From NCBI GenBank assembly GCA_938003855.1, contig CALKXD010000114.1, positions 1 through 61,503 of the forward strand: DNA of 61,503 nt, read 5' to 3'. Below the pieces are notes generated by a model. The model searched no databases and was not told where the DNA came from. It worked only from the letters and a program-made list of their open reading frames with translations. The translations under genes and the position numbers were made by a program. Numbering within the stretch: position 1 is the first letter of the stretch; each line of letters starts with the position of its first letter. Shown here piece after piece: positions 1-61,503 of the stretch. Source of the DNA: an uncultured Granulosicoccaceae bacterium (GTDB lineage Bacteria; Pseudomonadota; Gammaproteobacteria; Granulosicoccales; Granulosicoccaceae).

Positions 1-372
1 TTTTCTCTGGCCAGTGACAGCCTGTTTTCTGATTCGTTCAAACCACCAAAGAGATCAGCTGTGTTTCAGGTTATTGGGCTCAGTTGACAAGGCTTGTCAT
101 GGTGAAAACTGCTGTGTTGCGAACGAATTAGACAATAGGCGATATCGACTGAGTGGATGGCTTGCATGGTTGTCGACAATGCTTGCTTGATTTGCGTTAG
201 ACGGTTGTGCGGGTTGATCAGAACGTTGATAAAAACCCGGCACAAGACTTCTGGCGGTATGCAACGAGTTGGTGTGAACATGGCAGGGCGCCAATGAATA
301 AAGGAGCAATTCCGCCACTGCCAGCTGATACTAGGCAAGGCATCCTGCTTGCGCTTCACTCATTAAACAACA
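1..372. other. Left-edge stretch without a supported gene
   Basis: No open frame here has a recognisable domain, a convincing ribosome binding site or a continuation beyond the edge. Short frames exist on both strands, but they overlap each other and are rich in residues typical of non-coding translation. The stretch lies downstream of the minus-strand gene ending at 373. No strong hairpin followed by a T-run was found. Confidence 0.5.
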
Positions 373-1983
373 CTATTGCTGGTCGTTGTTTTGAAACCAC
401 TGCTGCCAACGCGCCGCATCTCGACCAAAGCGCTGTGAGGTGATGGCAGTCAGTGCACCGCTGATGTCAGACTGTAGCCAGAGGGGGTCATTGGCAGGAT
501 TGGCCAGGCGGTTAATCAATGCTGAAACGGTAGCGCGGTCGCTTTGCTTGATCCAGCCGGCAGCGACGATGGCCATGACCGATGGGTCGAAATATTTATT
601 GCTGCGGTGTTGTGAGTCGCGCCACGGTGTTGAAAGAAGGGCCGGTTCTACTCTGCCATGTCCGTTGATCGCGATGTTACTTAGCAGATACCAATGAACC
701 AGCTGCTTCCAGGGGACTTGTCGGCTGGTAAATAAGGTGACGGTCGCGTCCGGTATAGGCTCCCGCAGCAGGCGGTTTAAAATCTCACCAAAGGCCGGAT
801 CTGCCAGAGCTCGGGGGTTTGCCAGAGCACGGCGTAAATTCCTCGCCCGGTCGGCGCCGTTAGCCGGATCGGAAATGACATCGTGCAGAGTGGTGTAGAT
901 CGCTTCAAGCTCGATAGCTGAAAGCTGAGGCACCGGTTGAGCAAGAAGTGCGTTAGTGTTGTTACTGTTGTTTTCGGTGCCGCTGCCACTGTTTGTAAAG
1001 TGCCAGAGCGAAGGTCCGTTGCGGTGGTAGCTGCTGATGAAAATTCCGTGCTGCGTCGTGTGGGAGATCGACATAGGGATAAAGGGCAACTTGCTGACCT
1101 GTGCAAATTGATTCGACCGGTCTAGTGACCAGAGTGCGCCGTTTTCACCCTTGCTGGTTATCATATAGAGCGTATCAGCGATGCTGTGTAGATCGCGTAT
1201 CCGGTGTTGCTCTGGTAAAGTGATATTTTCGATCGCACTGCCGTCGTAGGCATGTAGTGTTCGTGTGGGGCCGTTGTCTGCCCAGGCGTACAATTTATTG
1301 TTGTGAGTGGTGAGTCCGTCAATCCGGTCACTGTCGGGCCAGCCGGCAACGGCCCGCACCTGCCCGTTGTGCATCTGCAGCAGGCGTATTGCCGGGTCTT
1401 GGTTCGCCGAGCCTGCGAGGTAGCACTTTGCATTGAAGAACTCGGCATCGATCAATCGGCTGAAAGCGGCCTTGCCGGCCGGATAGTCATAGCTCAGTTG
1501 CCATTCGTCAGGAGAGGCAGTTCGTGACAGCATTTGTCCGGTCCACGATCCCGTCACAGCGATTAGCTGGTCGCCGCAGTCTTCCATGGCATGCACATGC
1601 ATGGCCCGGCCACTGTTCATGACCCGCCATTGCCAGGTGTGGCCATCGGTTACTGCGTACTCTCCCACACCGGCTGAGCGCCGCGGGTCCTCCAGCGGCC
1701 AGTATAGCAAGCCCTGGTATACGACCGGGCTGCCGGTGTCCTGGGAAAACAGGCTGCGTTCAAACCGTGTGGTGCCGGACGCCGGGTTGTAGCTGTATAT
1801 ATCAGCGACGTTGGTGTCCTGGTAGGGGCTGCTGTGCACAAACCAGATGCGCTGCCGGTATTCAATGAGATGGCTGATCGCAGGCCAGGTTTTTAGCGTG
1901 TGTACTTTTGTGAGTACGTCGAGGTCGTGAGCCTGTAGCACAGTGGTAAACAGCAGCAACAACGCGCTGATAAGCTTTGACAT
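373..1983 (-). CDS. Exported protein of unknown function, propeller-like with C-terminal helical part
   Basis: The 536-residue product begins with a classical signal peptide (MSK, a Leu-rich core, then LQAHD near residue 19), so it should act in the periplasm or outside. Residues about 25-330 alternate short beta-like stretches with recurring patterns such as SYNPASG, YAWADNG and LWSLDRSNQ, as in a beta-propeller. A Gly/Ser/Asn-rich linker (SGSGTENNSNNTN) follows, then a helical segment ending in a Trp-rich motif (RWQQWF) of the kind seen at the end of HEAT-like modules. No catalytic motif was recognised. It appears to be monocistronic: the next gene on this strand, the hybrid kinase, ends 275 bases upstream of its start. 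Function is unknown; the domain description is inference from composition. Confidence 0.75.
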   Translation of the reverse strand: MSKLISALLLLFTTVLQAHDLDVLTKVHTLKTWPAISHLIEYRQRIWFVHSSPYQDTNVADIYSYNPASGTTRFERSLFSQDTGSPVVYQGLLYWPLEDPRRSAGVGEYAVTDGHTWQWRVMNSGRAMHVHAMEDCGDQLIAVTGSWTGQMLSRTASPDEWQLSYDYPAGKAAFSRLIDAEFFNAKCYLAGSANQDPAIRLLQMHNGQVRAVAGWPDSDRIDGLTTHNNKLYAWADNGPTRTLHAYDGSAIENITLPEQHRIRDLHSIADTLYMITSKGENGALWSLDRSNQFAQVSKLPFIPMSISHTTQHGIFISSYHRNGPSLWHFTNSGSGTENNSNNTNALLAQPVPQLSAIELEAIYTTLHDVISDPANGADRARNLRRALANPRALADPAFGEILNRLLREPIPDATVTLFTSRQVPWKQLVHWYLLSNIAINGHGRVEPALLSTPWRDSQHRSNKYFDPSVMAIVAAGWIKQSDRATVSALINRLANPANDPLWLQSDISGALTAITSQRFGRDAARWQQWFQNNDQQ

Positions 1984-2199
1984 GATCTGCCGTATTTGCC
2001 GGGTCGGGTGTGAATGGAGAATTCAACCCTTCCGACACCGGTGCGACTGATGGGTTCCGCGCAGAGTGCGTCGAGCGACCTTAGCGTCTCCCAAGGGTGA
2101 CGCGGTGTTGAAACTTAAGAAGAGTTTATCCCGCGCTCAGTGGTCCCGGAGCTTCACACGGTGGCTGGCTGGCGGATCTGTATTGATCGTACAGAACTG

Positions 2200-2230
2200 C
2201 CGGGAGACAGCACAAGCGGCAGTCTCCCGG
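2200..2230 (-). terminator. Hairpin downstream of the hybrid kinase, possible terminator
   Basis: A perfect 9-bp stem (CCGGGAGAC / GTCTCCCGG) with a 13-base loop lies about 28 bases past the stop codon of the hybrid kinase. It lacks an obvious T-run, so it may be a weak or factor-assisted terminator, or an mRNA-stabilising hairpin. Confidence 0.4.
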
Positions 2231-2258
2231 TGGAATGCTGTTTTGTTGCAACGGTCGT

Positions 2259-4613
2259 CTAGGCGGCCTTGCGGTTCTGTATGTCAATACCTGGCAGCCA
2301 GCGATTAAGTGCCTTGAACAGCTCGTCGATTGTGATCGGTTTGGTGGCGAAATCGTCCATACCGGCTTCGAGACATTTATCGCTGTCACCACGCATGGCG
2401 TTTGCTGTCAGGGCAACAATAGGGCAGCGTTCAGCGTTGGTTTCTGCTTCAAATTCCCGTATTACACGGGTGGCATCAAGTCCGTTCATTTCCGGCATCG
2501 AGACGTCCATAAATACCAGGCTTGGTCGATTGGCCTTGAATGCTTCCACACCCAGTAAACCGTTTTCTGCAATTTCCAGTTCAAATCCGCTGTTTTCGAG
2601 CATGCTGGTAATAACGATTTGATTAATTTCGTTATCTTCAACAATAAGCAGTCGTGGCTTCGGGCCGGTGTTTTCAGGTTCGTTAGCTGCAGGTAATGGC
2701 TCGTCGATATGATCGATAACGGCATCGTTGCCAGCGGCAGTCAACGGTCCGTTGAGAAGCAATCCCTGGTCATCGCTCAGTGACAGCACCCCGGTGATCG
2801 AAGCGTGCAACTGCGCTGCCGGCGCGGGTTTAATCAGGCAGTCGGCAAAGCCGAGGTCGCGGATGCGTTCTCTTTGCACTGATTGATCCACTGAAGACAG
2901 CAATACAATCGGGACATTTTGCATGTTTGGAATGTCGAGTAGCGCACTGCACAATTCATAACCATCCATACCCGGCATCTGGAAATCGATGATTGCCACA
3001 CCGAACGGTATGTTATCGGATTGTCCCTGCTCACAGACGCGAATCGCTTCGTCGCCACTGCGTGCGACCACCGGAACCATTCCCCAGGAGGCCACACGGC
3101 GGCTGAGTATTTCGCAGTTCACCGGAAGATCATCAACGATAAGCACCTTGACACCGGCAAAGGGTATTTCTTTTAGGGGGGCTTCGATCTGCTCTTCGGA
3201 GTGATCGACCGGCAATTCAATCTCGAAGTAAAACTCCGATCCTTCACCTTCGACAGAGGACAGTTTTATATCGCTGCCCATCAATCGTACCAGCCGGCGT
3301 GATATCGCAAGGCCGAGCCCGGTACCTTCGTATTTGCGGTTCGAAGCGCCGTCCACCTGCTCAAACTCACTGAATACCGCAGCCTGTTTGTGTTCCGGTA
3401 TGCCAATGCCAGTATCAGTTACCCGAACCGTCAGTGAGCTGGCATCGGTGCCGAACACACCCTCAACTTTGACAATGACATGGCCGCTTTCGGTGAACTT
3501 AATGGCGTTGCCGGTCAGGTTGGTCATAATCTGTCTGATTCGGCCCACGTCACCAATATATCTATCGGGAATTTTCAGATCGTAGTCTAGAACAAGCTCA
3601 ATGCCCTTAGCGCGTGCTCTGGTTGCGAGTAGCGCTGCGACGTCTTCCAGTGCCAGACGCAGATTGAACGGGGCGGGATCTAGTTCCAGCTTGCCGGCCT
3701 CAATCTTAGAGAAATCCAGAATGTCGTTAATGATTGTCAATAGTGCCAGGCCGGATTTTGAAACCGTTGACGCATACATGCGCTGCTCCTGCGACAACTC
3801 GCTCTCCAGCAGCAACTCGGTCATCCCGATGACGCCGTTCATTGGCGTTCTGATTTCGTGGCTCATATTAGCAAGAAATTCAGATTTGGCGCGGTTGGAT
3901 GCCTCGGCCTGATTGCGTGACTTTTTAAGCTCCGCCTCGCGAGTCGCCAGCTCCATTTCATTTTTCTTAAACTCGGTGACATCTGTTTTTATGTCGACGG
4001 TGTGACCACAATCCAGTTTGGCCAGTGTCACCGTGTAGTACTTGTCGGTTTTCTCGTTGAATACGGTGACGGGAGTGCCGCTGGTTATCTGGGCTGCGCG
4101 GGCGTCGAGCATGTGCTCTACCCATATCTCGGCATCTAGAACATTGTCTGCTGATTCAGGCGCTGTGCGCAGCAGAATGTCCCGTTCCTGCATGCCACGC
4201 GTCAGTGACAGTCCATAGTCGGCGCAGTATTTTTCCATCGCACTGTTGTATTGCACCAACAGGTGGTTTTTGTCGTACACGGCAAATGGTGCATCCACCA
4301 TGTTCAGGGCGTTGAACATCAGTGCGGACGCATCGAGGCTTTTTTTCTGATAGATAATCAGCGGAATCCCGATGCCGACGATTAAGCTGGTTGTCAGCAA
4401 GCCGGCCACTTTGGCCAGTTTGGTAGGAGGCATTTCTGAATTTAACAGCAGAAACAGCACACACAGGCCGGCCACAGTGGCCAGGATACAGAGCAGGAAC
4501 GTTAGGATAAACAGACTTTTGTTGGTGCTGGCACCATCAAGTTTTGTCTGTAAGTTGCTAACAAACGAGTCTTTGCCACCTTCATTTTTTGTTGTATTCA
4601 CAGGCTCTGCCAC
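2259..4613 (-). CDS. Hybrid sensor histidine kinase (2 TM, PAS, HisKA, HATPase, two receivers)
   Basis: The 784-residue inner-membrane kinase has two transmembrane helices (about 33-57 and 67-88) with almost no periplasmic loop. A PAS-like domain (about 95-215) and a short coiled coil follow. The HisKA box is [10 protein letters not shown] with the phosphorylated His at 252; the HATPase carries the N-box, DTGIGI and GTGLGL (about 355-470). The first receiver has LIVDD and Asp543 in [11 protein letters not shown]; the second has LIVEDNEIN, Asp703 in [11 protein letters not shown] and K759. Both receivers look competent. There is no C-terminal HPt domain and no cognate output gene nearby, so phosphate probably passes to a distant HPt/regulator. 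The near absence of a sensor loop suggests membrane or cytosolic sensing by PAS. It appears to be an orphan gene. Confidence 0.93.
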
Positions 4614-4953
4614 AAGATTAGCGGGTTATTAGCTGAGTCGACAGCAGTTGGTTAGCTGCTGAGGGGCTACATTTTCTACTCCAGAGGTAACGGCATTGGC
4701 TGGTACAAATTAAATTCACATCTTTGTTGCTGTGAACCCGGTGGATATTACTAAAGCGGCGAAACCCGGGTGCAATCAAAGCGCTCCGTTGTAGCGTGTC
4801 AGGTTGACCGGAAGATGGCTTTTTTCAGGTGAATTCTGATCACGGTAGCGGACCGACAACGGAGGGATTTCCCTCTTGCAATGGACACAGACAAGCGGTG
4901 GCGGTTCTACTTAAAACAGGATGTTTAAATCGCCGACAACAAGGAGAGAGTCT
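4614..4953. other. Divergent intergenic region (hybrid kinase / peptidoglycan hydrolase)
   Basis: This 340-base gap separates two divergently transcribed genes and must hold both promoters. A TTGACC box at 4804-4809 is a possible -35 for the plus-strand gene, but no good -10 follows at 16-18 bases. A short palindrome (GAGGGATTTCCCTC, about 4861-4875) lies closer to that gene. No small gene is supported. Confidence 0.35.
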
Positions 4954-5625
4954 ATGGCGGGGTTAACCGGATCGGTGGGGTCGCGGGGCAGAAATCGACG
5001 CGCAGATGTGGTCGTTGTGCAGCGCTTGCTGAACCGTTGGTTGAAAAATATCGGCCTTGACGGGCCGCTGATTGAAGATGGCCTGGCGGGGCGTAAAACA
5101 GTGCTGGCTATTGTTGAGTTTCAAGGTCGTGTGGTCGGTATGGATGAGCCTGATGGCCGCGTTGATCCAGACGGTACTACCCTTAAATTGTTAAAGTCCG
5201 GGCAACTCAGCCTCAAGTTACTGCCGAAAACCGGTGTCGGCTATTACGGTTACGGCGTTGGCAAAAAGCGTTACGGGACCGCGGCTACTCTGGCATCTAT
5301 AAAGCGCGTAGCAAAATCGATGGACGCCGTTGGTATCAGCGTTGGTGTGGGTAATATCAGTTATAAAGCAGGGGGCCCGATGCGACCGCATGCAAGTCAT
5401 CAGCGCGGTGTGGATGTAGATTTCCGGCCGCTGCGCATCGATACACTTAAAAAACCAGTAACGATAGATGATGCAAGCTACAGTGCTGCCAATACTAAAG
5501 TGCTGGTGCGTGCACTGAAGCATGAGAGTAACGTCGATATTATTCTATTTAATGACGACTCTATTCGCGGCGTGAAGTTCTGGACCGGACACGATAACCA
5601 TTTGCATGTGCGTTTTAAGAAATGA
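4954..5625 (+). CDS. Leaderless peptidoglycan hydrolase: peptidoglycan-binding domain plus MepA/M15-like peptidase
   Basis: The start at 4954 (MAGLTG) is preferred over the in-frame ATG at 4921 because AGGAGAG sits just upstream of it; the product is 223 residues. Residues about 10-85 form a peptidoglycan-binding fold (VVVQRLLNRWL, AIVEFQ). The C-terminal half has LAS-type metallopeptidase ligands: HASHQRGVDVD (His149 and Asp156, the H-x6-D motif) and HDNHLHVRF (the HxH motif), as in penicillin-insensitive murein endopeptidase MepA and D-Ala-D-Ala peptidases. It should therefore cut peptide cross-links of murein. There is no signal peptide, so it needs another exit route (type VI secretion, lysis) or is released on cell death. 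The next gene overlaps by four bases and encodes a lipoprotein, which makes an effector-immunity pair possible. Confidence 0.8.
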   Translation: MAGLTGSVGSRGRNRRADVVVVQRLLNRWLKNIGLDGPLIEDGLAGRKTVLAIVEFQGRVVGMDEPDGRVDPDGTTLKLLKSGQLSLKLLPKTGVGYYGYGVGKKRYGTAATLASIKRVAKSMDAVGISVGVGNISYKAGGPMRPHASHQRGVDVDFRPLRIDTLKKPVTIDDASYSAANTKVLVRALKHESNVDIILFNDDSIRGVKFWTGHDNHLHVRFKK

Positions 5626-6215
5626 CCCTTGCTGCACTGCGAACAGTGCTGGCGGCAGCATCTATGGCCGGACTGCTGACTGGCGGCTGCGCAACTGCCG
5701 TGCATCAGCCAGTGACGCAGGCGGCGATTGAAGCCGATGCAACGTTTGTCGCGCTGTGGTGGTCAGAGGCGCAGATGGAAAATCTCGACCTCGATAATCC
5801 GCCGGTTAAATCCACCTTAATGACCCTGGTGCAATGGGATGCCAGCGATCCGGTTGGAACGCTGCACCCGGAGCAATTCGAGGTAAACACCAGCGTCAGT
5901 GCGTCAAGCGCTGTGACCCGTCCGCTGTGGATAGAAATATCGTCTCGCTGGGGAATTGGTCGTCTGTCTGATCAAAAGGATTTAACCTGGACAGACTGGC
6001 TATTGGTGAAACAGCTCGATGTGCTTGAGCCGGGTATTGCACAGACAGAAGTGTTCCGCTATCCGGTTGCGATAGATGCAATGCAACAGACGCTGTTTGA
6101 GCAAGGCCGGTGGCCATGGGTGTATCAGGTCACACTGTCGGTATTTGCTGACAAGTCTAAATCAGTTCGCCTGGCGGAAGTGACCAGGCAACTTGATATT
6201 CTTGCCGCCGATTAA
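5622..6215 (+). CDS. Lipoprotein of unknown function, coupled to the peptidoglycan hydrolase
   Basis: The 197-residue protein opens with a lipoprotein signal (hydrophobic stretch, lipobox LTGGC with the lipidated Cys near residue 23). The mature part is small, acidic and Trp-rich (ALWWSEAQ, TWTDWLL, RWPWVYQVTL), with no recognised domain. Its ATG overlaps the stop of the hydrolase gene (ATGA), so the two are translationally coupled and probably made together. A periplasm-facing lipoprotein paired with a murein hydrolase could be an activator, an anchor or an immunity protein. The sequence alone does not decide this. Confidence 0.7.
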   Translation: MTLAALRTVLAAASMAGLLTGGCATAVHQPVTQAAIEADATFVALWWSEAQMENLDLDNPPVKSTLMTLVQWDASDPVGTLHPEQFEVNTSVSASSAVTRPLWIEISSRWGIGRLSDQKDLTWTDWLLVKQLDVLEPGIAQTEVFRYPVAIDAMQQTLFEQGRWPWVYQVTLSVFADKSKSVRLAEVTRQLDILAAD

Positions 6216-6238
6216 AGCGGCCCGTGAAGACTGTGGGC

Positions 6239-6763
6239 TCAGGCGCTGATCGGGCGTTTCGGGAGCACCCAGTCTGCTCTGATGAAATGGCAGGTATAGC
6301 CATTCGGATAGCGCTCGAGGTAGTTCTGGTGCTCCGGTTCTGCTTCCCAGAAATCGCCGGCGGGCTCTACCTCAGTGACGACGGCTGCCGGCCACAGACC
6401 TGAAGCGTTGACATCTGCGATGGTATCTTCGGCAATGGCCTTCTGCTTGTCTGAGCAATAGTAGATGGCAGACCGATAGGACGGACCGGTATCGTTGCCT
6501 TGACGCATCGGCGTAGACGGATCGTGAATCTGAAAGAAAAACTCCAGCATATTGCGGTAATTGGTAACAGTGGTATCGAAGATAATCTCGATGCCCTCTG
6601 CGTGTGTGCCGTGATTGCGGTAGGTGGCGTTGGCGACATCGCCGCCGGTGTAACCGACCCTTGTCTTCAGCACACCGGGTTGGTGACGGATCAGATCTTC
6701 CATGCCCCAGAAACACCCTCCGGCAAGGACGGCACGCTCGGTGTTGGCGGCATTCGTGGTCAT
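6239..6763 (-). CDS. msrA: Peptide-methionine (S)-S-oxide reductase
   Basis: MsrA repairs oxidised methionine in proteins and free methionine-S-sulfoxide, using thioredoxin-type reductants. The 174-residue product carries the catalytic GGCFWG motif (Cys17) near the N-terminus, followed by the family signatures [37 protein letters not shown] and [15 protein letters not shown]. No signal peptide is present, so it is cytoplasmic. A possible recycling Cys lies in YTCHF near the C-terminus. It is read alone on the minus strand, convergent with the lipoprotein gene and downstream of the response regulator, from which it is separated by a terminator-like hairpin. Confidence 0.95.
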
Positions 6764-6785
6764 TTGATTCTCCAGGTTAATTGGT

Positions 6786-6811
6786 AAAAGGGGCGATCTG
6801 AGGTTAGCCCC
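6786..6811 (-). terminator. Rho-independent terminator after the BaeR-like regulator
   Basis: On the minus strand a GGGGC/GCCCC stem with a 12-base loop is followed directly by TTTT. It lies about 30 bases beyond the response regulator stop and separates that operon from msrA. Confidence 0.55.
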
Positions 6812-6843
6812 GTACTTGCAGGGGTTTTATGGGCGCGAAGCCA

Positions 6844-7545
6844 TTACTCAATACTGTAGCCTACCCCGTACTCAGATTTTATCAGCTCCCGACCGTCGAT
6901 TTTATCGTTTAGTTTTTTACGTAAATGACTGACGTGGCTGTCAATGGTGCGATCACTGACGACGCGATGATCGTCGTAAATAGCACGCATCAGTTGATAG
7001 CGCGAAAATGGCATGCCGGGTTTTGACAGCAGTTCGCGAAGAATTCTAAATTCAATGCGGGTCAGCGATACCGGTTGTCCCAGAATAGAGCAGCGCTGAT
7101 TTTCGTGATCGATAACCATGTCCTGTCTGCCCGCCTGGTCTGTCACTGCAGGAGGTTGAATCGAACCGGGCTGTGTACGTCGCAACACCGAACTGACTCT
7201 GGCGACCAGTTCCGGCAGGCTGAACGGCTTGCAGACATAGTCATCGGCACCAGCAGTAAAGCCATCAAGCCGGTCCTGCTCGTCTACTCTGGCAGTAAGC
7301 ATGATAACCGGCACTGACGAGATCTGGCGTATTTTGCGACAGATTGAAAGCCCGTTTCCACCGGGCAGCATGATATCCAGTATCACCAGCGCCGGCTGCA
7401 TCGATTCAACCGTGGCGATAGCGTTGGTGCCATCGTGCAGGATTTCTACCTGATAGTTCTCGTGGACCAGGTAGTCGCGTATCAGCTGTGCAATTTTAAT
7501 TTCATCTTCGATGACCAGAACGCCTGCGTTGACCGGGGATGTCAT
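6844..7545 (-). CDS. BaeR-like OmpR/PhoB-family response regulator
   Basis: The 233-residue regulator starts at the ATG at 7545, whose ATGA overlaps the kinase stop; the open frame extends further upstream, but only inside the kinase gene. The receiver has VIEDE, the phospho-acceptor in VILDIMLPGGNG, MLTA and KPFS. The winged-helix output domain ends in YDDHRVVSDRTIDSHVSHLRKKL and YGVGYSIE, very close in pattern to BaeR. It is co-transcribed with the BaeS-like kinase and is divergent from the SHP/diheme cytochrome operon, its most likely target. Confidence 0.92.
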   Translation of the reverse strand: MTSPVNAGVLVIEDEIKIAQLIRDYLVHENYQVEILHDGTNAIATVESMQPALVILDIMLPGGNGLSICRKIRQISSVPVIMLTARVDEQDRLDGFTAGADDYVCKPFSLPELVARVSSVLRRTQPGSIQPPAVTDQAGRQDMVIDHENQRCSILGQPVSLTRIEFRILRELLSKPGMPFSRYQLMRAIYDDHRVVSDRTIDSHVSHLRKKLNDKIDGRELIKSEYGVGYSIE

Positions 7546-9056
7546 CGTGCTGGGACCGGTAAGGTAATCGTGATTTTTAAGCCTCCCATAGCTGATTCGG
7601 TTGCTTGAATTGTGCCCTGATGGGCAGTGACGATATTGCGGCACAGCGCCAGACCAAGTCCGGCCCCACCGGTGTCACGGCTGCGGGAATCGTCATCCCG
7701 ATAGAGGGCGTCAAATAATTTCTCAAGCGACCGGGCCGGGGGGCACGGTGCGGTGTCGTCAATAATAATCTCCAGTTGCCGGTTGGTGACGGTGGCAGCA
7801 ATGGTGATTGACCCCGGTGGGTCGGTATAGGTAATAGCGTTGGATAGCAGATTGGTCAGCAGTTGATTCAGCCGTTGTCTGTCACCTGAGATCGCCGGTG
7901 TTGTCGTGGCTTGCCAGTGGATGGTAATTGCTGACTTTTCCGCCAGCGGCGATAATGATTGTACCGCCGATGAAATGCAGTCGGTGACATTCACCGTGGT
8001 GAATTTGTAGCGCAGGCCACCGATATCCGATATCGATAACTGGTATAGATCATCAACCAGTGCGGACAACCGAGTCACCTCCTGAGCCAGTGACTGCAGC
8101 TGATTTTTATCGAATGTCCGCAAGCCGTCCTGCAGTGCCTGTATTTCACCTGTCAGAATAGTGAGCGGGGTTCGCAGCTCATGAGATACGTCTGCCAGCA
8201 GACGTTGTCGTGCCGAGCGGGTGCTTTCGAGGGTCTCCCGCAGCCTTTCCACATTGCCTGTGAGCTGAGTCAGTTCATCCGGGTGTCGGGCAGGCAGTGG
8301 TGGCCACGGTGCGTAGTTGCCTTTTGATAAGTCAGCCACACGCTGTACCAGCTGTTTAATCGGTGACACCAACGCGCGTGACAGCAACCAGGAGGCAAGC
8401 CCGGCCAGCAACAGTGCGAAAAGCCCGATCAGTGCACTGCGATGGTACTGCTGTCTTGAAAACGCGGTGTCGGTGGGTGATCCGATACTGCGAATAACCA
8501 CTGCTCTCAGCTCACCGATGGTGTCGCCGTCAAGAATGATCGGCAAGTTGATTGTGTTGGTGCTGTCGCCGTCGAGGATCTCGCCGGCAATCTGCACGCC
8601 ATCAGTGTCATACAGGCCGGTAGCCGGTCCGGCAACACTTTTGCGACCATCACGGTGATAGGGAGTGCGCTTTGCATCGCGGGGAGCGCGCGGGGGATGG
8701 TTGTCGTCTTGCTGTGCCGGGCCGTTGCCGTCATGGCGATCAGAGCGAGGCGGCAAGCGCTGCAAATCATCGTCTTGAGGCGGGGCGTGTGCGGTTTTCC
8801 GGCGATGCGGTACATGTTGCCTGATAATGCGCCTGAAGCCCGTTTCAGTGACCGCCGACCAGCTATTGCCGGCCGCTGTGTAGTGCTCGATGAGTTCCTC
8901 TGAAATTATCTCAAGTCGCACCAGATCCAGCGCATTGATGTAGTCAAGAAACCCGCGATTGAAGCTCCAGCGCGCCAGGCCCAGCGTGGCAGCTAACACA
9001 ACGACTGTCAGCGCTAGAAAGCTGAGAAACAATTTTAGAGTAATCGAAGAGCGCAT
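7542..9056 (-). CDS. BaeS-like sensor histidine kinase with a His/Pro/Asp/Arg-rich periplasmic insert
   Basis: The 504-residue membrane kinase has a first helix at about 8-30, a BaeS-type start of the sensor (SFNRGFLDYI), a second helix at about 207-230, a HAMP domain, the HisKA box DVSHELRTPLTI with His292, and an HATPase ending in GAGLGLALCRNI. The sensor holds an unusual segment at about residues 80-140, rich in His, Pro, Asp, Arg and Gln (for example RHDGNGPAQQDDNHPPR). Such a segment is probably disordered and could bind metal. It is co-transcribed with the BaeR-like regulator (ATGA overlap). The neighbouring heme-protein operon suggests it senses a redox, oxygen/NO or metal cue; that is inference. 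Confidence 0.92.
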   Translation of the reverse strand: MRSSITLKLFLSFLALTVVVLAATLGLARWSFNRGFLDYINALDLVRLEIISEELIEHYTAAGNSWSAVTETGFRRIIRQHVPHRRKTAHAPPQDDDLQRLPPRSDRHDGNGPAQQDDNHPPRAPRDAKRTPYHRDGRKSVAGPATGLYDTDGVQIAGEILDGDSTNTINLPIILDGDTIGELRAVVIRSIGSPTDTAFSRQQYHRSALIGLFALLLAGLASWLLSRALVSPIKQLVQRVADLSKGNYAPWPPLPARHPDELTQLTGNVERLRETLESTRSARQRLLADVSHELRTPLTILTGEIQALQDGLRTFDKNQLQSLAQEVTRLSALVDDLYQLSISDIGGLRYKFTTVNVTDCISSAVQSLSPLAEKSAITIHWQATTTPAISGDRQRLNQLLTNLLSNAITYTDPPGSITIAATVTNRQLEIIIDDTAPCPPARSLEKLFDALYRDDDSRSRDTGGAGLGLALCRNIVTAHQGTIQATESAMGGLKITITLPVPAR

Positions 9057-9387
9057 AGCAGTCTGGAGTAACGTAAAGCTTCATCGAAGCGGTTCGGAGA
9101 AAAGAGTTTACCGTTATTAGCGGAATAGTGACCTGAACCTGCCTGCAATCGAGCAATGTGCAGGAAATTCCACATTCCGGTGTATCAGGCACGAAAGGCC
9201 CGGCATCAGCTGTTGTAAGCGCTGACGATTCCTGTGTCAGAAAAATAAAGACCGATGATCACCATTGTGGGCCGGCGCACGACCATTCGGTTTTTGTGGG
9301 CCGCGACCGGTGCCGCGATGCAGAGTTTAAGCTTCTCTTAACGTAGCGGCCATAGGCTTGCACCATGAAAATAACGGGTGAAGGTCT
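9057..9387. other. Divergent regulatory region between BaeSR-like genes and the SHP operon
   Basis: This 331-base gap must hold the promoters of both operons. Besides the direct repeat annotated at 9326-9341, a related AACGTAAAGCTTC element sits near the kinase start (about 9071-9083), and AGAGTTTACCGTTATTAGCGG lies at about 9102-9122. These resemble parts of the SHP-proximal repeat. No gene is supported here. Confidence 0.5.
9326..9341 (+). promoter_or_regulatory. Candidate response-regulator box (TTTAA-N6-CTTAA direct repeat)
   Basis: Two half-sites TTTAA and CTTAA are spaced one helical turn apart (11 bases, start to start), as in sites bound by OmpR/PhoB-type regulators of the QseB/PmrA kind. 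The repeat lies about 45-60 bases upstream of the SHP start, consistent with activation of that operon by the divergent BaeR-like regulator. Confidence 0.4.
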
Positions 9388-9807
9388 ATGAAGAACTGCA
9401 TCAATGCGCCGGTGCGAGCATTCTTGTTGGTATCCACAGTGACAGGGGCCGCTGCAGCCGCAACCCCTGATGACTTTCTGCAGAAATTCTCGGCTCAGGC
9501 GGCGCAGTCCGAGTCAGTCCCGGTGAGTTTTTCGGTGCAGCGCGGGAAGGAGTTTTTTACCCGCACCCACGGCAATCAGTGGAGCTGTGCGTCCTGCCAT
9601 GGTGATGATCCGCGTAAATCCGGTCGGCATAAACGTACCAATAAAGCGATTGAAGCAATGGCTCCAGCAGTCAACGCCGAACGCTTTACCAGTAAGCGTC
9701 AGGTGACTAAGTGGTTTCGTCGCAACTGCAAGGATGTTCTGGCGCGCGAGTGTACGGCACAGGAAAAAGGCGACGTGCTGACTTATCTATTATCCCTCAA
9801 ACCGTGA
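9388..9807 (+). CDS. shp: SHP-type oxygen-binding monoheme cytochrome c (DUF1924)
   Basis: The 139-residue periplasmic protein has a signal peptide (cleavage near AAAAA-TPDD) and one heme c site, CASCH (Cys67, Cys70, His71). It matches the sphaeroides heme protein/DUF1924 pattern: GKEFFTRTH before the heme site, DPRKSGRHKRT after it, and RRNC-x6-C near the C-terminus. In characterised SHP the sixth heme ligand is an Asn that leaves when oxygen or NO binds; Asn114 in RRNC is the obvious candidate, and Cys115/Cys122 can form the disulfide. GAAGG upstream of the ATG serves as RBS. It is the first gene of a shp-diheme cytochrome-cytochrome b operon. Confidence 0.88.
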   Translation: MKNCINAPVRAFLLVSTVTGAAAAATPDDFLQKFSAQAAQSESVPVSFSVQRGKEFFTRTHGNQWSCASCHGDDPRKSGRHKRTNKAIEAMAPAVNAERFTSKRQVTKWFRRNCKDVLARECTAQEKGDVLTYLLSLKP

Positions 9808-9813
9808 GAGTAA

Positions 9814-10335
9814 ATGCAAATGTTATTGGTAACAACCCAAGTCAAAACTGTACTGCCCTGGCTGACCGCATCAACATTATTGCTTACCGGGTGCAATGGC
9901 ACTTTGTTGCAGTCTGCCCTTGCTGACTCCAGCTATGCCAGCGGATTGCCCTCGGTGATTAACGAGAATTGGCTGACAGAGTGCAGCAGCTGCCACATTG
10001 GCTATCTGCCTTCGATGCTGCCAGCAAGCTCGTGGTCTGCGATGATGAAAAATCTGGATAACCACTTTGGCGAAGACGCTAGTCTCGACCCTCCACTGCA
10101 GCTGGAAATACAAACCTACCTCAAAGCGAATGCCAGTCCGGTCGCGGTCAATGGCGCGACTTCGCCGCTGCTGCGAATTACCGATGCCGATTGGTTTCGA
10201 GACGAGCATCAGGAAGAGCTACCCACGACCATTTGGCGTCGGACTGACGTTAAAAGCCCATCCAACTGCAGCGCTTGTCATCGGTTGGCCGGGCAGGGTG
10301 ACTACGATGAAGACAATATAGATGTACCCGGGTAG
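9814..10335 (+). CDS. Diheme cytochrome c (DHC-like), probable electron donor to SHP
   Basis: The 173-residue exported protein has two CxxCH heme sites, CSSCH (Cys57-His61) and CSACH (Cys152-His156), about 95 residues apart, and the WSAMMKNLDNHFGEDASLD segment typical of the DHC family. In known systems DHC passes electrons from the membrane cytochrome b to SHP. The leader ends in a lipobox-like LLTGC (Cys27), so the protein may be a membrane-anchored lipoprotein rather than freely soluble. It starts 6 bases after the SHP stop and is followed 9 bases later by the cytochrome b gene. The alternative ATG at 9820 would shorten it by two residues. Confidence 0.85.
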   Translation: MQMLLVTTQVKTVLPWLTASTLLLTGCNGTLLQSALADSSYASGLPSVINENWLTECSSCHIGYLPSMLPASSWSAMMKNLDNHFGEDASLDPPLQLEIQTYLKANASPVAVNGATSPLLRITDADWFRDEHQEELPTTIWRRTDVKSPSNCSACHRLAGQGDYDEDNIDVPG

Positions 10336-10344
10336 GTCAGAACG

Positions 10345-10950
10345 ATGAATAAGGTCATGGTGTGGGATCTGCCGACGCGCTGTTTTCACTGGCTGCTTGT
10401 TGCAGGTTTTACCGGTGCAACGGTGACTGGTGATTCGGAATGGTGGCGCGATTATCACTTGCTATTCGGCTACACACTTGCGGGGCTGATAGTCTTCCGG
10501 TTGGTGTGGGGATTTGTCGGTACACGCTATGCCAGATTCAGTTCGTTCAGGTTCTGTGGTCGTCAGGTTGCGGTGTATCTGCGGTCGCTGGTTAAAAAAC
10601 CGATAGCGCACCACACGGGTCATAACCCGGCGGGCAGCTGGGTAATCTATATATTGCTGTTGCTGGCTGCTATCGCCTCTGTCACCGGGGTATTAATGGT
10701 CAATGATATCGGTGCGGATCCTGTTGAGATCATTCACGAACTATCTTCCACCGTGATGCTGTGGACGGTGGGTCTGCATATCGCCGGCGCGTTGGTCAGT
10801 AGCTTCCTGCATCGCGAGAATCTGCTGCTGGCGATGATCACCGGCCGCAAGCGGTCTGTGCACTGCGCCGGAATTGCGAATACCCGGTTGCCGGTAGCAT
10901 TGTGTCTGTTGCTGGCGGTTTTGGTGTTTTGGGTTGTGGCACTGGCATAG
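10345..10950 (+). CDS. Cytochrome b561-family membrane protein
   Basis: The 201-residue protein has four to five transmembrane helices and the b561 layout. An early His occurs in RCFHWLLVAGF, others in DYHLLFGY, and late ones in IIHELSS and GLHIAGA, as expected for bis-His b-type heme binding; WDLPTRCFHW is the usual start of this family. It should feed electrons from the quinone pool to the diheme cytochrome and on to SHP. It ends the operon. Its stop is followed after 112 bases by the convergent end of the AKR-Rid gene, with no clear terminator in between. Confidence 0.85.
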   Translation: MNKVMVWDLPTRCFHWLLVAGFTGATVTGDSEWWRDYHLLFGYTLAGLIVFRLVWGFVGTRYARFSSFRFCGRQVAVYLRSLVKKPIAHHTGHNPAGSWVIYILLLLAAIASVTGVLMVNDIGADPVEIIHELSSTVMLWTVGLHIAGALVSSFLHRENLLLAMITGRKRSVHCAGIANTRLPVALCLLLAVLVFWVVALA

Positions 10951-11062
10951 CGCTTCTCATCGGCGTACTAGTATGCGGTATTTTTCTGCCCAAACACCGT
11001 TGTGTCGTATGTGCTGCCGCCATGCTGGTAAATAGTCGTAAATTCACACTGCCGGGGTATCG

Positions 11063-12559
11063 TCAAAAACACGCGCTGGTGTCCGGTACTATTGCTTCGG
11101 CCTCGATCTCGACGGTATAGGGGCCAACCAGCGAACTGACTTCAAGCAGGGTGTTTGCGGGCAGACAGTTGTGAAAATATCGACCGTGTACCCGTGAGAC
11201 CGTTTCCCAGTGATTACAATCCGTCAGGTATATCCGGGTGCGAATTACATCGTCCAGGCTGGCACCCAAAGCAGCCAGACTCGCTGCGATTTTATCGAGT
11301 ATATAAGTGGTTTGTGCGCCGGGGTTGCTGATACCAATCGGGCGATCGAGTCCATGCGTGGCGGTAGTGCCACTGACCATGATGCGATTGCCATCGCGTA
11401 TGGCCCGGCTGAAGCCGCATATCGATTCGTAATCGCTGCCGGTAGCGATTCGCCAGCGATTTTCCCGCCCGGGAACGGCTTCCCGGCTGTAAGCGCAGGG
11501 GAGCGACTCGAGGTGATCACTGAGATCACCGGAGGCGGTAAGATAAGGGGGTTTGCGGTACTCGCTGCCGCAATCGCCGGCAATGGTGGTCAGGTTGCTG
11601 CTCGCATCCTCGATACGCTGCATATCATCCGCGTCCAGAGTAAGCGACAGTAGTTGCTGGTTACTGTCATGATGGACAGTGTGCGTAAGACGAGCGCCGA
11701 CAATAACACCCGCGACTGCCGCTTGCTGGATCACCCAGCGAGCGGCTACGTTGGCAATGGATACAGCGTGCTTTTCGGCGATTGACATCAGTGTTTGCAT
11801 CACTCTCTGATAGCTCGCCCAGCCACCGGTGGCGTTGATGAAGCGATGGTATTTCATCTTGCTCCAGTCAGTGATGTTGTTAGGCTCTAGCTGGTTTAGC
11901 CATTGGTCTGTCAGAAATCCGCCTGCCAGCGTGCCATAGGCCAGCAAGCCGATATCGTGCTGAAGGCAGAGGTCGGTCATGTTGCCAAGGGCGCGACGAT
12001 CAAGCACCGACAGACACACTTGATTGCTGTCTACTTCAAAGCCGCAGGAAATCAGCACCTGTAAATGGTCGGTGTCGAAATTTGTAGTACCAATGTGCTT
12101 AATCCAGCCTTCCTGCTTAAGTTGCATCAGGCTGTCCATGACATCTATATAGCCCGGGTGCTCGAAGGTCCACCAGTGCAGTTGCAATAGATCAATGCAC
12201 TCGACGCCCAAACGTTCCATGCGCTCGGCGATGCCGCGGCGTACATCCTCAGGCTGGCACTGATCCGGTTGCGGGCACCATTTGGTGTATAGCTTCAGGG
12301 GTGTTTCGCTGTCGCTGTTGTCGTTCAGTAGTTTTGCTTTGGCGGCACCGGCGATCAGTTCGGCACTGCCGTAGTGGTCGGCCATATCAAAGCAATGAAA
12401 TCCCGCGTTGCTGTAGTCGAGCAGCGCTGTGGCTGCGTGGTCGCGATCGAGCTCGGTACCGCCACGTTCCAGATCGGCCACCTGCCACAGGCCGGTGACG
12501 ATAGGGTTGTCCTGCAGACCCAGTGATTGCTTAAATGTGTAGTCAGGTTTTGCGGACAA
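11063..12559 (-). CDS. Aldo/keto reductase fused to a Rid (YjgF/YER057c/UK114) domain
   Basis: The 498-residue protein is one uninterrupted frame. Residues about 10-355 form an aldo/keto reductase barrel with the full tetrad: Asp/Tyr in FDMADHYG, Lys in LYTKW and His in LLQLHWW. Residues about 365-498 form a Rid-family domain (ISGTTATHG-like core, DVIRTRIYLTD, VEIEAEAIV). At the position of the catalytic Arg105 of E. coli RidA (PARSCVEV) this domain has Asn (PANTLLEV), so it is not expected to be a classical imine deaminase. A reductase joined to a Rid domain suggests handling of an unstable imine/enamine or carbonyl intermediate. It is the last gene of the kynureninase-like operon, 55 bases after the other aldo/keto reductase. 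Confidence 0.88.
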   Translation of the reverse strand: MSAKPDYTFKQSLGLQDNPIVTGLWQVADLERGGTELDRDHAATALLDYSNAGFHCFDMADHYGSAELIAGAAKAKLLNDNSDSETPLKLYTKWCPQPDQCQPEDVRRGIAERMERLGVECIDLLQLHWWTFEHPGYIDVMDSLMQLKQEGWIKHIGTTNFDTDHLQVLISCGFEVDSNQVCLSVLDRRALGNMTDLCLQHDIGLLAYGTLAGGFLTDQWLNQLEPNNITDWSKMKYHRFINATGGWASYQRVMQTLMSIAEKHAVSIANVAARWVIQQAAVAGVIVGARLTHTVHHDSNQQLLSLTLDADDMQRIEDASSNLTTIAGDCGSEYRKPPYLTASGDLSDHLESLPCAYSREAVPGRENRWRIATGSDYESICGFSRAIRDGNRIMVSGTTATHGLDRPIGISNPGAQTTYILDKIAASLAALGASLDDVIRTRIYLTDCNHWETVSRVHGRYFHNCLPANTLLEVSSLVGPYTVEIEAEAIVPDTSACF

Positions 12560-12614
12560 CGGTTTGCCTCATGATCAGTTGCGGGTGGTTTGTTGTGTTG
12601 GTATTCAGTGTGGG

Positions 12615-13664
12615 CTAATTCGCGTTCAGGTTGTATTTCATGATGCGTCCGTGCGGCCCGTTGCGATCACGCTCCAACCCGTACACCGGCCCGGCCACCG
12701 CCGTCGCATGACTCAGGACGTCGGCGATCTGTTGTTTGTCAGCCGGGGTGAGTTGAACGTCGAATACTGAGAGTGTCTGATCCAGGTGGCGTGCCGTTCT
12801 GGCACCGATAATAGCGGCTGCCACACCGGGCTGCTCCAGCATATAGGCGGTAGCGATGCTGGAGATACCTGTGCCATGCCGGCGGCCGACATCGGCCAGT
12901 GTCCGCAGTAGTTTTTGCAATAGTGCCCATCCGCCGAAGTCTTCTATAATCAGTCGGTACTTGATAAGTGACCGATTTTCAAATTCAAATCCCGGATCGG
13001 GCTTGCCTAGCCAGGTATCGGTAAGAAAGCCACCGGCCAGTACCCCGTAACACAGTATCTGTATGTTACTGCGCTGACACCACAGGCTGAAGTCGCCGGC
13101 GGGTCGGATATCAAGCAGCGAGTATTGCACCTGAGCGGATACCAGATCAAAGTCGTTAGCGACAAAAAGCTGCATGGCAGTTTCGTCCCAGTTGGTACAG
13201 GCCAGGTACTTTATTTTGCCTTTGTTGCGTAAGTGTTTCAGGTGTTCCAGTGCAGTCAGCGGGTCACCAATGGACAGATCCCACCAGTAGAACTGTACCA
13301 GGTGCAATTGATCTATCTTCAGGCGTTGCAGTGATCTGTCGATGATTTTTTCTATATCGTGGTGTTGGAGTTGCGCCAGTTTATCGAGATCCGGTACCAG
13401 TTTGGTGTGTACCTGAACCGCGTCAACCGCGGCATTGCCATCGCGTTGTCGCAGCCGCTGAATGGCGTCGCCAATCATCTCTTCAACACCGGTATAGATA
13501 TCGGCGCAATCAAAAGTGGTGATGCCGGCATCTATAAAGCGCACCATATCGTTGATGGCCTGGTTGCGGTCAAAGGTGCCATGGCCCCCCGCGAGTTGCC
13601 AGCCGCCTTTGATAATTTTGCTGATCGAGTAACCCGGTCGTAACTCCTTGCGGCTGACCCTCAT
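12615..13664 (-). CDS. Aldo/keto reductase lacking the catalytic His
   Basis: The 349-residue cytosolic reductase starts at ATG 13664 (MRVSRKEL), whose ATGA overlaps the upstream stop; an in-frame ATG ten codons earlier lies inside the upstream gene. Barrel signatures are FDCADIYTG (Asp, Tyr), VQVHTKL (Lys), YGVLAGGFLTD, and the cofactor-end segment AAIIGARTARHL. Where the usual His occurs (LLQLHWW in the paralogue at 11063-12559) this protein has Tyr (LVQFYWW). Catalysis may therefore be altered, as in AKRs with substituted His. The two AKRs share several motifs (DTDHLQ/DETAMQ, GGW, VIxGAR) and probably arose by duplication. It is fourth in the kynureninase-like operon. Confidence 0.87.
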   Translation of the reverse strand: MRVSRKELRPGYSISKIIKGGWQLAGGHGTFDRNQAINDMVRFIDAGITTFDCADIYTGVEEMIGDAIQRLRQRDGNAAVDAVQVHTKLVPDLDKLAQLQHHDIEKIIDRSLQRLKIDQLHLVQFYWWDLSIGDPLTALEHLKHLRNKGKIKYLACTNWDETAMQLFVANDFDLVSAQVQYSLLDIRPAGDFSLWCQRSNIQILCYGVLAGGFLTDTWLGKPDPGFEFENRSLIKYRLIIEDFGGWALLQKLLRTLADVGRRHGTGISSIATAYMLEQPGVAAAIIGARTARHLDQTLSVFDVQLTPADKQQIADVLSHATAVAGPVYGLERDRNGPHGRIMKYNLNAN

Positions 13665-14038
13665 GGCGATGTATTCCCGGTTGATTTGTCCCAATAGGGA
13701 ACGCCCCGCTGATCAGGTAATCCGGTGGTTTCTGCATGGGTGAATTGCCGCTTTGTGGTGCGGCTGATCAGAAACTGCCCGCCGCAGTGAGGGTCGGGAC
13801 AGGCGATGACCGCATCAGTGCTGATCCAGTCGCTGGCATCGGTATCGCGCTGTTTTGCCGGAAGCAAAGGCAATAGAGCGGCAAGCGGGTACAGTGGAAA
13901 GCTGCCGTTGGGGCCAAATATAATATTCTCGCCCTCGACCAGGAAGTAGTCGCCTGCCTGGTGATTGCACACCATCGGTTTGTCTGTGGCGATCACTTCG
14001 ATTTTAAGATCGTAGAGCCAGAATGTCGCCTCAGTCAT
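13661..14038 (-). CDS. Small conserved protein, TIGR04076-like
   Basis: The 125-residue soluble protein starts at 14038 (MTEATFWL) and overlaps both neighbours: 8 bases with the SRPBCC gene and 4 with the AKR. It has a beta-rich N-terminal half (LYDLKIEVIA, CNHQAGDYFLVEGENI) and a Cys/His-containing segment, CPDPHCGG, that could bind metal. The pattern recalls the TIGR04076 family of small enzyme-associated proteins of unknown role, but the match is made by eye. Tight overlap in the operon suggests a subunit or partner of the pathway enzymes. Confidence 0.6.
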   Translation of the reverse strand: MTEATFWLYDLKIEVIATDKPMVCNHQAGDYFLVEGENIIFGPNGSFPLYPLAALLPLLPAKQRDTDASDWISTDAVIACPDPHCGGQFLISRTTKRQFTHAETTGLPDQRGVPYWDKSTGNTSP

Positions 14039-14489
14039 AGGGTTCTCTGCGGTGATCATAGCCGGTTTCAATCAGTGATTTAATCAACCTGACTTCAACG
14101 GCATGGGTTTCTGTTAAGCCGCACCAGCGTGCGTCGTCCATGTCGGTGCCGCGTAGTGCCACCATCAGTAGCATGCTGCTTTGATCACCGGCACCGAATT
14201 CAACACCCGAAATGACCCGGGCGAATATACGCGATGTCATTGATTGGAGGTTGTGGCCCACCTGATAGTCAATCAAGCGCTGCTCGTGGTGAGGCAATAC
14301 CCTGACATATATAGCGCTGCCATCATGCATCGCTTTGCCTTGTACCAGTCCCGGGTCTATTAACTCAATGCGCCAGGTGCCGAACGACCAGAGATCGAGC
14401 TTGCTGGCATCAGCCATGAAGTCAAACACGTCATCGGCTGCACAGTTAATCACGGCACTGGCAATATCGCTGGTCATAAGTGAACTCAA
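14031..14489 (-). CDS. SRPBCC/START-like ligand-binding protein
   Basis: The 152-residue protein has the layout of an SRPBCC (Bet v1/polyketide-cyclase-like) fold: an N-terminal strand then CAADDVFDFMADASKLDLWSFG, central strands, and a C-terminal helix containing KSLIETGYD. Such proteins bind hydrophobic ligands, and some are cyclases or hydrolases. There is no signal peptide. It is second in the operon, 44 bases after the kynureninase-like gene, and its stop overlaps the next start. The family call is by pattern only; the ligand is unknown. Confidence 0.65.
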   Translation of the reverse strand: MSSLMTSDIASAVINCAADDVFDFMADASKLDLWSFGTWRIELIDPGLVQGKAMHDGSAIYVRVLPHHEQRLIDYQVGHNLQSMTSRIFARVISGVEFGAGDQSSMLLMVALRGTDMDDARWCGLTETHAVEVRLIKSLIETGYDHRREPYD

Positions 14490-14533
14490 GGGAAATAAGT
14501 GACCGCTGGCGGGTAAGCGTTTAACGGTAACTG

Positions 14534-15781
14534 CTACACCGAGACTTTCTGGTATTTTTCATCCCGCCAGCTTTCGGAATGCAGAATAACTTTTAAACGT
14601 TCGACAGTGCTCCAGATGTCTTCGAAGCTCAGGTACAGAGCGCCGAGACCAAAGCGCAGTGCATTGGGCTTTCGGAAAGAGCCAACCACACCGGCGGCCA
14701 GCAATGCCTCGCACAGGGGACCCGCACCCTGGTGGGAAAAACCTATATGCCCGCCACGCAGGTTGTAGTCGTGTGGTGTATTAACCGTTACGCCGAGCTC
14801 ACCGCATTCCTGTTCCAGTAGTTTTATAAGCAAATTGCCTAGCGCCTTGTGCTTAGCCCACAATTGCGTGGCATCTACTTCGCGCCATATTTCAGCTGCA
14901 CAGCTAAACACTTCATTGGCAATCACGGCCGGGGTGCCGGTGGCGTGTCTCCAGGTACCCTGGTGCGGGGTGTAGTCGGTTGCAAAAGCGAAGACATCAC
15001 CATGCCCCATCCAGCCACAGATCGTGGGCCAGGCTTTGTCGCCGTGTTGCGGGTGCACCCAGCAATAGGCAGCGCCGCCAGGGCCGCCACACAGATATTT
15101 ATAGCCGCAGCCAACCGCGAAGTCGGCCTGGCTTGCCATTAAGTCGACCGGTATGGCACCGGCTGAATGCGACAAATCCCACACCGTTAATGCACCTGCC
15201 TGATGTGCACGCTTGTTGATGTCTGCCATGTCCCAGCGTTCACCTGAACGGTAGTCGACATGGCTCAGGTAGATCACAGCGGTGTCGGGTCCAATACTGT
15301 CAATCAGTGCCTGTCGGGATTCGCAGATGCGGATAACGGGGTTGTCGGCCAGTGTACCGGGAAGTCCCTGCGCCACGTACAGGTCGGTTGGAAAGTTGCT
15401 GTCCTCGGTCAGGATCACGCTGCCACTTTGTCGTACACGCCACGCATAGGTGAGTAGTTTGTACAGATTTACTGTGGTGTTGTCGCAGGCAAGCACATCG
15501 TTTGGGCCGGCTCCGATCAGATGGGATATTGCTGCACCGATCTGAAACGGTCGCTCCATCCATTCGAAGTGGTTCCAGCCCTGCCGCCGTAGTTCAACCC
15601 ACGCACTGTCAAAGAATGTCTGCATGTGTGCGGGCACGGTAGCCGGCATCGCCCCCATTGAATTGGCGTCGAGAAAAATGGTGTCGGCCTGTGGCGCCTG
15701 AAAACGCGAGCGAAAGGGTGCCAGCGGATCCTGTGTATCCATGCGCTGGCAATCGTCCCGGGTTATTTTCTGTGACGCCAT
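14534..15781 (-). CDS. kynU: Kynureninase-like PLP enzyme (aminotransferase class V fold)
   Basis: The 415-residue PLP enzyme matches kynureninase, which cleaves L-kynurenine to anthranilate and alanine. It shows FLDANSMGAMP at the substrate end, NTTVNLYKLL, the WDLSHSAGAIPVDL motif with the cofactor-binding Asp, the Schiff-base Lys228 in GCGYKYLCGGPG, and GHIGFSH and LRFGLGALYLSF near the C-terminus. It heads a five-gene operon whose other members (SRPBCC, a small CPDP protein, AKR, AKR-Rid) are not part of the standard kynurenine pathway, and no kynA or kynB is nearby. The true substrate may therefore be a kynurenine analogue. The minus-strand operon is divergent from hyuAB. Confidence 0.85.
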   Translation of the reverse strand: MASQKITRDDCQRMDTQDPLAPFRSRFQAPQADTIFLDANSMGAMPATVPAHMQTFFDSAWVELRRQGWNHFEWMERPFQIGAAISHLIGAGPNDVLACDNTTVNLYKLLTYAWRVRQSGSVILTEDSNFPTDLYVAQGLPGTLADNPVIRICESRQALIDSIGPDTAVIYLSHVDYRSGERWDMADINKRAHQAGALTVWDLSHSAGAIPVDLMASQADFAVGCGYKYLCGGPGGAAYCWVHPQHGDKAWPTICGWMGHGDVFAFATDYTPHQGTWRHATGTPAVIANEVFSCAAEIWREVDATQLWAKHKALGNLLIKLLEQECGELGVTVNTPHDYNLRGGHIGFSHQGAGPLCEALLAAGVVGSFRKPNALRFGLGALYLSFEDIWSTVERLKVILHSESWRDEKYQKVSV

Positions 15782-15943
15782 GTTTTCTCTCCGTCTGTGG
15801 TTGAAAGGCTATCATGTCTGACCAGTGTTGCGAAGGTAGGCCGAAGTGAGTCGCCAATGCGCAGCACTTGCTGCTCAGAACCGCAATACGGTGCTGGAAA
15901 TTTGCCATAATGAAAATTGTGTCCGGGAATCAGGAACCATACC

Positions 15944-18046
15944 GTGAATCAATCTGCAAGCGATCAGACCTGTCGTCTGGCAGTGGATATCGGAGGCACT
16001 TTCACCGATGTCGTGCTCGAGTCGGCTGGCGGTCGAACAACGTCCAAAGTTCTGACTACACACCGTGCGCCGGAGCAGGGTGTGATGCAGGGTATCGAGC
16101 AGGTGCTGCAGTTATCAGGTAGTCATGCAGCTGATGTTCAGATTGTTATCCACGGCACCACACTGGCGACCAATGCCTTAATCGAACGCAAGGGGGCGAA
16201 GACTGCATTTCTGACAACTGGCGGGTTTCGCGATATTCTCGAGATGGGCTTTGAGAAGCGCTTTGCACAGTACAACCTGGACGCGCGGCGACCGGCACCG
16301 CTGGTGCCACGTGCGCGGCGCTACACCGTACCGGAAAGAATCACCGCCAGTGGCCGCATTGTACAGCCGTTGGATCACGCGGCCGTGCGCGATGCCGCGA
16401 CGGCCATGCGGGCTGCTGGTGTTGAGGCGGTTGCGATTGGTTTTTTACACGCCTATGCGCACCCCCGGCACGAGCGCGAGGCGGCGCAGATTCTAACGCC
16501 GTTGTTACCTGATGCCACGGTGTGTCTGTCCAGTGAAGTGTGTCCGGAGATGCGTGAGTATGAGCGCTTTTCAACTACCGTAGCCAATGCCTATATACGG
16601 CCGCTTATGGCGGGTTATCTAGCGCAGTTAAAAGAGCGCCTGGTCGACGCCGGCTTTGCCTGTCCTGCGTTTTTGATGATGTCCGGTGGTGGACTCACCA
16701 CGCTTGATCATGCGATGCGATTACCCGTTCGTCTGGTCGAATCCGGTCCTGCCGGTGGTGCGATTCTGGCGGCGGATATCGCCCGCTCGCGCCAGCTTGA
16801 CTCAGTACTGGCGTTTGATATGGGGGGCACCACGGCAAAGATCTGCCTGATCGAAAACGGTCAGCCGGATCGCAGCCGCAGCTTTGAAATAGCCCGCGAA
16901 TATCGTGATATGAAAGGCAGTGGTCTGCCGGTGCGCATACCGGTTATAGAGATGGTGGAGATAGGGGCCGGCGGTGGGTCTATTGCAAGGATCGATGAAA
17001 TGCGTCGTATTAGAGTAGGGCCGGACAGTGCCGGTTCTGACCCGGGCCCGGTGGCCTATAACGGTGGGGGCACACAACCCACCGTCACTGACGCGAATCT
17101 GGTGCTGGGCAAAATAGATCCTGAAGCATTTGCCGGTGGCCATATTGTGCTCGACAGCAGTGGCGCTCATGCTGCCATACAGCAGTCAATTGGCATGCCA
17201 CTGGATATAGAAGGATTCTGGCCGGCTGCCGGTATTGTTGAAATCGTCGAGGAGAATATGGCAAACGCCGCCCAGGTTCACGCCATTGAACGGGGGCGTG
17301 AGCCTTCTGAGTACACCATGATTGCGTTTGGTGGCGGCGCTCCTTTGCATGCCGCAAGGCTCGCTGAAAAGCTCGGCATCGGAAAAATAATCGTACCGGT
17401 CGGCGCCGGTGTGGGGTCTGCAATCGGTTTTCTGCGAGCGCCGGTCTCATACCAACTGGTGCGAAGCTTTCGCACCACGCTTAGTGCAATGGATCTGCCC
17501 GGTCTCAATGCATTGCTAGACGACATGACTGATCAGGCGCTTGCGGTGGTCAGAGAAGGGGCCGGACTCCATGAACTGCTGCATGAGCGTCTGGTGGAAC
17601 TACGCTACCTTGGCCAGGGACATGAATTATCAATAGACTTACCGGTCGCGACTTTACGCGCTGATGACCTTCCGCATCTGCGCCATCAGTTTGAAGTTCT
17701 TTATGAAAAAATCTATGGTCTGACGATGCCTGACGCAGAAGTCGAGTGTGTTTCGTGGTCGGTGACGGTTGGTACTGCACCGCAATCGAGTGACCCTGTC
17801 GCCGCGATGACCGGCAATAATGCCGTGGCGTCTGATATGTTGCGGAAAGTCTACGATGCAAGTACCGGTGCGATGATTGATTACCGCATCTATCAGCGGT
17901 CGGCTCTGCAACCGGCGGACAGCTTCAACGGCCCGGCGGTTATCGTTGAAGAGGAAACCAGCACCATCGTGCCCACCGGGTTTACCGTACAGGTTGATGC
18001 CGGTGGTGCTCTGGTGATCAACAGAAACAGGCAGCAAAAATCATGA
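15944..18046 (+). CDS. hyuA: Hydantoinase/oxoprolinase subunit A (ATP-dependent)
   Basis: The 700-residue subunit belongs to the N-methylhydantoinase A/5-oxoprolinase family, which opens cyclic amides with ATP. The GTG start at 15944 is preferred because CAGGAACC precedes it; an in-frame TTG at 15917 has no such site. Signatures are LAVDIGGTFTDVVLE at the N-terminus, HGTTLATNALIERKGAKT, the middle ATP-binding DMGGTTAKICLIENG, and the C-terminal ELRYLGQGHEL. It overlaps hyuB by four bases. The head-to-head arrangement with the kynureninase-like operon suggests shared control over catabolism of a cyclic nitrogen compound, which is inference. Confidence 0.92.
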   Translation: MNQSASDQTCRLAVDIGGTFTDVVLESAGGRTTSKVLTTHRAPEQGVMQGIEQVLQLSGSHAADVQIVIHGTTLATNALIERKGAKTAFLTTGGFRDILEMGFEKRFAQYNLDARRPAPLVPRARRYTVPERITASGRIVQPLDHAAVRDAATAMRAAGVEAVAIGFLHAYAHPRHEREAAQILTPLLPDATVCLSSEVCPEMREYERFSTTVANAYIRPLMAGYLAQLKERLVDAGFACPAFLMMSGGGLTTLDHAMRLPVRLVESGPAGGAILAADIARSRQLDSVLAFDMGGTTAKICLIENGQPDRSRSFEIAREYRDMKGSGLPVRIPVIEMVEIGAGGGSIARIDEMRRIRVGPDSAGSDPGPVAYNGGGTQPTVTDANLVLGKIDPEAFAGGHIVLDSSGAHAAIQQSIGMPLDIEGFWPAAGIVEIVEENMANAAQVHAIERGREPSEYTMIAFGGGAPLHAARLAEKLGIGKIIVPVGAGVGSAIGFLRAPVSYQLVRSFRTTLSAMDLPGLNALLDDMTDQALAVVREGAGLHELLHERLVELRYLGQGHELSIDLPVATLRADDLPHLRHQFEVLYEKIYGLTMPDAEVECVSWSVTVGTAPQSSDPVAAMTGNNAVASDMLRKVYDASTGAMIDYRIYQRSALQPADSFNGPAVIVEEETSTIVPTGFTVQVDAGGALVINRNRQQKS

Positions 18047-19719
18047 GTGGCGATACACTGCAGTTGATTCACCATCAGGTCATGTGGACCCGTTTGATCT
18101 CGGTTGTCGAGGAGCAGGCGCAGGCGTTGCTGCGAACAGCGTTTGGTTCGGTGGTACGCGAGGCCGGCGATTTATCCGCTGGTGTTTATGATACCGGTGG
18201 TCGAATGATGGCGCAGGCGGTAACCGGCACACCGGGCCACGTTAATACCATGGCAATGGCAATGCAGCATTTTCTGCAGCGATTTCCTATAGAATCCATG
18301 CAACCGGGGGATGTGTTTGTCACCAATGATCCATGGATGGGCACGGGCCACTTATTTGATTTTGTGGTGGTGACGCCGGCGTTTCTCGATGGACAGCCGG
18401 TTGCGCTGTTTGCCTGTACCAGCCATGTGACCGATGTTGGCGGTCGTGGTTTTACCGCCGATGCAACCTCTGTTTTTGAAGAGGGAACGCTTATCCCGCA
18501 TATGCGGATTCGCACGAATGATCAGTTAAACGACGACCTGCTCGGCATTATCGCCGCCAACAGCCGCAACCCGGTCGAGGTGCTAGGCGATATCCGCTCA
18601 CTGATCTCAAGTAATGATGTTGGCGTCAGGCGCTTGCAGGCGATGATGCAGGAGTTTTCGCTCAACAGTCTGGACGATCTGGCAGCGCATATATTTACCG
18701 CATCAGAGCAGGCCACTCGTGAGGCAATTGCCGCTGTACCGGACGGCCGGTATCGCTCGTCGATGACCCTGGACGGCTATGAAAAACCGATTCAACTGGA
18801 AGTCTCACTGCAGATCACCGGTGACAGGATAGTCGTTGATTATGCCGGCAGCTCGGCGGCATCGCGTTACGGTATTAACTCACCCAAGTGCTATACCGAT
18901 GCGTATTCTGTGTTTGGTTTAAAGTGTGTTATTGCCCCTGAGACGCCTAACAATCACGCATCGTTACAGTGCTTCGAGGTGCATGCCGAGACCGGCTCCT
19001 GTGTGGCGCCGGCGCGACCGTCAGCGGTGACAGCGCGTCATGTGATCGGCCAGATGCTACCTGACGCGATGTTCGGTTGTCTGGTTCAGGCGCTGCCTGA
19101 TCTCACACCGGCAGAGAGTGCCGGATCAATCTGGGTGCTGGCCATGTCCGGCAACACTGACATGACCCGGGCTGACCCCGCGAATGATTTTAATGTGATG
19201 AATGTGGGGCTCGGCGGGGTCGGGGCTTCTGCCCATACACCGGGGCTGAACACCACCGCATTTCCATCCGGTGTCGGTGGCATACCGGTAGAAATCACTG
19301 AAACAGAATCACCGTTGTTGTTCCGGCACAAGGAGTTTATCTGTGATTCCGGTGGGGCTGGCAGAATGCCTGGCGGCTTATCGCAACGCATTGAAATAGG
19401 CAATACCGATGATGTTGACTTTCTAGTCTCTGCCGCCACTTGGGACCGCTTTGATAATCCGCCGAGGGGAAGGGCCGGGGGCCACGATGGCCGGGCCGGA
19501 ACCGCCAGTCTGGCATCAGGTAAAAAGCTGGTTGGTAAAACCACGCACTGTATTCCCGCTGGTGATGCGCTGGTCGTTGAGCTGCCGGGAGGCGGCGGCT
19601 TCGGAGATCCGTCTGAACGTGATCAATCGGACGTTGAAGCCGATCTTGAAGCGGAGACGATCTCGACATCAACGGCGAGAGAGGTTTATCGTTTGCCCGA
19701 TGATAGCAGCAAGGCTTAA
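18043..19719 (+). CDS. hyuB: Hydantoinase/oxoprolinase subunit B
   Basis: The 558-residue partner of HyuA carries the family motifs REAGDLSAGVYD, HVNTMAMA, FVTNDPWMGTGHLFDF, GGRGF, and the Gly-rich C-terminus ELPGGGGFGDP. Together the two subunits hydrolyse a cyclic amide (hydantoin or oxoproline type) using ATP. Its ATG overlaps the hyuA stop (ATGA), so expression is coupled. No transporter or carbamoylase follows directly; the next gene is on the opposite strand. A small hairpin (GGCAC-GTCT-GTGCC) lies just after the stop but lacks a T-run. Confidence 0.92.
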   Translation: MSGDTLQLIHHQVMWTRLISVVEEQAQALLRTAFGSVVREAGDLSAGVYDTGGRMMAQAVTGTPGHVNTMAMAMQHFLQRFPIESMQPGDVFVTNDPWMGTGHLFDFVVVTPAFLDGQPVALFACTSHVTDVGGRGFTADATSVFEEGTLIPHMRIRTNDQLNDDLLGIIAANSRNPVEVLGDIRSLISSNDVGVRRLQAMMQEFSLNSLDDLAAHIFTASEQATREAIAAVPDGRYRSSMTLDGYEKPIQLEVSLQITGDRIVVDYAGSSAASRYGINSPKCYTDAYSVFGLKCVIAPETPNNHASLQCFEVHAETGSCVAPARPSAVTARHVIGQMLPDAMFGCLVQALPDLTPAESAGSIWVLAMSGNTDMTRADPANDFNVMNVGLGGVGASAHTPGLNTTAFPSGVGGIPVEITETESPLLFRHKEFICDSGGAGRMPGGLSQRIEIGNTDDVDFLVSAATWDRFDNPPRGRAGGHDGRAGTASLASGKKLVGKTTHCIPAGDALVVELPGGGGFGDPSERDQSDVEADLEAETISTSTAREVYRLPDDSSKA

Positions 19720-19858
19720 AAGGTGGCACGTCTGTGCCGGCCTTCAGGGTTTAGGCTGTACAGGCGGCGACTATCCGTACAACGGTCCAGGCGGTGTTAT
19801 CCAGCGTATTCCCACTGCATAGAACAGCCGGGTGCAACAGCGCCCTGTATCATCTGCG

Positions 19859-20557
19859 CTAGCGCGGGTAGGACCCGTCATTGACATCGATGGTAGCGCC
19901 ATTGACGTATGCCGGACTGTCTGAGCCCAGCCAGTATATAGACTCTGCCACCTCTGATGGCAGGCAGGCGCGGCCACTATAGACAGACGCCATCACGGCA
20001 TCTTTGCGCGACTGCGGCAGTTGCTCGTACATGTCGGTTTTGGTTGGACCCGGTGCTACGGCATTGACCAGAATCCCGTCTTGGCCGAGAAAGCGTGCGT
20101 AGGCTTTGGTCATATTTAAAATGCCGGCTTTGGTGATGCCGTACCAGAGATCCGGGTGCCCGGTAAAAGCGGCAACCGACGCCACGTTAATGATTCGGCC
20201 GGACTGCTTTTTTTTCATTGTGGGTAGAACAGCTTCTATTAACTCGGCAGGTGCCTCAAGATTTACCGCAATGATCTCGCGCCGCTGCTCAGGCGGAAAC
20301 TGGTCATGTGGCGGTACATAGAGCACACCCGCATTGTTCACCAGGGTGTCAATAGCAGGTAACCCGTCAATCAATGGCTTGATCGCACTGATATCCTGTA
20401 GATCAAAGTCTATGCGTTGCAGGGCGCTATGATCTGCCAGCGTAGACCCCTGCCAGAGTCTGTCGATAGCAATTACCTGATGCGCGTGGGACAGGAACAG
20501 TTCGGCGGCCGCCTGACCAATGCCGCGGGCGGCACCTGTGATGAGTATGGTGGACAA
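19859..20557 (-). CDS. Short-chain dehydrogenase/reductase
   Basis: The 232-residue SDR has a TTG start at 20557, chosen because AGGAGG lies 6 bases upstream; the longer frame to 20650 has no site and adds a non-homologous tail. The cofactor motif is TGAARGIG, the structural motif NNAG, the catalytic Ser in INVASVAAF, and Tyr/Lys in WYGITKAG. PGPTKTDM and a C-terminal DVNDGSYPR complete the pattern. The substrate is unknown. It converges with hyuB and is divergent from the alpha/beta hydrolase gene. Confidence 0.9.
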   Translation of the reverse strand: MSTILITGAARGIGQAAAELFLSHAHQVIAIDRLWQGSTLADHSALQRIDFDLQDISAIKPLIDGLPAIDTLVNNAGVLYVPPHDQFPPEQRREIIAVNLEAPAELIEAVLPTMKKKQSGRIINVASVAAFTGHPDLWYGITKAGILNMTKAYARFLGQDGILVNAVAPGPTKTDMYEQLPQSRKDAVMASVYSGRACLPSEVAESIYWLGSDSPAYVNGATIDVNDGSYPR

Positions 20558-20871
20558 GAATGGCCTCCTGCTGGAATGTTGTGATCGCGATGTTTGCACT
20601 ATACATCGTGGGCGAATCGTATGCCTGCTGTCACTGTTGTTTGTGTCCATCTGGCAGGTTTTGTTCTGCGAGGCAAGGTAGATTTCTGTTATTGGCGACT
20701 GATTTTGAGTCTAATCCGTACGGGTATTGGTCTAAGCATGCCTGATCCCGGGGTTGTATCGGTCGACTGCAAGAGCGGTAGTTGTCATGGCAGGATTGAC
20801 AGCCTGTATCTGTCCACCGACAATAATTCATAACGTATCCACTTAAGTGGCAGACTCGGGGGAAGTACACC
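20558..20871. other. Divergent intergenic region (SDR / alpha-beta hydrolase)
   Basis: This 314-base region holds the divergent promoters. Short frames run through it on both strands but lack an RBS or domain. The promoter at 20796-20824 is the one clear element. Confidence 0.4.
20796..20824 (+). promoter_or_regulatory. Sigma-70-type promoter for the alpha/beta hydrolase
   Basis: A consensus TTGACA at 20796-20801 is followed after 17 bases by GACAAT (four of six matches to TATAAT), about 48 bases before the hydrolase start. Confidence 0.5.
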
Positions 20872-21690
20872 ATGGCAATTTGCGAAATCGATACCGGCAA
20901 CAGCCTTTATTACGAATACACAGAGGCGACCGCCGCAGATAAAGTTACCTTTGTTTTTTTTAATCCGCTGACGGGTGATACCGGTATATGGCAGAACACT
21001 GTGACCGCAGCGCTGATAGAAGGCGGCCATGGTGTACTCGTTTACAATATGCGTGGTCAGCCAGACAGCCCGTTTTCACCTGGTACGGTGCTGGATCAAA
21101 CGCTTATTGTTAACGATGCCAGGCGCTTGCTCGAAGACGTGGCACCGCCGAATCCAGTCTTTGTCGGGCTGTCTATCGGTGGGATCTTTGCGGCGTGGGC
21201 GGCGATTGAAGGTGCCCACTGTGTCGGTCTGGTGCTAATCAATACTTTGCGTCGTGATGGCCCCCGATTGCAATGGATAAATGATGCGGTGGTCAGGCTG
21301 GCCGAGGTGGGTGGGGGTGAACTGCTGCGTGACATCATGTCGCCGTTGATCATGAATGAAGATTGGCAGGCCGCTAACCGCCAGAATTGCCTGACAGATC
21401 AGGATTACACACCACTCGACCGTGACAGTGGCACTTATAATTTGTTATCCAGTGCCCGCAGTACTAACTGGGATTTCCCCTACGAGCAATTAACGATGAG
21501 CACACTGGTGATTACCGGGTCTCATGATCGGGTATTTCGGGATCCGGCGGATGTCGATGCTATGTTTGCACGGCTGCCTAATGCCCGCAGAATCGATATG
21601 CAAAATGCCGGTCATATGATTCCCGTTGAGCAACCGCAGGCTCTGACAGAGGCCTTGCTTGAAATGGCCGGGCAGACACCACAAGCCTGA
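20872..21690 (+). CDS. Alpha/beta hydrolase
   Basis: The 272-residue cytosolic hydrolase has the fold's sequence layout: FVFFNPLTGDTGIW (oxyanion region), YNMRGQPDS, the nucleophile elbow GLSIGG, an acid candidate in GSHDRVF, and the catalytic His in NAGHMIPVEQP. An ester, lactone or C-C bond substrate is possible; the sequence does not decide. It appears to be a single gene with its own promoter, convergent with the ICL/PEP-mutase-like gene. Confidence 0.87.
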   Translation: MAICEIDTGNSLYYEYTEATAADKVTFVFFNPLTGDTGIWQNTVTAALIEGGHGVLVYNMRGQPDSPFSPGTVLDQTLIVNDARRLLEDVAPPNPVFVGLSIGGIFAAWAAIEGAHCVGLVLINTLRRDGPRLQWINDAVVRLAEVGGGELLRDIMSPLIMNEDWQAANRQNCLTDQDYTPLDRDSGTYNLLSSARSTNWDFPYEQLTMSTLVITGSHDRVFRDPADVDAMFARLPNARRIDMQNAGHMIPVEQPQALTEALLEMAGQTPQA

Positions 21691-21827
21691 GCGCGTCATG
21701 CGCATTTGCCTGATAGTAAAGCGTAACCGCAAGGCAGGCTTTGTGAGTCAGTCATCCCGCTGTGCGCCCTGTGTGGAGAGGTGCGACGGTCGGGATAGCG
21801 TTGTCTATGGTTTTAATCAGAATCATT

Positions 21828-21847
21828 GCCGGAGCATCGCCTCCGGC
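21828..21847. terminator. Hairpin between convergent genes
   Basis: A perfect 7-bp stem (GCCGGAG/CTCCGGC) with a six-base loop lies between the convergent ends of the alpha/beta hydrolase and the ICL/PEP-mutase gene. There is no adjacent T-run on either strand, so a terminator role is tentative. Confidence 0.3.
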
Positions 21848-21905
21848 CTGATGAGATCTGGTCTAGAGAGGCGGGTTTTCGGTGGTGTCGCCCTGCTGGT
21901 TTGCA

Positions 21906-22715
21906 CTACCGTTGGAACAGTGTTTCCAGTGTGTTGTAGTCAGCGATGCTTGACAAAAAACGCAGAGATCCTGTGCTGTTTATTTCTGCCACAGAGTCTA
22001 TCAGTGCTCCGATAGCAGCCAGATACAAGGCCGAGCCCAGACTGATTCTGCGAACACCGGCGCGCTCGAGATCATCCAGGCTGACTGCAGGTGATAGTGA
22101 TTCCACCACAATATTTACCGGTTTACCGAGTGATTCACAAATCATTTCGATATCGCCAAGGTCATCTACGGCTGGTGGATACAATACATCGGCCCCGGCT
22201 GTTTCAAATGCCTGTAACCGCTTAATTGTGTCTGGCAGATCTCTGATGCCGCTGGCGTAATTGTCGCAGCGAGCAGTCAGGATGAAGTCGTGCTCGAGCT
22301 TGTCTCTGGCCTCGCAGGCAGCTTCAATGCGCTCAACGGCTAAGGTAAAGTCATAGCAGGGCTGTGCCGGGTTGCCGGTATAGTCTTCAATCGAACAGCC
22401 GGCCAGACCGGTTTCTGCAGCAAGTGCGATGGTGCGTGCAACGGCATCCGGGGTATCACCGAAACCCCGTCCAAGATCTGCACTGACAGGTAATGGTGTG
22501 GCCTGCACGATGTCACTGCAGTGACGCAGTATTGTGGCCTGATCTGTCGCGTGGTCAGCCAGGCCACGGGTATAGGCATGGCCGGCACTGGTGGTCGCCA
22601 GTGACTGAAAACCAGCCGCCGCCAGAAGTTTTGCTGAACCCGCATCCCACGGATTTGGCACCACAAAGAGCTTGCCGCTGTGGTGCAATTCGCGAAACGC
22701 CTGAAACTTGTCCAT
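21906..22715 (-). CDS. Isocitrate lyase/PEP mutase family protein
   Basis: The 269-residue barrel enzyme shows the family order: PNPWDAGSAKLLAAAGF, TTSAGHAYTRG, PVSADLGRGFG (metal-binding Asp), GCSIEDYTG, TARCDNY and GADVLYPPAVDD. Members cleave or rearrange C-C or P-C bonds of 2-hydroxy/oxo acids (isocitrate, methylisocitrate, oxaloacetate, phosphonopyruvate). The isocitrate-lyase KKCGH motif is absent, so it is not a glyoxylate-shunt enzyme. The role is otherwise unassigned. It lies downstream of the MFS gene on the same strand, with a strong hairpin between the two. Confidence 0.87.
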   Translation of the reverse strand: MDKFQAFRELHHSGKLFVVPNPWDAGSAKLLAAAGFQSLATTSAGHAYTRGLADHATDQATILRHCSDIVQATPLPVSADLGRGFGDTPDAVARTIALAAETGLAGCSIEDYTGNPAQPCYDFTLAVERIEAACEARDKLEHDFILTARCDNYASGIRDLPDTIKRLQAFETAGADVLYPPAVDDLGDIEMICESLGKPVNIVVESLSPAVSLDDLERAGVRRISLGSALYLAAIGALIDSVAEINSTGSLRFLSSIADYNTLETLFQR

Positions 22716-22763
22716 GCTGTTTTAATCACCGTGGTGGCTGCAGGACGCACACCTTAACAAGTC

Positions 22764-22789
22764 ACTACTGACAACGCCTTGTCAGTAGT
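22764..22789 (-). terminator. Perfect 11-bp hairpin between the MFS and ICL/PEP-mutase genes
   Basis: ACTACTGACAA and TTGTCAGTAGT form a perfect inverted repeat around a four-base loop. It lies 48 bases upstream of the ICL-like start and 54 bases beyond the MFS stop. It may be a terminator/attenuator (no clear T-run) or an operator for the ICL-like gene. Confidence 0.45.
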
Positions 22790-22842
22790 TATCGCAAATA
22801 CTGCGCTGTGTGCCGTGATAGCTCGTCAGGGTTGCGGTGTGT

Positions 22843-24099
22843 CTAGGCCGGTTCGACGCGTTGCTTGTGTCTGGTCAACCAGATCAACGCACCACCCGCC
22901 AGCATCAGAAACGGCACCATCGCGTAGTTCACCGCGCTCCAGCCGTTTTCAGGTGTGCCGCCGGAGCAGTTCATCAGGCCGCCGGAGGCGAGGCTTGCCA
23001 GTGTCACGAAGCCAAATACTATTGTGTCATTGAGTCCCTGTGCACGACCACGCTCGTGCGGCGCATGCGCGCTGGCGAGCAGGGTGGTAGCGCCGACAAA
23101 CCCGAAATTCCAGCCGATGCCGAGCAGAATCAGTGCGATAAAAAAGTTTGACAGGGCCACCCCCGATAGTGCAACCAGTCCGGCACACCCGAGGATCACC
23201 AGGCCGGCACTGATTATCTTAGTGGTACCGAAACGGACAATTAAGTGCCCGGTAAAAAACGCTGGCGTGAACATCGCCAGAACGTGGGCGGAGACAATAT
23301 CGTTGGCGTTGCCATTGCTGAAACCACAGCCCATCACTGCCAGCGGTGTCGAGGTCATTACCAGATTCATCAGTGCATAGGACACCATGGCGCATATTAT
23401 CGCCACAAGAACGGTGGGGTTTTGCAGCAATTCCAGTCGCGATCTGCCGGCTGCAGCGGTAACTGCCGGTGTGGTGTTCTGATCACCCCGGGGCAGGTCG
23501 AGAAATAAAAATAGAAACATTCCTATCAGGTTCATCAGAATAATAACCAGATAGGTGCCAAGGAAAGGAATGGGTGGCAGTGAGCTTCCCACGACCGGTA
23601 AAAACGATACATCAAAAACCAGCTTGTTAAGCTGTGGTCCGAAAATCGCTGACAACAGGCCACCGGCCATGACATAGGAAATGGCCTTTGGTCTGAATGA
23701 TTCGCTTGCGGTGTCGGCCGCCGCGAAGCGATAGAAGCCCTGTGCGGACATATAAATGCCGGTGAAGTACGATCCCAGTAACAACAATGCAAATGAACTT
23801 GTATAGAGCCCGTAGGCGGATATCGCAGCGCCGATAGCACCACCGATTGCGCCAATGAAGAAACCGAATTTTCGCCCTTTGCGTTGCATTAGCGGCGAAA
23901 TCCACGGGGCTGTGGTCATTGACCCGAATACAATTAATGAAATAGGCAGTGTCGCAAAGCAGGGGTTGCCAGCCAGCATGCCTCCGGCCAGCCCGCCGAC
24001 CACAAACACCATGGGCATTTGAGCCCCTAAAAATGCCTGTGCTGCCACCAGCACTGCAACGTTCCGCCGCGTGCGGGCATCATCGATATTTGACATCAA
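22843..24099 (-). CDS. Major facilitator superfamily transporter
   Basis: The 418-residue inner-membrane carrier has about 12 hydrophobic helices. It carries the MFS loop pattern after helix 2 (PLMQRKGRKFGFFIG) and a signature-like NDTIVFGFVTLAS late in the sequence; helices 4-5 include LGSYFTGIYMSAQGFYRF. The substrate is unknown. It has a 204-base leader with a purine-rich run (GGAAGCGGAGGCGGAGGAGG, plus strand) and lies downstream of the TerB-like gene on the same strand. Confidence 0.88.
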   Translation of the reverse strand: MMSNIDDARTRRNVAVLVAAQAFLGAQMPMVFVVGGLAGGMLAGNPCFATLPISLIVFGSMTTAPWISPLMQRKGRKFGFFIGAIGGAIGAAISAYGLYTSSFALLLLGSYFTGIYMSAQGFYRFAAADTASESFRPKAISYVMAGGLLSAIFGPQLNKLVFDVSFLPVVGSSLPPIPFLGTYLVIILMNLIGMFLFLFLDLPRGDQNTTPAVTAAAGRSRLELLQNPTVLVAIICAMVSYALMNLVMTSTPLAVMGCGFSNGNANDIVSAHVLAMFTPAFFTGHLIVRFGTTKIISAGLVILGCAGLVALSGVALSNFFIALILLGIGWNFGFVGATTLLASAHAPHERGRAQGLNDTIVFGFVTLASLASGGLMNCSGGTPENGWSAVNYAMVPFLMLAGGALIWLTRHKQRVEPA

Positions 24100-24303
24100 A
24101 GGGTCCTTGCATTGCCGGTCTTAGCGGGCAACGGTTATGTCGCCTGTCCGCACAGCAAAGGAAGCGGAGGCGGAGGAGGTGGGTAACAGGTAGACCAGTG
24201 ACGTTACTGCGAACCGGGTGCAAGAGCAAGCATGTCACGGTTGTTTTCGGGTTTAATGGTGCGTCTTCGGTGATATACCGGTGCGGGTTTCTGACGCTGG
24301 CTA

Positions 24304-24750
24304 TCAGGGTTGACTGACTTTTAATTTCGCCTGAATGAACTCCTGATGGCTGACGTACAACAAGCCGCTTAACTTTCGAATCATGTACTCTTCGTATTTG
24401 TCCAGATCGCCGTCGGCCAGTGCCACACGCCACATTTGCTCGATCAGCAATTGCTTTTGCTCGCGACTGAAGCCTTCGTTTATCTGGCGGATTTGCGCAT
24501 GCAGTGAAATGGTTGTTTCGACGTCCTGCATTGCGGTGTCGATGATTGTGGCGAGTTCTTTTGCATCAATCGAGTGACTCGATTTTTCCAGTGCCTGCTG
24601 AATGGTGCTCAGTTCAATATCGTCAATCGAAGAATCCGACCGTGCAATCTCTACCAGCAGCATCGCGCTGAGTCGCTCCACCCAGTATTCATCCGGTTTT
24701 TCTTCACTAGCACCGGCAAGCTGCAGATTGCTGAATAATTTTTGAAACAT
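24304..24750 (-). CDS. TerB-family (tellurite-resistance-like) protein
   Basis: The 148-residue acidic helical protein starts at 24750 (MFQKLFSN); the upstream in-frame extension lacks protein-like composition. The TerB/DjlA-like pattern is seen in LLVEIARSDSSIDDIELSTI and MWRVALADGDLDKYEEYMIRKLSGLL, two helical repeats each with an Asp-rich turn that can bind a divalent metal. Its function is usually in membrane stress or is unknown. Here it stands alone before the MFS gene. Confidence 0.8.
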   Translation of the reverse strand: MFQKLFSNLQLAGASEEKPDEYWVERLSAMLLVEIARSDSSIDDIELSTIQQALEKSSHSIDAKELATIIDTAMQDVETTISLHAQIRQINEGFSREQKQLLIEQMWRVALADGDLDKYEEYMIRKLSGLLYVSHQEFIQAKLKVSQP

Positions 24751-25122
24751 GGGGGAACCTCTGTGATTAATACTGTGCCTGTTTTTCGGTGTAAGGTCAG
24801 GTAAGCGGCGACAAGTCCGGCCTCGACAACCCGCCTGCGGCCAGTATAAAAGAATAACCTGGCACGGTCTGTATCCGCTCGCGCTGCAACGGGTAAATTC
24901 AAACACCCGAAAAACTCCGGCGCTGACGCGGAGGGAGCACGGTGACCGTGGCGGATCTCCCCATCGCTTTAGTTATCGCTGCACAATAACGGCATCGGCG
25001 ACTGACACAGATTCAACAGGTCTGTCCGCTCTGTTAGCTACCGGTAACTTTTTCTCATCCGTGGCGGCCAACAGTGCAAAATAATAAGCGGCAGGAAAAT
25101 CAACACCAACCAAGGGGCGGAG
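24751..25122. other. Divergent intergenic region (TerB / SDR)
   Basis: This 372-base gap separates divergent genes. No coding frame, strong palindrome or consensus promoter pair stands out. AGTATAAAAG near 24844 is the only -10-like string seen. The purpose beyond promoters is not apparent. Confidence 0.3.
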
Positions 25123-25896
25123 ATGCTGGATTTAGGGTTGCAGGGGAAGGTTGCCATTGTCACGGGCGGCAGTGACGGGTTGGGTCGGGCCACCGTCGAG
25201 CGACTGGCGCGCGAAGGCGCACAGGTAGTGGCTTGTGCGCGACGTGAGGATCACCTTCAGCAGGTGGTGGCTGACATCCGGCAGCAGACCGGCGGTGACG
25301 TTGTGCCGGTAACCATGGATGTCACCAGCGCGGCGGACTGTGAGCGCGCGGTGCAGCAGGCAATCGATAACTTTGGCCGACTTGATATTCTGGTGAACAA
25401 TGCCGGCGCATCAGCGGCAAGCGGATTTGAATTGGTGTCCGACGAAGACTGGTTCGCAGATATTGAACTGAAGGTCATGGGGGCGGTCCGGATGTGCCGG
25501 TACAGCATACCTCAGTTACGCGCCAGCGGCGGCGGCAGTATTGTCAATGCGACCATCGGCGGCGCCAAAGCCCCGGCTGCGAAATCGCTGCCCACAACGG
25601 TCACGCGCGCGGCCGGTATCAACCTGACAAAGTCTCTGGCTAATGAGTATGCAGCGGACAATATCCGGGTCAATACGATATGCATCGGGTTGATCAAAAG
25701 CGCTCAGTGGGAGCGGCGGGCACAGGGCACATCCATGGATGACTTTTACGCTGATATGGCGAATCGCATTCCGCTGGGTCGGGTGGGCGAGGCGTCTGAA
25801 TACGCCGACCTGGTGGCTTATCTGTGCTCGACTTCCGGTAGCTACATCACTGGTACTTCAATAAATCTTGATGGCGGACTTTGTGCGGTAGATTAG
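25123..25896 (+). CDS. SDR-family protein with a substituted Tyr-Lys active site
   Basis: The 257-residue protein has an intact Rossmann motif (VTGGSDGLG), the NNAG motif, NTICIG and the C-terminal GTSINLDGG, so it should bind NAD(P). At the usual YxxxK site the sequence is PTTVTRAAGINLTKSL: the Lys position is Arg and the Tyr position is Thr. Standard hydride-transfer catalysis is therefore doubtful, unless a different residue substitutes. This may be a subfamily-wide feature rather than decay, since the rest is well preserved. It is monocistronic, about 125 bases before an unrelated membrane gene. Confidence 0.85.
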   Translation: MLDLGLQGKVAIVTGGSDGLGRATVERLAREGAQVVACARREDHLQQVVADIRQQTGGDVVPVTMDVTSAADCERAVQQAIDNFGRLDILVNNAGASAASGFELVSDEDWFADIELKVMGAVRMCRYSIPQLRASGGGSIVNATIGGAKAPAAKSLPTTVTRAAGINLTKSLANEYAADNIRVNTICIGLIKSAQWERRAQGTSMDDFYADMANRIPLGRVGEASEYADLVAYLCSTSGSYITGTSINLDGGLCAVD

Positions 25897-26023
25897 CAGT
25901 CTGCCTAACTGGAATGGATGTGGCAGGTGCTTGTTACTTTATTATTGCGTACTAAACGTCTAGCATTTGGCATCGGCTGAACTATTTCAGCGTTTAAGTC
26001 TGTAAACTCACCGGGAGAAAATT

Positions 26024-26458
26024 ATGGCATTGCCACTGCTCGCACCACTGGCGCCGCTGTTACCTGTTTTTAAGGTTCTGGCGCTTGGCAGTGTCAAATT
26101 TATTGGTGTCGGAATCGGCGCTGCTGTCGCACCGGTACTAACCGCGAATTTTCTGGTAGGGTTATCTGCTGGCACACCGCTGAAGTACGCCAAGTTTCGT
26201 CATCGCAAAGGGCTGTTCACTGACGAGGAACTGGCGATGATTGAAAATGCCAACGAGTTGATCAACCACAGTCTGGTCGATGAAGACAAGCACCTGAGCC
26301 GCGGTGAAGCCCGGGAGTTTCTGAAGGAGGTGCTGATGGGCACCCTTGAGGGGATGAAAGTGAGCATTCTGTCCGTGCCCGGTCAGCTGGCTCGATTTTC
26401 AAAGCAGTTGCTTGCCATGTGCGTCAAGCCATTTACCTCCGGAGGACGCAACAAGTGA
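26024..26458 (+). CDS. Small protein of unknown function with a hydrophobic N-terminal half
   Basis: The 144-residue protein starts after a good RBS (GGGAGAAAATT before ATG). Residues about 1-55 are hydrophobic and Gly/Ala-rich with no charged residue apart from two Lys, suggesting one or two membrane-inserted helices. The rest is a charged helical domain (FTDEELAMIENANELIN, RGEAREFLKEVL). No family was recognised. It is followed 27 bases later by another unknown membrane protein and probably forms a unit with it. Confidence 0.65.
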   Translation: MALPLLAPLAPLLPVFKVLALGSVKFIGVGIGAAVAPVLTANFLVGLSAGTPLKYAKFRHRKGLFTDEELAMIENANELINHSLVDEDKHLSRGEAREFLKEVLMGTLEGMKVSILSVPGQLARFSKQLLAMCVKPFTSGGRNK

Positions 26459-26485
26459 TTTTGCAGCGCACACGGAGTTGGTGCA

Positions 26486-27280
26486 GTGAGTAAAACCGAC
26501 TCACAACCACCACGCCGGGTTTCGTTTTTAGGGCGTGCAGAAGCACGGGTGTTACAGCTGCTGCCCGGTTTTATTACACCGCTTCGATTTCGAATCCTTA
26601 TCGGGTATCTGGTCGTTATTGTTCTGGGTATCTATGGGTGGGAGCAAATTGCCTCTGCCTGGCGATATCTGGCCACATTGCTGGCGCCGGTCGCCGCTTT
26701 GCTGGGCGCGCTGCTGGCATTGAAGCTGAGCGTCGTTTTTGTATCGGTTGTGACGTTACTGAGTGCACTGTTGAAAGTCTTTTTCGGGTTTTTAATGGTG
26801 GTCTTGAAGCCCGGCATTCTCAAGGCGATTTTCATCCCTCAGCTGGTGTCTCTGGCCGGCTGGTTTCACCGCAAAAGCTCACGTCTGCAAACCTATGTGA
26901 AAAAAATCTACGATCGCATTAAAGGTTTTTCGGAGAAAGTTATTGGCTGGTGGAAAAACCAGGATGCTGCCGACAAGATACTGCTGTCGGGATTTCTTGT
27001 GCCGCTGCTGGTGATATTGCTAATTGTGTTTGTCGTGAAGCGTGCAATAACCCTATTTGCCGTTAAAAAAATTACCGAGCAAGTGGTTCAGAAGACGACG
27101 AAATTTGTTATAAAAAATTTCTACCGATTACCGGTAATCGGTGGACTGCCGGCGCTCGTTGCTGCCAGAACCCGAAAGCTGACAGTGCGCAACGATCGCG
27201 AAGACGTGGTTAATGATTTCAAAAGCCTTGGCAGCGAATTCTATAAACCGGAGTCACCGGTACCTCCTGAGCAGTCTTGA
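26486..27280 (+). CDS. Unknown inner-membrane protein
   Basis: The 264-residue protein has a GTG start. Hydrophobic segments lie at about residues 32-50, 60-82, 84-105 and 170-190, and the loops and the C-terminal tail are strongly basic (SRLQTYVKKIYDRIKGFSEKVIGWW, TRKLTVRND). The pattern suggests a multi-pass protein with cytosolic basic regions. No domain was recognised. It is probably co-transcribed with the preceding small protein and is convergent with the SMP-30-like gene. Confidence 0.7.
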   Translation: MSKTDSQPPRRVSFLGRAEARVLQLLPGFITPLRFRILIGYLVVIVLGIYGWEQIASAWRYLATLLAPVAALLGALLALKLSVVFVSVVTLLSALLKVFFGFLMVVLKPGILKAIFIPQLVSLAGWFHRKSSRLQTYVKKIYDRIKGFSEKVIGWWKNQDAADKILLSGFLVPLLVILLIVFVVKRAITLFAVKKITEQVVQKTTKFVIKNFYRLPVIGGLPALVAARTRKLTVRNDREDVVNDFKSLGSEFYKPESPVPPEQS

Positions 27281-27346
27281 CAATGGCGTCGCTGGCGGTT
27301 ACCAGGCGTGCAGTGGCAAGTGCAAGGTGGTTTTGTGCGACTTCAC

Positions 27347-28261
27347 TTATGCATTGAAATGCAATGGCAACCCTGCACAATACCAGTCGGTTTTGTACAG
27401 AATTCCTCTGCCTGATGAGGTGATCAACGCGGTGCGGCTATCTGCACCGGTGAAGCAGATGTTCGTTACCATCACATCCGGGGCGGGCACCGGGATAATA
27501 GCCTCGAGTTTTCCGGCCGGGCTGACAACGCTGATACAACCGGTGCCGAGTGTGGCAACACAGACATTGCCGGCAGCATCAACGGCCATTGAGTCAAGCC
27601 GCTCGTGACCTTGAAAACCATAGAGTATGTTGCCGACACCCCAGGGGTCATCGTGCGGTGCCAGTGAACCTGGCGAAAGGATATCCCAGTACCGTAGTTT
27701 CGCGCTGAACGTTTCAGCTGCATACAGTCGCCTGCCATCCGGCGACAATGCTATACCATTGGGCTGCTCGATTGGCTGCACCACGGCAGATATACTGCTG
27801 CCATCGGGTTTTGCGTAGTAAATAGCACCGCGTTGCAGGGAGTCGTCGTGTCGTTTGCCGAGATCAGTGAAATAGAATCCGCCGGTGTCGTCAAAGATAA
27901 TATCGTTGGGGCCTTTGAGTTTTTGTCCCATGCACTCGGTGTAGAGTGTTTCAACGGTGCCTGTAGTCAGATCGACAACTTGAATACTGCCACCGATATA
28001 GTTCTCCGGAGTGCCAACCGGCCGTAGCAGACCGTCGATGACTTTCCAGGTGAAGCCGCCGTTGTTGCATATATAAATTCTTCCATCAGGGCCAACGGCT
28101 GCGCCGTTCGGTCCACCACCGCACTCGGCAATTACCGAAATTTCTCCGGTCGGGCTTACCCTGCTGAGTGTGCCGCGTTTTATTTCGACAACAATAACAC
28201 TGCCGTCTGACATAGCGATTGGCCCTTCCGGGAACTGAAGTTGATCTGTAAGCACATGCAT
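27347..28261 (-). CDS. SMP-30/gluconolactonase-like protein
   Basis: The 304-residue six-bladed propeller enzyme starts at 28261 (MHVLTDQ); the upstream in-frame ATG would add a non-homologous extension. Candidate metal ligands are the Glu in QFPEGPI, the Asn in KGPNDIIFDD, the Asn in PNGIALSPDG and the Asp in LDSMAVDAAGN, as in sugar-lactone hydrolases. It lies downstream of the LIV transporter, Rid and selenoprotein genes on the same strand, after a 158-base gap, and could open a lactone in the same catabolic route. The substrate is not deducible. Confidence 0.87.
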   Translation of the reverse strand: MHVLTDQLQFPEGPIAMSDGSVIVVEIKRGTLSRVSPTGEISVIAECGGGPNGAAVGPDGRIYICNNGGFTWKVIDGLLRPVGTPENYIGGSIQVVDLTTGTVETLYTECMGQKLKGPNDIIFDDTGGFYFTDLGKRHDDSLQRGAIYYAKPDGSSISAVVQPIEQPNGIALSPDGRRLYAAETFSAKLRYWDILSPGSLAPHDDPWGVGNILYGFQGHERLDSMAVDAAGNVCVATLGTGCISVVSPAGKLEAIIPVPAPDVMVTNICFTGADSRTALITSSGRGILYKTDWYCAGLPLHFNA

Positions 28262-28419
28262 GGTAATTCTCGAAGGTAGTGGTGCAAGGGTATGGTCTGA
28301 CAATAAGGCCAGCGCAGGCAATGGCACAATCCCGGCGGCGGTGCCGACTCCCGGCTGCCAGTGCAGCGACAGGTGTTTCCGTTGTGGACAGCGCCAGTGC
28401 TATCTGCCAACCGGGAAAC

Positions 28420-29523
28420 CTAGAACCGGCCGTGTTCTCTTAGCTGATCTATATTCAAATCGGCACGCAGCCGGGCGGTTTTATCCGCCTTGAAGTCTTC
28501 CAGTGGTATGCCAGTGCCATCGGCAACTTTGACCACGGCATTGAATGACGCGACGGTAGCGCAGGTATCGACAAAAGCGGCATCGCTGAGTATATCTCGA
28601 AGCGCTGTGCGTGCCTGAGGCAGGTCGTCCGGGTCGATTAACAGTGCGTCAACAAAACGCAATATAGGTGCACTGTGCAGAACACCGTCGACTGTCGATT
28701 TGCCGTTAATCATGGCGTGAAGGTCAACGGTTTCACCGGTCATATTGCTACTCTCACGGAGCAGTGCGCTATGGCTGGTGGTTCAGTAGTAGCAACCGTT
28801 TATGGCTGACGCGCGACCAGCGATCAGTTCAATTTGAGCGTGACTGATCTCTCTGAACTCGTGCTCGAAATCCCGAATCTCATGATCCTTAAGATACAGT
28901 TCTACGTCCAGGTCAAAGAAGTTGATCACCTCCTGTGGTACCAGGCTCATCGCACGATGGATGTTGATACTGCCGTGCAGGGGAAAGGGGTCGGGGTCAT
29001 CTGCGCTGACGGTCTCCGGCGATAACGTTGCCACCCAGGCCAGATCCTTGATTGCGCCAGCGGGTCGGTGTCTGGTCGGGTTGCCGGTGGTTGGCGGTGG
29101 CAGTGCCCGTCTGGCGCGCCCGAGTGCCAGGTCCAGAGTATCCAGGCCGGTGACGGTGGCGACGATAGAGACAATCTCGACATACTGCTCCTCGGATAAT
29201 TGGTCGCCAGTGATGGATTTAACCCAGCGCCCGGTGCAACGTGATGCATCTGTTGTCAGCCGATGGATAGCTTCCAGCGCCTCTGTTGTCAGACCATCAG
29301 CTGCCGGGTGCTCGCCGGTCACTGTGTAGGGTGACAAAGACTCTTTGCGGCGCTTGCATAAATCGCAGTCAGCAGCGTTGCGTACCTGTTTTACAATGGC
29401 CAGCCTTTCCGCGCCATTCCACCAGGTGCCGGGCGATGCCAATCGATGCCATGCCAGCTCGATGGCGTTGACCAGTGCCGGTCTTGCCGGCAGCAGCTCT
29501 GAGTTAACTTCCAAACGGCTCAT
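28420..29523 (-). CDS. AhpD-like selenoprotein with an in-frame UGA (Sec) codon
   Basis: Read through the TGA at 28783-28785, this is one 367-residue protein. The first segment ends in SAINGCYY, and the frame continues after the TGA with TTSHSALLRES and a further 109 residues in the same frame. This recreates the AhpD active-site pattern NGCxxC-x3-H with selenocysteine (U247) in place of the second Cys: Cys244, U247, His251. An N-terminal CDLC pair (Cys53, Cys56) may be a second, diverged redox site. A SECIS-like hairpin follows the UGA (28741-28773). AhpD-fold proteins are thiol (here selenol) peroxidase or reductase components; alkylhydroperoxidase-related selenoproteins are a known family. 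It lies after the Rid gene in the LIV operon direction. Without Sec insertion, only a truncated first part and a 107-residue second part would be made. Confidence 0.85.
28741..28773 (-). promoter_or_regulatory. SECIS-like hairpin directing Sec insertion
   Basis: On the minus strand, 24 bases after the UGA, a CGTGA loop is closed by a 6-bp upper stem (CTGCTC/GAGTAG, one G-U pair). Below an internal loop there is a 4-bp lower stem (CATA/TATG). The UGA-to-loop distance and the G at the second loop position, followed by U, fit the bacterial SECIS consensus recognised by SelB. Confidence 0.65.
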
Positions 29524-29620
29524 GGTGCTTATCTCGTGATGATCTGCAGACCCGGTCGTTACACTGAAATACGGTTGGTCGTTATACAGGTGACCGGGCG
29601 GTGATTGATGACTCAGTGGT

Positions 29621-30013
29621 TTAGTGCGAGCCGCGGATTGCCTCGACTTCGATCTCCACGTGCGCGCCGGGCACAGCTAGTGGCGAGCAAATAGTGGTGT
29701 TGGCAGGGTGGGTGAATCCGATCCTTTGCTTCAGTATTGCTGATACCGGCATGACATGCGCCGGATCCGGTACATAAACCCGGGTGCGGACGATATCACC
29801 CAGGCTGGAATCAACTTCTTTCAGGCATTGTTCAATGGCATCGATTGCCTGAGTTGCCTGCGCTTCGGGTCCGTTGGCGAGTACACCGGTTTTAAAATCG
29901 ATACCGACTGTGCCGGACACAAATACATGATCACCGACAACCACTGCGCGTGAGTAGCCAGCCAGCTCCTCGTACACGGACCCGGTAAAGACATGACTGC
30001 GTTTTAAGTTCAT
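29621..30013 (-). CDS. Rid-family protein (RidA-like, Asn at the catalytic Arg position)
   Basis: The 130-residue protein starts at 30013 (MNLKRSHV), chosen for family-like length. It has the Rid fold signatures GYSRAVVVGDHVFVSGT, DIVRTRVYV and VEIEVEAI. At the position equivalent to Arg105 of E. coli RidA it has Asn (HPANTTI), so it belongs to a Rid group not expected to hydrolyse 2-aminoacrylate in the classical way. It lies between the LIV binding protein and the AhpD-like selenoprotein. This suggests a role in the breakdown of whatever the transporter imports. Confidence 0.87.
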   Translation of the reverse strand: MNLKRSHVFTGSVYEELAGYSRAVVVGDHVFVSGTVGIDFKTGVLANGPEAQATQAIDAIEQCLKEVDSSLGDIVRTRVYVPDPAHVMPVSAILKQRIGFTHPANTTICSPLAVPGAHVEIEVEAIRGSH

Positions 30014-30030
30014 AGGCGTGTCCGTCGGAG

Positions 30031-30057
30031 ATGGAGTGTTCAGTGCGAACACTCCAT
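30031..30057 (-). terminator. Perfect 11-bp hairpin after the LIV binding-protein gene
   Basis: ATGGAGTGTTC and GAACACTCCAT pair perfectly around a five-base loop, 11 bases past the binding-protein stop and before the Rid gene. There is no T-run. It probably protects or attenuates the mRNA so that the binding protein is made in excess over downstream genes. Confidence 0.5.
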
Positions 30058-30067
30058 GATTCCGCTG

Positions 30068-31330
30068 CTAGTTGTCGAGTTTTATAATTAGCTCGGCGAC
30101 TTCCTTTTCTGTGTAATAGGCTGTTTCGATATTTTCATCGCCTTCAAGTTTCCAGGTCATTTTGGGGGCCTGAACGTCGCCGTTTTCATCAAACGATAGC
30201 GCACCGGTAGCACCTACGTAGCGGATGGTTTTGCCTTCGGCGATCAGTGCCTTGGCGCGTTTGATTCCTTCCGGGCCCGGATAGACCTCCTCGCCATCGA
30301 CGGAGGTTACCTTGCGAATATTGTCGCGGATGTTGGCGCCGGTAATTTCGTCTGAGGCCTCCATAGCGAGTAATACCACGGTCACAGCATCGTACACCGA
30401 GTGCAATCCCGGGCCGTTGGGCGGGCCGTCGAATTCTGCTTCAAATAACTCGTTAAATGTTGCCACGGATGGCAGCCGTGGTTGCGCGCTATCGTAGCCT
30501 TGCAGGTTTTGCAGGTACTTGGTGCCAACGGCTTCGAAGTAGTCGGTTGAGCGCAGCGAGTTGTTGACGATCAGGTTATCGGTTCCACCGAGCGCGAGCC
30601 ATTCACGGGTGATGGTAGCGCCGTCGACCGGGAACGCCACGAGAAACAGAGAGTCGGGGTTGCCTTCCAGCGCTGAGGTAACTTCTGCACGATAGCTTTG
30701 CTGGCTTTCGTTGTAGGCAACCATTTTAGTAATAGAGCCACCGAGTTTGGGAATATCCTGTTCGAAGCGCTTTGCCAGTCCGACGCCGAAATCAGTGTTC
30801 ACATAGATGACGGCGGTTTTTTTGAAGTCGCTTTTGGTGGTCAGTAGTGCACCCATCGCAGACTGGCTGCGATTGGTGGCATAAGTGCGGAACCAGTAGC
30901 CGTTAGTGTCACCGCTTTTGGCGAGCTCGGTGAAGCTTTCAGATGACGAGCAGCAGGAGACCTGTGTGATTTCCGAGGGCACTGCCACGGACGTAAGAAT
31001 AGGCAAGCTGACCCCTGAGGATACGGCACCGATCAGGGCCTGCACGCCTTCGAGGTCGACCAGGCTCTTAGCGGCGTCAACACCGACAGTCGACTGGCCT
31101 TGAGTGTCGCGCAGAACGTATTCAACATCGCAGCCTTTAACACCGCCGGCGGCATTGAAGTGATCGACTGCAAATTGCCCGGTGGTGGAAATGCGTTCAC
31201 CGACTTGCCCCATTGGCCCGCTGACCGGTAGTACGCCACCGAGCTTTACCGGGCAGTCGGCAGCGTGTGCCATGCCGCCAAAAAACAGGGCTGCAAATGC
31301 AAGTGCAGCGGATAATTGCCTGATAAACAT
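30068..31330 (-). CDS. Branched-chain-amino-acid-type ABC transporter, substrate-binding protein (copy A)
   Basis: The 420-residue periplasmic binding protein starts at 31330 after a GAGAGAGGAAAA site; a longer frame upstream is not supported. A signal peptide ends at AHA-ADC. The type-I periplasmic binding fold is visible in VKLGGVLPVSGPMG, LIGAVSSGVSLPIL, AVIYVNTDFGVGLAKRF and FNELFEAEFDGPPN. A CC pair in TQVSCCSSS and other Cys (ADC, KGC) could form disulfides. It is the last transporter gene of copy A. The ligand could be an amino acid, urea, amide or aromatic acid; the sequence does not say. A hairpin follows the stop. Confidence 0.9.
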   Translation of the reverse strand: MFIRQLSAALAFAALFFGGMAHAADCPVKLGGVLPVSGPMGQVGERISTTGQFAVDHFNAAGGVKGCDVEYVLRDTQGQSTVGVDAAKSLVDLEGVQALIGAVSSGVSLPILTSVAVPSEITQVSCCSSSESFTELAKSGDTNGYWFRTYATNRSQSAMGALLTTKSDFKKTAVIYVNTDFGVGLAKRFEQDIPKLGGSITKMVAYNESQQSYRAEVTSALEGNPDSLFLVAFPVDGATITREWLALGGTDNLIVNNSLRSTDYFEAVGTKYLQNLQGYDSAQPRLPSVATFNELFEAEFDGPPNGPGLHSVYDAVTVVLLAMEASDEITGANIRDNIRKVTSVDGEEVYPGPEGIKRAKALIAEGKTIRYVGATGALSFDENGDVQAPKMTWKLEGDENIETAYYTEKEVAELIIKLDN

Positions 31331-31441
31331 TGTTTTTTCCTCTCTCTGGTTGATCGTACTTGATTGCAAGGCCGACCCCATCCCGTGCAATCCAGTCGCG
31401 AAGGCAAGTCCATTTCACCATGATGTCGTTCGTTCTACCAG

Positions 31442-32389
31442 CTAAATACGCGCATGTCGCGATACATTCATGCGTTCGCCGATAAGTCCTCGCGGTCGAC
31501 ACAGCAGCATCAGTACGAGAATCAGCCCGATAAGTACCGCTTGCATAGCACCGCCCTGCGCCTGAATTTCGGTTGGGACTAGTTTAGAAATTACATAGCC
31601 GCTGCTGGTCCACACGCCCCACACAATGATGGCACCGAGTACCGCACCGCGATTATTGGCACTGCCACCGACGATCAGCATGGTCCATATCTGGAAGGTC
31701 ACGATAGGCAGGAAATCAGACGGGCTGACGTAACCGATGAAGGCCACGTACAGTGCCCCTGAAAGCCCCATTAACATGCAGCCTAGAACAAAGGACTCCA
31801 GACGGATACGTGTCGGGCTTTTACCGAGTGAGGCAGCGGCGTCTGCGTCTTCACGAATTGCCTTTAACATACGGCCCCACGGTGATTGTACGATGCGCTC
31901 AAGACTCCAGAACGCGATCCCGCCCACGCCGACAACAATCAATAGAAAGACGCTGTTTTGTGCCAGTGGGCCATCGGTCAGTGGCTTGGCCGGATTGGGA
32001 ATGCTGATCAGGCCGAGTGTGCCACCGGTGACGTATTCCCAATTCAGGCAGACCAGCTGAATGGTGACAGCTATACCGAATGTCGCGACAGCCAGATACT
32101 CGTCTTTTAAACGCAGCGTGATCAGCCCGACCACCAGCGCGGCAAATCCTGCGGTGCACATAGCACCGAGCAAACCGACCACAAACGGTAGCTCGAAGCC
32201 GCCCATAACAGCCTCTCGAGAGGGGCCGGTCATTATCGCCATGGTATAGGCGCCGACAGCGATAAATCCAGCAACCCCAGCATTGAATAAACCGGTATAA
32301 CCCCATTGCAGATTTAAACCGAGAACAGCGATGGAAAAAATAAGAGCCAGTATTAAAAAAAACACCAGATAGGAGATAACGCCGATCAT
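31442..32389 (-). CDS. livM: LivM-type permease (copy A)
   Basis: The 315-residue inner-membrane permease has about eight to ten helices and the LivM pattern: LNLQWGYTGLFNAGVAGFIAVGAYT near the N-terminus and the EAA-like coupling loop RMLKAIREDADAAASLGKSPTRIRLESF. It pairs with LivH to form the channel. Its start overlaps the LivH stop by four bases, and it is followed 111 bases later by the binding-protein gene. Confidence 0.93.
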   Translation of the reverse strand: MIGVISYLVFFLILALIFSIAVLGLNLQWGYTGLFNAGVAGFIAVGAYTMAIMTGPSREAVMGGFELPFVVGLLGAMCTAGFAALVVGLITLRLKDEYLAVATFGIAVTIQLVCLNWEYVTGGTLGLISIPNPAKPLTDGPLAQNSVFLLIVVGVGGIAFWSLERIVQSPWGRMLKAIREDADAAASLGKSPTRIRLESFVLGCMLMGLSGALYVAFIGYVSPSDFLPIVTFQIWTMLIVGGSANNRGAVLGAIIVWGVWTSSGYVISKLVPTEIQAQGGAMQAVLIGLILVLMLLCRPRGLIGERMNVSRHARI

Positions 32390-33294
32390 CGGCGCTCTCC
32401 GAATAATCCGTCGGGCCTGAAATATAAAATGAGCAGAATTAATAGAAACGGTACAGCGGGTTTATAGGTGGTGGGGATTATCATAACCGATAGATTTTCG
32501 GATAAACCAACCACAAGACCGCCGATTACCGCGCCGTACATGCTGCCGGCACCGCCCAGAATGGCGGCGGCAAACAACGGTAGTATTAAGCCGAAACCCA
32601 GTTCCGGTCGCAGTTGCACCGTCAGTCCGTAAAGCACACCCGCGATGGCCGCCATTGATGCGCCAATCACCCAGACCCAGCGCACTACGTTGTCAACATT
32701 AACACCGCTGACGCGTGCCAGATCGGGGTTTTCGGATACACCACGCATGGCAATACCCGCACGACTGCGAGTCATAAATAAATGCAGACTGACAACCAGT
32801 ACGATAGTCAGTCCCAGTAAAAAGACCTGGTCCGGCATGACTCGAACATTGCCCGGTAGCAGAACCGCAAACTGCAACTCGTTGGAGTAATAGATCGGGT
32901 TCGGTCCCCAGATCAGTACCACGACATGGCGCAACAGAAGTGCGATGCCAAAACTGGCAAATACCATGGTCATGTGTCCGGCACCGCGCCCGAGTTTCTC
33001 GAACACCAGCGCATGCAGTACCAGGGCAAGTACGGAAGTTGCCACGGCAGAAAGCACCATGGCAATCAGTAGTGGCCAGCCAAACGAAAGCGGGCCTATA
33101 TTTCCACCGAAAAAATCACTGAATGCTGTGGTAAAGCCCAAAAAAACCAACGCGAAGTAGGCCCCCCAGGTTAATAGCTCCGAGTGCGAAAAATTTGCGA
33201 AACGCAGTATCTTCATGGCGAAGCTTAGGCCGATAGCGCCCAGCGCGACGACTGCACCACTCAGCACACCGTCCGCTATATGCTGCAACAGCAT
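32386..33294 (-). CDS. livH: LivH-type permease (copy A)
   Basis: The 302-residue inner-membrane permease has LivH signatures: GAVVALGAIGLSFAMKILRFANFSH near the N-terminus, the coupling loop GIAMRGVSENPDLARVSGVNVD, and the LGGAGSMYGAVIGGLVVGL stretch. Its ATG adjoins the LivF gene (one-base overlap at 33294), and its end overlaps LivM. It is part of the five-gene copy A operon. Confidence 0.93.
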   Translation of the reverse strand: MLLQHIADGVLSGAVVALGAIGLSFAMKILRFANFSHSELLTWGAYFALVFLGFTTAFSDFFGGNIGPLSFGWPLLIAMVLSAVATSVLALVLHALVFEKLGRGAGHMTMVFASFGIALLLRHVVVLIWGPNPIYYSNELQFAVLLPGNVRVMPDQVFLLGLTIVLVVSLHLFMTRSRAGIAMRGVSENPDLARVSGVNVDNVVRWVWVIGASMAAIAGVLYGLTVQLRPELGFGLILPLFAAAILGGAGSMYGAVIGGLVVGLSENLSVMIIPTTYKPAVPFLLILLILYFRPDGLFGERR

Positions 33295-34085
33295 CAGTTA
33301 CTCTCCCTGGGGTTGTAATGGTCACGTTCACCGTTTTGCCCGGCGATGTGATGGTCAGCATACTGTTGCGGCATCCCTAGAAAGATATGCCGGATGTCAT
33401 TGTCGTCGAGTAGAGCTGCAGCTGTGCCGTCAGCGTGATTGCGCCCCTCTGCCAGTACATAGCCGCGATCTGATACGCGCAGTGCGGCGCGTGCGTTTTG
33501 CTCGACCATCAATACCGACGAACCGCTATCCACCAGACTGCGGACAACGCTAAACAATTCGGCTGCCGCTTTCGGTGATAACCCTGCGGTGGGTTCATCG
33601 AGTAGCATCAGTCGGGGATGGGTCAGCAGTGCACGTGCAACAGCCAGTATCTGCCGTTGCCCGCCGGAGAGGATGCCGGCCTTTTCGAACTGGCGTTCCT
33701 GCAGCACCGGATACTGTCGGTAGATTTCAGCAATTCTTTGTCTGGCTGGTTTTGACCGTAATGAAATAGCCCCGAGCACCAGGTTTTCGTGAATCGATAA
33801 GGTGGTAAAGATATTTCCGTTTTGCGGTACGAAGCCCACCCCGCTGGCTGCCAGCCGATGGCTGCGGATATGCGTGATGTTGCGTCCATTCAGTTGTACG
33901 TTGCCGGCGGTGACGGTAACCAGACCGGCTATCGCTTTGATGAAAGTCGACTTACCTGCGCCGTTGGGTCCGATAATAGTGACGACTTCGCCTTGCCCGA
34001 CGTTTAAATCTACCCCGTGTAGTATCGGTAACTCAGGGCTATAGCCGGCGAAAATACCGCTTGCCTCGAGCACATTACGGGTCAT
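33294..34085 (-). CDS. livF: LivF-type ATP-binding protein (copy A)
   Basis: The 263-residue ABC ATPase has Walker A GPNGAGKST, the LivF-type GVGFVPQNGNIFTTLSI, signature LSGGQRQILAVARALL, Walker B LMLLDEPTAGLSP and the switch motif MVEQNARAAL. It has a longer C-terminal tail than the copy B LivF (HIAGQNGERDHYNPRESN). It overlaps the LivG stop by four bases and the LivH start by one. Confidence 0.93.
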   Translation of the reverse strand: MTRNVLEASGIFAGYSPELPILHGVDLNVGQGEVVTIIGPNGAGKSTFIKAIAGLVTVTAGNVQLNGRNITHIRSHRLAASGVGFVPQNGNIFTTLSIHENLVLGAISLRSKPARQRIAEIYRQYPVLQERQFEKAGILSGGQRQILAVARALLTHPRLMLLDEPTAGLSPKAAAELFSVVRSLVDSGSSVLMVEQNARAALRVSDRGYVLAEGRNHADGTAAALLDDNDIRHIFLGMPQQYADHHIAGQNGERDHYNPRESN

Positions 34086-34912
34086 GGCAGATCACCGAGG
34101 TAGGCATCCAGCACGGCTGGATCCTGTCGTGCTCCGGCGGCGTCGCCATGGTAAATTAATCTGCCCCGGGCCATCACCATGATTGGATCGCAGATCGACA
34201 TAACCACATCCATGTTGTGTTCGATAATTAAGAAAGTGTAGCCGCGGCGGTTGAGCTCGGTGATTTTATCAACCAGTGTCACCATCAGGCTCGGGTTGAC
34301 GCCCGCTGCGGGTTCATCGAGCAGGATTATCTCTGGCTCGGACATCAGCACGCGTGCCAGCTCTAATAGTTTCAGCTGCCCGCCGGACAGACTGGCGGCG
34401 GCATCCGCGCTGACTCGTGATAGATCACAGAAATCTATAATGCTCAAAGCCTGTTCGCGCAGTGCCTGCTCTTCACGGGCAACTTTGCGCGGGCGCAACA
34501 GGTTATTCCAGAATTTTTCACCCGCCTGGTTGGCCGGAGCGGTCATGACGTTTTCGAGCACCGTCATCTCCCGGAACGGACGCGGGATCTGAAAGGTACG
34601 TGCCAGACCGGCTTTGAATATCTGATGCGGAGGCAGGGTGTGTATGGGCGTTCTGTTGAGAACGACCTGCCCGGCATCGAGCTGAATCATACCGGCCAGC
34701 GTATTGAACAGTGTGGTTTTGCCGGCGCCATTGGGGCCGATCAGCCCGCCAATTGTGCCGGCAGGGAGATCGAAGCTGACGTTATCTACGGCGGTAAATC
34801 CCCCGAAACGCTTGGTCACTCCTTCAAGTTGCAATACGGTCTGCGAACCACTGACTGTTGCTGTCACAGGTACACCTGCACTATTTATCCTCTCGTCAGC
34901 AGAGGATACCAA
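34082..34912 (-). CDS. livG: LivG-type ATP-binding protein (copy A)
   Basis: The 276-residue ABC ATPase is the first gene of the copy A operon. Walker A is GPNGAGKTT, with the LivG-type LARTFQIPRPFREMTVLENV, signature LSGGQLKLLELARVL, Walker B IILLDEPAAGVNP and switch IIEHNMDVVM. About 25 N-terminal residues precede the domain, so the true start could be slightly further in. It is divergent from the copy B operon across 148 bases. Confidence 0.92.
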   Translation of the reverse strand: MVSSADERINSAGVPVTATVSGSQTVLQLEGVTKRFGGFTAVDNVSFDLPAGTIGGLIGPNGAGKTTLFNTLAGMIQLDAGQVVLNRTPIHTLPPHQIFKAGLARTFQIPRPFREMTVLENVMTAPANQAGEKFWNNLLRPRKVAREEQALREQALSIIDFCDLSRVSADAAASLSGGQLKLLELARVLMSEPEIILLDEPAAGVNPSLMVTLVDKITELNRRGYTFLIIEHNMDVVMSICDPIMVMARGRLIYHGDAAGARQDPAVLDAYLGDLP

Positions 34913-35060
34913 TCTGAAACCGGTCTGGGTAACTGATCGTGGAAAAAGTCCATTTGAGAAACTGCGTCAAATGTGGAATGGTGTAGTGCAAGCCGCAGCG
35001 TCGTCGTCTCTGGTGACCGGTGCGCTCGGATAATCCAAACCGTCGTCAGGAGGAATCACT
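34913..35060. promoter_or_regulatory. Shared divergent control region of two LIV-type transporters
   Basis: All copy A genes are read leftward and all copy B genes rightward from this 148-base stretch, so it holds both promoters. TTGAGA followed 17 bases later by AATGGT is a weak promoter candidate for copy B. A strong RBS (CAGGAGGAATCACT) precedes the copy B binding-protein ATG. Confidence 0.5.
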
Positions 35061-36266
35061 ATGAAGCTTACCGTACTAGCCAGCGCTGTTTTGGCCATCG
35101 CCCTCGGGTCCGCAAGTGCCTACAGTGACGAGGTAAAGGTCGGCGCGCTGATGGGTATCACCGGGCCGCTGGCCAATTTTATCCCGCCGATCCTGAATGC
35201 GGCGCGGTTGGCCGAAAAAGACGTCAATGACGGTGGCGGTATTCTGGGAGGTGAAAAATTTACTCTGGTCGTGGTCGACGGACAGGCTGCGGCCCAGCCA
35301 TCGGTCGATGCGGCATCCAAGCTGGTAAATCTTGAGAATGTCGCCGCCATTATGGGGGGCTTATCGTCGGGTGCTACGATTGCTTCGGCTAATGCGGTCA
35401 GTATTCCCAATGGTGTGTTGCAGGTATCACCGACCTCCACTTCACCGGCAATGACAGACATGGAAGACAACGATTTTCTATTTCGCATCGTTCCCAGTGA
35501 TAACTATCAGGGGCAGGTGCTGGCAAAAATGGTGCTCGAAGAACAGCTCTCAAAAGTGGCGGTCGCCTATGTTAACAATGACTACGGGGTTGGCATAGCC
35601 GGTACCTTCAAAGCTGCTTATGAATCAATGGGCGGGACGGTTACCGCCTTTGAAAAACACGAAGATAAAAAAAATTCCTACCGCGGTGAACTGGCGACCA
35701 TGGCCTCAAGTGGTGCCGAGGCGCTGGTGGTAATTGCCTATGCCGGTGGCAGCGGCGCGAAGATTGTCAAGCAATCGCTGGAAAATGGATTCTTTGATCG
35801 CTTTGTCGGCACCGATGGTCTGCGTGATGACCTGCTGATAGAACAGATCGGTGCCGAGGCACTTGCTACAACGTTTTTCTCAGCGCCGACATCACCGGAC
35901 GACAACCCGGTTGGTGAGATCTTTCATACACGTTTTGATGAAGAATTCGGCGAAGGCTCTGACAAACCTTTTGTTGATCAGTCCTACGATGCCACCATGC
36001 TGATTGCGCTGGCGATTGAAAAGGCCGGCACTACTGACCGCAGCAAGGTACGGGATGCACTGCGCGAAGTCGCCAATGCGCCGGGTGAGGAAGTTGGTCC
36101 GGGGGACTGGAAAAAAGCGGTAGCGCTGCTGGCTGATGGCAAAGACATCAACTACGAAGGCGTATCCGGTAGTCACGAGTTCGATAACAACGGTGATGTT
36201 GCCGGGTTCATCGGTAAGTTTGTTGTCGATGGTGACAGCTATAAGCAAATTGCCATCTTTAAATAG
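35061..36266 (+). CDS. Branched-chain-amino-acid-type ABC transporter, substrate-binding protein (copy B)
   Basis: The 401-residue periplasmic protein has a signal peptide (MKLTVLASAVLAIALGSASA, cleavage near YSDE) and a type-I binding fold: VKVGALMGITGPLANFIPP, IMGGLSSGATIA, VAYVNNDYGVGIAGTF and VDQSYDATMLIALAIEKAG. It shares the overall plan with copy A but differs in much of the ligand region, so the two systems probably have different substrates. The strong RBS suggests high expression. It is the first gene of copy B; the LivG gene follows after two bases. Confidence 0.92.
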   Translation: MKLTVLASAVLAIALGSASAYSDEVKVGALMGITGPLANFIPPILNAARLAEKDVNDGGGILGGEKFTLVVVDGQAAAQPSVDAASKLVNLENVAAIMGGLSSGATIASANAVSIPNGVLQVSPTSTSPAMTDMEDNDFLFRIVPSDNYQGQVLAKMVLEEQLSKVAVAYVNNDYGVGIAGTFKAAYESMGGTVTAFEKHEDKKNSYRGELATMASSGAEALVVIAYAGGSGAKIVKQSLENGFFDRFVGTDGLRDDLLIEQIGAEALATTFFSAPTSPDDNPVGEIFHTRFDEEFGEGSDKPFVDQSYDATMLIALAIEKAGTTDRSKVRDALREVANAPGEEVGPGDWKKAVALLADGKDINYEGVSGSHEFDNNGDVAGFIGKFVVDGDSYKQIAIFK

Positions 36267-36268
36267 CA

Positions 36269-37042
36269 GTGCTGCTGTTTGATAACATCGTTAAGAATTT
36301 TGGTGGCGTCAATGCGGTAGATCAATGTTCCTTCGAGATACCGGCTGCCGGCATCACCGGGCTGATTGGCCCCAATGGTGCCGGCAAGACTACCGCCTTT
36401 AATTTGATTGCCGGGCATCTGCATCCCGATGCCGGTCGGGTGGTATTCGACGGACACGATGTAACGCAACTGCCTGCATGGCAGCGCCAGTCTATGGGGC
36501 TTAGTCGCACCTTTCAGCTGCCGCACGAATTTGCACGCATGACGGTGCTGGATAACCTGGTGGTGGCGGCGGACAACCGACACGGCGAAAAAATACTCAA
36601 TGCTATATTCTTTCCGGGCCGTGGAAGGGTGCGCTCACATGAGGCTCAATTGCACGCACGGCGGACACTGGAGTTTCTCGAAATAGACGCTCTGGCTGAT
36701 GAACTCGCCGGTAATTTATCCGGTGGTCAAAAAAAATTACTTGAGTTAGGGCGTGCGCTTATGCAGCGACCCAAACTGATATTACTCGATGAGATCGGAG
36801 CCGGTGTTAATCGAACACTGCTGAGCAAAATCGCCGATAAAATCATTGCACTGAATGCCTCTGAGGGACATGCTTTCTGCCTGATCGAGCACGACCTGGA
36901 CTACGTGGCAAAGCTGTGCAGCAAGGTTCATGTGATGGCCCAGGGACGGTTGCTGATGTCCGGTTCCATCGATGAGGTAAAAAACGATGAACGCGTCATC
37001 GATGTGTATTTCGGTGGCGGCAAGTATCAGGAAAGCACATGA
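36269..37042 (+). CDS. livG: LivG-type ATP-binding protein (copy B)
   Basis: The 257-residue ABC ATPase has a GTG start two bases after the binding-protein stop. Motifs are Walker A GPNGAGKTT, LSRTFQLPHEFARMTVLDNL, signature LSGGQKKLLELGRAL, Walker B LILLDEIGAGVNR (Ile in place of the usual Pro after Glu) and switch LIEHDLDYVAKL. It ends in an ATGA overlap with LivF. Confidence 0.92.
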   Translation: MLLFDNIVKNFGGVNAVDQCSFEIPAAGITGLIGPNGAGKTTAFNLIAGHLHPDAGRVVFDGHDVTQLPAWQRQSMGLSRTFQLPHEFARMTVLDNLVVAADNRHGEKILNAIFFPGRGRVRSHEAQLHARRTLEFLEIDALADELAGNLSGGQKKLLELGRALMQRPKLILLDEIGAGVNRTLLSKIADKIIALNASEGHAFCLIEHDLDYVAKLCSKVHVMAQGRLLMSGSIDEVKNDERVIDVYFGGGKYQEST

Positions 37043-37761
37043 ATGACCCGGTGCTCGAAATTGACGGTCTCTGTGCCGGCTATGGTGCACAGGCGATCAT
37101 CGAGAATATCTCCCTGCAGCTTGGGCGGCAGGAGATTGCCGTGATAGTCGGCCCCAACGGGGCGGGTAAATCAACGCTGTTGAAGCAGGTCTTTGGTTTG
37201 AATCAGCACCTGGCTGGTGATATTCGCTTCAACGGTGTGTCTATTGTCCGGCTTAAAACTTCCGACCTGGTGCCTCTGGGTATCTCTGCCGTACCGCAGT
37301 CGAGTAATGTGTTCCCGACGCTTACTGTTTCTGAAAACCTTGAGATAGGCACTTATGCATCACCACCGGCGGATAAAAAAGCGGCGCGTGAGCGGGTGCT
37401 TGATCTGTTCCCTGACCTGCGCGGTAAAGTGAGGCAGGCAGCAGGAGAGCTGTCCGGCGGACAACGGCAAATGGTCGCTATCGGTCGGGCATTGATGAGT
37501 GAACCTCAGTTGCTGTTGCTCGACGAACCCACCGCCGGTTTATCACCAGTGTATCTGGAGGTGATCTTCGACTTGATTCTGCAGGTTCGAAAGACTGGCG
37601 TTACAGTGCTGATGGTGGAGCAAAATGCACGGCAGGCATTGCGTATTGCCGATACCGGCTATGTGCTGGCAAACGGTCGCCATGCGCACACGGGCAGTGG
37701 TGCCCAATTGCTGGCCGACAATGAGGTGAGGCGAGCGTTTCTGGGAGGTGGCAATGATTGA
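37039..37761 (+). CDS. livF: LivF-type ATP-binding protein (copy B)
   Basis: The 240-residue ABC ATPase has Walker A GPNGAGKST, LGISAVPQSSNVFPTLTV, signature LSGGQRQMVAIGRAL, Walker B LLLLDEPTAGLSP and switch MVEQNARQAL. Its start overlaps the LivG stop (ATGA), and its end overlaps the LivH start by eight bases. Confidence 0.93.
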   Translation: MNDPVLEIDGLCAGYGAQAIIENISLQLGRQEIAVIVGPNGAGKSTLLKQVFGLNQHLAGDIRFNGVSIVRLKTSDLVPLGISAVPQSSNVFPTLTVSENLEIGTYASPPADKKAARERVLDLFPDLRGKVRQAAGELSGGQRQMVAIGRALMSEPQLLLLDEPTAGLSPVYLEVIFDLILQVRKTGVTVLMVEQNARQALRIADTGYVLANGRHAHTGSGAQLLADNEVRRAFLGGGND

Positions 37762-38641
37762 GTTTATCAATTTCTACCTGATTCCCGGAATTACCCTGGG
37801 CAGTATTTATGCGCTCGGTGCTGTAGGTGTGTCGATGATTTTTGGCATACTGCGGTTTGCCCACTTTGCCCACGGAGACTTAATGACTGTCGGCGCTTAT
37901 GGTGCGCTTAGCGCAGTCTGGGTGTTGGGGGTTTCACCGTGGCTGGCGATGCCATTCGCCATTGGCTTTGCCGTGATTGCCGCACTGTGTTGTGATCGGA
38001 TGTTCTATAAACCGCTGCGTGACTTGCCCACTATCTATACGGTTATTGCCTCGTTCGGGGTGGCGCTTATTCTGCGCTCGTTGATTCAGGTGTTATGGGG
38101 TACAGAAAGTCAGGTGTACAGCAGCGGGTTTCAAAAGCCTCTGGTGTACTTTGATACTATTCGGATTGCCAGTCGCCATGTACAGATAATCAGCGCGACC
38201 ATAGTGATCACGGTAGCGCTGCATCTGTTTCTGACCTATAGCCGTGCGGGGCGCTGCATGCGCGCGGTGGCAGATGACGCCTCTCTGGCACGGGTGGCCG
38301 GGATCGATACCGATAACATTATTCGCTGGACGTGGGTTATTGGTGCGGCACTGGCCGCGGTGGCTGGCGTGTTTGTCGGCCTCGATACCGATGTGCATAC
38401 CAATCTCGGCTGGAACATGCTGCTGCCAATGTTTGCTGCGGCTTTACTTGGTGGCATTGGCAAGCCGCTAGGGGCGATTACCGGTGGTCTGATTATAGGT
38501 GTCGTCGAGGAGTGTGTGTCCTATCCGTTCTTTGGCGAATCACTGCTGTCACCGAGCTATAAATCGGCGGTTGCCTTTGTCATTATGATCGCACTGCTGC
38601 TGTTTCGACCGCAGGGTTTGTTCAGAGGGAGGCTTTTGTAA
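37754..38641 (+). CDS. livH: LivH-type permease (copy B)
   Basis: The 295-residue permease starts at ATG 37754, chosen because GGAGG lies five bases upstream; an in-frame GTG at 37748 overlaps that site. Signatures are LGSIYALGAVGVSMIFGILRFAHFAHGD, RCMRAVADDASLARVAGID and LLGGIGKPLGAITGGLIIG. Its stop shares one base with the LivM ATG (TAATG). Confidence 0.93.
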   Translation: MIEFINFYLIPGITLGSIYALGAVGVSMIFGILRFAHFAHGDLMTVGAYGALSAVWVLGVSPWLAMPFAIGFAVIAALCCDRMFYKPLRDLPTIYTVIASFGVALILRSLIQVLWGTESQVYSSGFQKPLVYFDTIRIASRHVQIISATIVITVALHLFLTYSRAGRCMRAVADDASLARVAGIDTDNIIRWTWVIGAALAAVAGVFVGLDTDVHTNLGWNMLLPMFAAALLGGIGKPLGAITGGLIIGVVEECVSYPFFGESLLSPSYKSAVAFVIMIALLLFRPQGLFRGRLL

Positions 38642-39588
38642 TGAGTGCGGAAGGTCTGGCGTTCTACCTGATTGGCTTTTTAACCATGGGTGGTATATAT
38701 GCGGTGCTGTGCCTTGCCTTGAATATGCAGTGGGGCTTTGGCGGGTTGTTCAATGCGGGTATAGCCGGGTTTTATGCGGTGGGTGCTTACACGGCGGCCA
38801 TTCTGACATCGGCCGGAGCCGCGTCACATGTTGGCGGCTTTGATCTGCCGATAGTGATCGGGCTGATTTGCGCAGGGTTGCTGGCTGGCATTACCGCCTG
38901 GGGTATAGCGCGTGTCTGTGTGCGCCTGAAGGCAGACTATCTGGCCATGGCGTCAATTGGTTTTGCCGAGATCATCCGACTGGTTGTGATCAATGAGCAG
39001 TGGCTTACCAACGGTAGTCTGGGTATTTCCCGTATTCCGCGCCCGCTTGAAATGGTGTTCAGCGGCCGCCAGGCAGAGATAGTCTATGTGGTTTTTGTCT
39101 GGCTGCTGGTGCTGCTGACCTATGTCGTGTCGCAGCGCTTGTCGCGCAGTCCGTGGGGGCTGGTGATGCGTGCCATCCGCGACAACGATGTTGCCGCTGA
39201 TTCTATTGGTAAAAATGTACAGCGTTTTCGGGTCGAGGCGTTTGTGGTGGGCTCTGTCTTTATGGGGGTGGCCGGTGCATTGAGCGCGCACTATTTTAAA
39301 TTCTTCAGCCCCGATGCCACCGAACCATTGCTGGTAACTTTTCTCTGCTGGGTGATGCTTATCGCCGGTGGCAGTGGCAATAACCGTGGCGCTATTGCCG
39401 GCGCGCTGGTGGTGTGGGCGATCTGGTCAATGACGGAAATTATCACCAGTCATCTGCCGATTGAATGGGCCAGCCGGTCGGCCTACCTGCGTATGCTGTT
39501 AATTGGTCTGTTTTTACAGGTAGTGCTGCAACGTTATCGGCAAGGCCTGTTGCCGGAACGTCGGACAACCCCGGTACAAGCCCGGTAA
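38641..39588 (+). CDS. livM: LivM-type permease (copy B)
   Basis: The 315-residue permease has the LivM pattern LNMQWGFGGLFNAGIAGFYAVGAYT, the coupling loop LVMRAIRDNDVAADSIGKNVQRFRVEAF and a basic C-terminus (RYRQGLLPERRTT). It closes the copy B operon. The convergent barrel-protein gene ends only one base beyond its stop, so no terminator fits between them. Confidence 0.93.
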   Translation: MSAEGLAFYLIGFLTMGGIYAVLCLALNMQWGFGGLFNAGIAGFYAVGAYTAAILTSAGAASHVGGFDLPIVIGLICAGLLAGITAWGIARVCVRLKADYLAMASIGFAEIIRLVVINEQWLTNGSLGISRIPRPLEMVFSGRQAEIVYVVFVWLLVLLTYVVSQRLSRSPWGLVMRAIRDNDVAADSIGKNVQRFRVEAFVVGSVFMGVAGALSAHYFKFFSPDATEPLLVTFLCWVMLIAGGSGNNRGAIAGALVVWAIWSMTEIITSHLPIEWASRSAYLRMLLIGLFLQVVLQRYRQGLLPERRTTPVQAR

Positions 39589-39589
39589 A

Positions 39590-41371
39590 TCAGAAACTCA
39601 AATTGTAGCTGATGCCAATGGATCCAAGCTTGAAGGCCGGATCGAAAGCACGGCTTTGGCTGTAGTTGGCGTATTCAATATTGAGCTGATTTGTACGCCA
39701 GTGGTAGCGACCGAACACGTAGGACCATCGCACTGGCCCGCCACTCAGCAGACGGCTAAAGCGGGTTCGCACGAACCACTCGGAACGCGGGTTCCACTGC
39801 ACAGTGACGTTTGCCGTGAGGTTGTCACGCAAGCTATCGAGGTGTTCACTCTGAACAGCGTCGGCGGCCGTTGTACTCAACGAGACATTGCTGCTGATAT
39901 TTAAGCGCTCGAAGGCATCCCACTGGAGTTTATAGCCACCTTCGAGCACCGATTTCTCAAGCGCGAAACCGTCACCCGGCCGTATTGGACCCCAGTTGTT
40001 CAATTGTACAAACCAGGTGCCGGCGTGCCAGTCGTCATAGCCGATTCCCCAGCGATAGTTGAAGGATTCACTTGGTGAATCCGGTGTTGCTTCAATGCCA
40101 AGGCGCGTAAACCAATAGCTGTCTGCGATTGGCTTCAAGGTGAAATTCGCGCCGGTGCTCAACGTGTTTTGACTTAAGCTGCTGCTAACGTACAAAGTGC
40201 TGCTCAATTGTGATAGCGACAGGCGGGTAAATGCGTATTGTCGCTGGAAGGCAGTGCCACCGGAGGAAGCTGCGGCTGTTTGAGTCAACGGTGTTTGTTG
40301 TTGCTTTGGCGGGCTGTCTAGTGTTGTGACCGACGCTTGCGCCGTTTCGAAAACGGCAGGGATTTCTGTGACCTGCGCTTCGACTATGTAAACCTCCCTG
40401 ACTACTGGATTGACTACTGGATTGACCGCTGGCTTAACAGCAGGAACGTCAACCGCCAGCGGAGCTGAAACCGTCTGGCCGGGAGAAGTATCCGTGTTGG
40501 CCCATCGTGCTGTTGCAGGCAAAGTCTGGCCTGAATCATTCCGCTTTAGATCTTCTATTTGCCGTTCTGACGATACAGTGGTGACCGGATCGGTCGGAGT
40601 GTCCGCGATTGACTCAACGGTTTCCCGGCTGTCTGCGGTGATGATGGTGTGGTGCTTAATCGCGTGCACGTCGACCGCATAGCGGACCGCTTCAGTGGTG
40701 CATTCCATCGGCCAATGTCCGGGCCATGTTGTGCTTGCCTGCCCACCTGCCACAGACAGTCGTGTGGGGCCGCCGGACAGCCTGGTTGCCAGACTCGCCG
40801 TGTTAGCTATTTCGCTTAAGCATTGCAATGTCGAGCTTGAGTAGATTGATTTTGCGTGTAGCTGCGAGATGCCTGTTACCGCTGACTTCATGCGCTGATG
40901 AAACAGTGCAGCCCGGTGGAAGCCGGTCCAGTTGATCGGTGATTCATAGTTGGCCGGCCGTCGGTTGACAATGCCGTTGTGCACCTCGACATCGTAGGCA
41001 CCGCGCGGGCTGATTACCGGGCAATAGTGCCAGCTTTTTATGCTGCTGTGGATGGAAGGCCGCAATTGCGGAAACTGTCCGGCTTTGTCTACCAATGTCG
41101 AGAGCAACAGATCGACGGTAGCGGCGGTCAATTGTGATGAGCGGGCATCACCGGTTTCAATCGGCAGGCCTGCCGCACTGTGTGGCAACCGTACCAGTTG
41201 ATCCAGTAGTTCCTGTGTGGCGGGCAGGTCGTTGGAACAGTGCAGTTGCTGCACCAGTGCCAGCAAATGACTAGTCTGCAGAGAAGGCTGTTGCGCCTGC
41301 GATGATGTGCCAGGCAGGAGCACGGACGCAAGTACACAAACGCACGATAAAATGCGTTTGAGTCCAGCCAT
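39590..41371 (-). CDS. Outer-membrane beta-barrel protein with a long periplasmic part (YaiO-like)
   Basis: The protein has about 593 residues from ATG 41371; a GTG at 41392 would add seven. A signal peptide ends near SSQAQQ. Residues about 20-230 form a Cys-containing helical/mixed periplasmic domain. A low-complexity Thr/Pro/Val-rich linker with PAVKPAVNPVVNPVV follows. The last 220 residues alternate in the manner of beta-strands and end in SIGISYNLSF, the terminal aromatic typical of BAM-assembled barrels; the barrel resembles the YaiO family. It lies downstream of a DUF3131 gene and opposite the GT2 synthase operon, so it is likely the export or anchoring pore for the glycan (inference). 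Confidence 0.78.
   Translation of the reverse strand: MAGLKRILSCVCVLASVLLPGTSSQAQQPSLQTSHLLALVQQLHCSNDLPATQELLDQLVRLPHSAAGLPIETGDARSSQLTAATVDLLLSTLVDKAGQFPQLRPSIHSSIKSWHYCPVISPRGAYDVEVHNGIVNRRPANYESPINWTGFHRAALFHQRMKSAVTGISQLHAKSIYSSSTLQCLSEIANTASLATRLSGGPTRLSVAGGQASTTWPGHWPMECTTEAVRYAVDVHAIKHHTIITADSRETVESIADTPTDPVTTVSSERQIEDLKRNDSGQTLPATARWANTDTSPGQTVSAPLAVDVPAVKPAVNPVVNPVVREVYIVEAQVTEIPAVFETAQASVTTLDSPPKQQQTPLTQTAAASSGGTAFQRQYAFTRLSLSQLSSTLYVSSSLSQNTLSTGANFTLKPIADSYWFTRLGIEATPDSPSESFNYRWGIGYDDWHAGTWFVQLNNWGPIRPGDGFALEKSVLEGGYKLQWDAFERLNISSNVSLSTTAADAVQSEHLDSLRDNLTANVTVQWNPRSEWFVRTRFSRLLSGGPVRWSYVFGRYHWRTNQLNIEYANYSQSRAFDPAFKLGSIGISYNLSF
40401..40424 (-). repeat. Two tandem 12-base units inside the barrel-protein linker
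   Basis: ACTACTGGATTG occurs twice in direct succession (40401-40412 and 40413-40424) and is followed by a partial third copy. It encodes the PAVNPVVNPVV micro-repeat of the periplasmic linker and could vary in copy number between strains. Confidence 0.7.
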
Positions 41372-41418
41372 GGTAGCGGCATACAGAAACACCGGATGTT
41401 AACAGTGCATGGCGTCGG

Positions 41419-42963
41419 CTAGTAGTTTGCTTCAGCGGTGCTGCAAGAGTTGCATCCGGACTTGGCCGGATAAGCCTCAGGGGACAGCACCATATTGCGA
41501 TTGCAGCGTTGACACATCTGATACATGGGTCCGTATTTTTTGTACAGCAGACCCGCCATGATGATTCCGTTTGTGTTGGCCGTCATCGCTTTGTTGTAGC
41601 CAGTGCCATTTTCATAGACACCGGAGTACCATCCGTTGTCGGGATCGTAGGCACTTTCTATATGTCGCATCAGCACGTGGCTGTAGGGATCGTCCGGGTA
41701 CAGTAGTGCCAGTGAAAATGCTGCCTTGGTTGATACGCTGGTCAACTCAGGGTGGCGCTCTCCGGTATCAGTAATAGTGTTCCATGGCAGGCCAGCGGTG
41801 AAAATGGTGTTGTAGACAAACCATGGCGCGCGATCAACGTTGTCTTCCGACACCGCTGTGACGATCCCGGTCTCCTGCCAGCGCTTTTTCTGCACGGCAA
41901 AAATATTTTCGGTAAGGACCGTGTTTTCGATATCAAAACCGTGCTCCATCACGTCCAGCGCGTAAGATTCGGTCACCACGTAGTTGTAAGCGCCAAAGTC
42001 ACGCGGGTCACGACTGTCATAGGCTACCGGCACACCGTAGATATTGATGTCGTTCTTCCAGCGGTTGTAGTAGCGTTCTGAAATTTTCTGGTCAAACCCG
42101 AGCTCTGCAAATACTTTGGCTCCGTATTGCTCGTAGCCGAGCCGGCCTTCCTGCAACGCTTGAATCTCGCCTGTCGCCGTATCGCGGTTCAAGCCATACA
42201 TTTGATTATCAGTAAGCAGTTTCTTCAGGTTCCAGCGTTCGATCACCAGTTGTGCCGGCCTGGCGTATTTGGCGTGTTGGCACGATAGCGAGTTCAACCA
42301 GGATACCAGTCGGGCCAGGTCGAGCGTGGAGACCCCGATACCGTCAGTGGAAACCTGGTTGGTGTAGTCGACCATGGCAGCATCGGTGGTGCTATAGGCC
42401 TTGTTCGGCGCTACACCATCAAACAACGGCATCGTCAGGAGAGTGTTCAGCAAGACCACGATGCGGTCATCGAATTGCTTTTGGCTGATAAACCCGAAGT
42501 CTTTGGCGGCGATGGTAGCGGCAAGTGCGGAGCCGGTATCCCACATGGTGGTGGACGTGTACTGATTGACCGAATTGGTCAGGCCGGTTGCAGGCTGGTA
42601 GTTGTTTTCGAAATAGCGCCAGGCGATACGTGCGGCGTCCAGGTCTGCTTCGCAGAGTTGTCCGGTGGCGGCAGCGCAGCTATCGACTAGCGGGTTGAAG
42701 GTACAGCTGCTGGCCGAGTCGGGCACGGATGGGTCCGGGAGCACGGTTGGCAACAGCTTGGCGGATCTTACAGCGGACAGTTGATCGGGCGCATGCTTGT
42801 TTGCGAAGACTGCATTTTGTTCTGCTGCTGGTGTCTGGGTAGCGGGCAGTGCTGCTGCCAGTTGCGGCTCCGGCGAGCTTACGGTGAGCGCGATACCGGC
42901 GCACAGCGCCAGGCAGCAAGTGCCTTTGATCCACAGATTACGCCATCGTCGATCCTGGCCCAT
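41419..42963 (-). CDS. DUF3131-type exported protein with a C-terminal CxxC-x16-CxxC tail
   Basis: The 514-residue protein has an uncleaved or cleavable N-terminal signal (WIKGTCCLALCAGIALTV) and a Pro/Ala-rich linker. A DUF3131-like (glucoamylase-like helical barrel) domain follows at about 110-480: ARIAWRYFENNYQPATGLTN, STTMWDTGSALAA, MPLFDGVAPNKAYST, EGRLGYEQYGAKVF, APWFVYNTIF, STKAAFSLALLYP and MTANTNGIIMAGLLY. The tail carries Cys484, Cys487, Cys504 and Cys507, spaced like a zinc ribbon or rubredoxin knuckle, which the paralogue at 47274-48629 lacks. The domain suggests glycan cleavage or binding. It is divergent from the phosphatase gene and upstream of the barrel gene. Confidence 0.82.
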   Translation of the reverse strand: MGQDRRWRNLWIKGTCCLALCAGIALTVSSPEPQLAAALPATQTPAAEQNAVFANKHAPDQLSAVRSAKLLPTVLPDPSVPDSASSCTFNPLVDSCAAATGQLCEADLDAARIAWRYFENNYQPATGLTNSVNQYTSTTMWDTGSALAATIAAKDFGFISQKQFDDRIVVLLNTLLTMPLFDGVAPNKAYSTTDAAMVDYTNQVSTDGIGVSTLDLARLVSWLNSLSCQHAKYARPAQLVIERWNLKKLLTDNQMYGLNRDTATGEIQALQEGRLGYEQYGAKVFAELGFDQKISERYYNRWKNDINIYGVPVAYDSRDPRDFGAYNYVVTESYALDVMEHGFDIENTVLTENIFAVQKKRWQETGIVTAVSEDNVDRAPWFVYNTIFTAGLPWNTITDTGERHPELTSVSTKAAFSLALLYPDDPYSHVLMRHIESAYDPDNGWYSGVYENGTGYNKAMTANTNGIIMAGLLYKKYGPMYQMCQRCNRNMVLSPEAYPAKSGCNSCSTAEANY

Positions 42964-43192
42964 AGAGTCACTCCCGTAGCTGTCGAACGAATAAACTGTG
43001 TGCCCGGGTAGTTACCGTGTTCGCCAGCAGGCCCGCGCTGACACATGTGATTGCTAACTCATCCGAAGCCAGCGGGGTATCGTCACCGCCGCCGGGTAGG
43101 TTAGGTCCTGTTATTCAGTTTGCTGCGCCGTTCACTTTTTCAGTATGAAAAAGCAACTTATCTGTCTTGTCTCAGTTCAGGAAATCACTCAG

Positions 43193-44455
43193 ATGCCGCA
43201 ACGCCGCCCAACTCGTGGAAGCGTTGATGTGCGTATGAAGATACTTGTGGTTGACGACAGGTCTGAACAACTAAGCGAGACAACTGAAGTGCTGACTTCA
43301 TTGGGCCATAGTGTGACGTCCTGTCAGGATAGTGATGATGCCTGGGTTATGCTCAATGAAGAGCCGTTTGAAGCCGTGCTGACTAACTGGGACTTGCAGC
43401 AACCGGGTGGTCTGGCACTGTGCCGGCGTATCCGTCAGGGCGAGTTTGAACGTTATATCTATGTGATTTTACTGATAGAACTGGGAGACCAGCCAAGTCT
43501 GGTGGAAGGCATAGCCGCCGGAGCTGATGACTTCTTGAGCAAGTCCCCCGGCCGCTATCAACTGGCAGTGCAATTGCGTACCGCCCAGCGATTCCTGATT
43601 ATGGAGCACCGGTTGTCGCGCAAGCACCGCGATCTTGAGGCTATCCATAACACCATCAGAAAAGATCTGGAGAGCGCCGCCAGAACGCAGCTTGCACTGT
43701 TGCCAAAGCCCATTTATACCGGCCCGCTGAAGGCCTGGTGGTCCTACCGACCTGCGATATTTGTTGGCGGAGATACATTCAATTTCTTTTCGCCGGCTGA
43801 AGATATCTGGATTTTCTACAGCATTGATGTGTCCGGGCATGGCTTGTCTGCGGCTATGCTGTCGATACACTTGCAAGCTCATATCAAAACCTGGTCCCAG
43901 TCGCTCTATGGTGCTGATATTAGCGCGGAACAACTGCCCGGGATTTCAGCCAACTTTGCCCGTAACCTGAATGCGCATGTGGCAGATTCTGACAGTGATC
44001 ACTATTTAACAATGATCTTTGGCATTATTGATTTAACAAGCGACGTTGTTCACTACGTGCAGGCGGGTCATCCGCATCCGTGGGTGTACAGCTATGGAAA
44101 TAATTCTCTGCAACCGGTGTGCAGCAACGGTTTTCCGATCGGTCTGCTCAGTGACGCTGACTGGACGACAGAGCAGTTGCGTTTTGAACCCGGTGACCGG
44201 CTGATTGTGTACTCGGATGGTCTGCTGGAAAATGCCGAACTCGAGCCGGTACCCGGCAGAAGAGGCTTGCGCCGCAGTGGCGAGCCTGCTGTTCTGACTA
44301 TGGCTCAACAGAAAACCATGTTCAGCTATTTATGCAGTAGCGCTAACGATGAAGACCTTGATCTGAAAGTCCGACGCTGCATAGGTGATAAATCGAAGAG
44401 CAGTATGACAGATGATATAAACGTGCTTGTCTTTGAGTATCAGCGATCAGCATGA
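43193..44455 (+). CDS. Partner-switch phosphatase: degenerate receiver plus PP2C/SpoIIE domain (RsbU-like)
   Basis: The start at 43193 (MPQRRPTR) is preferred because AGGAA precedes it; 43145 and 43235 are in-frame alternatives. The first 120 residues form a receiver (KILVVDD) whose phospho-acceptor site reads LTNWDLQQPGG: Asn (codon 43385-43387) aligns with the usual Asp, and the conserved Thr/Ser is missing (VILLIELGD). A linker coiled coil follows, then a PP2C-type phosphatase domain with metal-binding Asp residues in GGDTF, DVSGHGLSAAML, YSDGLLENAE and TDDINVLVFEY. Such phosphatases dephosphorylate STAS antagonists and so release partner proteins from the kinase. It is the first gene of an operon with STAS, RsbW-like, GT2 and DUF3131 genes. 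Confidence 0.88.
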   Translation: MPQRRPTRGSVDVRMKILVVDDRSEQLSETTEVLTSLGHSVTSCQDSDDAWVMLNEEPFEAVLTNWDLQQPGGLALCRRIRQGEFERYIYVILLIELGDQPSLVEGIAAGADDFLSKSPGRYQLAVQLRTAQRFLIMEHRLSRKHRDLEAIHNTIRKDLESAARTQLALLPKPIYTGPLKAWWSYRPAIFVGGDTFNFFSPAEDIWIFYSIDVSGHGLSAAMLSIHLQAHIKTWSQSLYGADISAEQLPGISANFARNLNAHVADSDSDHYLTMIFGIIDLTSDVVHYVQAGHPHPWVYSYGNNSLQPVCSNGFPIGLLSDADWTTEQLRFEPGDRLIVYSDGLLENAELEPVPGRRGLRRSGEPAVLTMAQQKTMFSYLCSSANDEDLDLKVRRCIGDKSKSSMTDDINVLVFEYQRSA

Positions 44456-44522
44456 TGTTGCCTGCCAATAGCAAGTGGAGAGCAACTGGCACAGGTGCTC
44501 GTATAGTGCGTGAGGAATACTT

Positions 44523-44867
44523 ATGAACATAGATATAGAGTCCGATGATATTACCGCGGTCATCACAGTTTGCCAAAGCAGATTGGATGCCTCTGTGGCG
44601 GTGTCCTTTCGTTCGGAAATTTCCCGCCTGGTAGGCAGTGGCCATAGAGAAGTGATCCTGGACCTGCAGCAGGTACGTTTCATCGACAGCAGCATTCTTG
44701 GTGCAATGGTGTATGGCTACAAGCAGCTGAATGCAAATGGTGGCAGTTTTGTGTTTTGCGGAGTTAACGGAGCTGTGCTGGATTTACTGAAGTTGACTCG
44801 CCTCGATAGCGTCTTTCCCTGCTATGCGTCAGTGGAGCAGGCTCGTTGCTCGAATCGGGCAGCCTAG
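44523..44867 (+). CDS. STAS-domain anti-sigma-factor antagonist (RsbV/SpoIIAA-like)
   Basis: The 114-residue protein is a stand-alone STAS domain: an N-terminal strand, REVILDLQQVRFIDSSILGAMVYGYKQL with the phosphorylatable Ser56/Ser57, then GGSFVFCGVNGAVLDLLKLTRLDSVF. It should be dephosphorylated by the upstream PP2C protein and phosphorylated by the downstream RsbW-like kinase. A GAGGAA RBS precedes the ATG. Its end lies 88 bases before the chosen kinase start. The immediate target is unknown: no sigma-factor gene is present, so it may act on the GT2 synthase or another partner. Confidence 0.9.
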   Translation: MNIDIESDDITAVITVCQSRLDASVAVSFRSEISRLVGSGHREVILDLQQVRFIDSSILGAMVYGYKQLNANGGSFVFCGVNGAVLDLLKLTRLDSVFPCYASVEQARCSNRAA

Positions 44868-44955
44868 TGGCTGGCACGAGGATGTCTCATCAGGGGCGGT
44901 TCTCCAGTCACTTGCGACAACAGTGAGTATGTCCTCTGTTGAGTCGGAAAGTACT

Positions 44956-45384
44956 ATGCAATCTATAACGCTAAAAAGTGATCTGAGGCAACTGGCAACA
45001 GTCTCCGATTGGTTGCAACGGATAATGTCCGGTCGGAGTATCCCGGTGCGCACGATGAGTCAGCTCGAATTACTTGTTACCGAAGCTGTGACTAACGTGA
45101 TCGAGCACGCTTATCCGGGTAGAACGGATGAAAATATTACCGTGTCAGTAGACTTTGATCGCGACGACGTGGTAATCCGGGTTGTCGACAATGGCCGTCC
45201 GTCACCTACCGTTGAATGCTACAACAACGCGCAACTGCCGGATGCATCGACCTTGCCGGAAAACGGATGGGGGATGGGGTTGATCAACACCATTGCTGAT
45301 CAAGTTCGGGTGGAAAGGTGCGATGGCCAGAATACAACTGTATTGCTGAAAAACCTGTCTGGCGACGGTCTCCGTCGTTGGTAA
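44956..45384 (+). CDS. RsbW-like serine kinase (anti-sigma factor type HATPase)
   Basis: The 142-residue protein starts at 44956 (MQSITLKS) because GGAAAG lies 7 bases upstream; the open frame extends back into the STAS gene without support. The GHKL ATPase motifs are ELLVTEAVTNVIEHAY (N-box), VIRVVDNGRPSP (G1) and GWGMGLINTIAD (G2). In the family this kinase phosphorylates and binds the STAS antagonist, or binds its output partner instead. It is third in the operon, directly before the GT2 synthase. Confidence 0.9.
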   Translation: MQSITLKSDLRQLATVSDWLQRIMSGRSIPVRTMSQLELLVTEAVTNVIEHAYPGRTDENITVSVDFDRDDVVIRVVDNGRPSPTVECYNNAQLPDASTLPENGWGMGLINTIADQVRVERCDGQNTTVLLKNLSGDGLRRW

Positions 45385-45447
45385 AGATGTGTCGGTTTGG
45401 CGCTCGCTGTTGTCTATAAATCTGTGTCTGTTACAAGGTGAGTTAGT

Positions 45448-47274
45448 TTGAGTTTCTATTTCAGTCGCTTTGAAGATCGCAGACCAGAGCCACCTTTGCC
45501 GTACAGTCCGGTCAGGGAGTTGCTGTGGCAGTACCTTGCGGTCATAAACCTGATTGTCGGTGGCTGGTATATCCATTGGCGCTGGACCTCGTCATTGAAT
45601 CCGGAAGCTTTGTTTTTCTCGCTGGTGCTGGTGACGGCGGAGACCCTGGCTTTTATTGGACTGGCATTGTTTACTTTCAATCTTTGGAAGACTGAAGACA
45701 CACCTGCTCAGACCCCGCCTTCACGACTCAGTGATGTTAGTGACTGTGAGCCTGACCATGACCGGGCGGTTTGCGTCGATGTCTATTTTCCAACCTACGA
45801 TGAGGACCCTGAGCTGGTCCGGTTGAGTATCATCGATGCGAAAAATGCGCACTGTCCGGACGGGGTTGATGTGTTGATTCACGTTCTGGATGATGGTGAT
45901 CGGCCGGCGATGAAAGCGGTCGCTGAGGAAGAGTCAGTGAACTATCTCACGCGGCAGGGTAATACCGGTTTCAAGGCGGGCAACCTGCGCTCCGCGATGG
46001 AAAAAACACATGGAGACTTCATCGTAATCTGCGATGCTGATACGCGCATCTTTGCCGGATTCCTGCAGAACACTCTGGGCTATTTCCGTGACCCACTGGT
46101 CGCCTGGGTGCAGACACCGCAATGGTTCTATGATATCCCCGAGGGTATCCGCCTGCCTGACGCAATGGCTCGATATGGTGGTGGAGCAGGGCGGGCAGCT
46201 GGTCGACTGATCGAGCGACTCGCGGGTGAAATAACAATTGGTGAGGACCCGTTAGCGAATGACCCGAAGATGTTTTACGACATCATCCAGCGGCGGCGCA
46301 ACTGGTGTAACGCATCCTTTTGCTGCGGTGCCGGGTCGGTACATCGTCGGGATGCAGTGATGGAGGCCGCTCTGAAAGCCTACGGTGATAGTGTGGCAAC
46401 AGAAATCAACCAGACATGCACTGCGGTTAAGACGATAACCGGGGAGACCACACTGGACGCGACAGTTGCATCTTCGATTGCTGAACACGCAATGCAGGAG
46501 CATGAGGTTACGCCTTATAAATTTCACGTGTCCGAGGATATCTATACGTCTATCGCCCTGCACACTGATCGGCAAAGACAATGGAAGTCAGTGATGCATC
46601 CGAAAGTAGAGTCACGTATGTTGTCGCCGCAGGACTTGCTGACCTGGACTGTGCAACGGTTTAAGTATGCCGGCGGCACACTCGATATCGCCTGGAACGA
46701 TAACCCGGTGATTCGTCCGGGCCTGACGCTTTCGCAGCGGCTGATGTACGCCACGACCATCTGGTCTTATCTGGGCTGTCTGTGGAACATTGTATTTATG
46801 CTTGCACCAATGATCTACCTGTTCAGTGGTGTGGCTCCGGTAAGTAGTTACTCGACAGAATTCTACTTGCACATTGTGCCGTTTCTGGTGATGACCGAAC
46901 TGGCTTTTATGGTGGGTACCTGGGGCATTGCCAGCTATAAAGCCAAGGCCTCTTATTTGTCATTCTTTCCGGTTAACTTTCGCGCCTTGCTGACCGTACT
47001 CAGTGGCCGCAAGATCAGTTTTCCGGTAACCCCGAAGATACGTCAGGAAGGTAACTTTCTGGCTTTGGTGTTACCCCAGTTATTGATAATTTTGCTGACC
47101 CTGACCGGTGTGGTTTACAGCTGGGGCCAGTTGGCCGGCGATGTGGGTAACTATAGTCTGGACGGTGTACTGCTGAACACGTTCTGGGGTTTGTTTAATG
47201 TAATGGCTTTGTCGGGAATAGTGGTCGCGTCACTGTGGACTCCCGATGAAATGCCGCTGGCGGAAACCGTGTAA
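45448..47274 (+). CDS. Cellulose-synthase-like GT2 glycosyltransferase (no PilZ domain)
   Basis: The 608-residue inner-membrane processive glycosyltransferase has a TTG start after AAGGTGAG. There are two N-terminal helices (about 26-44, 54-78) and a cytosolic GT2 domain with DVYFPTYDEDP, DDGDR (Asp148/149), VICDADTRI (Asp196, Asp198), a SED motif (HVSEDIYTSIAL) and QRFKYAGG in place of the usual QRxRW. Four or more C-terminal helices form the channel. It should polymerise a beta-linked glycan from a UDP-sugar and extrude it. It lacks the C-terminal PilZ domain by which BcsA senses c-di-GMP, and it sits in an operon with partner-switch proteins, which may supply the control instead. Its stop overlaps the DUF3131 start by one base. 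Confidence 0.9.
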   Translation: MSFYFSRFEDRRPEPPLPYSPVRELLWQYLAVINLIVGGWYIHWRWTSSLNPEALFFSLVLVTAETLAFIGLALFTFNLWKTEDTPAQTPPSRLSDVSDCEPDHDRAVCVDVYFPTYDEDPELVRLSIIDAKNAHCPDGVDVLIHVLDDGDRPAMKAVAEEESVNYLTRQGNTGFKAGNLRSAMEKTHGDFIVICDADTRIFAGFLQNTLGYFRDPLVAWVQTPQWFYDIPEGIRLPDAMARYGGGAGRAAGRLIERLAGEITIGEDPLANDPKMFYDIIQRRRNWCNASFCCGAGSVHRRDAVMEAALKAYGDSVATEINQTCTAVKTITGETTLDATVASSIAEHAMQEHEVTPYKFHVSEDIYTSIALHTDRQRQWKSVMHPKVESRMLSPQDLLTWTVQRFKYAGGTLDIAWNDNPVIRPGLTLSQRLMYATTIWSYLGCLWNIVFMLAPMIYLFSGVAPVSSYSTEFYLHIVPFLVMTELAFMVGTWGIASYKAKASYLSFFPVNFRALLTVLSGRKISFPVTPKIRQEGNFLALVLPQLLIILLTLTGVVYSWGQLAGDVGNYSLDGVLLNTFWGLFNVMALSGIVVASLWTPDEMPLAETV

Positions 47275-48629
47275 TGTCGTACAAGCAAAACCTGGTCAGA
47301 GCCAGAAGCCACATCGTTTTTTTGTTAGCAGTGCTGAGCGCCTTTGGTATTGTGGCCAGCCTTGATACCCTGTCTTGTGCCACTGGTCCAGCCACTATGC
47401 CAGACGCATCCAGACCGCTCGAGTACGTCTATAGCAGTACCTTGCCACTGGCAGAGCATCGCCCGTTGACCGGGCTCGAAACGCAATGGGCCAGAACCGC
47501 CTGGCGGTACTTTGAAAACAACACTATCGCTGAGACCGGCCTGGTCAATTCAGTTGATGGCTATACCGCCACCACTATCTGGGATACTGCCAGTCATTTG
47601 ATGGCATTGATTGCTGCCGAGCGACTGCAATTGCTGAGTCAGCAGCAGTTTGATCGGCGTACCGGGCGGTTACTGAAAACACTGGCATCGTTGCCACTGT
47701 TCAACGATCAGTTACCGAACAAGTCGTACAATACCCTGACTGCATCGATGGTCGACTACGCTAATCAACCGGTTGATGATGGCATTGGCTGGTCGGCCAT
47801 TGATATCGCCCGGCTGCTGGTGCCACTGCAATCGCTGATGTGGAACCATCCCCATCTGGCCGGCTTGGTGCGCGATGTCACCGGGCACTGGAACATCGAC
47901 GCCTTAGTTGTCAAAGGGGAACTCAGCGGGGCTACTGTCAGTGGCCGCAATACGGCTGCCGAAGAGCCGTTCATGCGGGTGCAGGAGGGGCGCTTGGGGT
48001 ACGAAGAATATGCCGCACGTGCCTTGCAGCTATATGGCGTAAACGCAGAGATTGCGCTGGACTATTTTCATGCTATTGACTATCGCGAGCTTTATGACAT
48101 CGCTGTGCCGATGGATTCGCGCACGGTCGAGGAGCTGGAAGCGCATAATTTTATCACCAGTGAACCGTTCGTCCTGGCAGCGTTGGAGTCCGGATGGGAC
48201 AGGCCTACGCGTGAGTTCGCGAGTCGCATTTACACGGCTCAGTATCAGCGTTACCAGCACACCGGTATACTGACGGCGGTGTCAGAGGATCACCTCGATC
48301 AAGCGCCGTGGTTTGTTTACAATTCTGTGCTGGCCGATGGCCGTGGTTGGCAGGCGATGACCGAGACCGGTCACAGCAACGACGAATTAAAAACACTCAG
48401 TACCAAAGCAGCGTTTGCCTGGCACGCTATTTTTAATACCGAATACACAGGCCTTCTGGTGGCCGGTCTGACTGATTCGTACATCGAGGATAAAGGCTGG
48501 TTTGCCGGTGTCTACGAGCAGGATTCCAGTGATAATAAAGCGATCACCGCGAATACCAACGCGGTGGTGCTGATGTCCCTTGCGTATACCCGGCACGGTA
48601 CGTTGCTGCGGCCGGAGCCCGCTCAGTAG
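47274..48629 (+). CDS. DUF3131-type exported protein (second copy)
   Basis: The 451-residue paralogue of the 41419-42963 protein has an N-terminal signal anchor (SHIVFLLAVLSAFGIVASL) and the same domain order: ARTAWRYFENNTIAETGLVN, TTIWDTASHLMALIAAERL, LPLFNDQLPNKSYNT, EGRLGYEEYAARAL, APWFVYNSVL, STKAAFAWHAIF and ITANTNAVVLMSLAY. It lacks the Cys-rich tail. TAATG coupling to the GT2 gene implies joint function, perhaps trimming or guiding the new glycan in the periplasm. It converges with the SorC gene after 21 bases. Confidence 0.85.
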   Translation: MSYKQNLVRARSHIVFLLAVLSAFGIVASLDTLSCATGPATMPDASRPLEYVYSSTLPLAEHRPLTGLETQWARTAWRYFENNTIAETGLVNSVDGYTATTIWDTASHLMALIAAERLQLLSQQQFDRRTGRLLKTLASLPLFNDQLPNKSYNTLTASMVDYANQPVDDGIGWSAIDIARLLVPLQSLMWNHPHLAGLVRDVTGHWNIDALVVKGELSGATVSGRNTAAEEPFMRVQEGRLGYEEYAARALQLYGVNAEIALDYFHAIDYRELYDIAVPMDSRTVEELEAHNFITSEPFVLAALESGWDRPTREFASRIYTAQYQRYQHTGILTAVSEDHLDQAPWFVYNSVLADGRGWQAMTETGHSNDELKTLSTKAAFAWHAIFNTEYTGLLVAGLTDSYIEDKGWFAGVYEQDSSDNKAITANTNAVVLMSLAYTRHGTLLRPEPAQ

Positions 48630-48650
48630 TGCGGGGCGTCCGGCGTTGCA

Positions 48651-49631
48651 TCAGGCTGCCTCGAGGATTGCCTCGGCTAAATCTATGTCGAGCACAAGTC
48701 GATCGACATAGTTGCCACGCAGCGCAGCCAGCGTGGCTGCTAAATTGTCCAGGCCAGTCACAACCAGCAACCCCTCAGTCGCTTTGAGCAGATCGTGGTT
48801 AGCCGATATCAGTCGACGGTCAAGTTCGCCAATGACTGGCTGTCCCTGTGCGTCGATAAAGCGGCCGTTGATAATGCCGACAGCGCCTTTACTGGTGTAG
48901 TCGTCGATGTCGTTCTGGGTGGCGACCTTAAAACTTACTGATTGAGTTTTTGTGGTGCAGGGGCCAAGAGAGAACAGCGCCTTGTTACACCTGGACAGCG
49001 TTTTCAACTGAGCGCTTATGGTCGGTTCATCTTTTAGAGCATCGGCGAGCTCAACGCTGGAGCACACTGCAGGGGCATTAAGGTTGATGCAGTAGCCGGA
49101 TAGCTGCCGGGCAATGGTTTTACAACTGCACTCTGCGGTGGCGTGCAGGGGTTCGGCCATCGAACCGATAAACTGCGACACAGTGAGGCCTTCAATTGGC
49201 CAGCTGGGGACCAGCTTTGCGATTTGCGAGACGGTGGCGCCCCATGAAACACCAAGGGTATCGTCGGGTTCAAGCCAGGTTGGCAGAAAGTGAGCGGCAA
49301 CTTCACAAACTGTATGCTCGATGTCAGTGTGGTCGTCGGGGTTGTTTGGCACCACATGCACGGACAGCAGCTCATATGTTTCTTTCAGGCGTTCGCTGAC
49401 CTCGTTCATCCGGTAGTGCTTGGCGTCTACCCGGATGTTCACCAGCTTGCGTTCTTTCGCAAGTTTCAGGTAACTGATCACGGTGGGACGTGAAATCGAC
49501 AAGCGCTTAGCGATTTCGCCTTGCGTCTTGCCTCGAACAAAATAAAGCCAGGCAGCTTCAGCTACCAGTCTGTCGGAAGGTTGTGAGGCGCGGTAGGTGG
49601 CTTTAGGGGTAGGCCGGGATTCGGTTTTCAT
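48651..49631 (-). CDS. SorC/DeoR-type sugar-responsive transcriptional regulator
   Basis: The 326-residue regulator has an N-terminal helix-turn-helix (GKTQGEIAKRLSISRPTVISYLKLAKERKL, about 33-63) and a SorC-type effector domain (LGVSWGATVSQIA, VSQFIGSMA, ADALKDEPTI, GAVGIINGRFID, VTGLDNLAATLAALRG), which in the family binds phosphorylated sugars. It is divergent from the copper-radical oxidase gene across a 335-base region holding a clear palindrome, so autoregulation and control of that gene are likely. It could also respond to the sugar that feeds the adjacent GT2 synthase. Confidence 0.9.
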   Translation of the reverse strand: MKTESRPTPKATYRASQPSDRLVAEAAWLYFVRGKTQGEIAKRLSISRPTVISYLKLAKERKLVNIRVDAKHYRMNEVSERLKETYELLSVHVVPNNPDDHTDIEHTVCEVAAHFLPTWLEPDDTLGVSWGATVSQIAKLVPSWPIEGLTVSQFIGSMAEPLHATAECSCKTIARQLSGYCINLNAPAVCSSVELADALKDEPTISAQLKTLSRCNKALFSLGPCTTKTQSVSFKVATQNDIDDYTSKGAVGIINGRFIDAQGQPVIGELDRRLISANHDLLKATEGLLVVTGLDNLAATLAALRGNYVDRLVLDIDLAEAILEAA

Positions 49632-49966
49632 TAAGGTGCCAACATTCTGTGGTTGGATGTAATCGGAGCACCGTTACCAGTGCTGTGTTTGCCCTATGAT
49701 ACCTGCAATTTGGGCCAAATCGCACAAATTGCCGCGCGTTTCTATAATCAATTGGAATATTGCGATGTTGTTCAAACATCCCAAAACGACAATCGCGGCT
49801 GTCCCTATCGCTCACCGGGTAATTGCCTTTTTACTGGGCTACTCGGTTTTTTTTATGGGTTGGATATGCGCTATTGGCATGTGATGTGCGGCGTTGTTCC
49901 GGCTATAAGACGTAAACGCTTGTAATTGCAGGCCTGCATTGCGGTAGTGGTTTTCGGCAGTCTGCG
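49632..49966. other. Divergent regulatory region (SorC / copper-radical oxidase)
   Basis: A 335-base gap with lower GC than its flanks. It holds the operator-like palindrome at 49705-49732 and a perfect TATAAT at 49743-49748 on the plus strand (no strong -35). On the minus strand a TATCAT at 49701-49696 could be the sorC -10. A 62-codon frame at 49696-49884 crosses these sites and is not supported as a gene. Confidence 0.5.
49705..49732. promoter_or_regulatory. Operator-like nested palindrome, candidate SorC site
   Basis: GCAATTTG and CAAATTGC form a perfect 8-bp inverted repeat spaced by 12 bases. A second perfect palindrome, ATTTGG-G-CCAAAT (49708-49720), overlaps the left arm, giving repeated AAATTG/CAAAT half-sites. 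This fits a tetrameric SorC-type repressor and lies between the divergent promoters. Confidence 0.55.
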
Positions 49967-52900
49967 TTGAGCCTAATTCTCGCGAGTTTCTCTTTGAAAG
50001 CTAATCTCTCCCGAGCTGCTTGTGTGGCAGCTGTTGCAGGTCTGATTGCCTGCGACAACAACTCCCTCAATGTGACGTCAGTCTCTGCGCTGAATGCTGT
50101 GCCAACGCCAATTGACAGTATCGACGTTGATGCCATCGTACCCGAACCTCCATTGGGTTATGCACTTCCGGCGCGGGGGGCTATATACGCCAAAACCAGT
50201 TACATGGGGGGCGCCGCCGGTGCGCCGTTCTCGATTGACTGTGGTCAGGGCAACGTACTTGCCGGTATCAGTGGCAGAGCGGGGACCTTGATCGATCAGG
50301 TTACCGCACTGTGTGTTGAAGTTGATGATAGCGGTAGCTGGGTAGGCGAACCGACGGCCACCGGTGAAAGTAAAGGGGGCGGTGGTGGAGCGGCGTTTGC
50401 GCAAATCTGTGATGCCGGCCATGCTGTTGTAGGTTTTACGGGAGGGACCGAAACCGGTTACTCCGGGTATTTGCAAACGCACTGTCGTAAATTGACGGAT
50501 AGCACTGGAAGCGCCGGAGAATTGCAGACATTGACAGGCGTTGGAGGGCCGTTTGGCCGAACCCCGCGCTTGCTGTGTGCTGACGGTGCTGTTGCTATGG
50601 GAATGTATGGCACTTCAGGAGCACTGGTCGACAGTTTCGGTTTGAACTGTCTGGAGAACCCGGGGCAGGCCGGGCGCTGGTCAAACGTCATCGACTGGCC
50701 GCTCATTGCCGTGCATTCGGTGTTGACGCCCGAGGGTAAAGTGTTGTCTTTCGGCACTACGCTGGAAGGTAACCAGGGGGCGCATTTTCACTATGATTTA
50801 TGGGACCCCGAGGTTGGAACGTCTCAGCAGTCGCACCTGACGCTGGACAATACGCTCGGTGTCGATTCGTTCTGCAGTGCTGCCGTGCTTATGCCGGAAA
50901 GCGGCAACGTATTAATGGCGGGTGGCGATGCGCGGTTTGGCGATGCCTACAATTCCGGTGTTGTTGACGCGCCTGTGTTTAATACCGACTCCGCTACGTT
51001 AACGCGTGCGGCTGACATGTCTTTTGCGCGCTGGTATCCAACTGCCACCACGCTTGCTAATGGTGAGATTCTTCTCACCGGCGGCATCAACGGTGCGCGG
51101 CAGCATGCCATTACCCCTGAAATTTACTCACCTGAGACCGATCAGTGGCGATCTCTGCTGGGTATAAATACCAGTGCCTATGGTTATATGTATCCGCGTC
51201 AGTGGGTAGCGCCTGATGGACGGGTGTTCGGCGCTAACTGGCATTCTATGTATTACATGGATACGACTGGTCAGGGGGGGTTAACCAGTGCAGGTAATCT
51301 GGTAGATGTGTCCGTCGGGAGTGGATCGACGGCCGTCATGTACGCACCCGGAAAAATATTGCAGGCCGGTGGAACCGGTTCCGACGGCTTTGGTGCGGTC
51401 ACGATAGACATAAACAGCGGTGCACCGGTGGTGGAGGTTGTCGAGCCGATGTCAGAGCCTCGCATCACCTGGGCAAACTCGCTGGTGCTTGCCGATGGCT
51501 CAGTGCTGGTGCTTGGCGGCAGTGGTGTCGATAACGACGCGGTCAGCGCTGCACTGGGAGCAGAGCTGTGGGATCCGCAGACCCGGGCCTGGACACAGAT
51601 GTCACGTACTCAGCTACCTCGCCTGTACCACTCAACATCCGTGTTGTTGAAAGACGCTACCGTTCTGCTGGCAGGGGGAGGGGCCCCCGGGCCTTTAATC
51701 AACCGCAATGCAGAAATTTTCTCACCGCCCTATTTGTATGATGCGGCCGGTGCCCTCAAGTCGCGACCGCTGATTACCGCTGCCTCCGAGTTTGCCGCCT
51801 ATGGACAAACCATTCCTGTGGCGGTCAGCGGTGGATCTATTTCGCGCGTAACGCTGGTGAAATCGAGCGCGGTGACGCATTCGTTTAACATGGAGCAGCG
51901 CTTTATTGAATTGGCGTTCACTGAAGATAATGGCGTGCTCGATGTGCAACTGCCCGCCACTGCCAACCTAGCCACGCCCGGTTACTATCTATTGTATGTA
52001 CTCGACGACACCGGCACTCCGTCCGTCGCGCATATGCTTAAAATGGGGACGACACCGGCACCTGTCGACGATATAGAGCCGCCCGCTCCTCAGCCACCGA
52101 CAGTCACCCCTGACAACATCCTGCAAAACGGCGGCTTTGAGCAGGCAGCGACCAGCTGGAGCTATTGCGCGGACAGCAGCCTGGCTGAAGCGACATCAGC
52201 GGCCAGCGACGGCAGCAGTGCGATGCAGGTAAATACCGGAGGTTGTTTGTATCAGGAGTTCCCGGTGGATCCCGGTACGGAGTATAGCTTCGAGTGTGAT
52301 GCGATGATCGGTGCGGCCGATTACGCCAGTGTGTTTTTGCAGATCAGTGACAGCAGCTATACCGAACTTGCGCTTGCAGAAATGCAGGTTCTCGGGTCGC
52401 AGTACGTCGCTTATACTGGCAGTGTCGTCGCCCCGATTGGTGCCCGGCAGGGAAGTCTCGGCTTGTACTCCGAGGGTAACGCACGCTTTGACCGGTGCTC
52501 TGTTACTGCCTCAGCCAATCCAGACACACCAGAGCCGCCCACAACAGAGCCGCCGCCGGAGCCTAGTAATCCGAACTTGTTGCTTAATGGTGGGTTCGAA
52601 CAGCAAAAAGCCAGCTGGGAAGATTGTTCTGCAGAATCTCTGACCAGAGGCTCTGCGGATTCCGCACAGGGCGCTGGTGCTCTTGAGATAACCGGTGCCG
52701 GGTGTCTCTATCAGGAATTTGCAGTGTCCCCCGGTGTTGAATATAAATTGCATTGCAGCGCCAAGTCAGCCGGGACCCGGTACACCAGTCTTTCTTTGCA
52801 GATAACGGATCAGTCGCGCACTGAACTCGACGCGATAGAAATACCGGTGGGCAATACATCCTATAAATCCTACGAGACTACGGTAATAGCGCCTGCCAAC

Positions 52901-52975
52901 AGTGTTCACAGTGCGGTTACTCTGTACTCGGAAGATACCGGTCTGTTTGACAACTGTTATGTCGAGGCTATGTAG
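49967..52975 (+). CDS. Copper-radical oxidase lipoprotein (galactose/glyoxal oxidase family) with tandem C-terminal modules
   Basis: A protein of about 1002 residues; the start is uncertain (TTG at 49967 or 49997). The lipoprotein leader ends in LIAC (Cys29). Residues about 65-235 resemble two lectin-like repeats (GGAAGAPFSIDCGQG, GGGGAAFAQICDAG). A Kelch propeller follows with the active-site set of copper-radical oxidases: Cys303 in DSFCSAAVL, Tyr357 in RWYPTATTL, Tyr554-His555 in RLYHSTSVL and His689 in PSVAHMLKMG; the last lies in a DUF1929 early-set domain. After a Pro-rich linker, two homologous ~120-residue modules (NILQNGGFEQ..., NLLLNGGFEQ...) look like carbohydrate-binding domains. 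It likely oxidises a primary alcohol of a glycan or an aldehyde to make H2O2 at the cell surface. A SCO gene follows directly. Confidence 0.88.
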   Translation: MSLILASFSLKANLSRAACVAAVAGLIACDNNSLNVTSVSALNAVPTPIDSIDVDAIVPEPPLGYALPARGAIYAKTSYMGGAAGAPFSIDCGQGNVLAGISGRAGTLIDQVTALCVEVDDSGSWVGEPTATGESKGGGGGAAFAQICDAGHAVVGFTGGTETGYSGYLQTHCRKLTDSTGSAGELQTLTGVGGPFGRTPRLLCADGAVAMGMYGTSGALVDSFGLNCLENPGQAGRWSNVIDWPLIAVHSVLTPEGKVLSFGTTLEGNQGAHFHYDLWDPEVGTSQQSHLTLDNTLGVDSFCSAAVLMPESGNVLMAGGDARFGDAYNSGVVDAPVFNTDSATLTRAADMSFARWYPTATTLANGEILLTGGINGARQHAITPEIYSPETDQWRSLLGINTSAYGYMYPRQWVAPDGRVFGANWHSMYYMDTTGQGGLTSAGNLVDVSVGSGSTAVMYAPGKILQAGGTGSDGFGAVTIDINSGAPVVEVVEPMSEPRITWANSLVLADGSVLVLGGSGVDNDAVSAALGAELWDPQTRAWTQMSRTQLPRLYHSTSVLLKDATVLLAGGGAPGPLINRNAEIFSPPYLYDAAGALKSRPLITAASEFAAYGQTIPVAVSGGSISRVTLVKSSAVTHSFNMEQRFIELAFTEDNGVLDVQLPATANLATPGYYLLYVLDDTGTPSVAHMLKMGTTPAPVDDIEPPAPQPPTVTPDNILQNGGFEQAATSWSYCADSSLAEATSAASDGSSAMQVNTGGCLYQEFPVDPGTEYSFECDAMIGAADYASVFLQISDSSYTELALAEMQVLGSQYVAYTGSVVAPIGARQGSLGLYSEGNARFDRCSVTASANPDTPEPPTTEPPPEPSNPNLLLNGGFEQQKASWEDCSAESLTRGSADSAQGAGALEITGAGCLYQEFAVSPGVEYKLHCSAKSAGTRYTSLSLQITDQSRTELDAIEIPVGNTSYKSYETTVIAPANSVHSAVTLYSEDTGLFDNCYVEAM
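52122..52972 (+). repeat. Tandem duplicated module at the end of the copper-radical oxidase
   Basis: Two copies (about 52122-52506 and 52572-52972) share the order NGGFEQ..SW..C, GCLYQEF.V.PG.EY.. C, SL/FLQI.D.S.TEL....., S.Y..Y...V.AP and LYSE...FD.C. Each has four Cys in matching positions, probably forming disulfides. They are separated by a Pro/Glu/Thr linker. This points to an internal duplication of a carbohydrate-binding-like domain. Confidence 0.75.
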
Positions 52976-52976
52976 A

Positions 52977-53651
52977 GTGCCGGCTGTGACGCGCAAGGTA
53001 AGTGCCTCATTGGCGGGAGTCGCGATCGTCGTGCTGATTGCAGGCTACCTGAATGCCACGCAGGCAGTGACCACACCAACAACGCGGGCAGCACAGCAGA
53101 TGCTGTCTGCAGCTCATTCGGTCTACGCGCCTGATCTTGCCGATGTGGCGGTACTGAGTACTGAGCAGTTTAGTCATATAGAGCTGACCGATCAGGATGG
53201 CCAGGTGTTTCAATTCGATCAACACGCCGCTGATGCGACGGTGCTGAACTTTATGTTTACCGGGTGTGCGATCGAATGTCCGCGGCAAACGGCGCAACTG
53301 AGAGAGATTTATAAATCGGTATCTGAAAGTGGCAGTGGCGTCGTAAAGATGCTTTCGATCTCTATAACACCGGAGACAGATAGCGTGCGCACGCTGAAGT
53401 CATTTGCGGGTCGTTACGACATCGATTCACCGGACTGGCGATTTCTCAGGGCCGGTCGTGACCACACCGACGAGTTGATGTCCCGATTTGCGATTTCGTC
53501 CGGTACAGATATAAGCAATCCGCTCGACCACCGCAATGTTATCTATCTATTGAATGCATCCGGTCAGGTAGTGCAGCAATACGCGGCAGATCCAATCGAT
53601 ACCGGGCGTGTCAGTAAAGAGGTATTGCAATTGGCTAATCCGCTAAGCTGA
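52977..53651 (+). CDS. SCO1/SenC-family copper chaperone
   Basis: The 224-residue protein has a GTG start at 52977, supported by GAGG 9 bases upstream and by its position one base after the oxidase stop; the open frame continues back inside the oxidase gene. One N-terminal anchor helix (SLAGVAIVVLIAGYL) precedes a periplasmic thioredoxin-like domain with the SCO copper site: FTGCAIECP (Cys97, Cys101) and the later His in LDHRN. SCO proteins load copper into cytochrome oxidase and other enzymes. No cytochrome oxidase gene is near, and it is coupled to the copper-radical oxidase gene, so this copy probably matures that enzyme. Confidence 0.87.
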   Translation: MPAVTRKVSASLAGVAIVVLIAGYLNATQAVTTPTTRAAQQMLSAAHSVYAPDLADVAVLSTEQFSHIELTDQDGQVFQFDQHAADATVLNFMFTGCAIECPRQTAQLREIYKSVSESGSGVVKMLSISITPETDSVRTLKSFAGRYDIDSPDWRFLRAGRDHTDELMSRFAISSGTDISNPLDHRNVIYLLNASGQVVQQYAADPIDTGRVSKEVLQLANPLS

Positions 53652-54241
53652 AGCGCACTTTGCTCTGCGGTCAGGTTGGCCACTCTCCGCTAGCGGTGGC
53701 TGAATTTCTTTACGCCGCACACACCTCTATTGTCTGAAAGCAAAGTGCTGGCCGTGGGCTTGCAGTCGAGCGATTCCATCAGAATCCTGTCACCCGGTTT
53801 GAGTAGAAAATCCTGGCTCCCAACCTTAGGGAGGGTGTGTCTCCCGTTTCGACCACTGGTGTTACCTGTGTGGTTGTAATTCCGCTAATGCCGGGTTGCT
53901 CAATCTATTACTCTGGCATTATCTACTCTGGCATTATCAACCCCGGTGACTGTAAGACGTGCGCAGAAATTCAGCGGAAGATAGGGTGAAAATTGATTAC
54001 AGTTGCCCGCTTGGTCTTGAGCCATTCCTGCTCTCCGTGGTTCAATAGAGAAACTGGAGGGATGGCTGTGTGGAGGCTACCTGCAGTGAATCGGGCGGCT
54101 CAAGCGGCGCTGTTACAGGAAATAGCTGGCAAATCAGCCGCTCGAGAATCAAATTGGGCTCATCTAACCACAACAACTATTGCCAAAGTTTGGCGGCAAA
54201 TGGTAATACATGCCGTATGCTAGATCGGAGTACGCACTGAA
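53652..54241 (+). other. Long intergenic stretch with repeats, no firm gene
   Basis: This 590-base stretch begins with a 10-bp inverted repeat, GCACTTTGCT/AGCAAAGTGC (53655-53664 and 53739-53748), enclosing the palindrome CCGCTAGCGG, which may end the oxidase-SCO transcript. A tandem 15-base repeat lies at 53909-53938. A 76-codon frame near 53993-54223 has no recognised domain and weak start signals, so it is not called. Confidence 0.4.
53909..53938. repeat. Two tandem 15-base units
   Basis: TACTCTGGCATTATC occurs twice back to back (53909-53923, first base differing; 53924-53938 exact). The function is unknown; it may be a slippage product or a paired binding site upstream of the small frame at 54242. 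Confidence 0.7.
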
Positions 54242-54499
54242 ATGGTCATACAGAAATTGTTTCGCAGTAACAAAAATGTTACCGCGCCGCGGCGTCACGA
54301 GCCCAGCTTTATCAGTCTGCGGGGCGTCTACCCTGAACTGAAACAGGATCCCGTCGCCGACCATCAAGCGCACCCACACGACGATCAGCTGTCAGAAAAA
54401 AAACATCAGCCACTCACAACACTGACCGCATTGCTACTGATCAAGTCAAACAGAGACCTGCAGGAGTCAGTGGCCCGGGCTCAAAGTACGGTCGGCTGA
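54242..54499 (+). CDS. Possible small basic protein, unknown
   Basis: The 85-residue frame has a plausible composition: a basic N-terminus (QKLFRSNKN, RRHEPSF), a His/Asp-rich middle (DHQAHPHDDQLSEKKH) and a hydrophobic-charged C-terminal helix (LTALLLIKSNRDLQESVARAQS). CGGAG lies 14 bases upstream, which is distant for an RBS. No family is recognised. The reverse strand also has an open frame, so coding is uncertain. Confidence 0.35.
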   Translation: MVIQKLFRSNKNVTAPRRHEPSFISLRGVYPELKQDPVADHQAHPHDDQLSEKKHQPLTTLTALLLIKSNRDLQESVARAQSTVG

Positions 54500-54599
54500 T
54501 TATCGCGTTGTTGCCGGATTTGCCAATGCGCCGGATGGCTCGTGCTGGTTGAGCAAGCCTGCCATCGTACCCGTCAGGGTTGTGGCATCAAATTACACC

Positions 54600-54626
54600 A
54601 AAAGGGCGACCTTTCTGCGATCGCCC
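54600..54626 (-). terminator. Rho-independent terminator after the zinc-type dehydrogenase
   Basis: On the minus strand a GGGCGA/TCGCCC stem with an 11-base loop is followed by TTTT, about 67 bases beyond the dehydrogenase stop. Confidence 0.6.
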
Positions 54627-54693
54627 TCGACACATACCCGGTGGCATAATTCGACGCCGACGGCAGAAACCGCCGGCAACGTACCACCACTGA

Positions 54694-55797
54694 TCAGGTA
54701 ATCGACATCACGATATTGCCTGTGTGCTGTTTGTCGATAAACTTCTGCTGCGCGGTGCGCAATTCTTCAAGCGGGTAGACGGCTGCAAGCATGGGTTTAA
54801 TTTCCTCCCGCTCAATGTAGCCGACCAGATCATTGAAGACATGGGGTGGAATAATGGTCGACCCCGAAAATGTCAGATCACGCAGGTACAACGTGCGGAG
54901 GTCGAGAGAGACGATTGGCCCGGCAATCGCGCCAGAGCATGTGTAGCGTCCGCCACGATCCAGCACATCAATCAATGCTTCAAATCCCTCGCCACCGACC
55001 ACGTCGGCGATTACCGTGACGGAATCACGTCCGGTGGCAAGCTGTAGTTCTGCTTTCAGGTTGTCAGGGTTTCGTGGTAGCAATGCATCGGCGTGCAGCG
55101 GTGCAAGGTCGGCATGCTTGGCCTCAGAGGCCATGCCTATTACCGTGGCTCCGCGGCGTTTCGCCAGCTGGATTAATGCTGACCCCACGCCGCCTGACGC
55201 ACCGGTGATTAGCACGGTGTCGTCGGCGGTGACATTGGCTCGCGCCAGCATGCCCTCTGCGGTGCTGTAGCTGCAGGAGAATGTAGCGAGTTCTGTGTCG
55301 TTAAGCGTGCAGTCGACCGGGCCGACGTTGCGATGGTCAATGGTGGTGTACTCGGCATAGCCGCCATCGCACTCAGAACCGAAATAGCCGGTGTTTTGCC
55401 GGTTCATCGGGTCGCTCCAGTCTCGCAGCCAGTTGTCGGTGATGACGCGTTTGCCGATCAGTGAATGGTCGGCGTTGGTGCCGGCAGCCACTACGGTACC
55501 GGCGACATCAGCGCCCTGAATGCGCGGGAAAGTCACAGGTGAGCCGCCCCAGGCCGGGTCATCGGAACCGACGTCATCATAAGCGCCACCGGTTGTGGCC
55601 TCACTGACCGATTTCGAATACCACCCGGTGCGTGTATTTACGTCAGTATTATTCAGGCCGCAGGCAGCCACCTTTATCAGTACTTCGTTGTCGCCGGGGG
55701 TCGGTACCGGCCAGTCAGTATGCAGGACCAGCTGATCGAGGTTGCCGTGTCCGCTCAGGACCATGGCTTTCATGGTGGTTGGTATCCGGGGACTCAT
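54694..55797 (-). CDS. Zinc-type alcohol dehydrogenase/quinone oxidoreductase family protein
   Basis: The 367-residue medium-chain dehydrogenase starts at 55797 (MSPRIPTT), supported by AGAGAG upstream; a longer frame to 55914 adds a tail without homology. It has VLIKVAACGLNNTDVNTRTGWY, FPRIQGADVAGTVVAAG, GGYAEYTTID, the cofactor motif LITGASGGVGSALIQLAKRRGA and the ending IVMSIT. The structural-zinc Cys cluster is absent, as in quinone-oxidoreductase-type members, which use NADPH to reduce enones or quinones. It stands alone, with a terminator behind it. Confidence 0.9.
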   Translation of the reverse strand: MSPRIPTTMKAMVLSGHGNLDQLVLHTDWPVPTPGDNEVLIKVAACGLNNTDVNTRTGWYSKSVSEATTGGAYDDVGSDDPAWGGSPVTFPRIQGADVAGTVVAAGTNADHSLIGKRVITDNWLRDWSDPMNRQNTGYFGSECDGGYAEYTTIDHRNVGPVDCTLNDTELATFSCSYSTAEGMLARANVTADDTVLITGASGGVGSALIQLAKRRGATVIGMASEAKHADLAPLHADALLPRNPDNLKAELQLATGRDSVTVIADVVGGEGFEALIDVLDRGGRYTCSGAIAGPIVSLDLRTLYLRDLTFSGSTIIPPHVFNDLVGYIEREEIKPMLAAVYPLEELRTAQQKFIDKQHTGNIVMSIT

Positions 55798-56183
55798 GGT
55801 GTATCTCTCTGATGCACGCAACAGTTGGCTCTGCGCCTTGTGCTGATGCCTGTGGTCGGATTGATGGTGGCCGGAAGTACACCGGACTACTGCATCATAA
55901 ACCGGTTTGGACAATGATGGTGCCGATGTAACGGCACTGTTTTTTCAGTGGTCAGGGTCGGCCGTTATAGTGCTGGTGATGTTGGTCTGGTTTGCCAGTG
56001 CTTTTGCTAATGCCCATGTATTGGGGCAGGCGCTTGCAGAGGCTTGCCGGGCACAGGCAGGCCGGACGCAGGCAGACGATATCGCACACGCGGCAGCGGG
56101 CTATCCGTCAGCTGTGCTGTTGCTGCGCGTGCGACGGTACGCCGTGTTACGCCTTTGCAAGTGTCGTGCTACGGGCAGTCGGG
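55798..56183. other. Intergenic region upstream of the dehydrogenase
   Basis: A 386-base gap between the peptide-transporter ATPase end and the dehydrogenase start. A plus-strand frame at 55907-56200 has one hydrophobic stretch, but it runs into the ATPase gene antisense and has no good RBS. No regulatory motif stands out beyond short CAGGCAGG-type repeats near 56050. Confidence 0.35.
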
Positions 56184-57848
56184 CTATGGGTCCTGTTTGA
56201 GTGGGGCGGTGGCCGTTTCCGGATGCCAGTCTTTACCGGGAACTGCGTTAAGCAGTTCGCGGGTGTAGGGGTGCTCTGCGTCACTGAACAGCGTGGCGGT
56301 TGGCCCGGCCTCGACAATTTTACCCAGGCGCATCACTGCAATGCGATCACACACCTGTGCCGCGACGCGGAGATCGTGTGTGATAAACACCATCGATAAC
56401 TGCAGTCGCTCTCTGATGTCCGCCAGCAGCTGAAGTATCTGCGCCTGAATCGACACATCGAGGGCTGAGACGGGTTCGTCAGCGACCAGAATTTCAGGGT
56501 CCAATGCCAGTGCGCGTGCGATACCAATGCGCTGGCGTTGTCCACCGGAAAACTCATGCGGGAATCGATCAAAGGCGCGCTCATCGAGCCCGACCAGTTC
56601 CAGCATTTCCCGTGCGCGTTTATCGGCTTGCGCTGACGGGACGCCCAGCACTCTCGGGCCATCGGCAATGATGCGACCGACTTTGCTGCGAGGGTTGAGT
56701 GACGCAAACGGGTCCTGAAATACCATTTGTATTTTTGAGCGATAGGGGCGCATCTCTTTGCGATTAAGCGGTCGCAGGTCAACCCCCTGATATAGAATCT
56801 CGCCTTCCTCGGCATTGATCAACCGAACGATGCAGCGGGCCAGCGTCGACTTCCCGGAGCCAGACTCCCCGACCACGCCAAGTGTCTCGCCCTTGTGGAG
56901 TTTGATGCTGACGTTATCGGCGGCGTGAACAATACGCTCTTTTGCGCCCAGGCCAAACCAGCCGCCACCACTTTTATAGGTTTTCGTCAGGGCGTTGACC
57001 GAGAGCTCCGTGTCGGATGATATCGAGCGTACAGCGGGTGGCGTGAGGCTTGGTACCGCACGCATCAATCCCTGTGTGTAGGGGTGCTGTGGGTGATTGA
57101 GGACCTGATCGGTGGTGCCTATTTCGACAATCCTGCCGTGTTGCATGACGGCGACCCGATCGGCGATATCAGCCACTACGCCAAAATCGTGGGTGATAAA
57201 CAGTACGCCGGTATCGTGGCTTTGCTGTAGCTCTTTAATCAGCTTAAGAATCTGCGCCTGAGTGGTTACATCGAGTGCGGTGGTGGGTTCATCAGCGATA
57301 AGAATTTTGGGTTCCATCGCCAGTGCCATGGCGATCATGGCGCGCTGCCTTTGCCCGCCGGATAGCTCGTGGGGGTAGGCTCTGATGATGTGTTCAGGGT
57401 CCGGCAGATGGACGCTGTCAATCAGTTCCACAGCGCGTTGCCGGCGGTGCTTTTTGCGGGTTTTTGTATGAAACCGTATAACTTCATCGATCTGCTTGCC
57501 GATGGTCATCACCGGGTTCAGTGCGGTCATCGGCTCCTGGAAGATCATTGAAATTTCACCGCCGCGGATCTCCCGCATGCGGGATTCCTTGATGGTGGTG
57601 AGGCTTTCGCCGTTGAAGTCGATGGTGCCCTGATCAATGTGCACATGGGGTGCCGGCAGTAAGCCCATGATAGCGCGCGCGGTAATCGACTTACCTGAAC
57701 CCGACTCACCGACCACGCAGAGAATCTCGTTGTTGTTCAGTGTATAGCTGACATCCTCTACCGCGTGTGTGCGCTCGGCGCCGCGCGGCAGTTGCACAAA
57801 CAGGTTGCGAATATCCAGTAGTGGTTTGGGTTGATCATCGGCGCTCAT
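56184..57848 (-). CDS. Peptide ABC transporter, fused double ATP-binding subunit
   Basis: The 554-residue cytosolic protein joins two complete ABC domains of the DppD and DppF types (as in YejF/GsiA). The N-terminal one has GESGSGKSITARAIMGL, LSGGQRQRAMIAMALA and ILIADEPTTALD. The C-terminal one has GESGSGKSTLARCIVRL, FSGGQRQRIGIARALA and ILVADEPVSALD. It powers uptake of peptides or similar solutes through the two permeases upstream. Its ATG overlaps the DppC-type stop by four bases. Confidence 0.95.
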   Translation of the reverse strand: MSADDQPKPLLDIRNLFVQLPRGAERTHAVEDVSYTLNNNEILCVVGESGSGKSITARAIMGLLPAPHVHIDQGTIDFNGESLTTIKESRMREIRGGEISMIFQEPMTALNPVMTIGKQIDEVIRFHTKTRKKHRRQRAVELIDSVHLPDPEHIIRAYPHELSGGQRQRAMIAMALAMEPKILIADEPTTALDVTTQAQILKLIKELQQSHDTGVLFITHDFGVVADIADRVAVMQHGRIVEIGTTDQVLNHPQHPYTQGLMRAVPSLTPPAVRSISSDTELSVNALTKTYKSGGGWFGLGAKERIVHAADNVSIKLHKGETLGVVGESGSGKSTLARCIVRLINAEEGEILYQGVDLRPLNRKEMRPYRSKIQMVFQDPFASLNPRSKVGRIIADGPRVLGVPSAQADKRAREMLELVGLDERAFDRFPHEFSGGQRQRIGIARALALDPEILVADEPVSALDVSIQAQILQLLADIRERLQLSMVFITHDLRVAAQVCDRIAVMRLGKIVEAGPTATLFSDAEHPYTRELLNAVPGKDWHPETATAPLKQDP

Positions 57849-58675
57849 GTGCGTTCCCGCAGACGTGGATTTAATGCATCATTTAATCCCTCGCCGACCA
57901 GATTGATAGCCAGCACGGTCAGCAGGATGGCAATGCCCGGAAACGTGCACACCCACCACGCTGAGCGCAGCACCGTGCGACCGGCACCGATCTGGAAACC
58001 CCAGCTGATGATGTTGGGGTCACCGAGTCCAAGGAACGAAAGGCCGCTTTCAATCAGTATGGCGGTGGCTACCATCAGCGAGCCGGCGACAATAATAGGG
58101 GACAGGCAGTTAGGCAGTATTTCCGCCAGCATGATGCGAATATCTCCCATGCCAACGCTGTGGCAGGCTTGTATAAACTCGCGGTTCCGCAGCGAGATAA
58201 ACTCCCCCCGCACCAGGCGGGCGACAGCCGGCCACGACACCACCGCGATTGCGATAACAATGCTCTGGATTGACGGTTTCATGATCGCGACAATCAATAT
58301 GGCAAATAAAAACGACGGTATCGTCTGGAACATTTCCGTGACGCGCATGAGGATGTCGTCGATCCAGCCGCCGTAGTAACCGGCCAGGCCGCCGAGTACC
58401 GCACCGATTAAGACGGCCACGGTGGTCGCGAGCAGGCCAATCAACAAAGAAGTACGGGCGCCGTGCGCGATGCCTGAAGCGACGTCTCTGCCGAGCGTGT
58501 CACTGCCAAGTAGAAAACCGTTTTCTCCCGGCACTGACATGGGCTTACCGGCAAGCCTGAAGGGATCTTCCGGGAACATCAATGATGCACAGGCTGCCAT
58601 CAAAATAACTGTCAGTAAAATAAGTAGTCCCAGTACCGCGGAGCGGTTGCGACGGTACAGTTGCCAGAAAGTCAT
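57845..58675 (-). CDS. DppC-type peptide ABC permease
   Basis: The 276-residue inner-membrane permease has an N-terminal helix (RSAVLGLLILLTVILMAACASLMF), the DppC-type FLLGSDTLGRDVASGIAHGARTSLLIGL, five further helices and the EAA loop RGEFISLRNREFIQACHSVGMGDIRIMLAEILPN. It adjoins the DppB-type stop with no gap and overlaps the ATPase gene by four bases. Confidence 0.94.
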   Translation of the reverse strand: MTFWQLYRRNRSAVLGLLILLTVILMAACASLMFPEDPFRLAGKPMSVPGENGFLLGSDTLGRDVASGIAHGARTSLLIGLLATTVAVLIGAVLGGLAGYYGGWIDDILMRVTEMFQTIPSFLFAILIVAIMKPSIQSIVIAIAVVSWPAVARLVRGEFISLRNREFIQACHSVGMGDIRIMLAEILPNCLSPIIVAGSLMVATAILIESGLSFLGLGDPNIISWGFQIGAGRTVLRSAWWVCTFPGIAILLTVLAINLVGEGLNDALNPRLRERT

Positions 58676-59662
58676 TCAGGACACCTCGATGCGCGGATCT
58701 AGAAAAGAGTAAATAACATCGACAATCAGATTTATGGCTACCACCAGCAATGCAGATAACAGGAAAATACCCAGTAGCAGATTGAGGTCGCGCGAGAACA
58801 GTGCCTCATAAGCCAGCATGCCCAGACCCGGCCAGGCGAACACAGATTCCACAATGACCGAACCGCCGATTAATGCACCGACCTGAACGCCGGCCATGGT
58901 AACTACCGGTAGCAGAGCATTTCGCAAAATATGCCCAAACACTATGCGCCGTTCGGTCAGGCCTTTGGCGCGGGCGGTGACGACATAGTCCATGCCGGCC
59001 TGCTCCAGCATGGAAGCACGCATCAGTCGTGTATAGAGCGCCAGATAAAACAGCGATAAGGTGATCGTCGGCATGACCAGGTGATGTGCAATGTCGATCA
59101 CGCGGTCCCAGCCCTCATAGAACATGGCCACGTTCTCCATGCCGCTGGTGGGAAACCAGTGTAGCTTCAGAGAGAACACTACAATCATCATCAGACCAAT
59201 CCAGAACAACGGTGTGGCGTAGGTGATTAGGGCAAATATAGAAATCACGTTGTCGCGCCAGGTGTTTAATCCAGAGGCGGCAAGCAGGCCCAGTACAATG
59301 CCAAAGCCGACGGCAATAACTATGGTTGACACCATCAGCAGCAGGGTCGGGATGAAGCGATCAAGTACCAGTGTCGCGACTGGCATGTCGTGCCTGAAGG
59401 AAAACCCCAGGTCAAACGATAATACATTCTTGAGGTAGATGGCCAGCTGCACCGGCAGCGGTTTGTCGAGCCCGAACTTCTGCCGTAACTGCGCCATATA
59501 TTCCGGTGTTGCTGAGCCGGCCTCACCGGCCAGTACATCTGCGGCATCGCCTTCTGCAAGATGCAGCAGGAAAAAATTGACGACTAGAATCGCCAGAACG
59601 ACAGGTATCGACTGAAGAAGCCGTTTCAGCACATAGCGTACGCGTTTGGCGGTGTGATTCAT
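58676..59662 (-). CDS. DppB-type peptide ABC permease
   Basis: The 328-residue inner-membrane permease has the N-terminal helix of the family (RYVLKRLLQSIPVVLAILVVNFFLLHL). The periplasmic PGD-like region is replaced by EGDAADVLAGEAGSATPEYMAQLRQKFGLDKPLPVQ. The EAA loop is LMRASMLEQAGMDYVVTARAKGLTERRIVFGHILRNALLP. It follows the binding-protein gene after a 141-base gap containing a terminator-like hairpin. Confidence 0.94.
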   Translation of the reverse strand: MNHTAKRVRYVLKRLLQSIPVVLAILVVNFFLLHLAEGDAADVLAGEAGSATPEYMAQLRQKFGLDKPLPVQLAIYLKNVLSFDLGFSFRHDMPVATLVLDRFIPTLLLMVSTIVIAVGFGIVLGLLAASGLNTWRDNVISIFALITYATPLFWIGLMMIVVFSLKLHWFPTSGMENVAMFYEGWDRVIDIAHHLVMPTITLSLFYLALYTRLMRASMLEQAGMDYVVTARAKGLTERRIVFGHILRNALLPVVTMAGVQVGALIGGSVIVESVFAWPGLGMLAYEALFSRDLNLLLGIFLLSALLVVAINLIVDVIYSFLDPRIEVS

Positions 59663-59690
59663 GATGAGATGATTTTTTCAGGTGGATAAC

Positions 59691-59721
59691 AAAACAGCCG
59701 GGCTGTACGCCCGGCTGTTTT
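59691..59721 (-). terminator. Intercistronic terminator/attenuator after the peptide-binding protein
   Basis: AAAACAGCCGGGC and GCCCGGCTGTTTT form a stem of at least 11 bp around a five-base loop, flanked by A and T runs so it can work on either strand. It lies between the binding-protein stop and the permease start, which would give more binding protein than permease. Confidence 0.75.
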
Positions 59722-59803
59722 AGGGGGCAGGCGAGTTAGTTCCTGTCCATAGACTGAGGTCTACAGGTTGTGACCGGACAGGGAAATAACATTGCCTGGC
59801 GTG

Positions 59804-61390
59804 CTACTGTTCCAGCCAGGTACGATCAAACGATGAGTATGAGCCCATTGCCGAGAAATCGTGATCTTTCAGCTTGCTGTTAAACACAGTAATAAACTGC
59901 ATTTCGAACAGATTAACTACTGGTTGATCAGCGCCGAGTTTGTCTTGAATCTTGTGGTAGATTCCTTTGCGTGCTTCCGGGTCGGCAGACGTTGCACCTT
60001 CGACCAGTAACGCATCCAGCTCTGCGTCGCTGTAGCGGGTAGAGTTAACAAACGGTGTGCCTTTGCGAATCTGGTCAGATCCGTAGTGGCGATGAACCCC
60101 GATAACCGGATCAGGCAGTTGGTAGAAGTAGTTCAGGTTCATTGCGAAGTCGTAGTCGCCATACACGCGCTTGATCCAGGTGGGCACGTCTTCGTATCTC
60201 AGGTCAAGCTGGATGCCGATATCACCCAGCGCCTGCTTGATGTATTCACCGGCCCGTCGCCAGTCTTCGCCGTAGGGGATCAGATCGAGCGTTGCTTTCA
60301 GTCTTACGCCATCACCGTCCGCTTTGATACCGGCATCGTCGAGCAGTTTGATTGCCGCAGCGACATCGGGTTTGCCGGGGTAGTTGGCACTGGCCTTATA
60401 TAATCCAGTCGGTGCAAAGTTGGAAGACATAGCACTGGTTGCCGCATTGCCGTAGCCAAACCAGATGTTGTCGATCAGGAACTGACGATCAAGCGTCAGT
60501 GAAATCGCATTTCTAATTGCGGCGTTATCGAATGGCGGCTTGGTGGTGTCAAACTCCAGCAGTGACATCGGGTTGATCATGGAATAACCATCGGTCGTGA
60601 TACCAATGCTGTCCATCTCACGCAGGCGCACTACGTCAACGTTGGGTATCGCACCATAGGCACCGTACATGACTTCGCCGCTTTCCATTGCCGCCGTTCT
60701 TGTTGATGCGTCCGGGATTATGCGTGCCACCAGTCGGTCCAGGTAAGGCAAGCCTTCTTTCCAGTAGTTTTCATTTTTCTCCAGTCGGATGTACTGACCT
60801 TTTTTCCATTCAACAAATTTAAACGGGCCGGTGCCGACAGGGTTGTTTGCCAGTTCTGCCTGACGGATGTCTGTACCTTCGAGCAGATGCTTGGGAACAA
60901 TGGGAGATTCATAGCCTGCGAATGCACGCATCATGTAAGGGGCGGGTCGATCCAGTTTGAAAATGGCGGTGTGATCGTCAGGGGTTTGAATTTCGCTGAC
61001 TTCCTTGAATGAGTTCGGGCCACGTGGGTGGAACTTCTTCAACACGTCCATAATCGTGAACTGCACGTCAGCCGAAGTGAACGGCTTGCCGTCGTGCCAG
61101 GTAACCCCTTTTTGCAGATTGAAGGTAACCGTTAAGCCGTCCTCGCTGATGTCGTAGCTCTCGGCTAACTCAGGTACGATGTTTAAGTCGAGATCGTAGT
61201 CGAGCAAACCCTGATAAATTTTCGGGGCAACCAGGCCGATCGGTCCGGAGGTTGACAAATAAGGGGCCAGTGATGGGGGTTCGGGTTGCACGATGTAGAC
61301 GAGATTGCCCCCCGACTGCTGTGCAAGCGCTATTTTGGTCGTGAGAAAAAGAGACAGACCAACGAAGGTGATCCACTTACTTAAAGACAT
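59804..61390 (-). CDS. Peptide ABC transporter, substrate-binding protein (SBP_bac_5 family)
   Basis: The 528-residue periplasmic protein starts at 61390 (MSLSKW), with GGAA eight bases upstream; in-frame ATGs at 61402 and 61432 lack such a site. The signal peptide ends near ALAQQ. The family pattern is seen in LVYIVQPEPPSLAPYL, APKIYQGLLDYD, AESYDISEDGLTVTFNLQKGVTWHDGKPFTSADVQF and NNPVGTGPFKFVEWKKGQYI. It delivers peptides or opines/glycosides to the downstream permeases. It is the first gene of the operon, followed by an attenuator hairpin. Confidence 0.94.
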   Translation of the reverse strand: MSLSKWITFVGLSLFLTTKIALAQQSGGNLVYIVQPEPPSLAPYLSTSGPIGLVAPKIYQGLLDYDLDLNIVPELAESYDISEDGLTVTFNLQKGVTWHDGKPFTSADVQFTIMDVLKKFHPRGPNSFKEVSEIQTPDDHTAIFKLDRPAPYMMRAFAGYESPIVPKHLLEGTDIRQAELANNPVGTGPFKFVEWKKGQYIRLEKNENYWKEGLPYLDRLVARIIPDASTRTAAMESGEVMYGAYGAIPNVDVVRLREMDSIGITTDGYSMINPMSLLEFDTTKPPFDNAAIRNAISLTLDRQFLIDNIWFGYGNAATSAMSSNFAPTGLYKASANYPGKPDVAAAIKLLDDAGIKADGDGVRLKATLDLIPYGEDWRRAGEYIKQALGDIGIQLDLRYEDVPTWIKRVYGDYDFAMNLNYFYQLPDPVIGVHRHYGSDQIRKGTPFVNSTRYSDAELDALLVEGATSADPEARKGIYHKIQDKLGADQPVVNLFEMQFITVFNSKLKDHDFSAMGSYSSFDRTWLEQ

Positions 61391-61503
61391 AGATGGTTCC
61401 ATGTGTGATTGGCGGAATTTCATTCTACGCAATTGATAACGAATAGCTACCCATAACGGACGCTGATTGAAATTGCAGCAGGCAGGTGAGATTTTTGCAG
61501 CAG
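61391..61503. other. Upstream region of the peptide transporter operon, right edge
   Basis: These 113 bases should hold the promoter of the peptide transporter operon read leftward. They are AT-richer than the genes. No coding frame enters from the right edge. Confidence 0.35.

Follow-up and report, generated by a model that had tools for sequence, protein, structure and literature searches.

The window analysed here, a stretch of 61,503 nucleotides from an uncultured Granulosicoccaceae bacterium, contains two minus-strand open reading frames that are called separately under translation table 11, at 28783-29523 (246 residues) and 28420-28743 (107 residues). As the preliminary description had stated, both lie in the same frame and are split only by a TGA at 28783-28785. 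When this TGA is read as selenocysteine (Sec), the frame becomes one gene of 367 codons (28420..29523, minus strand) that ends at a TAG stop and encodes a protein of 367 residues with the site NGCYYUTTSH, the Sec being residue 247. The joined protein matched the NCBIfam family NF041238, 'alkylhydroperoxidase-related (seleno)protein', with 416.4 bits against a cut-off of 175, covering profile positions 2-356 of 357. This match spans the TGA (residues 14-362, E 1.1e-124), and the CxxU motif with in-frame UGA of the family is present as CYYUT at codon 247. Pfam recognised no more than a short stretch of CMD at the Sec site, and the profile for AhpD proper (TIGR00777) scored 17 bits against a cut-off of 191.95; the protein is related to AhpD but is not AhpD itself.

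The family was already catalogued, in keeping with the earlier remark that AhpD-like and alkylhydroperoxidase-related selenoproteins occur in marine bacteria. Zhang et al. (2005) reported 'hypothetical protein 1', with a CxxU motif and a SECIS element, in the Sargasso Sea selenoproteome (PMC1088965), and a 2026 review equates that protein with NF041238 and enters it as an AhpD-related selenoprotein (PMC13188914). The window gene thus adds a member to a selenoprotein family that was already known. No biochemistry for the 'hypothetical protein 1' family was found in the literature.

We considered whether the two frames could be separate genes, or the remains of a decayed gene, in which case the TGA would be a normal stop codon or the product of a nonsense mutation. 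Standard gene calling does yield two ORFs, the second of which has an ATG of its own. However, the TGA is found in 92/92 members of the family across Pseudomonadota, Myxococcota and Binatota, and is never replaced by TAA or TAG, nor by TGC or TGT. The profile match is continuous, and comparison with the closest relative indicated purifying selection on both sides of the TGA (dN 0.14 for the N-terminal part and 0.16 for the C-terminal part, with dS at least 1.8). The match across the TGA, the selection on both halves and the universal TGA together argue that the two-ORF frame did not arise by chance, and we regard separate or decayed genes as very improbable. Conversion of a TGC or TGT into TGA by sequencing or assembly error was also weighed, as the source assembly is fragmented (312 contigs). 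The same TGA occurs in independent genomes whose proteins are 79, 76 and 65% identical, which rules out sequencing error; we regard an artefactual codon as extremely improbable.

These members were collected by scanning one genome per species over 84,980 species, which gave 80 loci, and by adding relatives from the host family; 27 weaker matches of the scan are not among the sequences read, and a few genomes may have entered the set twice, by way of two tools. Removal of identical proteins from the 92 members left 86 distinct ones. Most members belong to Alphaproteobacteria, Granulosicoccaceae and Myxococcota. Within the host family, protein and family searches found 11 full-length members in 8/48 genomes; every member contained a single in-frame TGA. 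A search of 398 genomes of the phylum for the family returned only the window's own gene, and no relatives were found in viral contigs, plasmids or PHROGs.

Immediately downstream of the TGA lies a hairpin with the features of a bacterial SECIS element (CUGCUC-CGUGA-GAGUAG; 28748..28764, minus strand). Its 5-nt loop (CGUGA, with a G at loop position 2), 6-bp stem and UGA-to-loop distance of 24 nt agree with the published consensus of a 3-9 nt loop with a G in the first two positions, a stem of 4-16 bp and a distance of 16-37 nt from the UGA (PMC13188914). Synonymous codon usage is constrained at the same place: codons +8, +9 and +11 after the UGA were the three most constrained of 103 conserved columns tested, being Leu CTC in 86/86, Arg CGT in 76/86 and Ser AGC or AGT in 84/84 sequences. 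Among 84 distinct sequences, each of the five inner stem pairs is intact in 99-100%; for the sixth, both C-G (49) and A-U (16) versions occur. The published free-energy criterion is -7.5 kcal/mol or lower (PMC13188914); the window's element gave values that vary with the length taken, of -15.2 kcal/mol (57 nt), -7.4 kcal/mol (45 nt) and -5.8 kcal/mol (bare hairpin). The corresponding stability z scores were -2.94 for the core hairpin, -2.87 for the 57-nt segment and -0.40 for the isolated 45-nt segment, the last not being unusually stable. Energy alone is less telling for this element.

The host encodes the complete machinery for Sec insertion; selA, selB, selC and selD, whose presence had been proposed as a check, were all found in the genome. 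The tRNA-Sec (selC) scored 75.8 bits and has the anticodon tca. Both selA (590 bits) and selB (296 bits, or 381 with a neighbouring stretch) are on contig C130, and selD (226 bits) forms the C-terminal part of a 729-residue oxidoreductase fusion. Across the host family, selA was detected in 7/8 genomes with the selenoprotein gene versus 10/40 without it (hypergeometric p ~0.002, a value that ignores relatedness). Genome G019, which is 84% complete, has the TGA gene (L011, L034) with neither selA nor tRNA-Sec over the cut-off; given this completeness, an assembly gap is the probable reason. In four alphaproteobacterial loci (L106, L107, L118, L134) the gene adjoins a selD fusion, followed by selB, and among other alphaproteobacterial relatives a selD fusion lies beside the gene in L133 and selB in L098.

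With the family match, the TGA in 92/92 members, the SECIS hairpin and the sel genes all in agreement, the proposal of a single 367-residue selenoprotein is upheld, and on this sequence evidence we are nearly certain that the window gene encodes a genuine selenoprotein of family NF041238, in which SelB and Sec-tRNA insert selenocysteine at UGA247 with the aid of the hairpin that follows it. The locus exemplifies how gene calling breaks at a Sec codon in an organism with complete Sec machinery, and the 92-member set with its conserved SECIS hairpin could help to train gene callers on Sec codons.

Two further features of these genomes were observed. In the host, a 729-residue frame (L029, contig C19) joins a pyridine nucleotide-disulfide oxidoreductase to selD, which forms the C-terminal part. 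On the 3' flank of L106, L107, L118 and L134 the selenoprotein gene is convergent with the selD fusion gene, after which comes selB, forming a small Sec cluster.

It had been suggested that homologues be aligned in order to see whether Cys replaces U247. Members of the family keep Sec: no Cys-containing NF041238 protein occurs among the 92 members, a set from which the 27 weaker matches are excluded. More distant AhpD-like proteins do have Cys, as in the NQCLYC site of L043. Since Cys homologues of 'hypothetical protein 1' have been reported (PMC1088965), Cys forms of the family probably exist. L043 was itself evaluated as a second selenoprotein and rejected, its site being CxxC and its TGA lying at the frame end.

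In a phylogenetic tree, the window protein and its host-family orthologues fell inside an otherwise alphaproteobacterial clade, and the second copy in the host family grouped with gammaproteobacterial and myxococcotal proteins. This placement of the two forms among different phyla or classes suggests separate acquisition or an old duplication. The nearest named relatives for the host family were Granulosicoccaceae and the Bugula-associated AB1 bacterium. The host family holds two distant selenoprotein forms, L005-L008 and L010-L016, that are ~36% identical to each other.

The Sec residue lies in a C-terminal AhpD-like (CMD) domain (28489..28971, minus strand; PF02627; PDB 6k40, 3c1l, 2prr). 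Its redox motif, C244-Y-Y-U247-T-T-S-H251 (CxxUxxxH; 28771..28794, minus strand), is the AhpD pattern with Sec at the second Cys, as had been read from the frame at the outset, and C244, Y246, Sec247 and H251 are invariant in alignment A1. Also invariant in A1 is Glu232 (28828..28830, minus strand), which precedes C244 by 12 residues and is a candidate for the proton-relay glutamate. In PDB 2PRR the relay consists of Glu74, Cys86, Tyr88, Cys89 and His93, with C86/C89 as the dyad (PMC4674687); Glu232, Cys244, Tyr246, Sec247 and His251 are spaced in the same way.

The N-terminal domain (residues 1-145; 29089..29523, minus strand) matched no Pfam family above cut-off. Its structural model (pLDDT 94.7), made from the domain alone, was compared with known structures, and AhpD-like structures made up the top 14 entries at Z 6.4-8.2, with the next entry at 4.1; unrelated helical folds can reach the same range as a Z of ~8. 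Profile comparison of the N- and C-terminal halves placed CDLC over CYYU, weakly (probability 19%, p 0.001). The full-length model (pLDDT 82, pTM 0.86) aligned best with human Sestrin2, the alignment taking in both domains (Z 17.2, rmsd 3.4, 237 residues, 8% identity); single-domain AhpD-like chains followed, on the C-terminal half, at Z 13.2 and below. The prediction for the N-terminal half is a further AhpD-like domain that has diverged, and the predicted models place two AhpD-like domains in one chain. This two-domain architecture, of which no earlier description was found, may be the new part of the finding, and it gives the 'hypothetical protein 1' family a testable predicted layout of two AhpD-like domains, one with CxxC and the other with CxxU.

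The N-terminal domain contains the pair C53-x2-C56 (CDLC; 29356..29367, minus strand). A CxxC is present here in 92/92 members, and C53 and C56 are invariant in alignments A1 and A2. The residues equivalent to the relay by spacing from C53 are L41, C53, L55, C56 and K60; with L41 and K60 where Glu and His would be, the N-terminal site has retained its two Cys residues and lacks the relay. The CDLC pair had been put forward as a resolving or second redox site. The invariance of the pair and the predicted fold of its domain lend support to the second-site part of that idea, and on these models it stays a candidate.

The gene neighbourhood was less informative. A Rid-family gene lies directly upstream on the same strand (29621..30052, minus strand), and the placement next to a Rid gene and a LIV-type transporter noted in the preliminary description is true of the window. 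However, the arrangement does not accompany the selenoprotein gene in its relatives: none of the 80 related loci contained a match to Rid, SGL or the LIV binding protein, and LivF, LivM and LivH gave only weak matches (23-35% identity) in 5 of the 80, usually kilobases away. Because the neighbourhood was not found in the relatives, it says little about function, and a functional link to the Rid, LIV transporter or SGL genes was rejected. Recurrent neighbours in other loci were genes of acyl-CoA metabolism, each in minorities of loci. Elsewhere in the window, at 26024-27280 on the plus strand, are two adjacent membrane-like proteins with no Pfam match above cut-off.

From the residues at the site, peroxide or disulfide reductase chemistry is a reasonable, somewhat favoured assignment for the window protein. 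In such a scheme, the C-terminal domain would act as a thiol/selenol oxidoreductase through its Cys244-Tyr-Tyr-Sec247...His251 site with Glu232. With the Glu/His relay activating it, the selenolate would attack either an oxidised partner or an organic hydroperoxide; its resolution, as a selenenyl sulfide, would fall to Cys244. The CxxC of the N-terminal domain would most likely pass electrons to the C-terminal site, resolve it, or form a structural disulfide.

A selenoprotein with another substrate is an unlikely but serious alternative; the reaction could be reductive dehalogenation as in Bmp8, or one linked to acyl-CoA, with the N-terminal CxxC purely structural. The Bmp8 debrominase has the same C-terminal domain fold (Z 12.4), genes for acyl-CoA synthetase, enoyl-CoA hydratase and SDR proteins are repeatedly found close to the gene in some relatives, and no neighbour gene is conserved throughout. 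Against this, the protein retains every one of the relay residues (Glu, Tyr and His) that mark AhpD-type peroxidases. Within the reductase assignment, we tentatively propose that the family is a fused AhpD dimer of bacteria with the shape of Sestrin, where the C53/C56 dithiol might supply electrons to the C244/Sec247 selenol or resolve it. Such a protein would be a peroxide or disulfide reductase with two centres and complete in itself. No description of such a dithiol-to-selenol fused dimer was found in the open-access literature.

The closest known system is NF041238 itself (AhpD_rel_CFYUT), which the window protein resembles in its 349-residue full-length match, CxxU motif, UGA position and length; the family name has CFYUT where the window protein has CYYUT, and otherwise there is no difference of kind. 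The host's selD fusion is similar to the Ndh-SelD fusions reported from marine metagenomes (PMC2398784). The peroxidase-related AhpD-like proteins of TIGR01926 (PDB 6k40, 3c1l, 2prr) share the C-terminal domain fold and the E-x11-C-x-Y-[C/U]-x3-H site, but are single-domain Cys proteins, whereas the window protein has Sec and an extra N-terminal domain. Fused AhpD-like proteins of bacteria include YciW and proteins of Corynebacterium and Comamonas (PMC11429811, which makes no mention of selenocysteine). Like the window protein, these have two AhpD-like domains in one chain; unlike it, they have widely spaced Cys residues or one Cys-less domain. The predicted overall fold is also similar to that of SESN2, compared at 8% identity, with two AhpD-like domains per chain. 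Sestrin, however, has one catalytic Cys in its N-terminal domain and none in its C-terminal domain (PMC4674687), whereas the window protein has CxxC in the former and CxxU in the latter.
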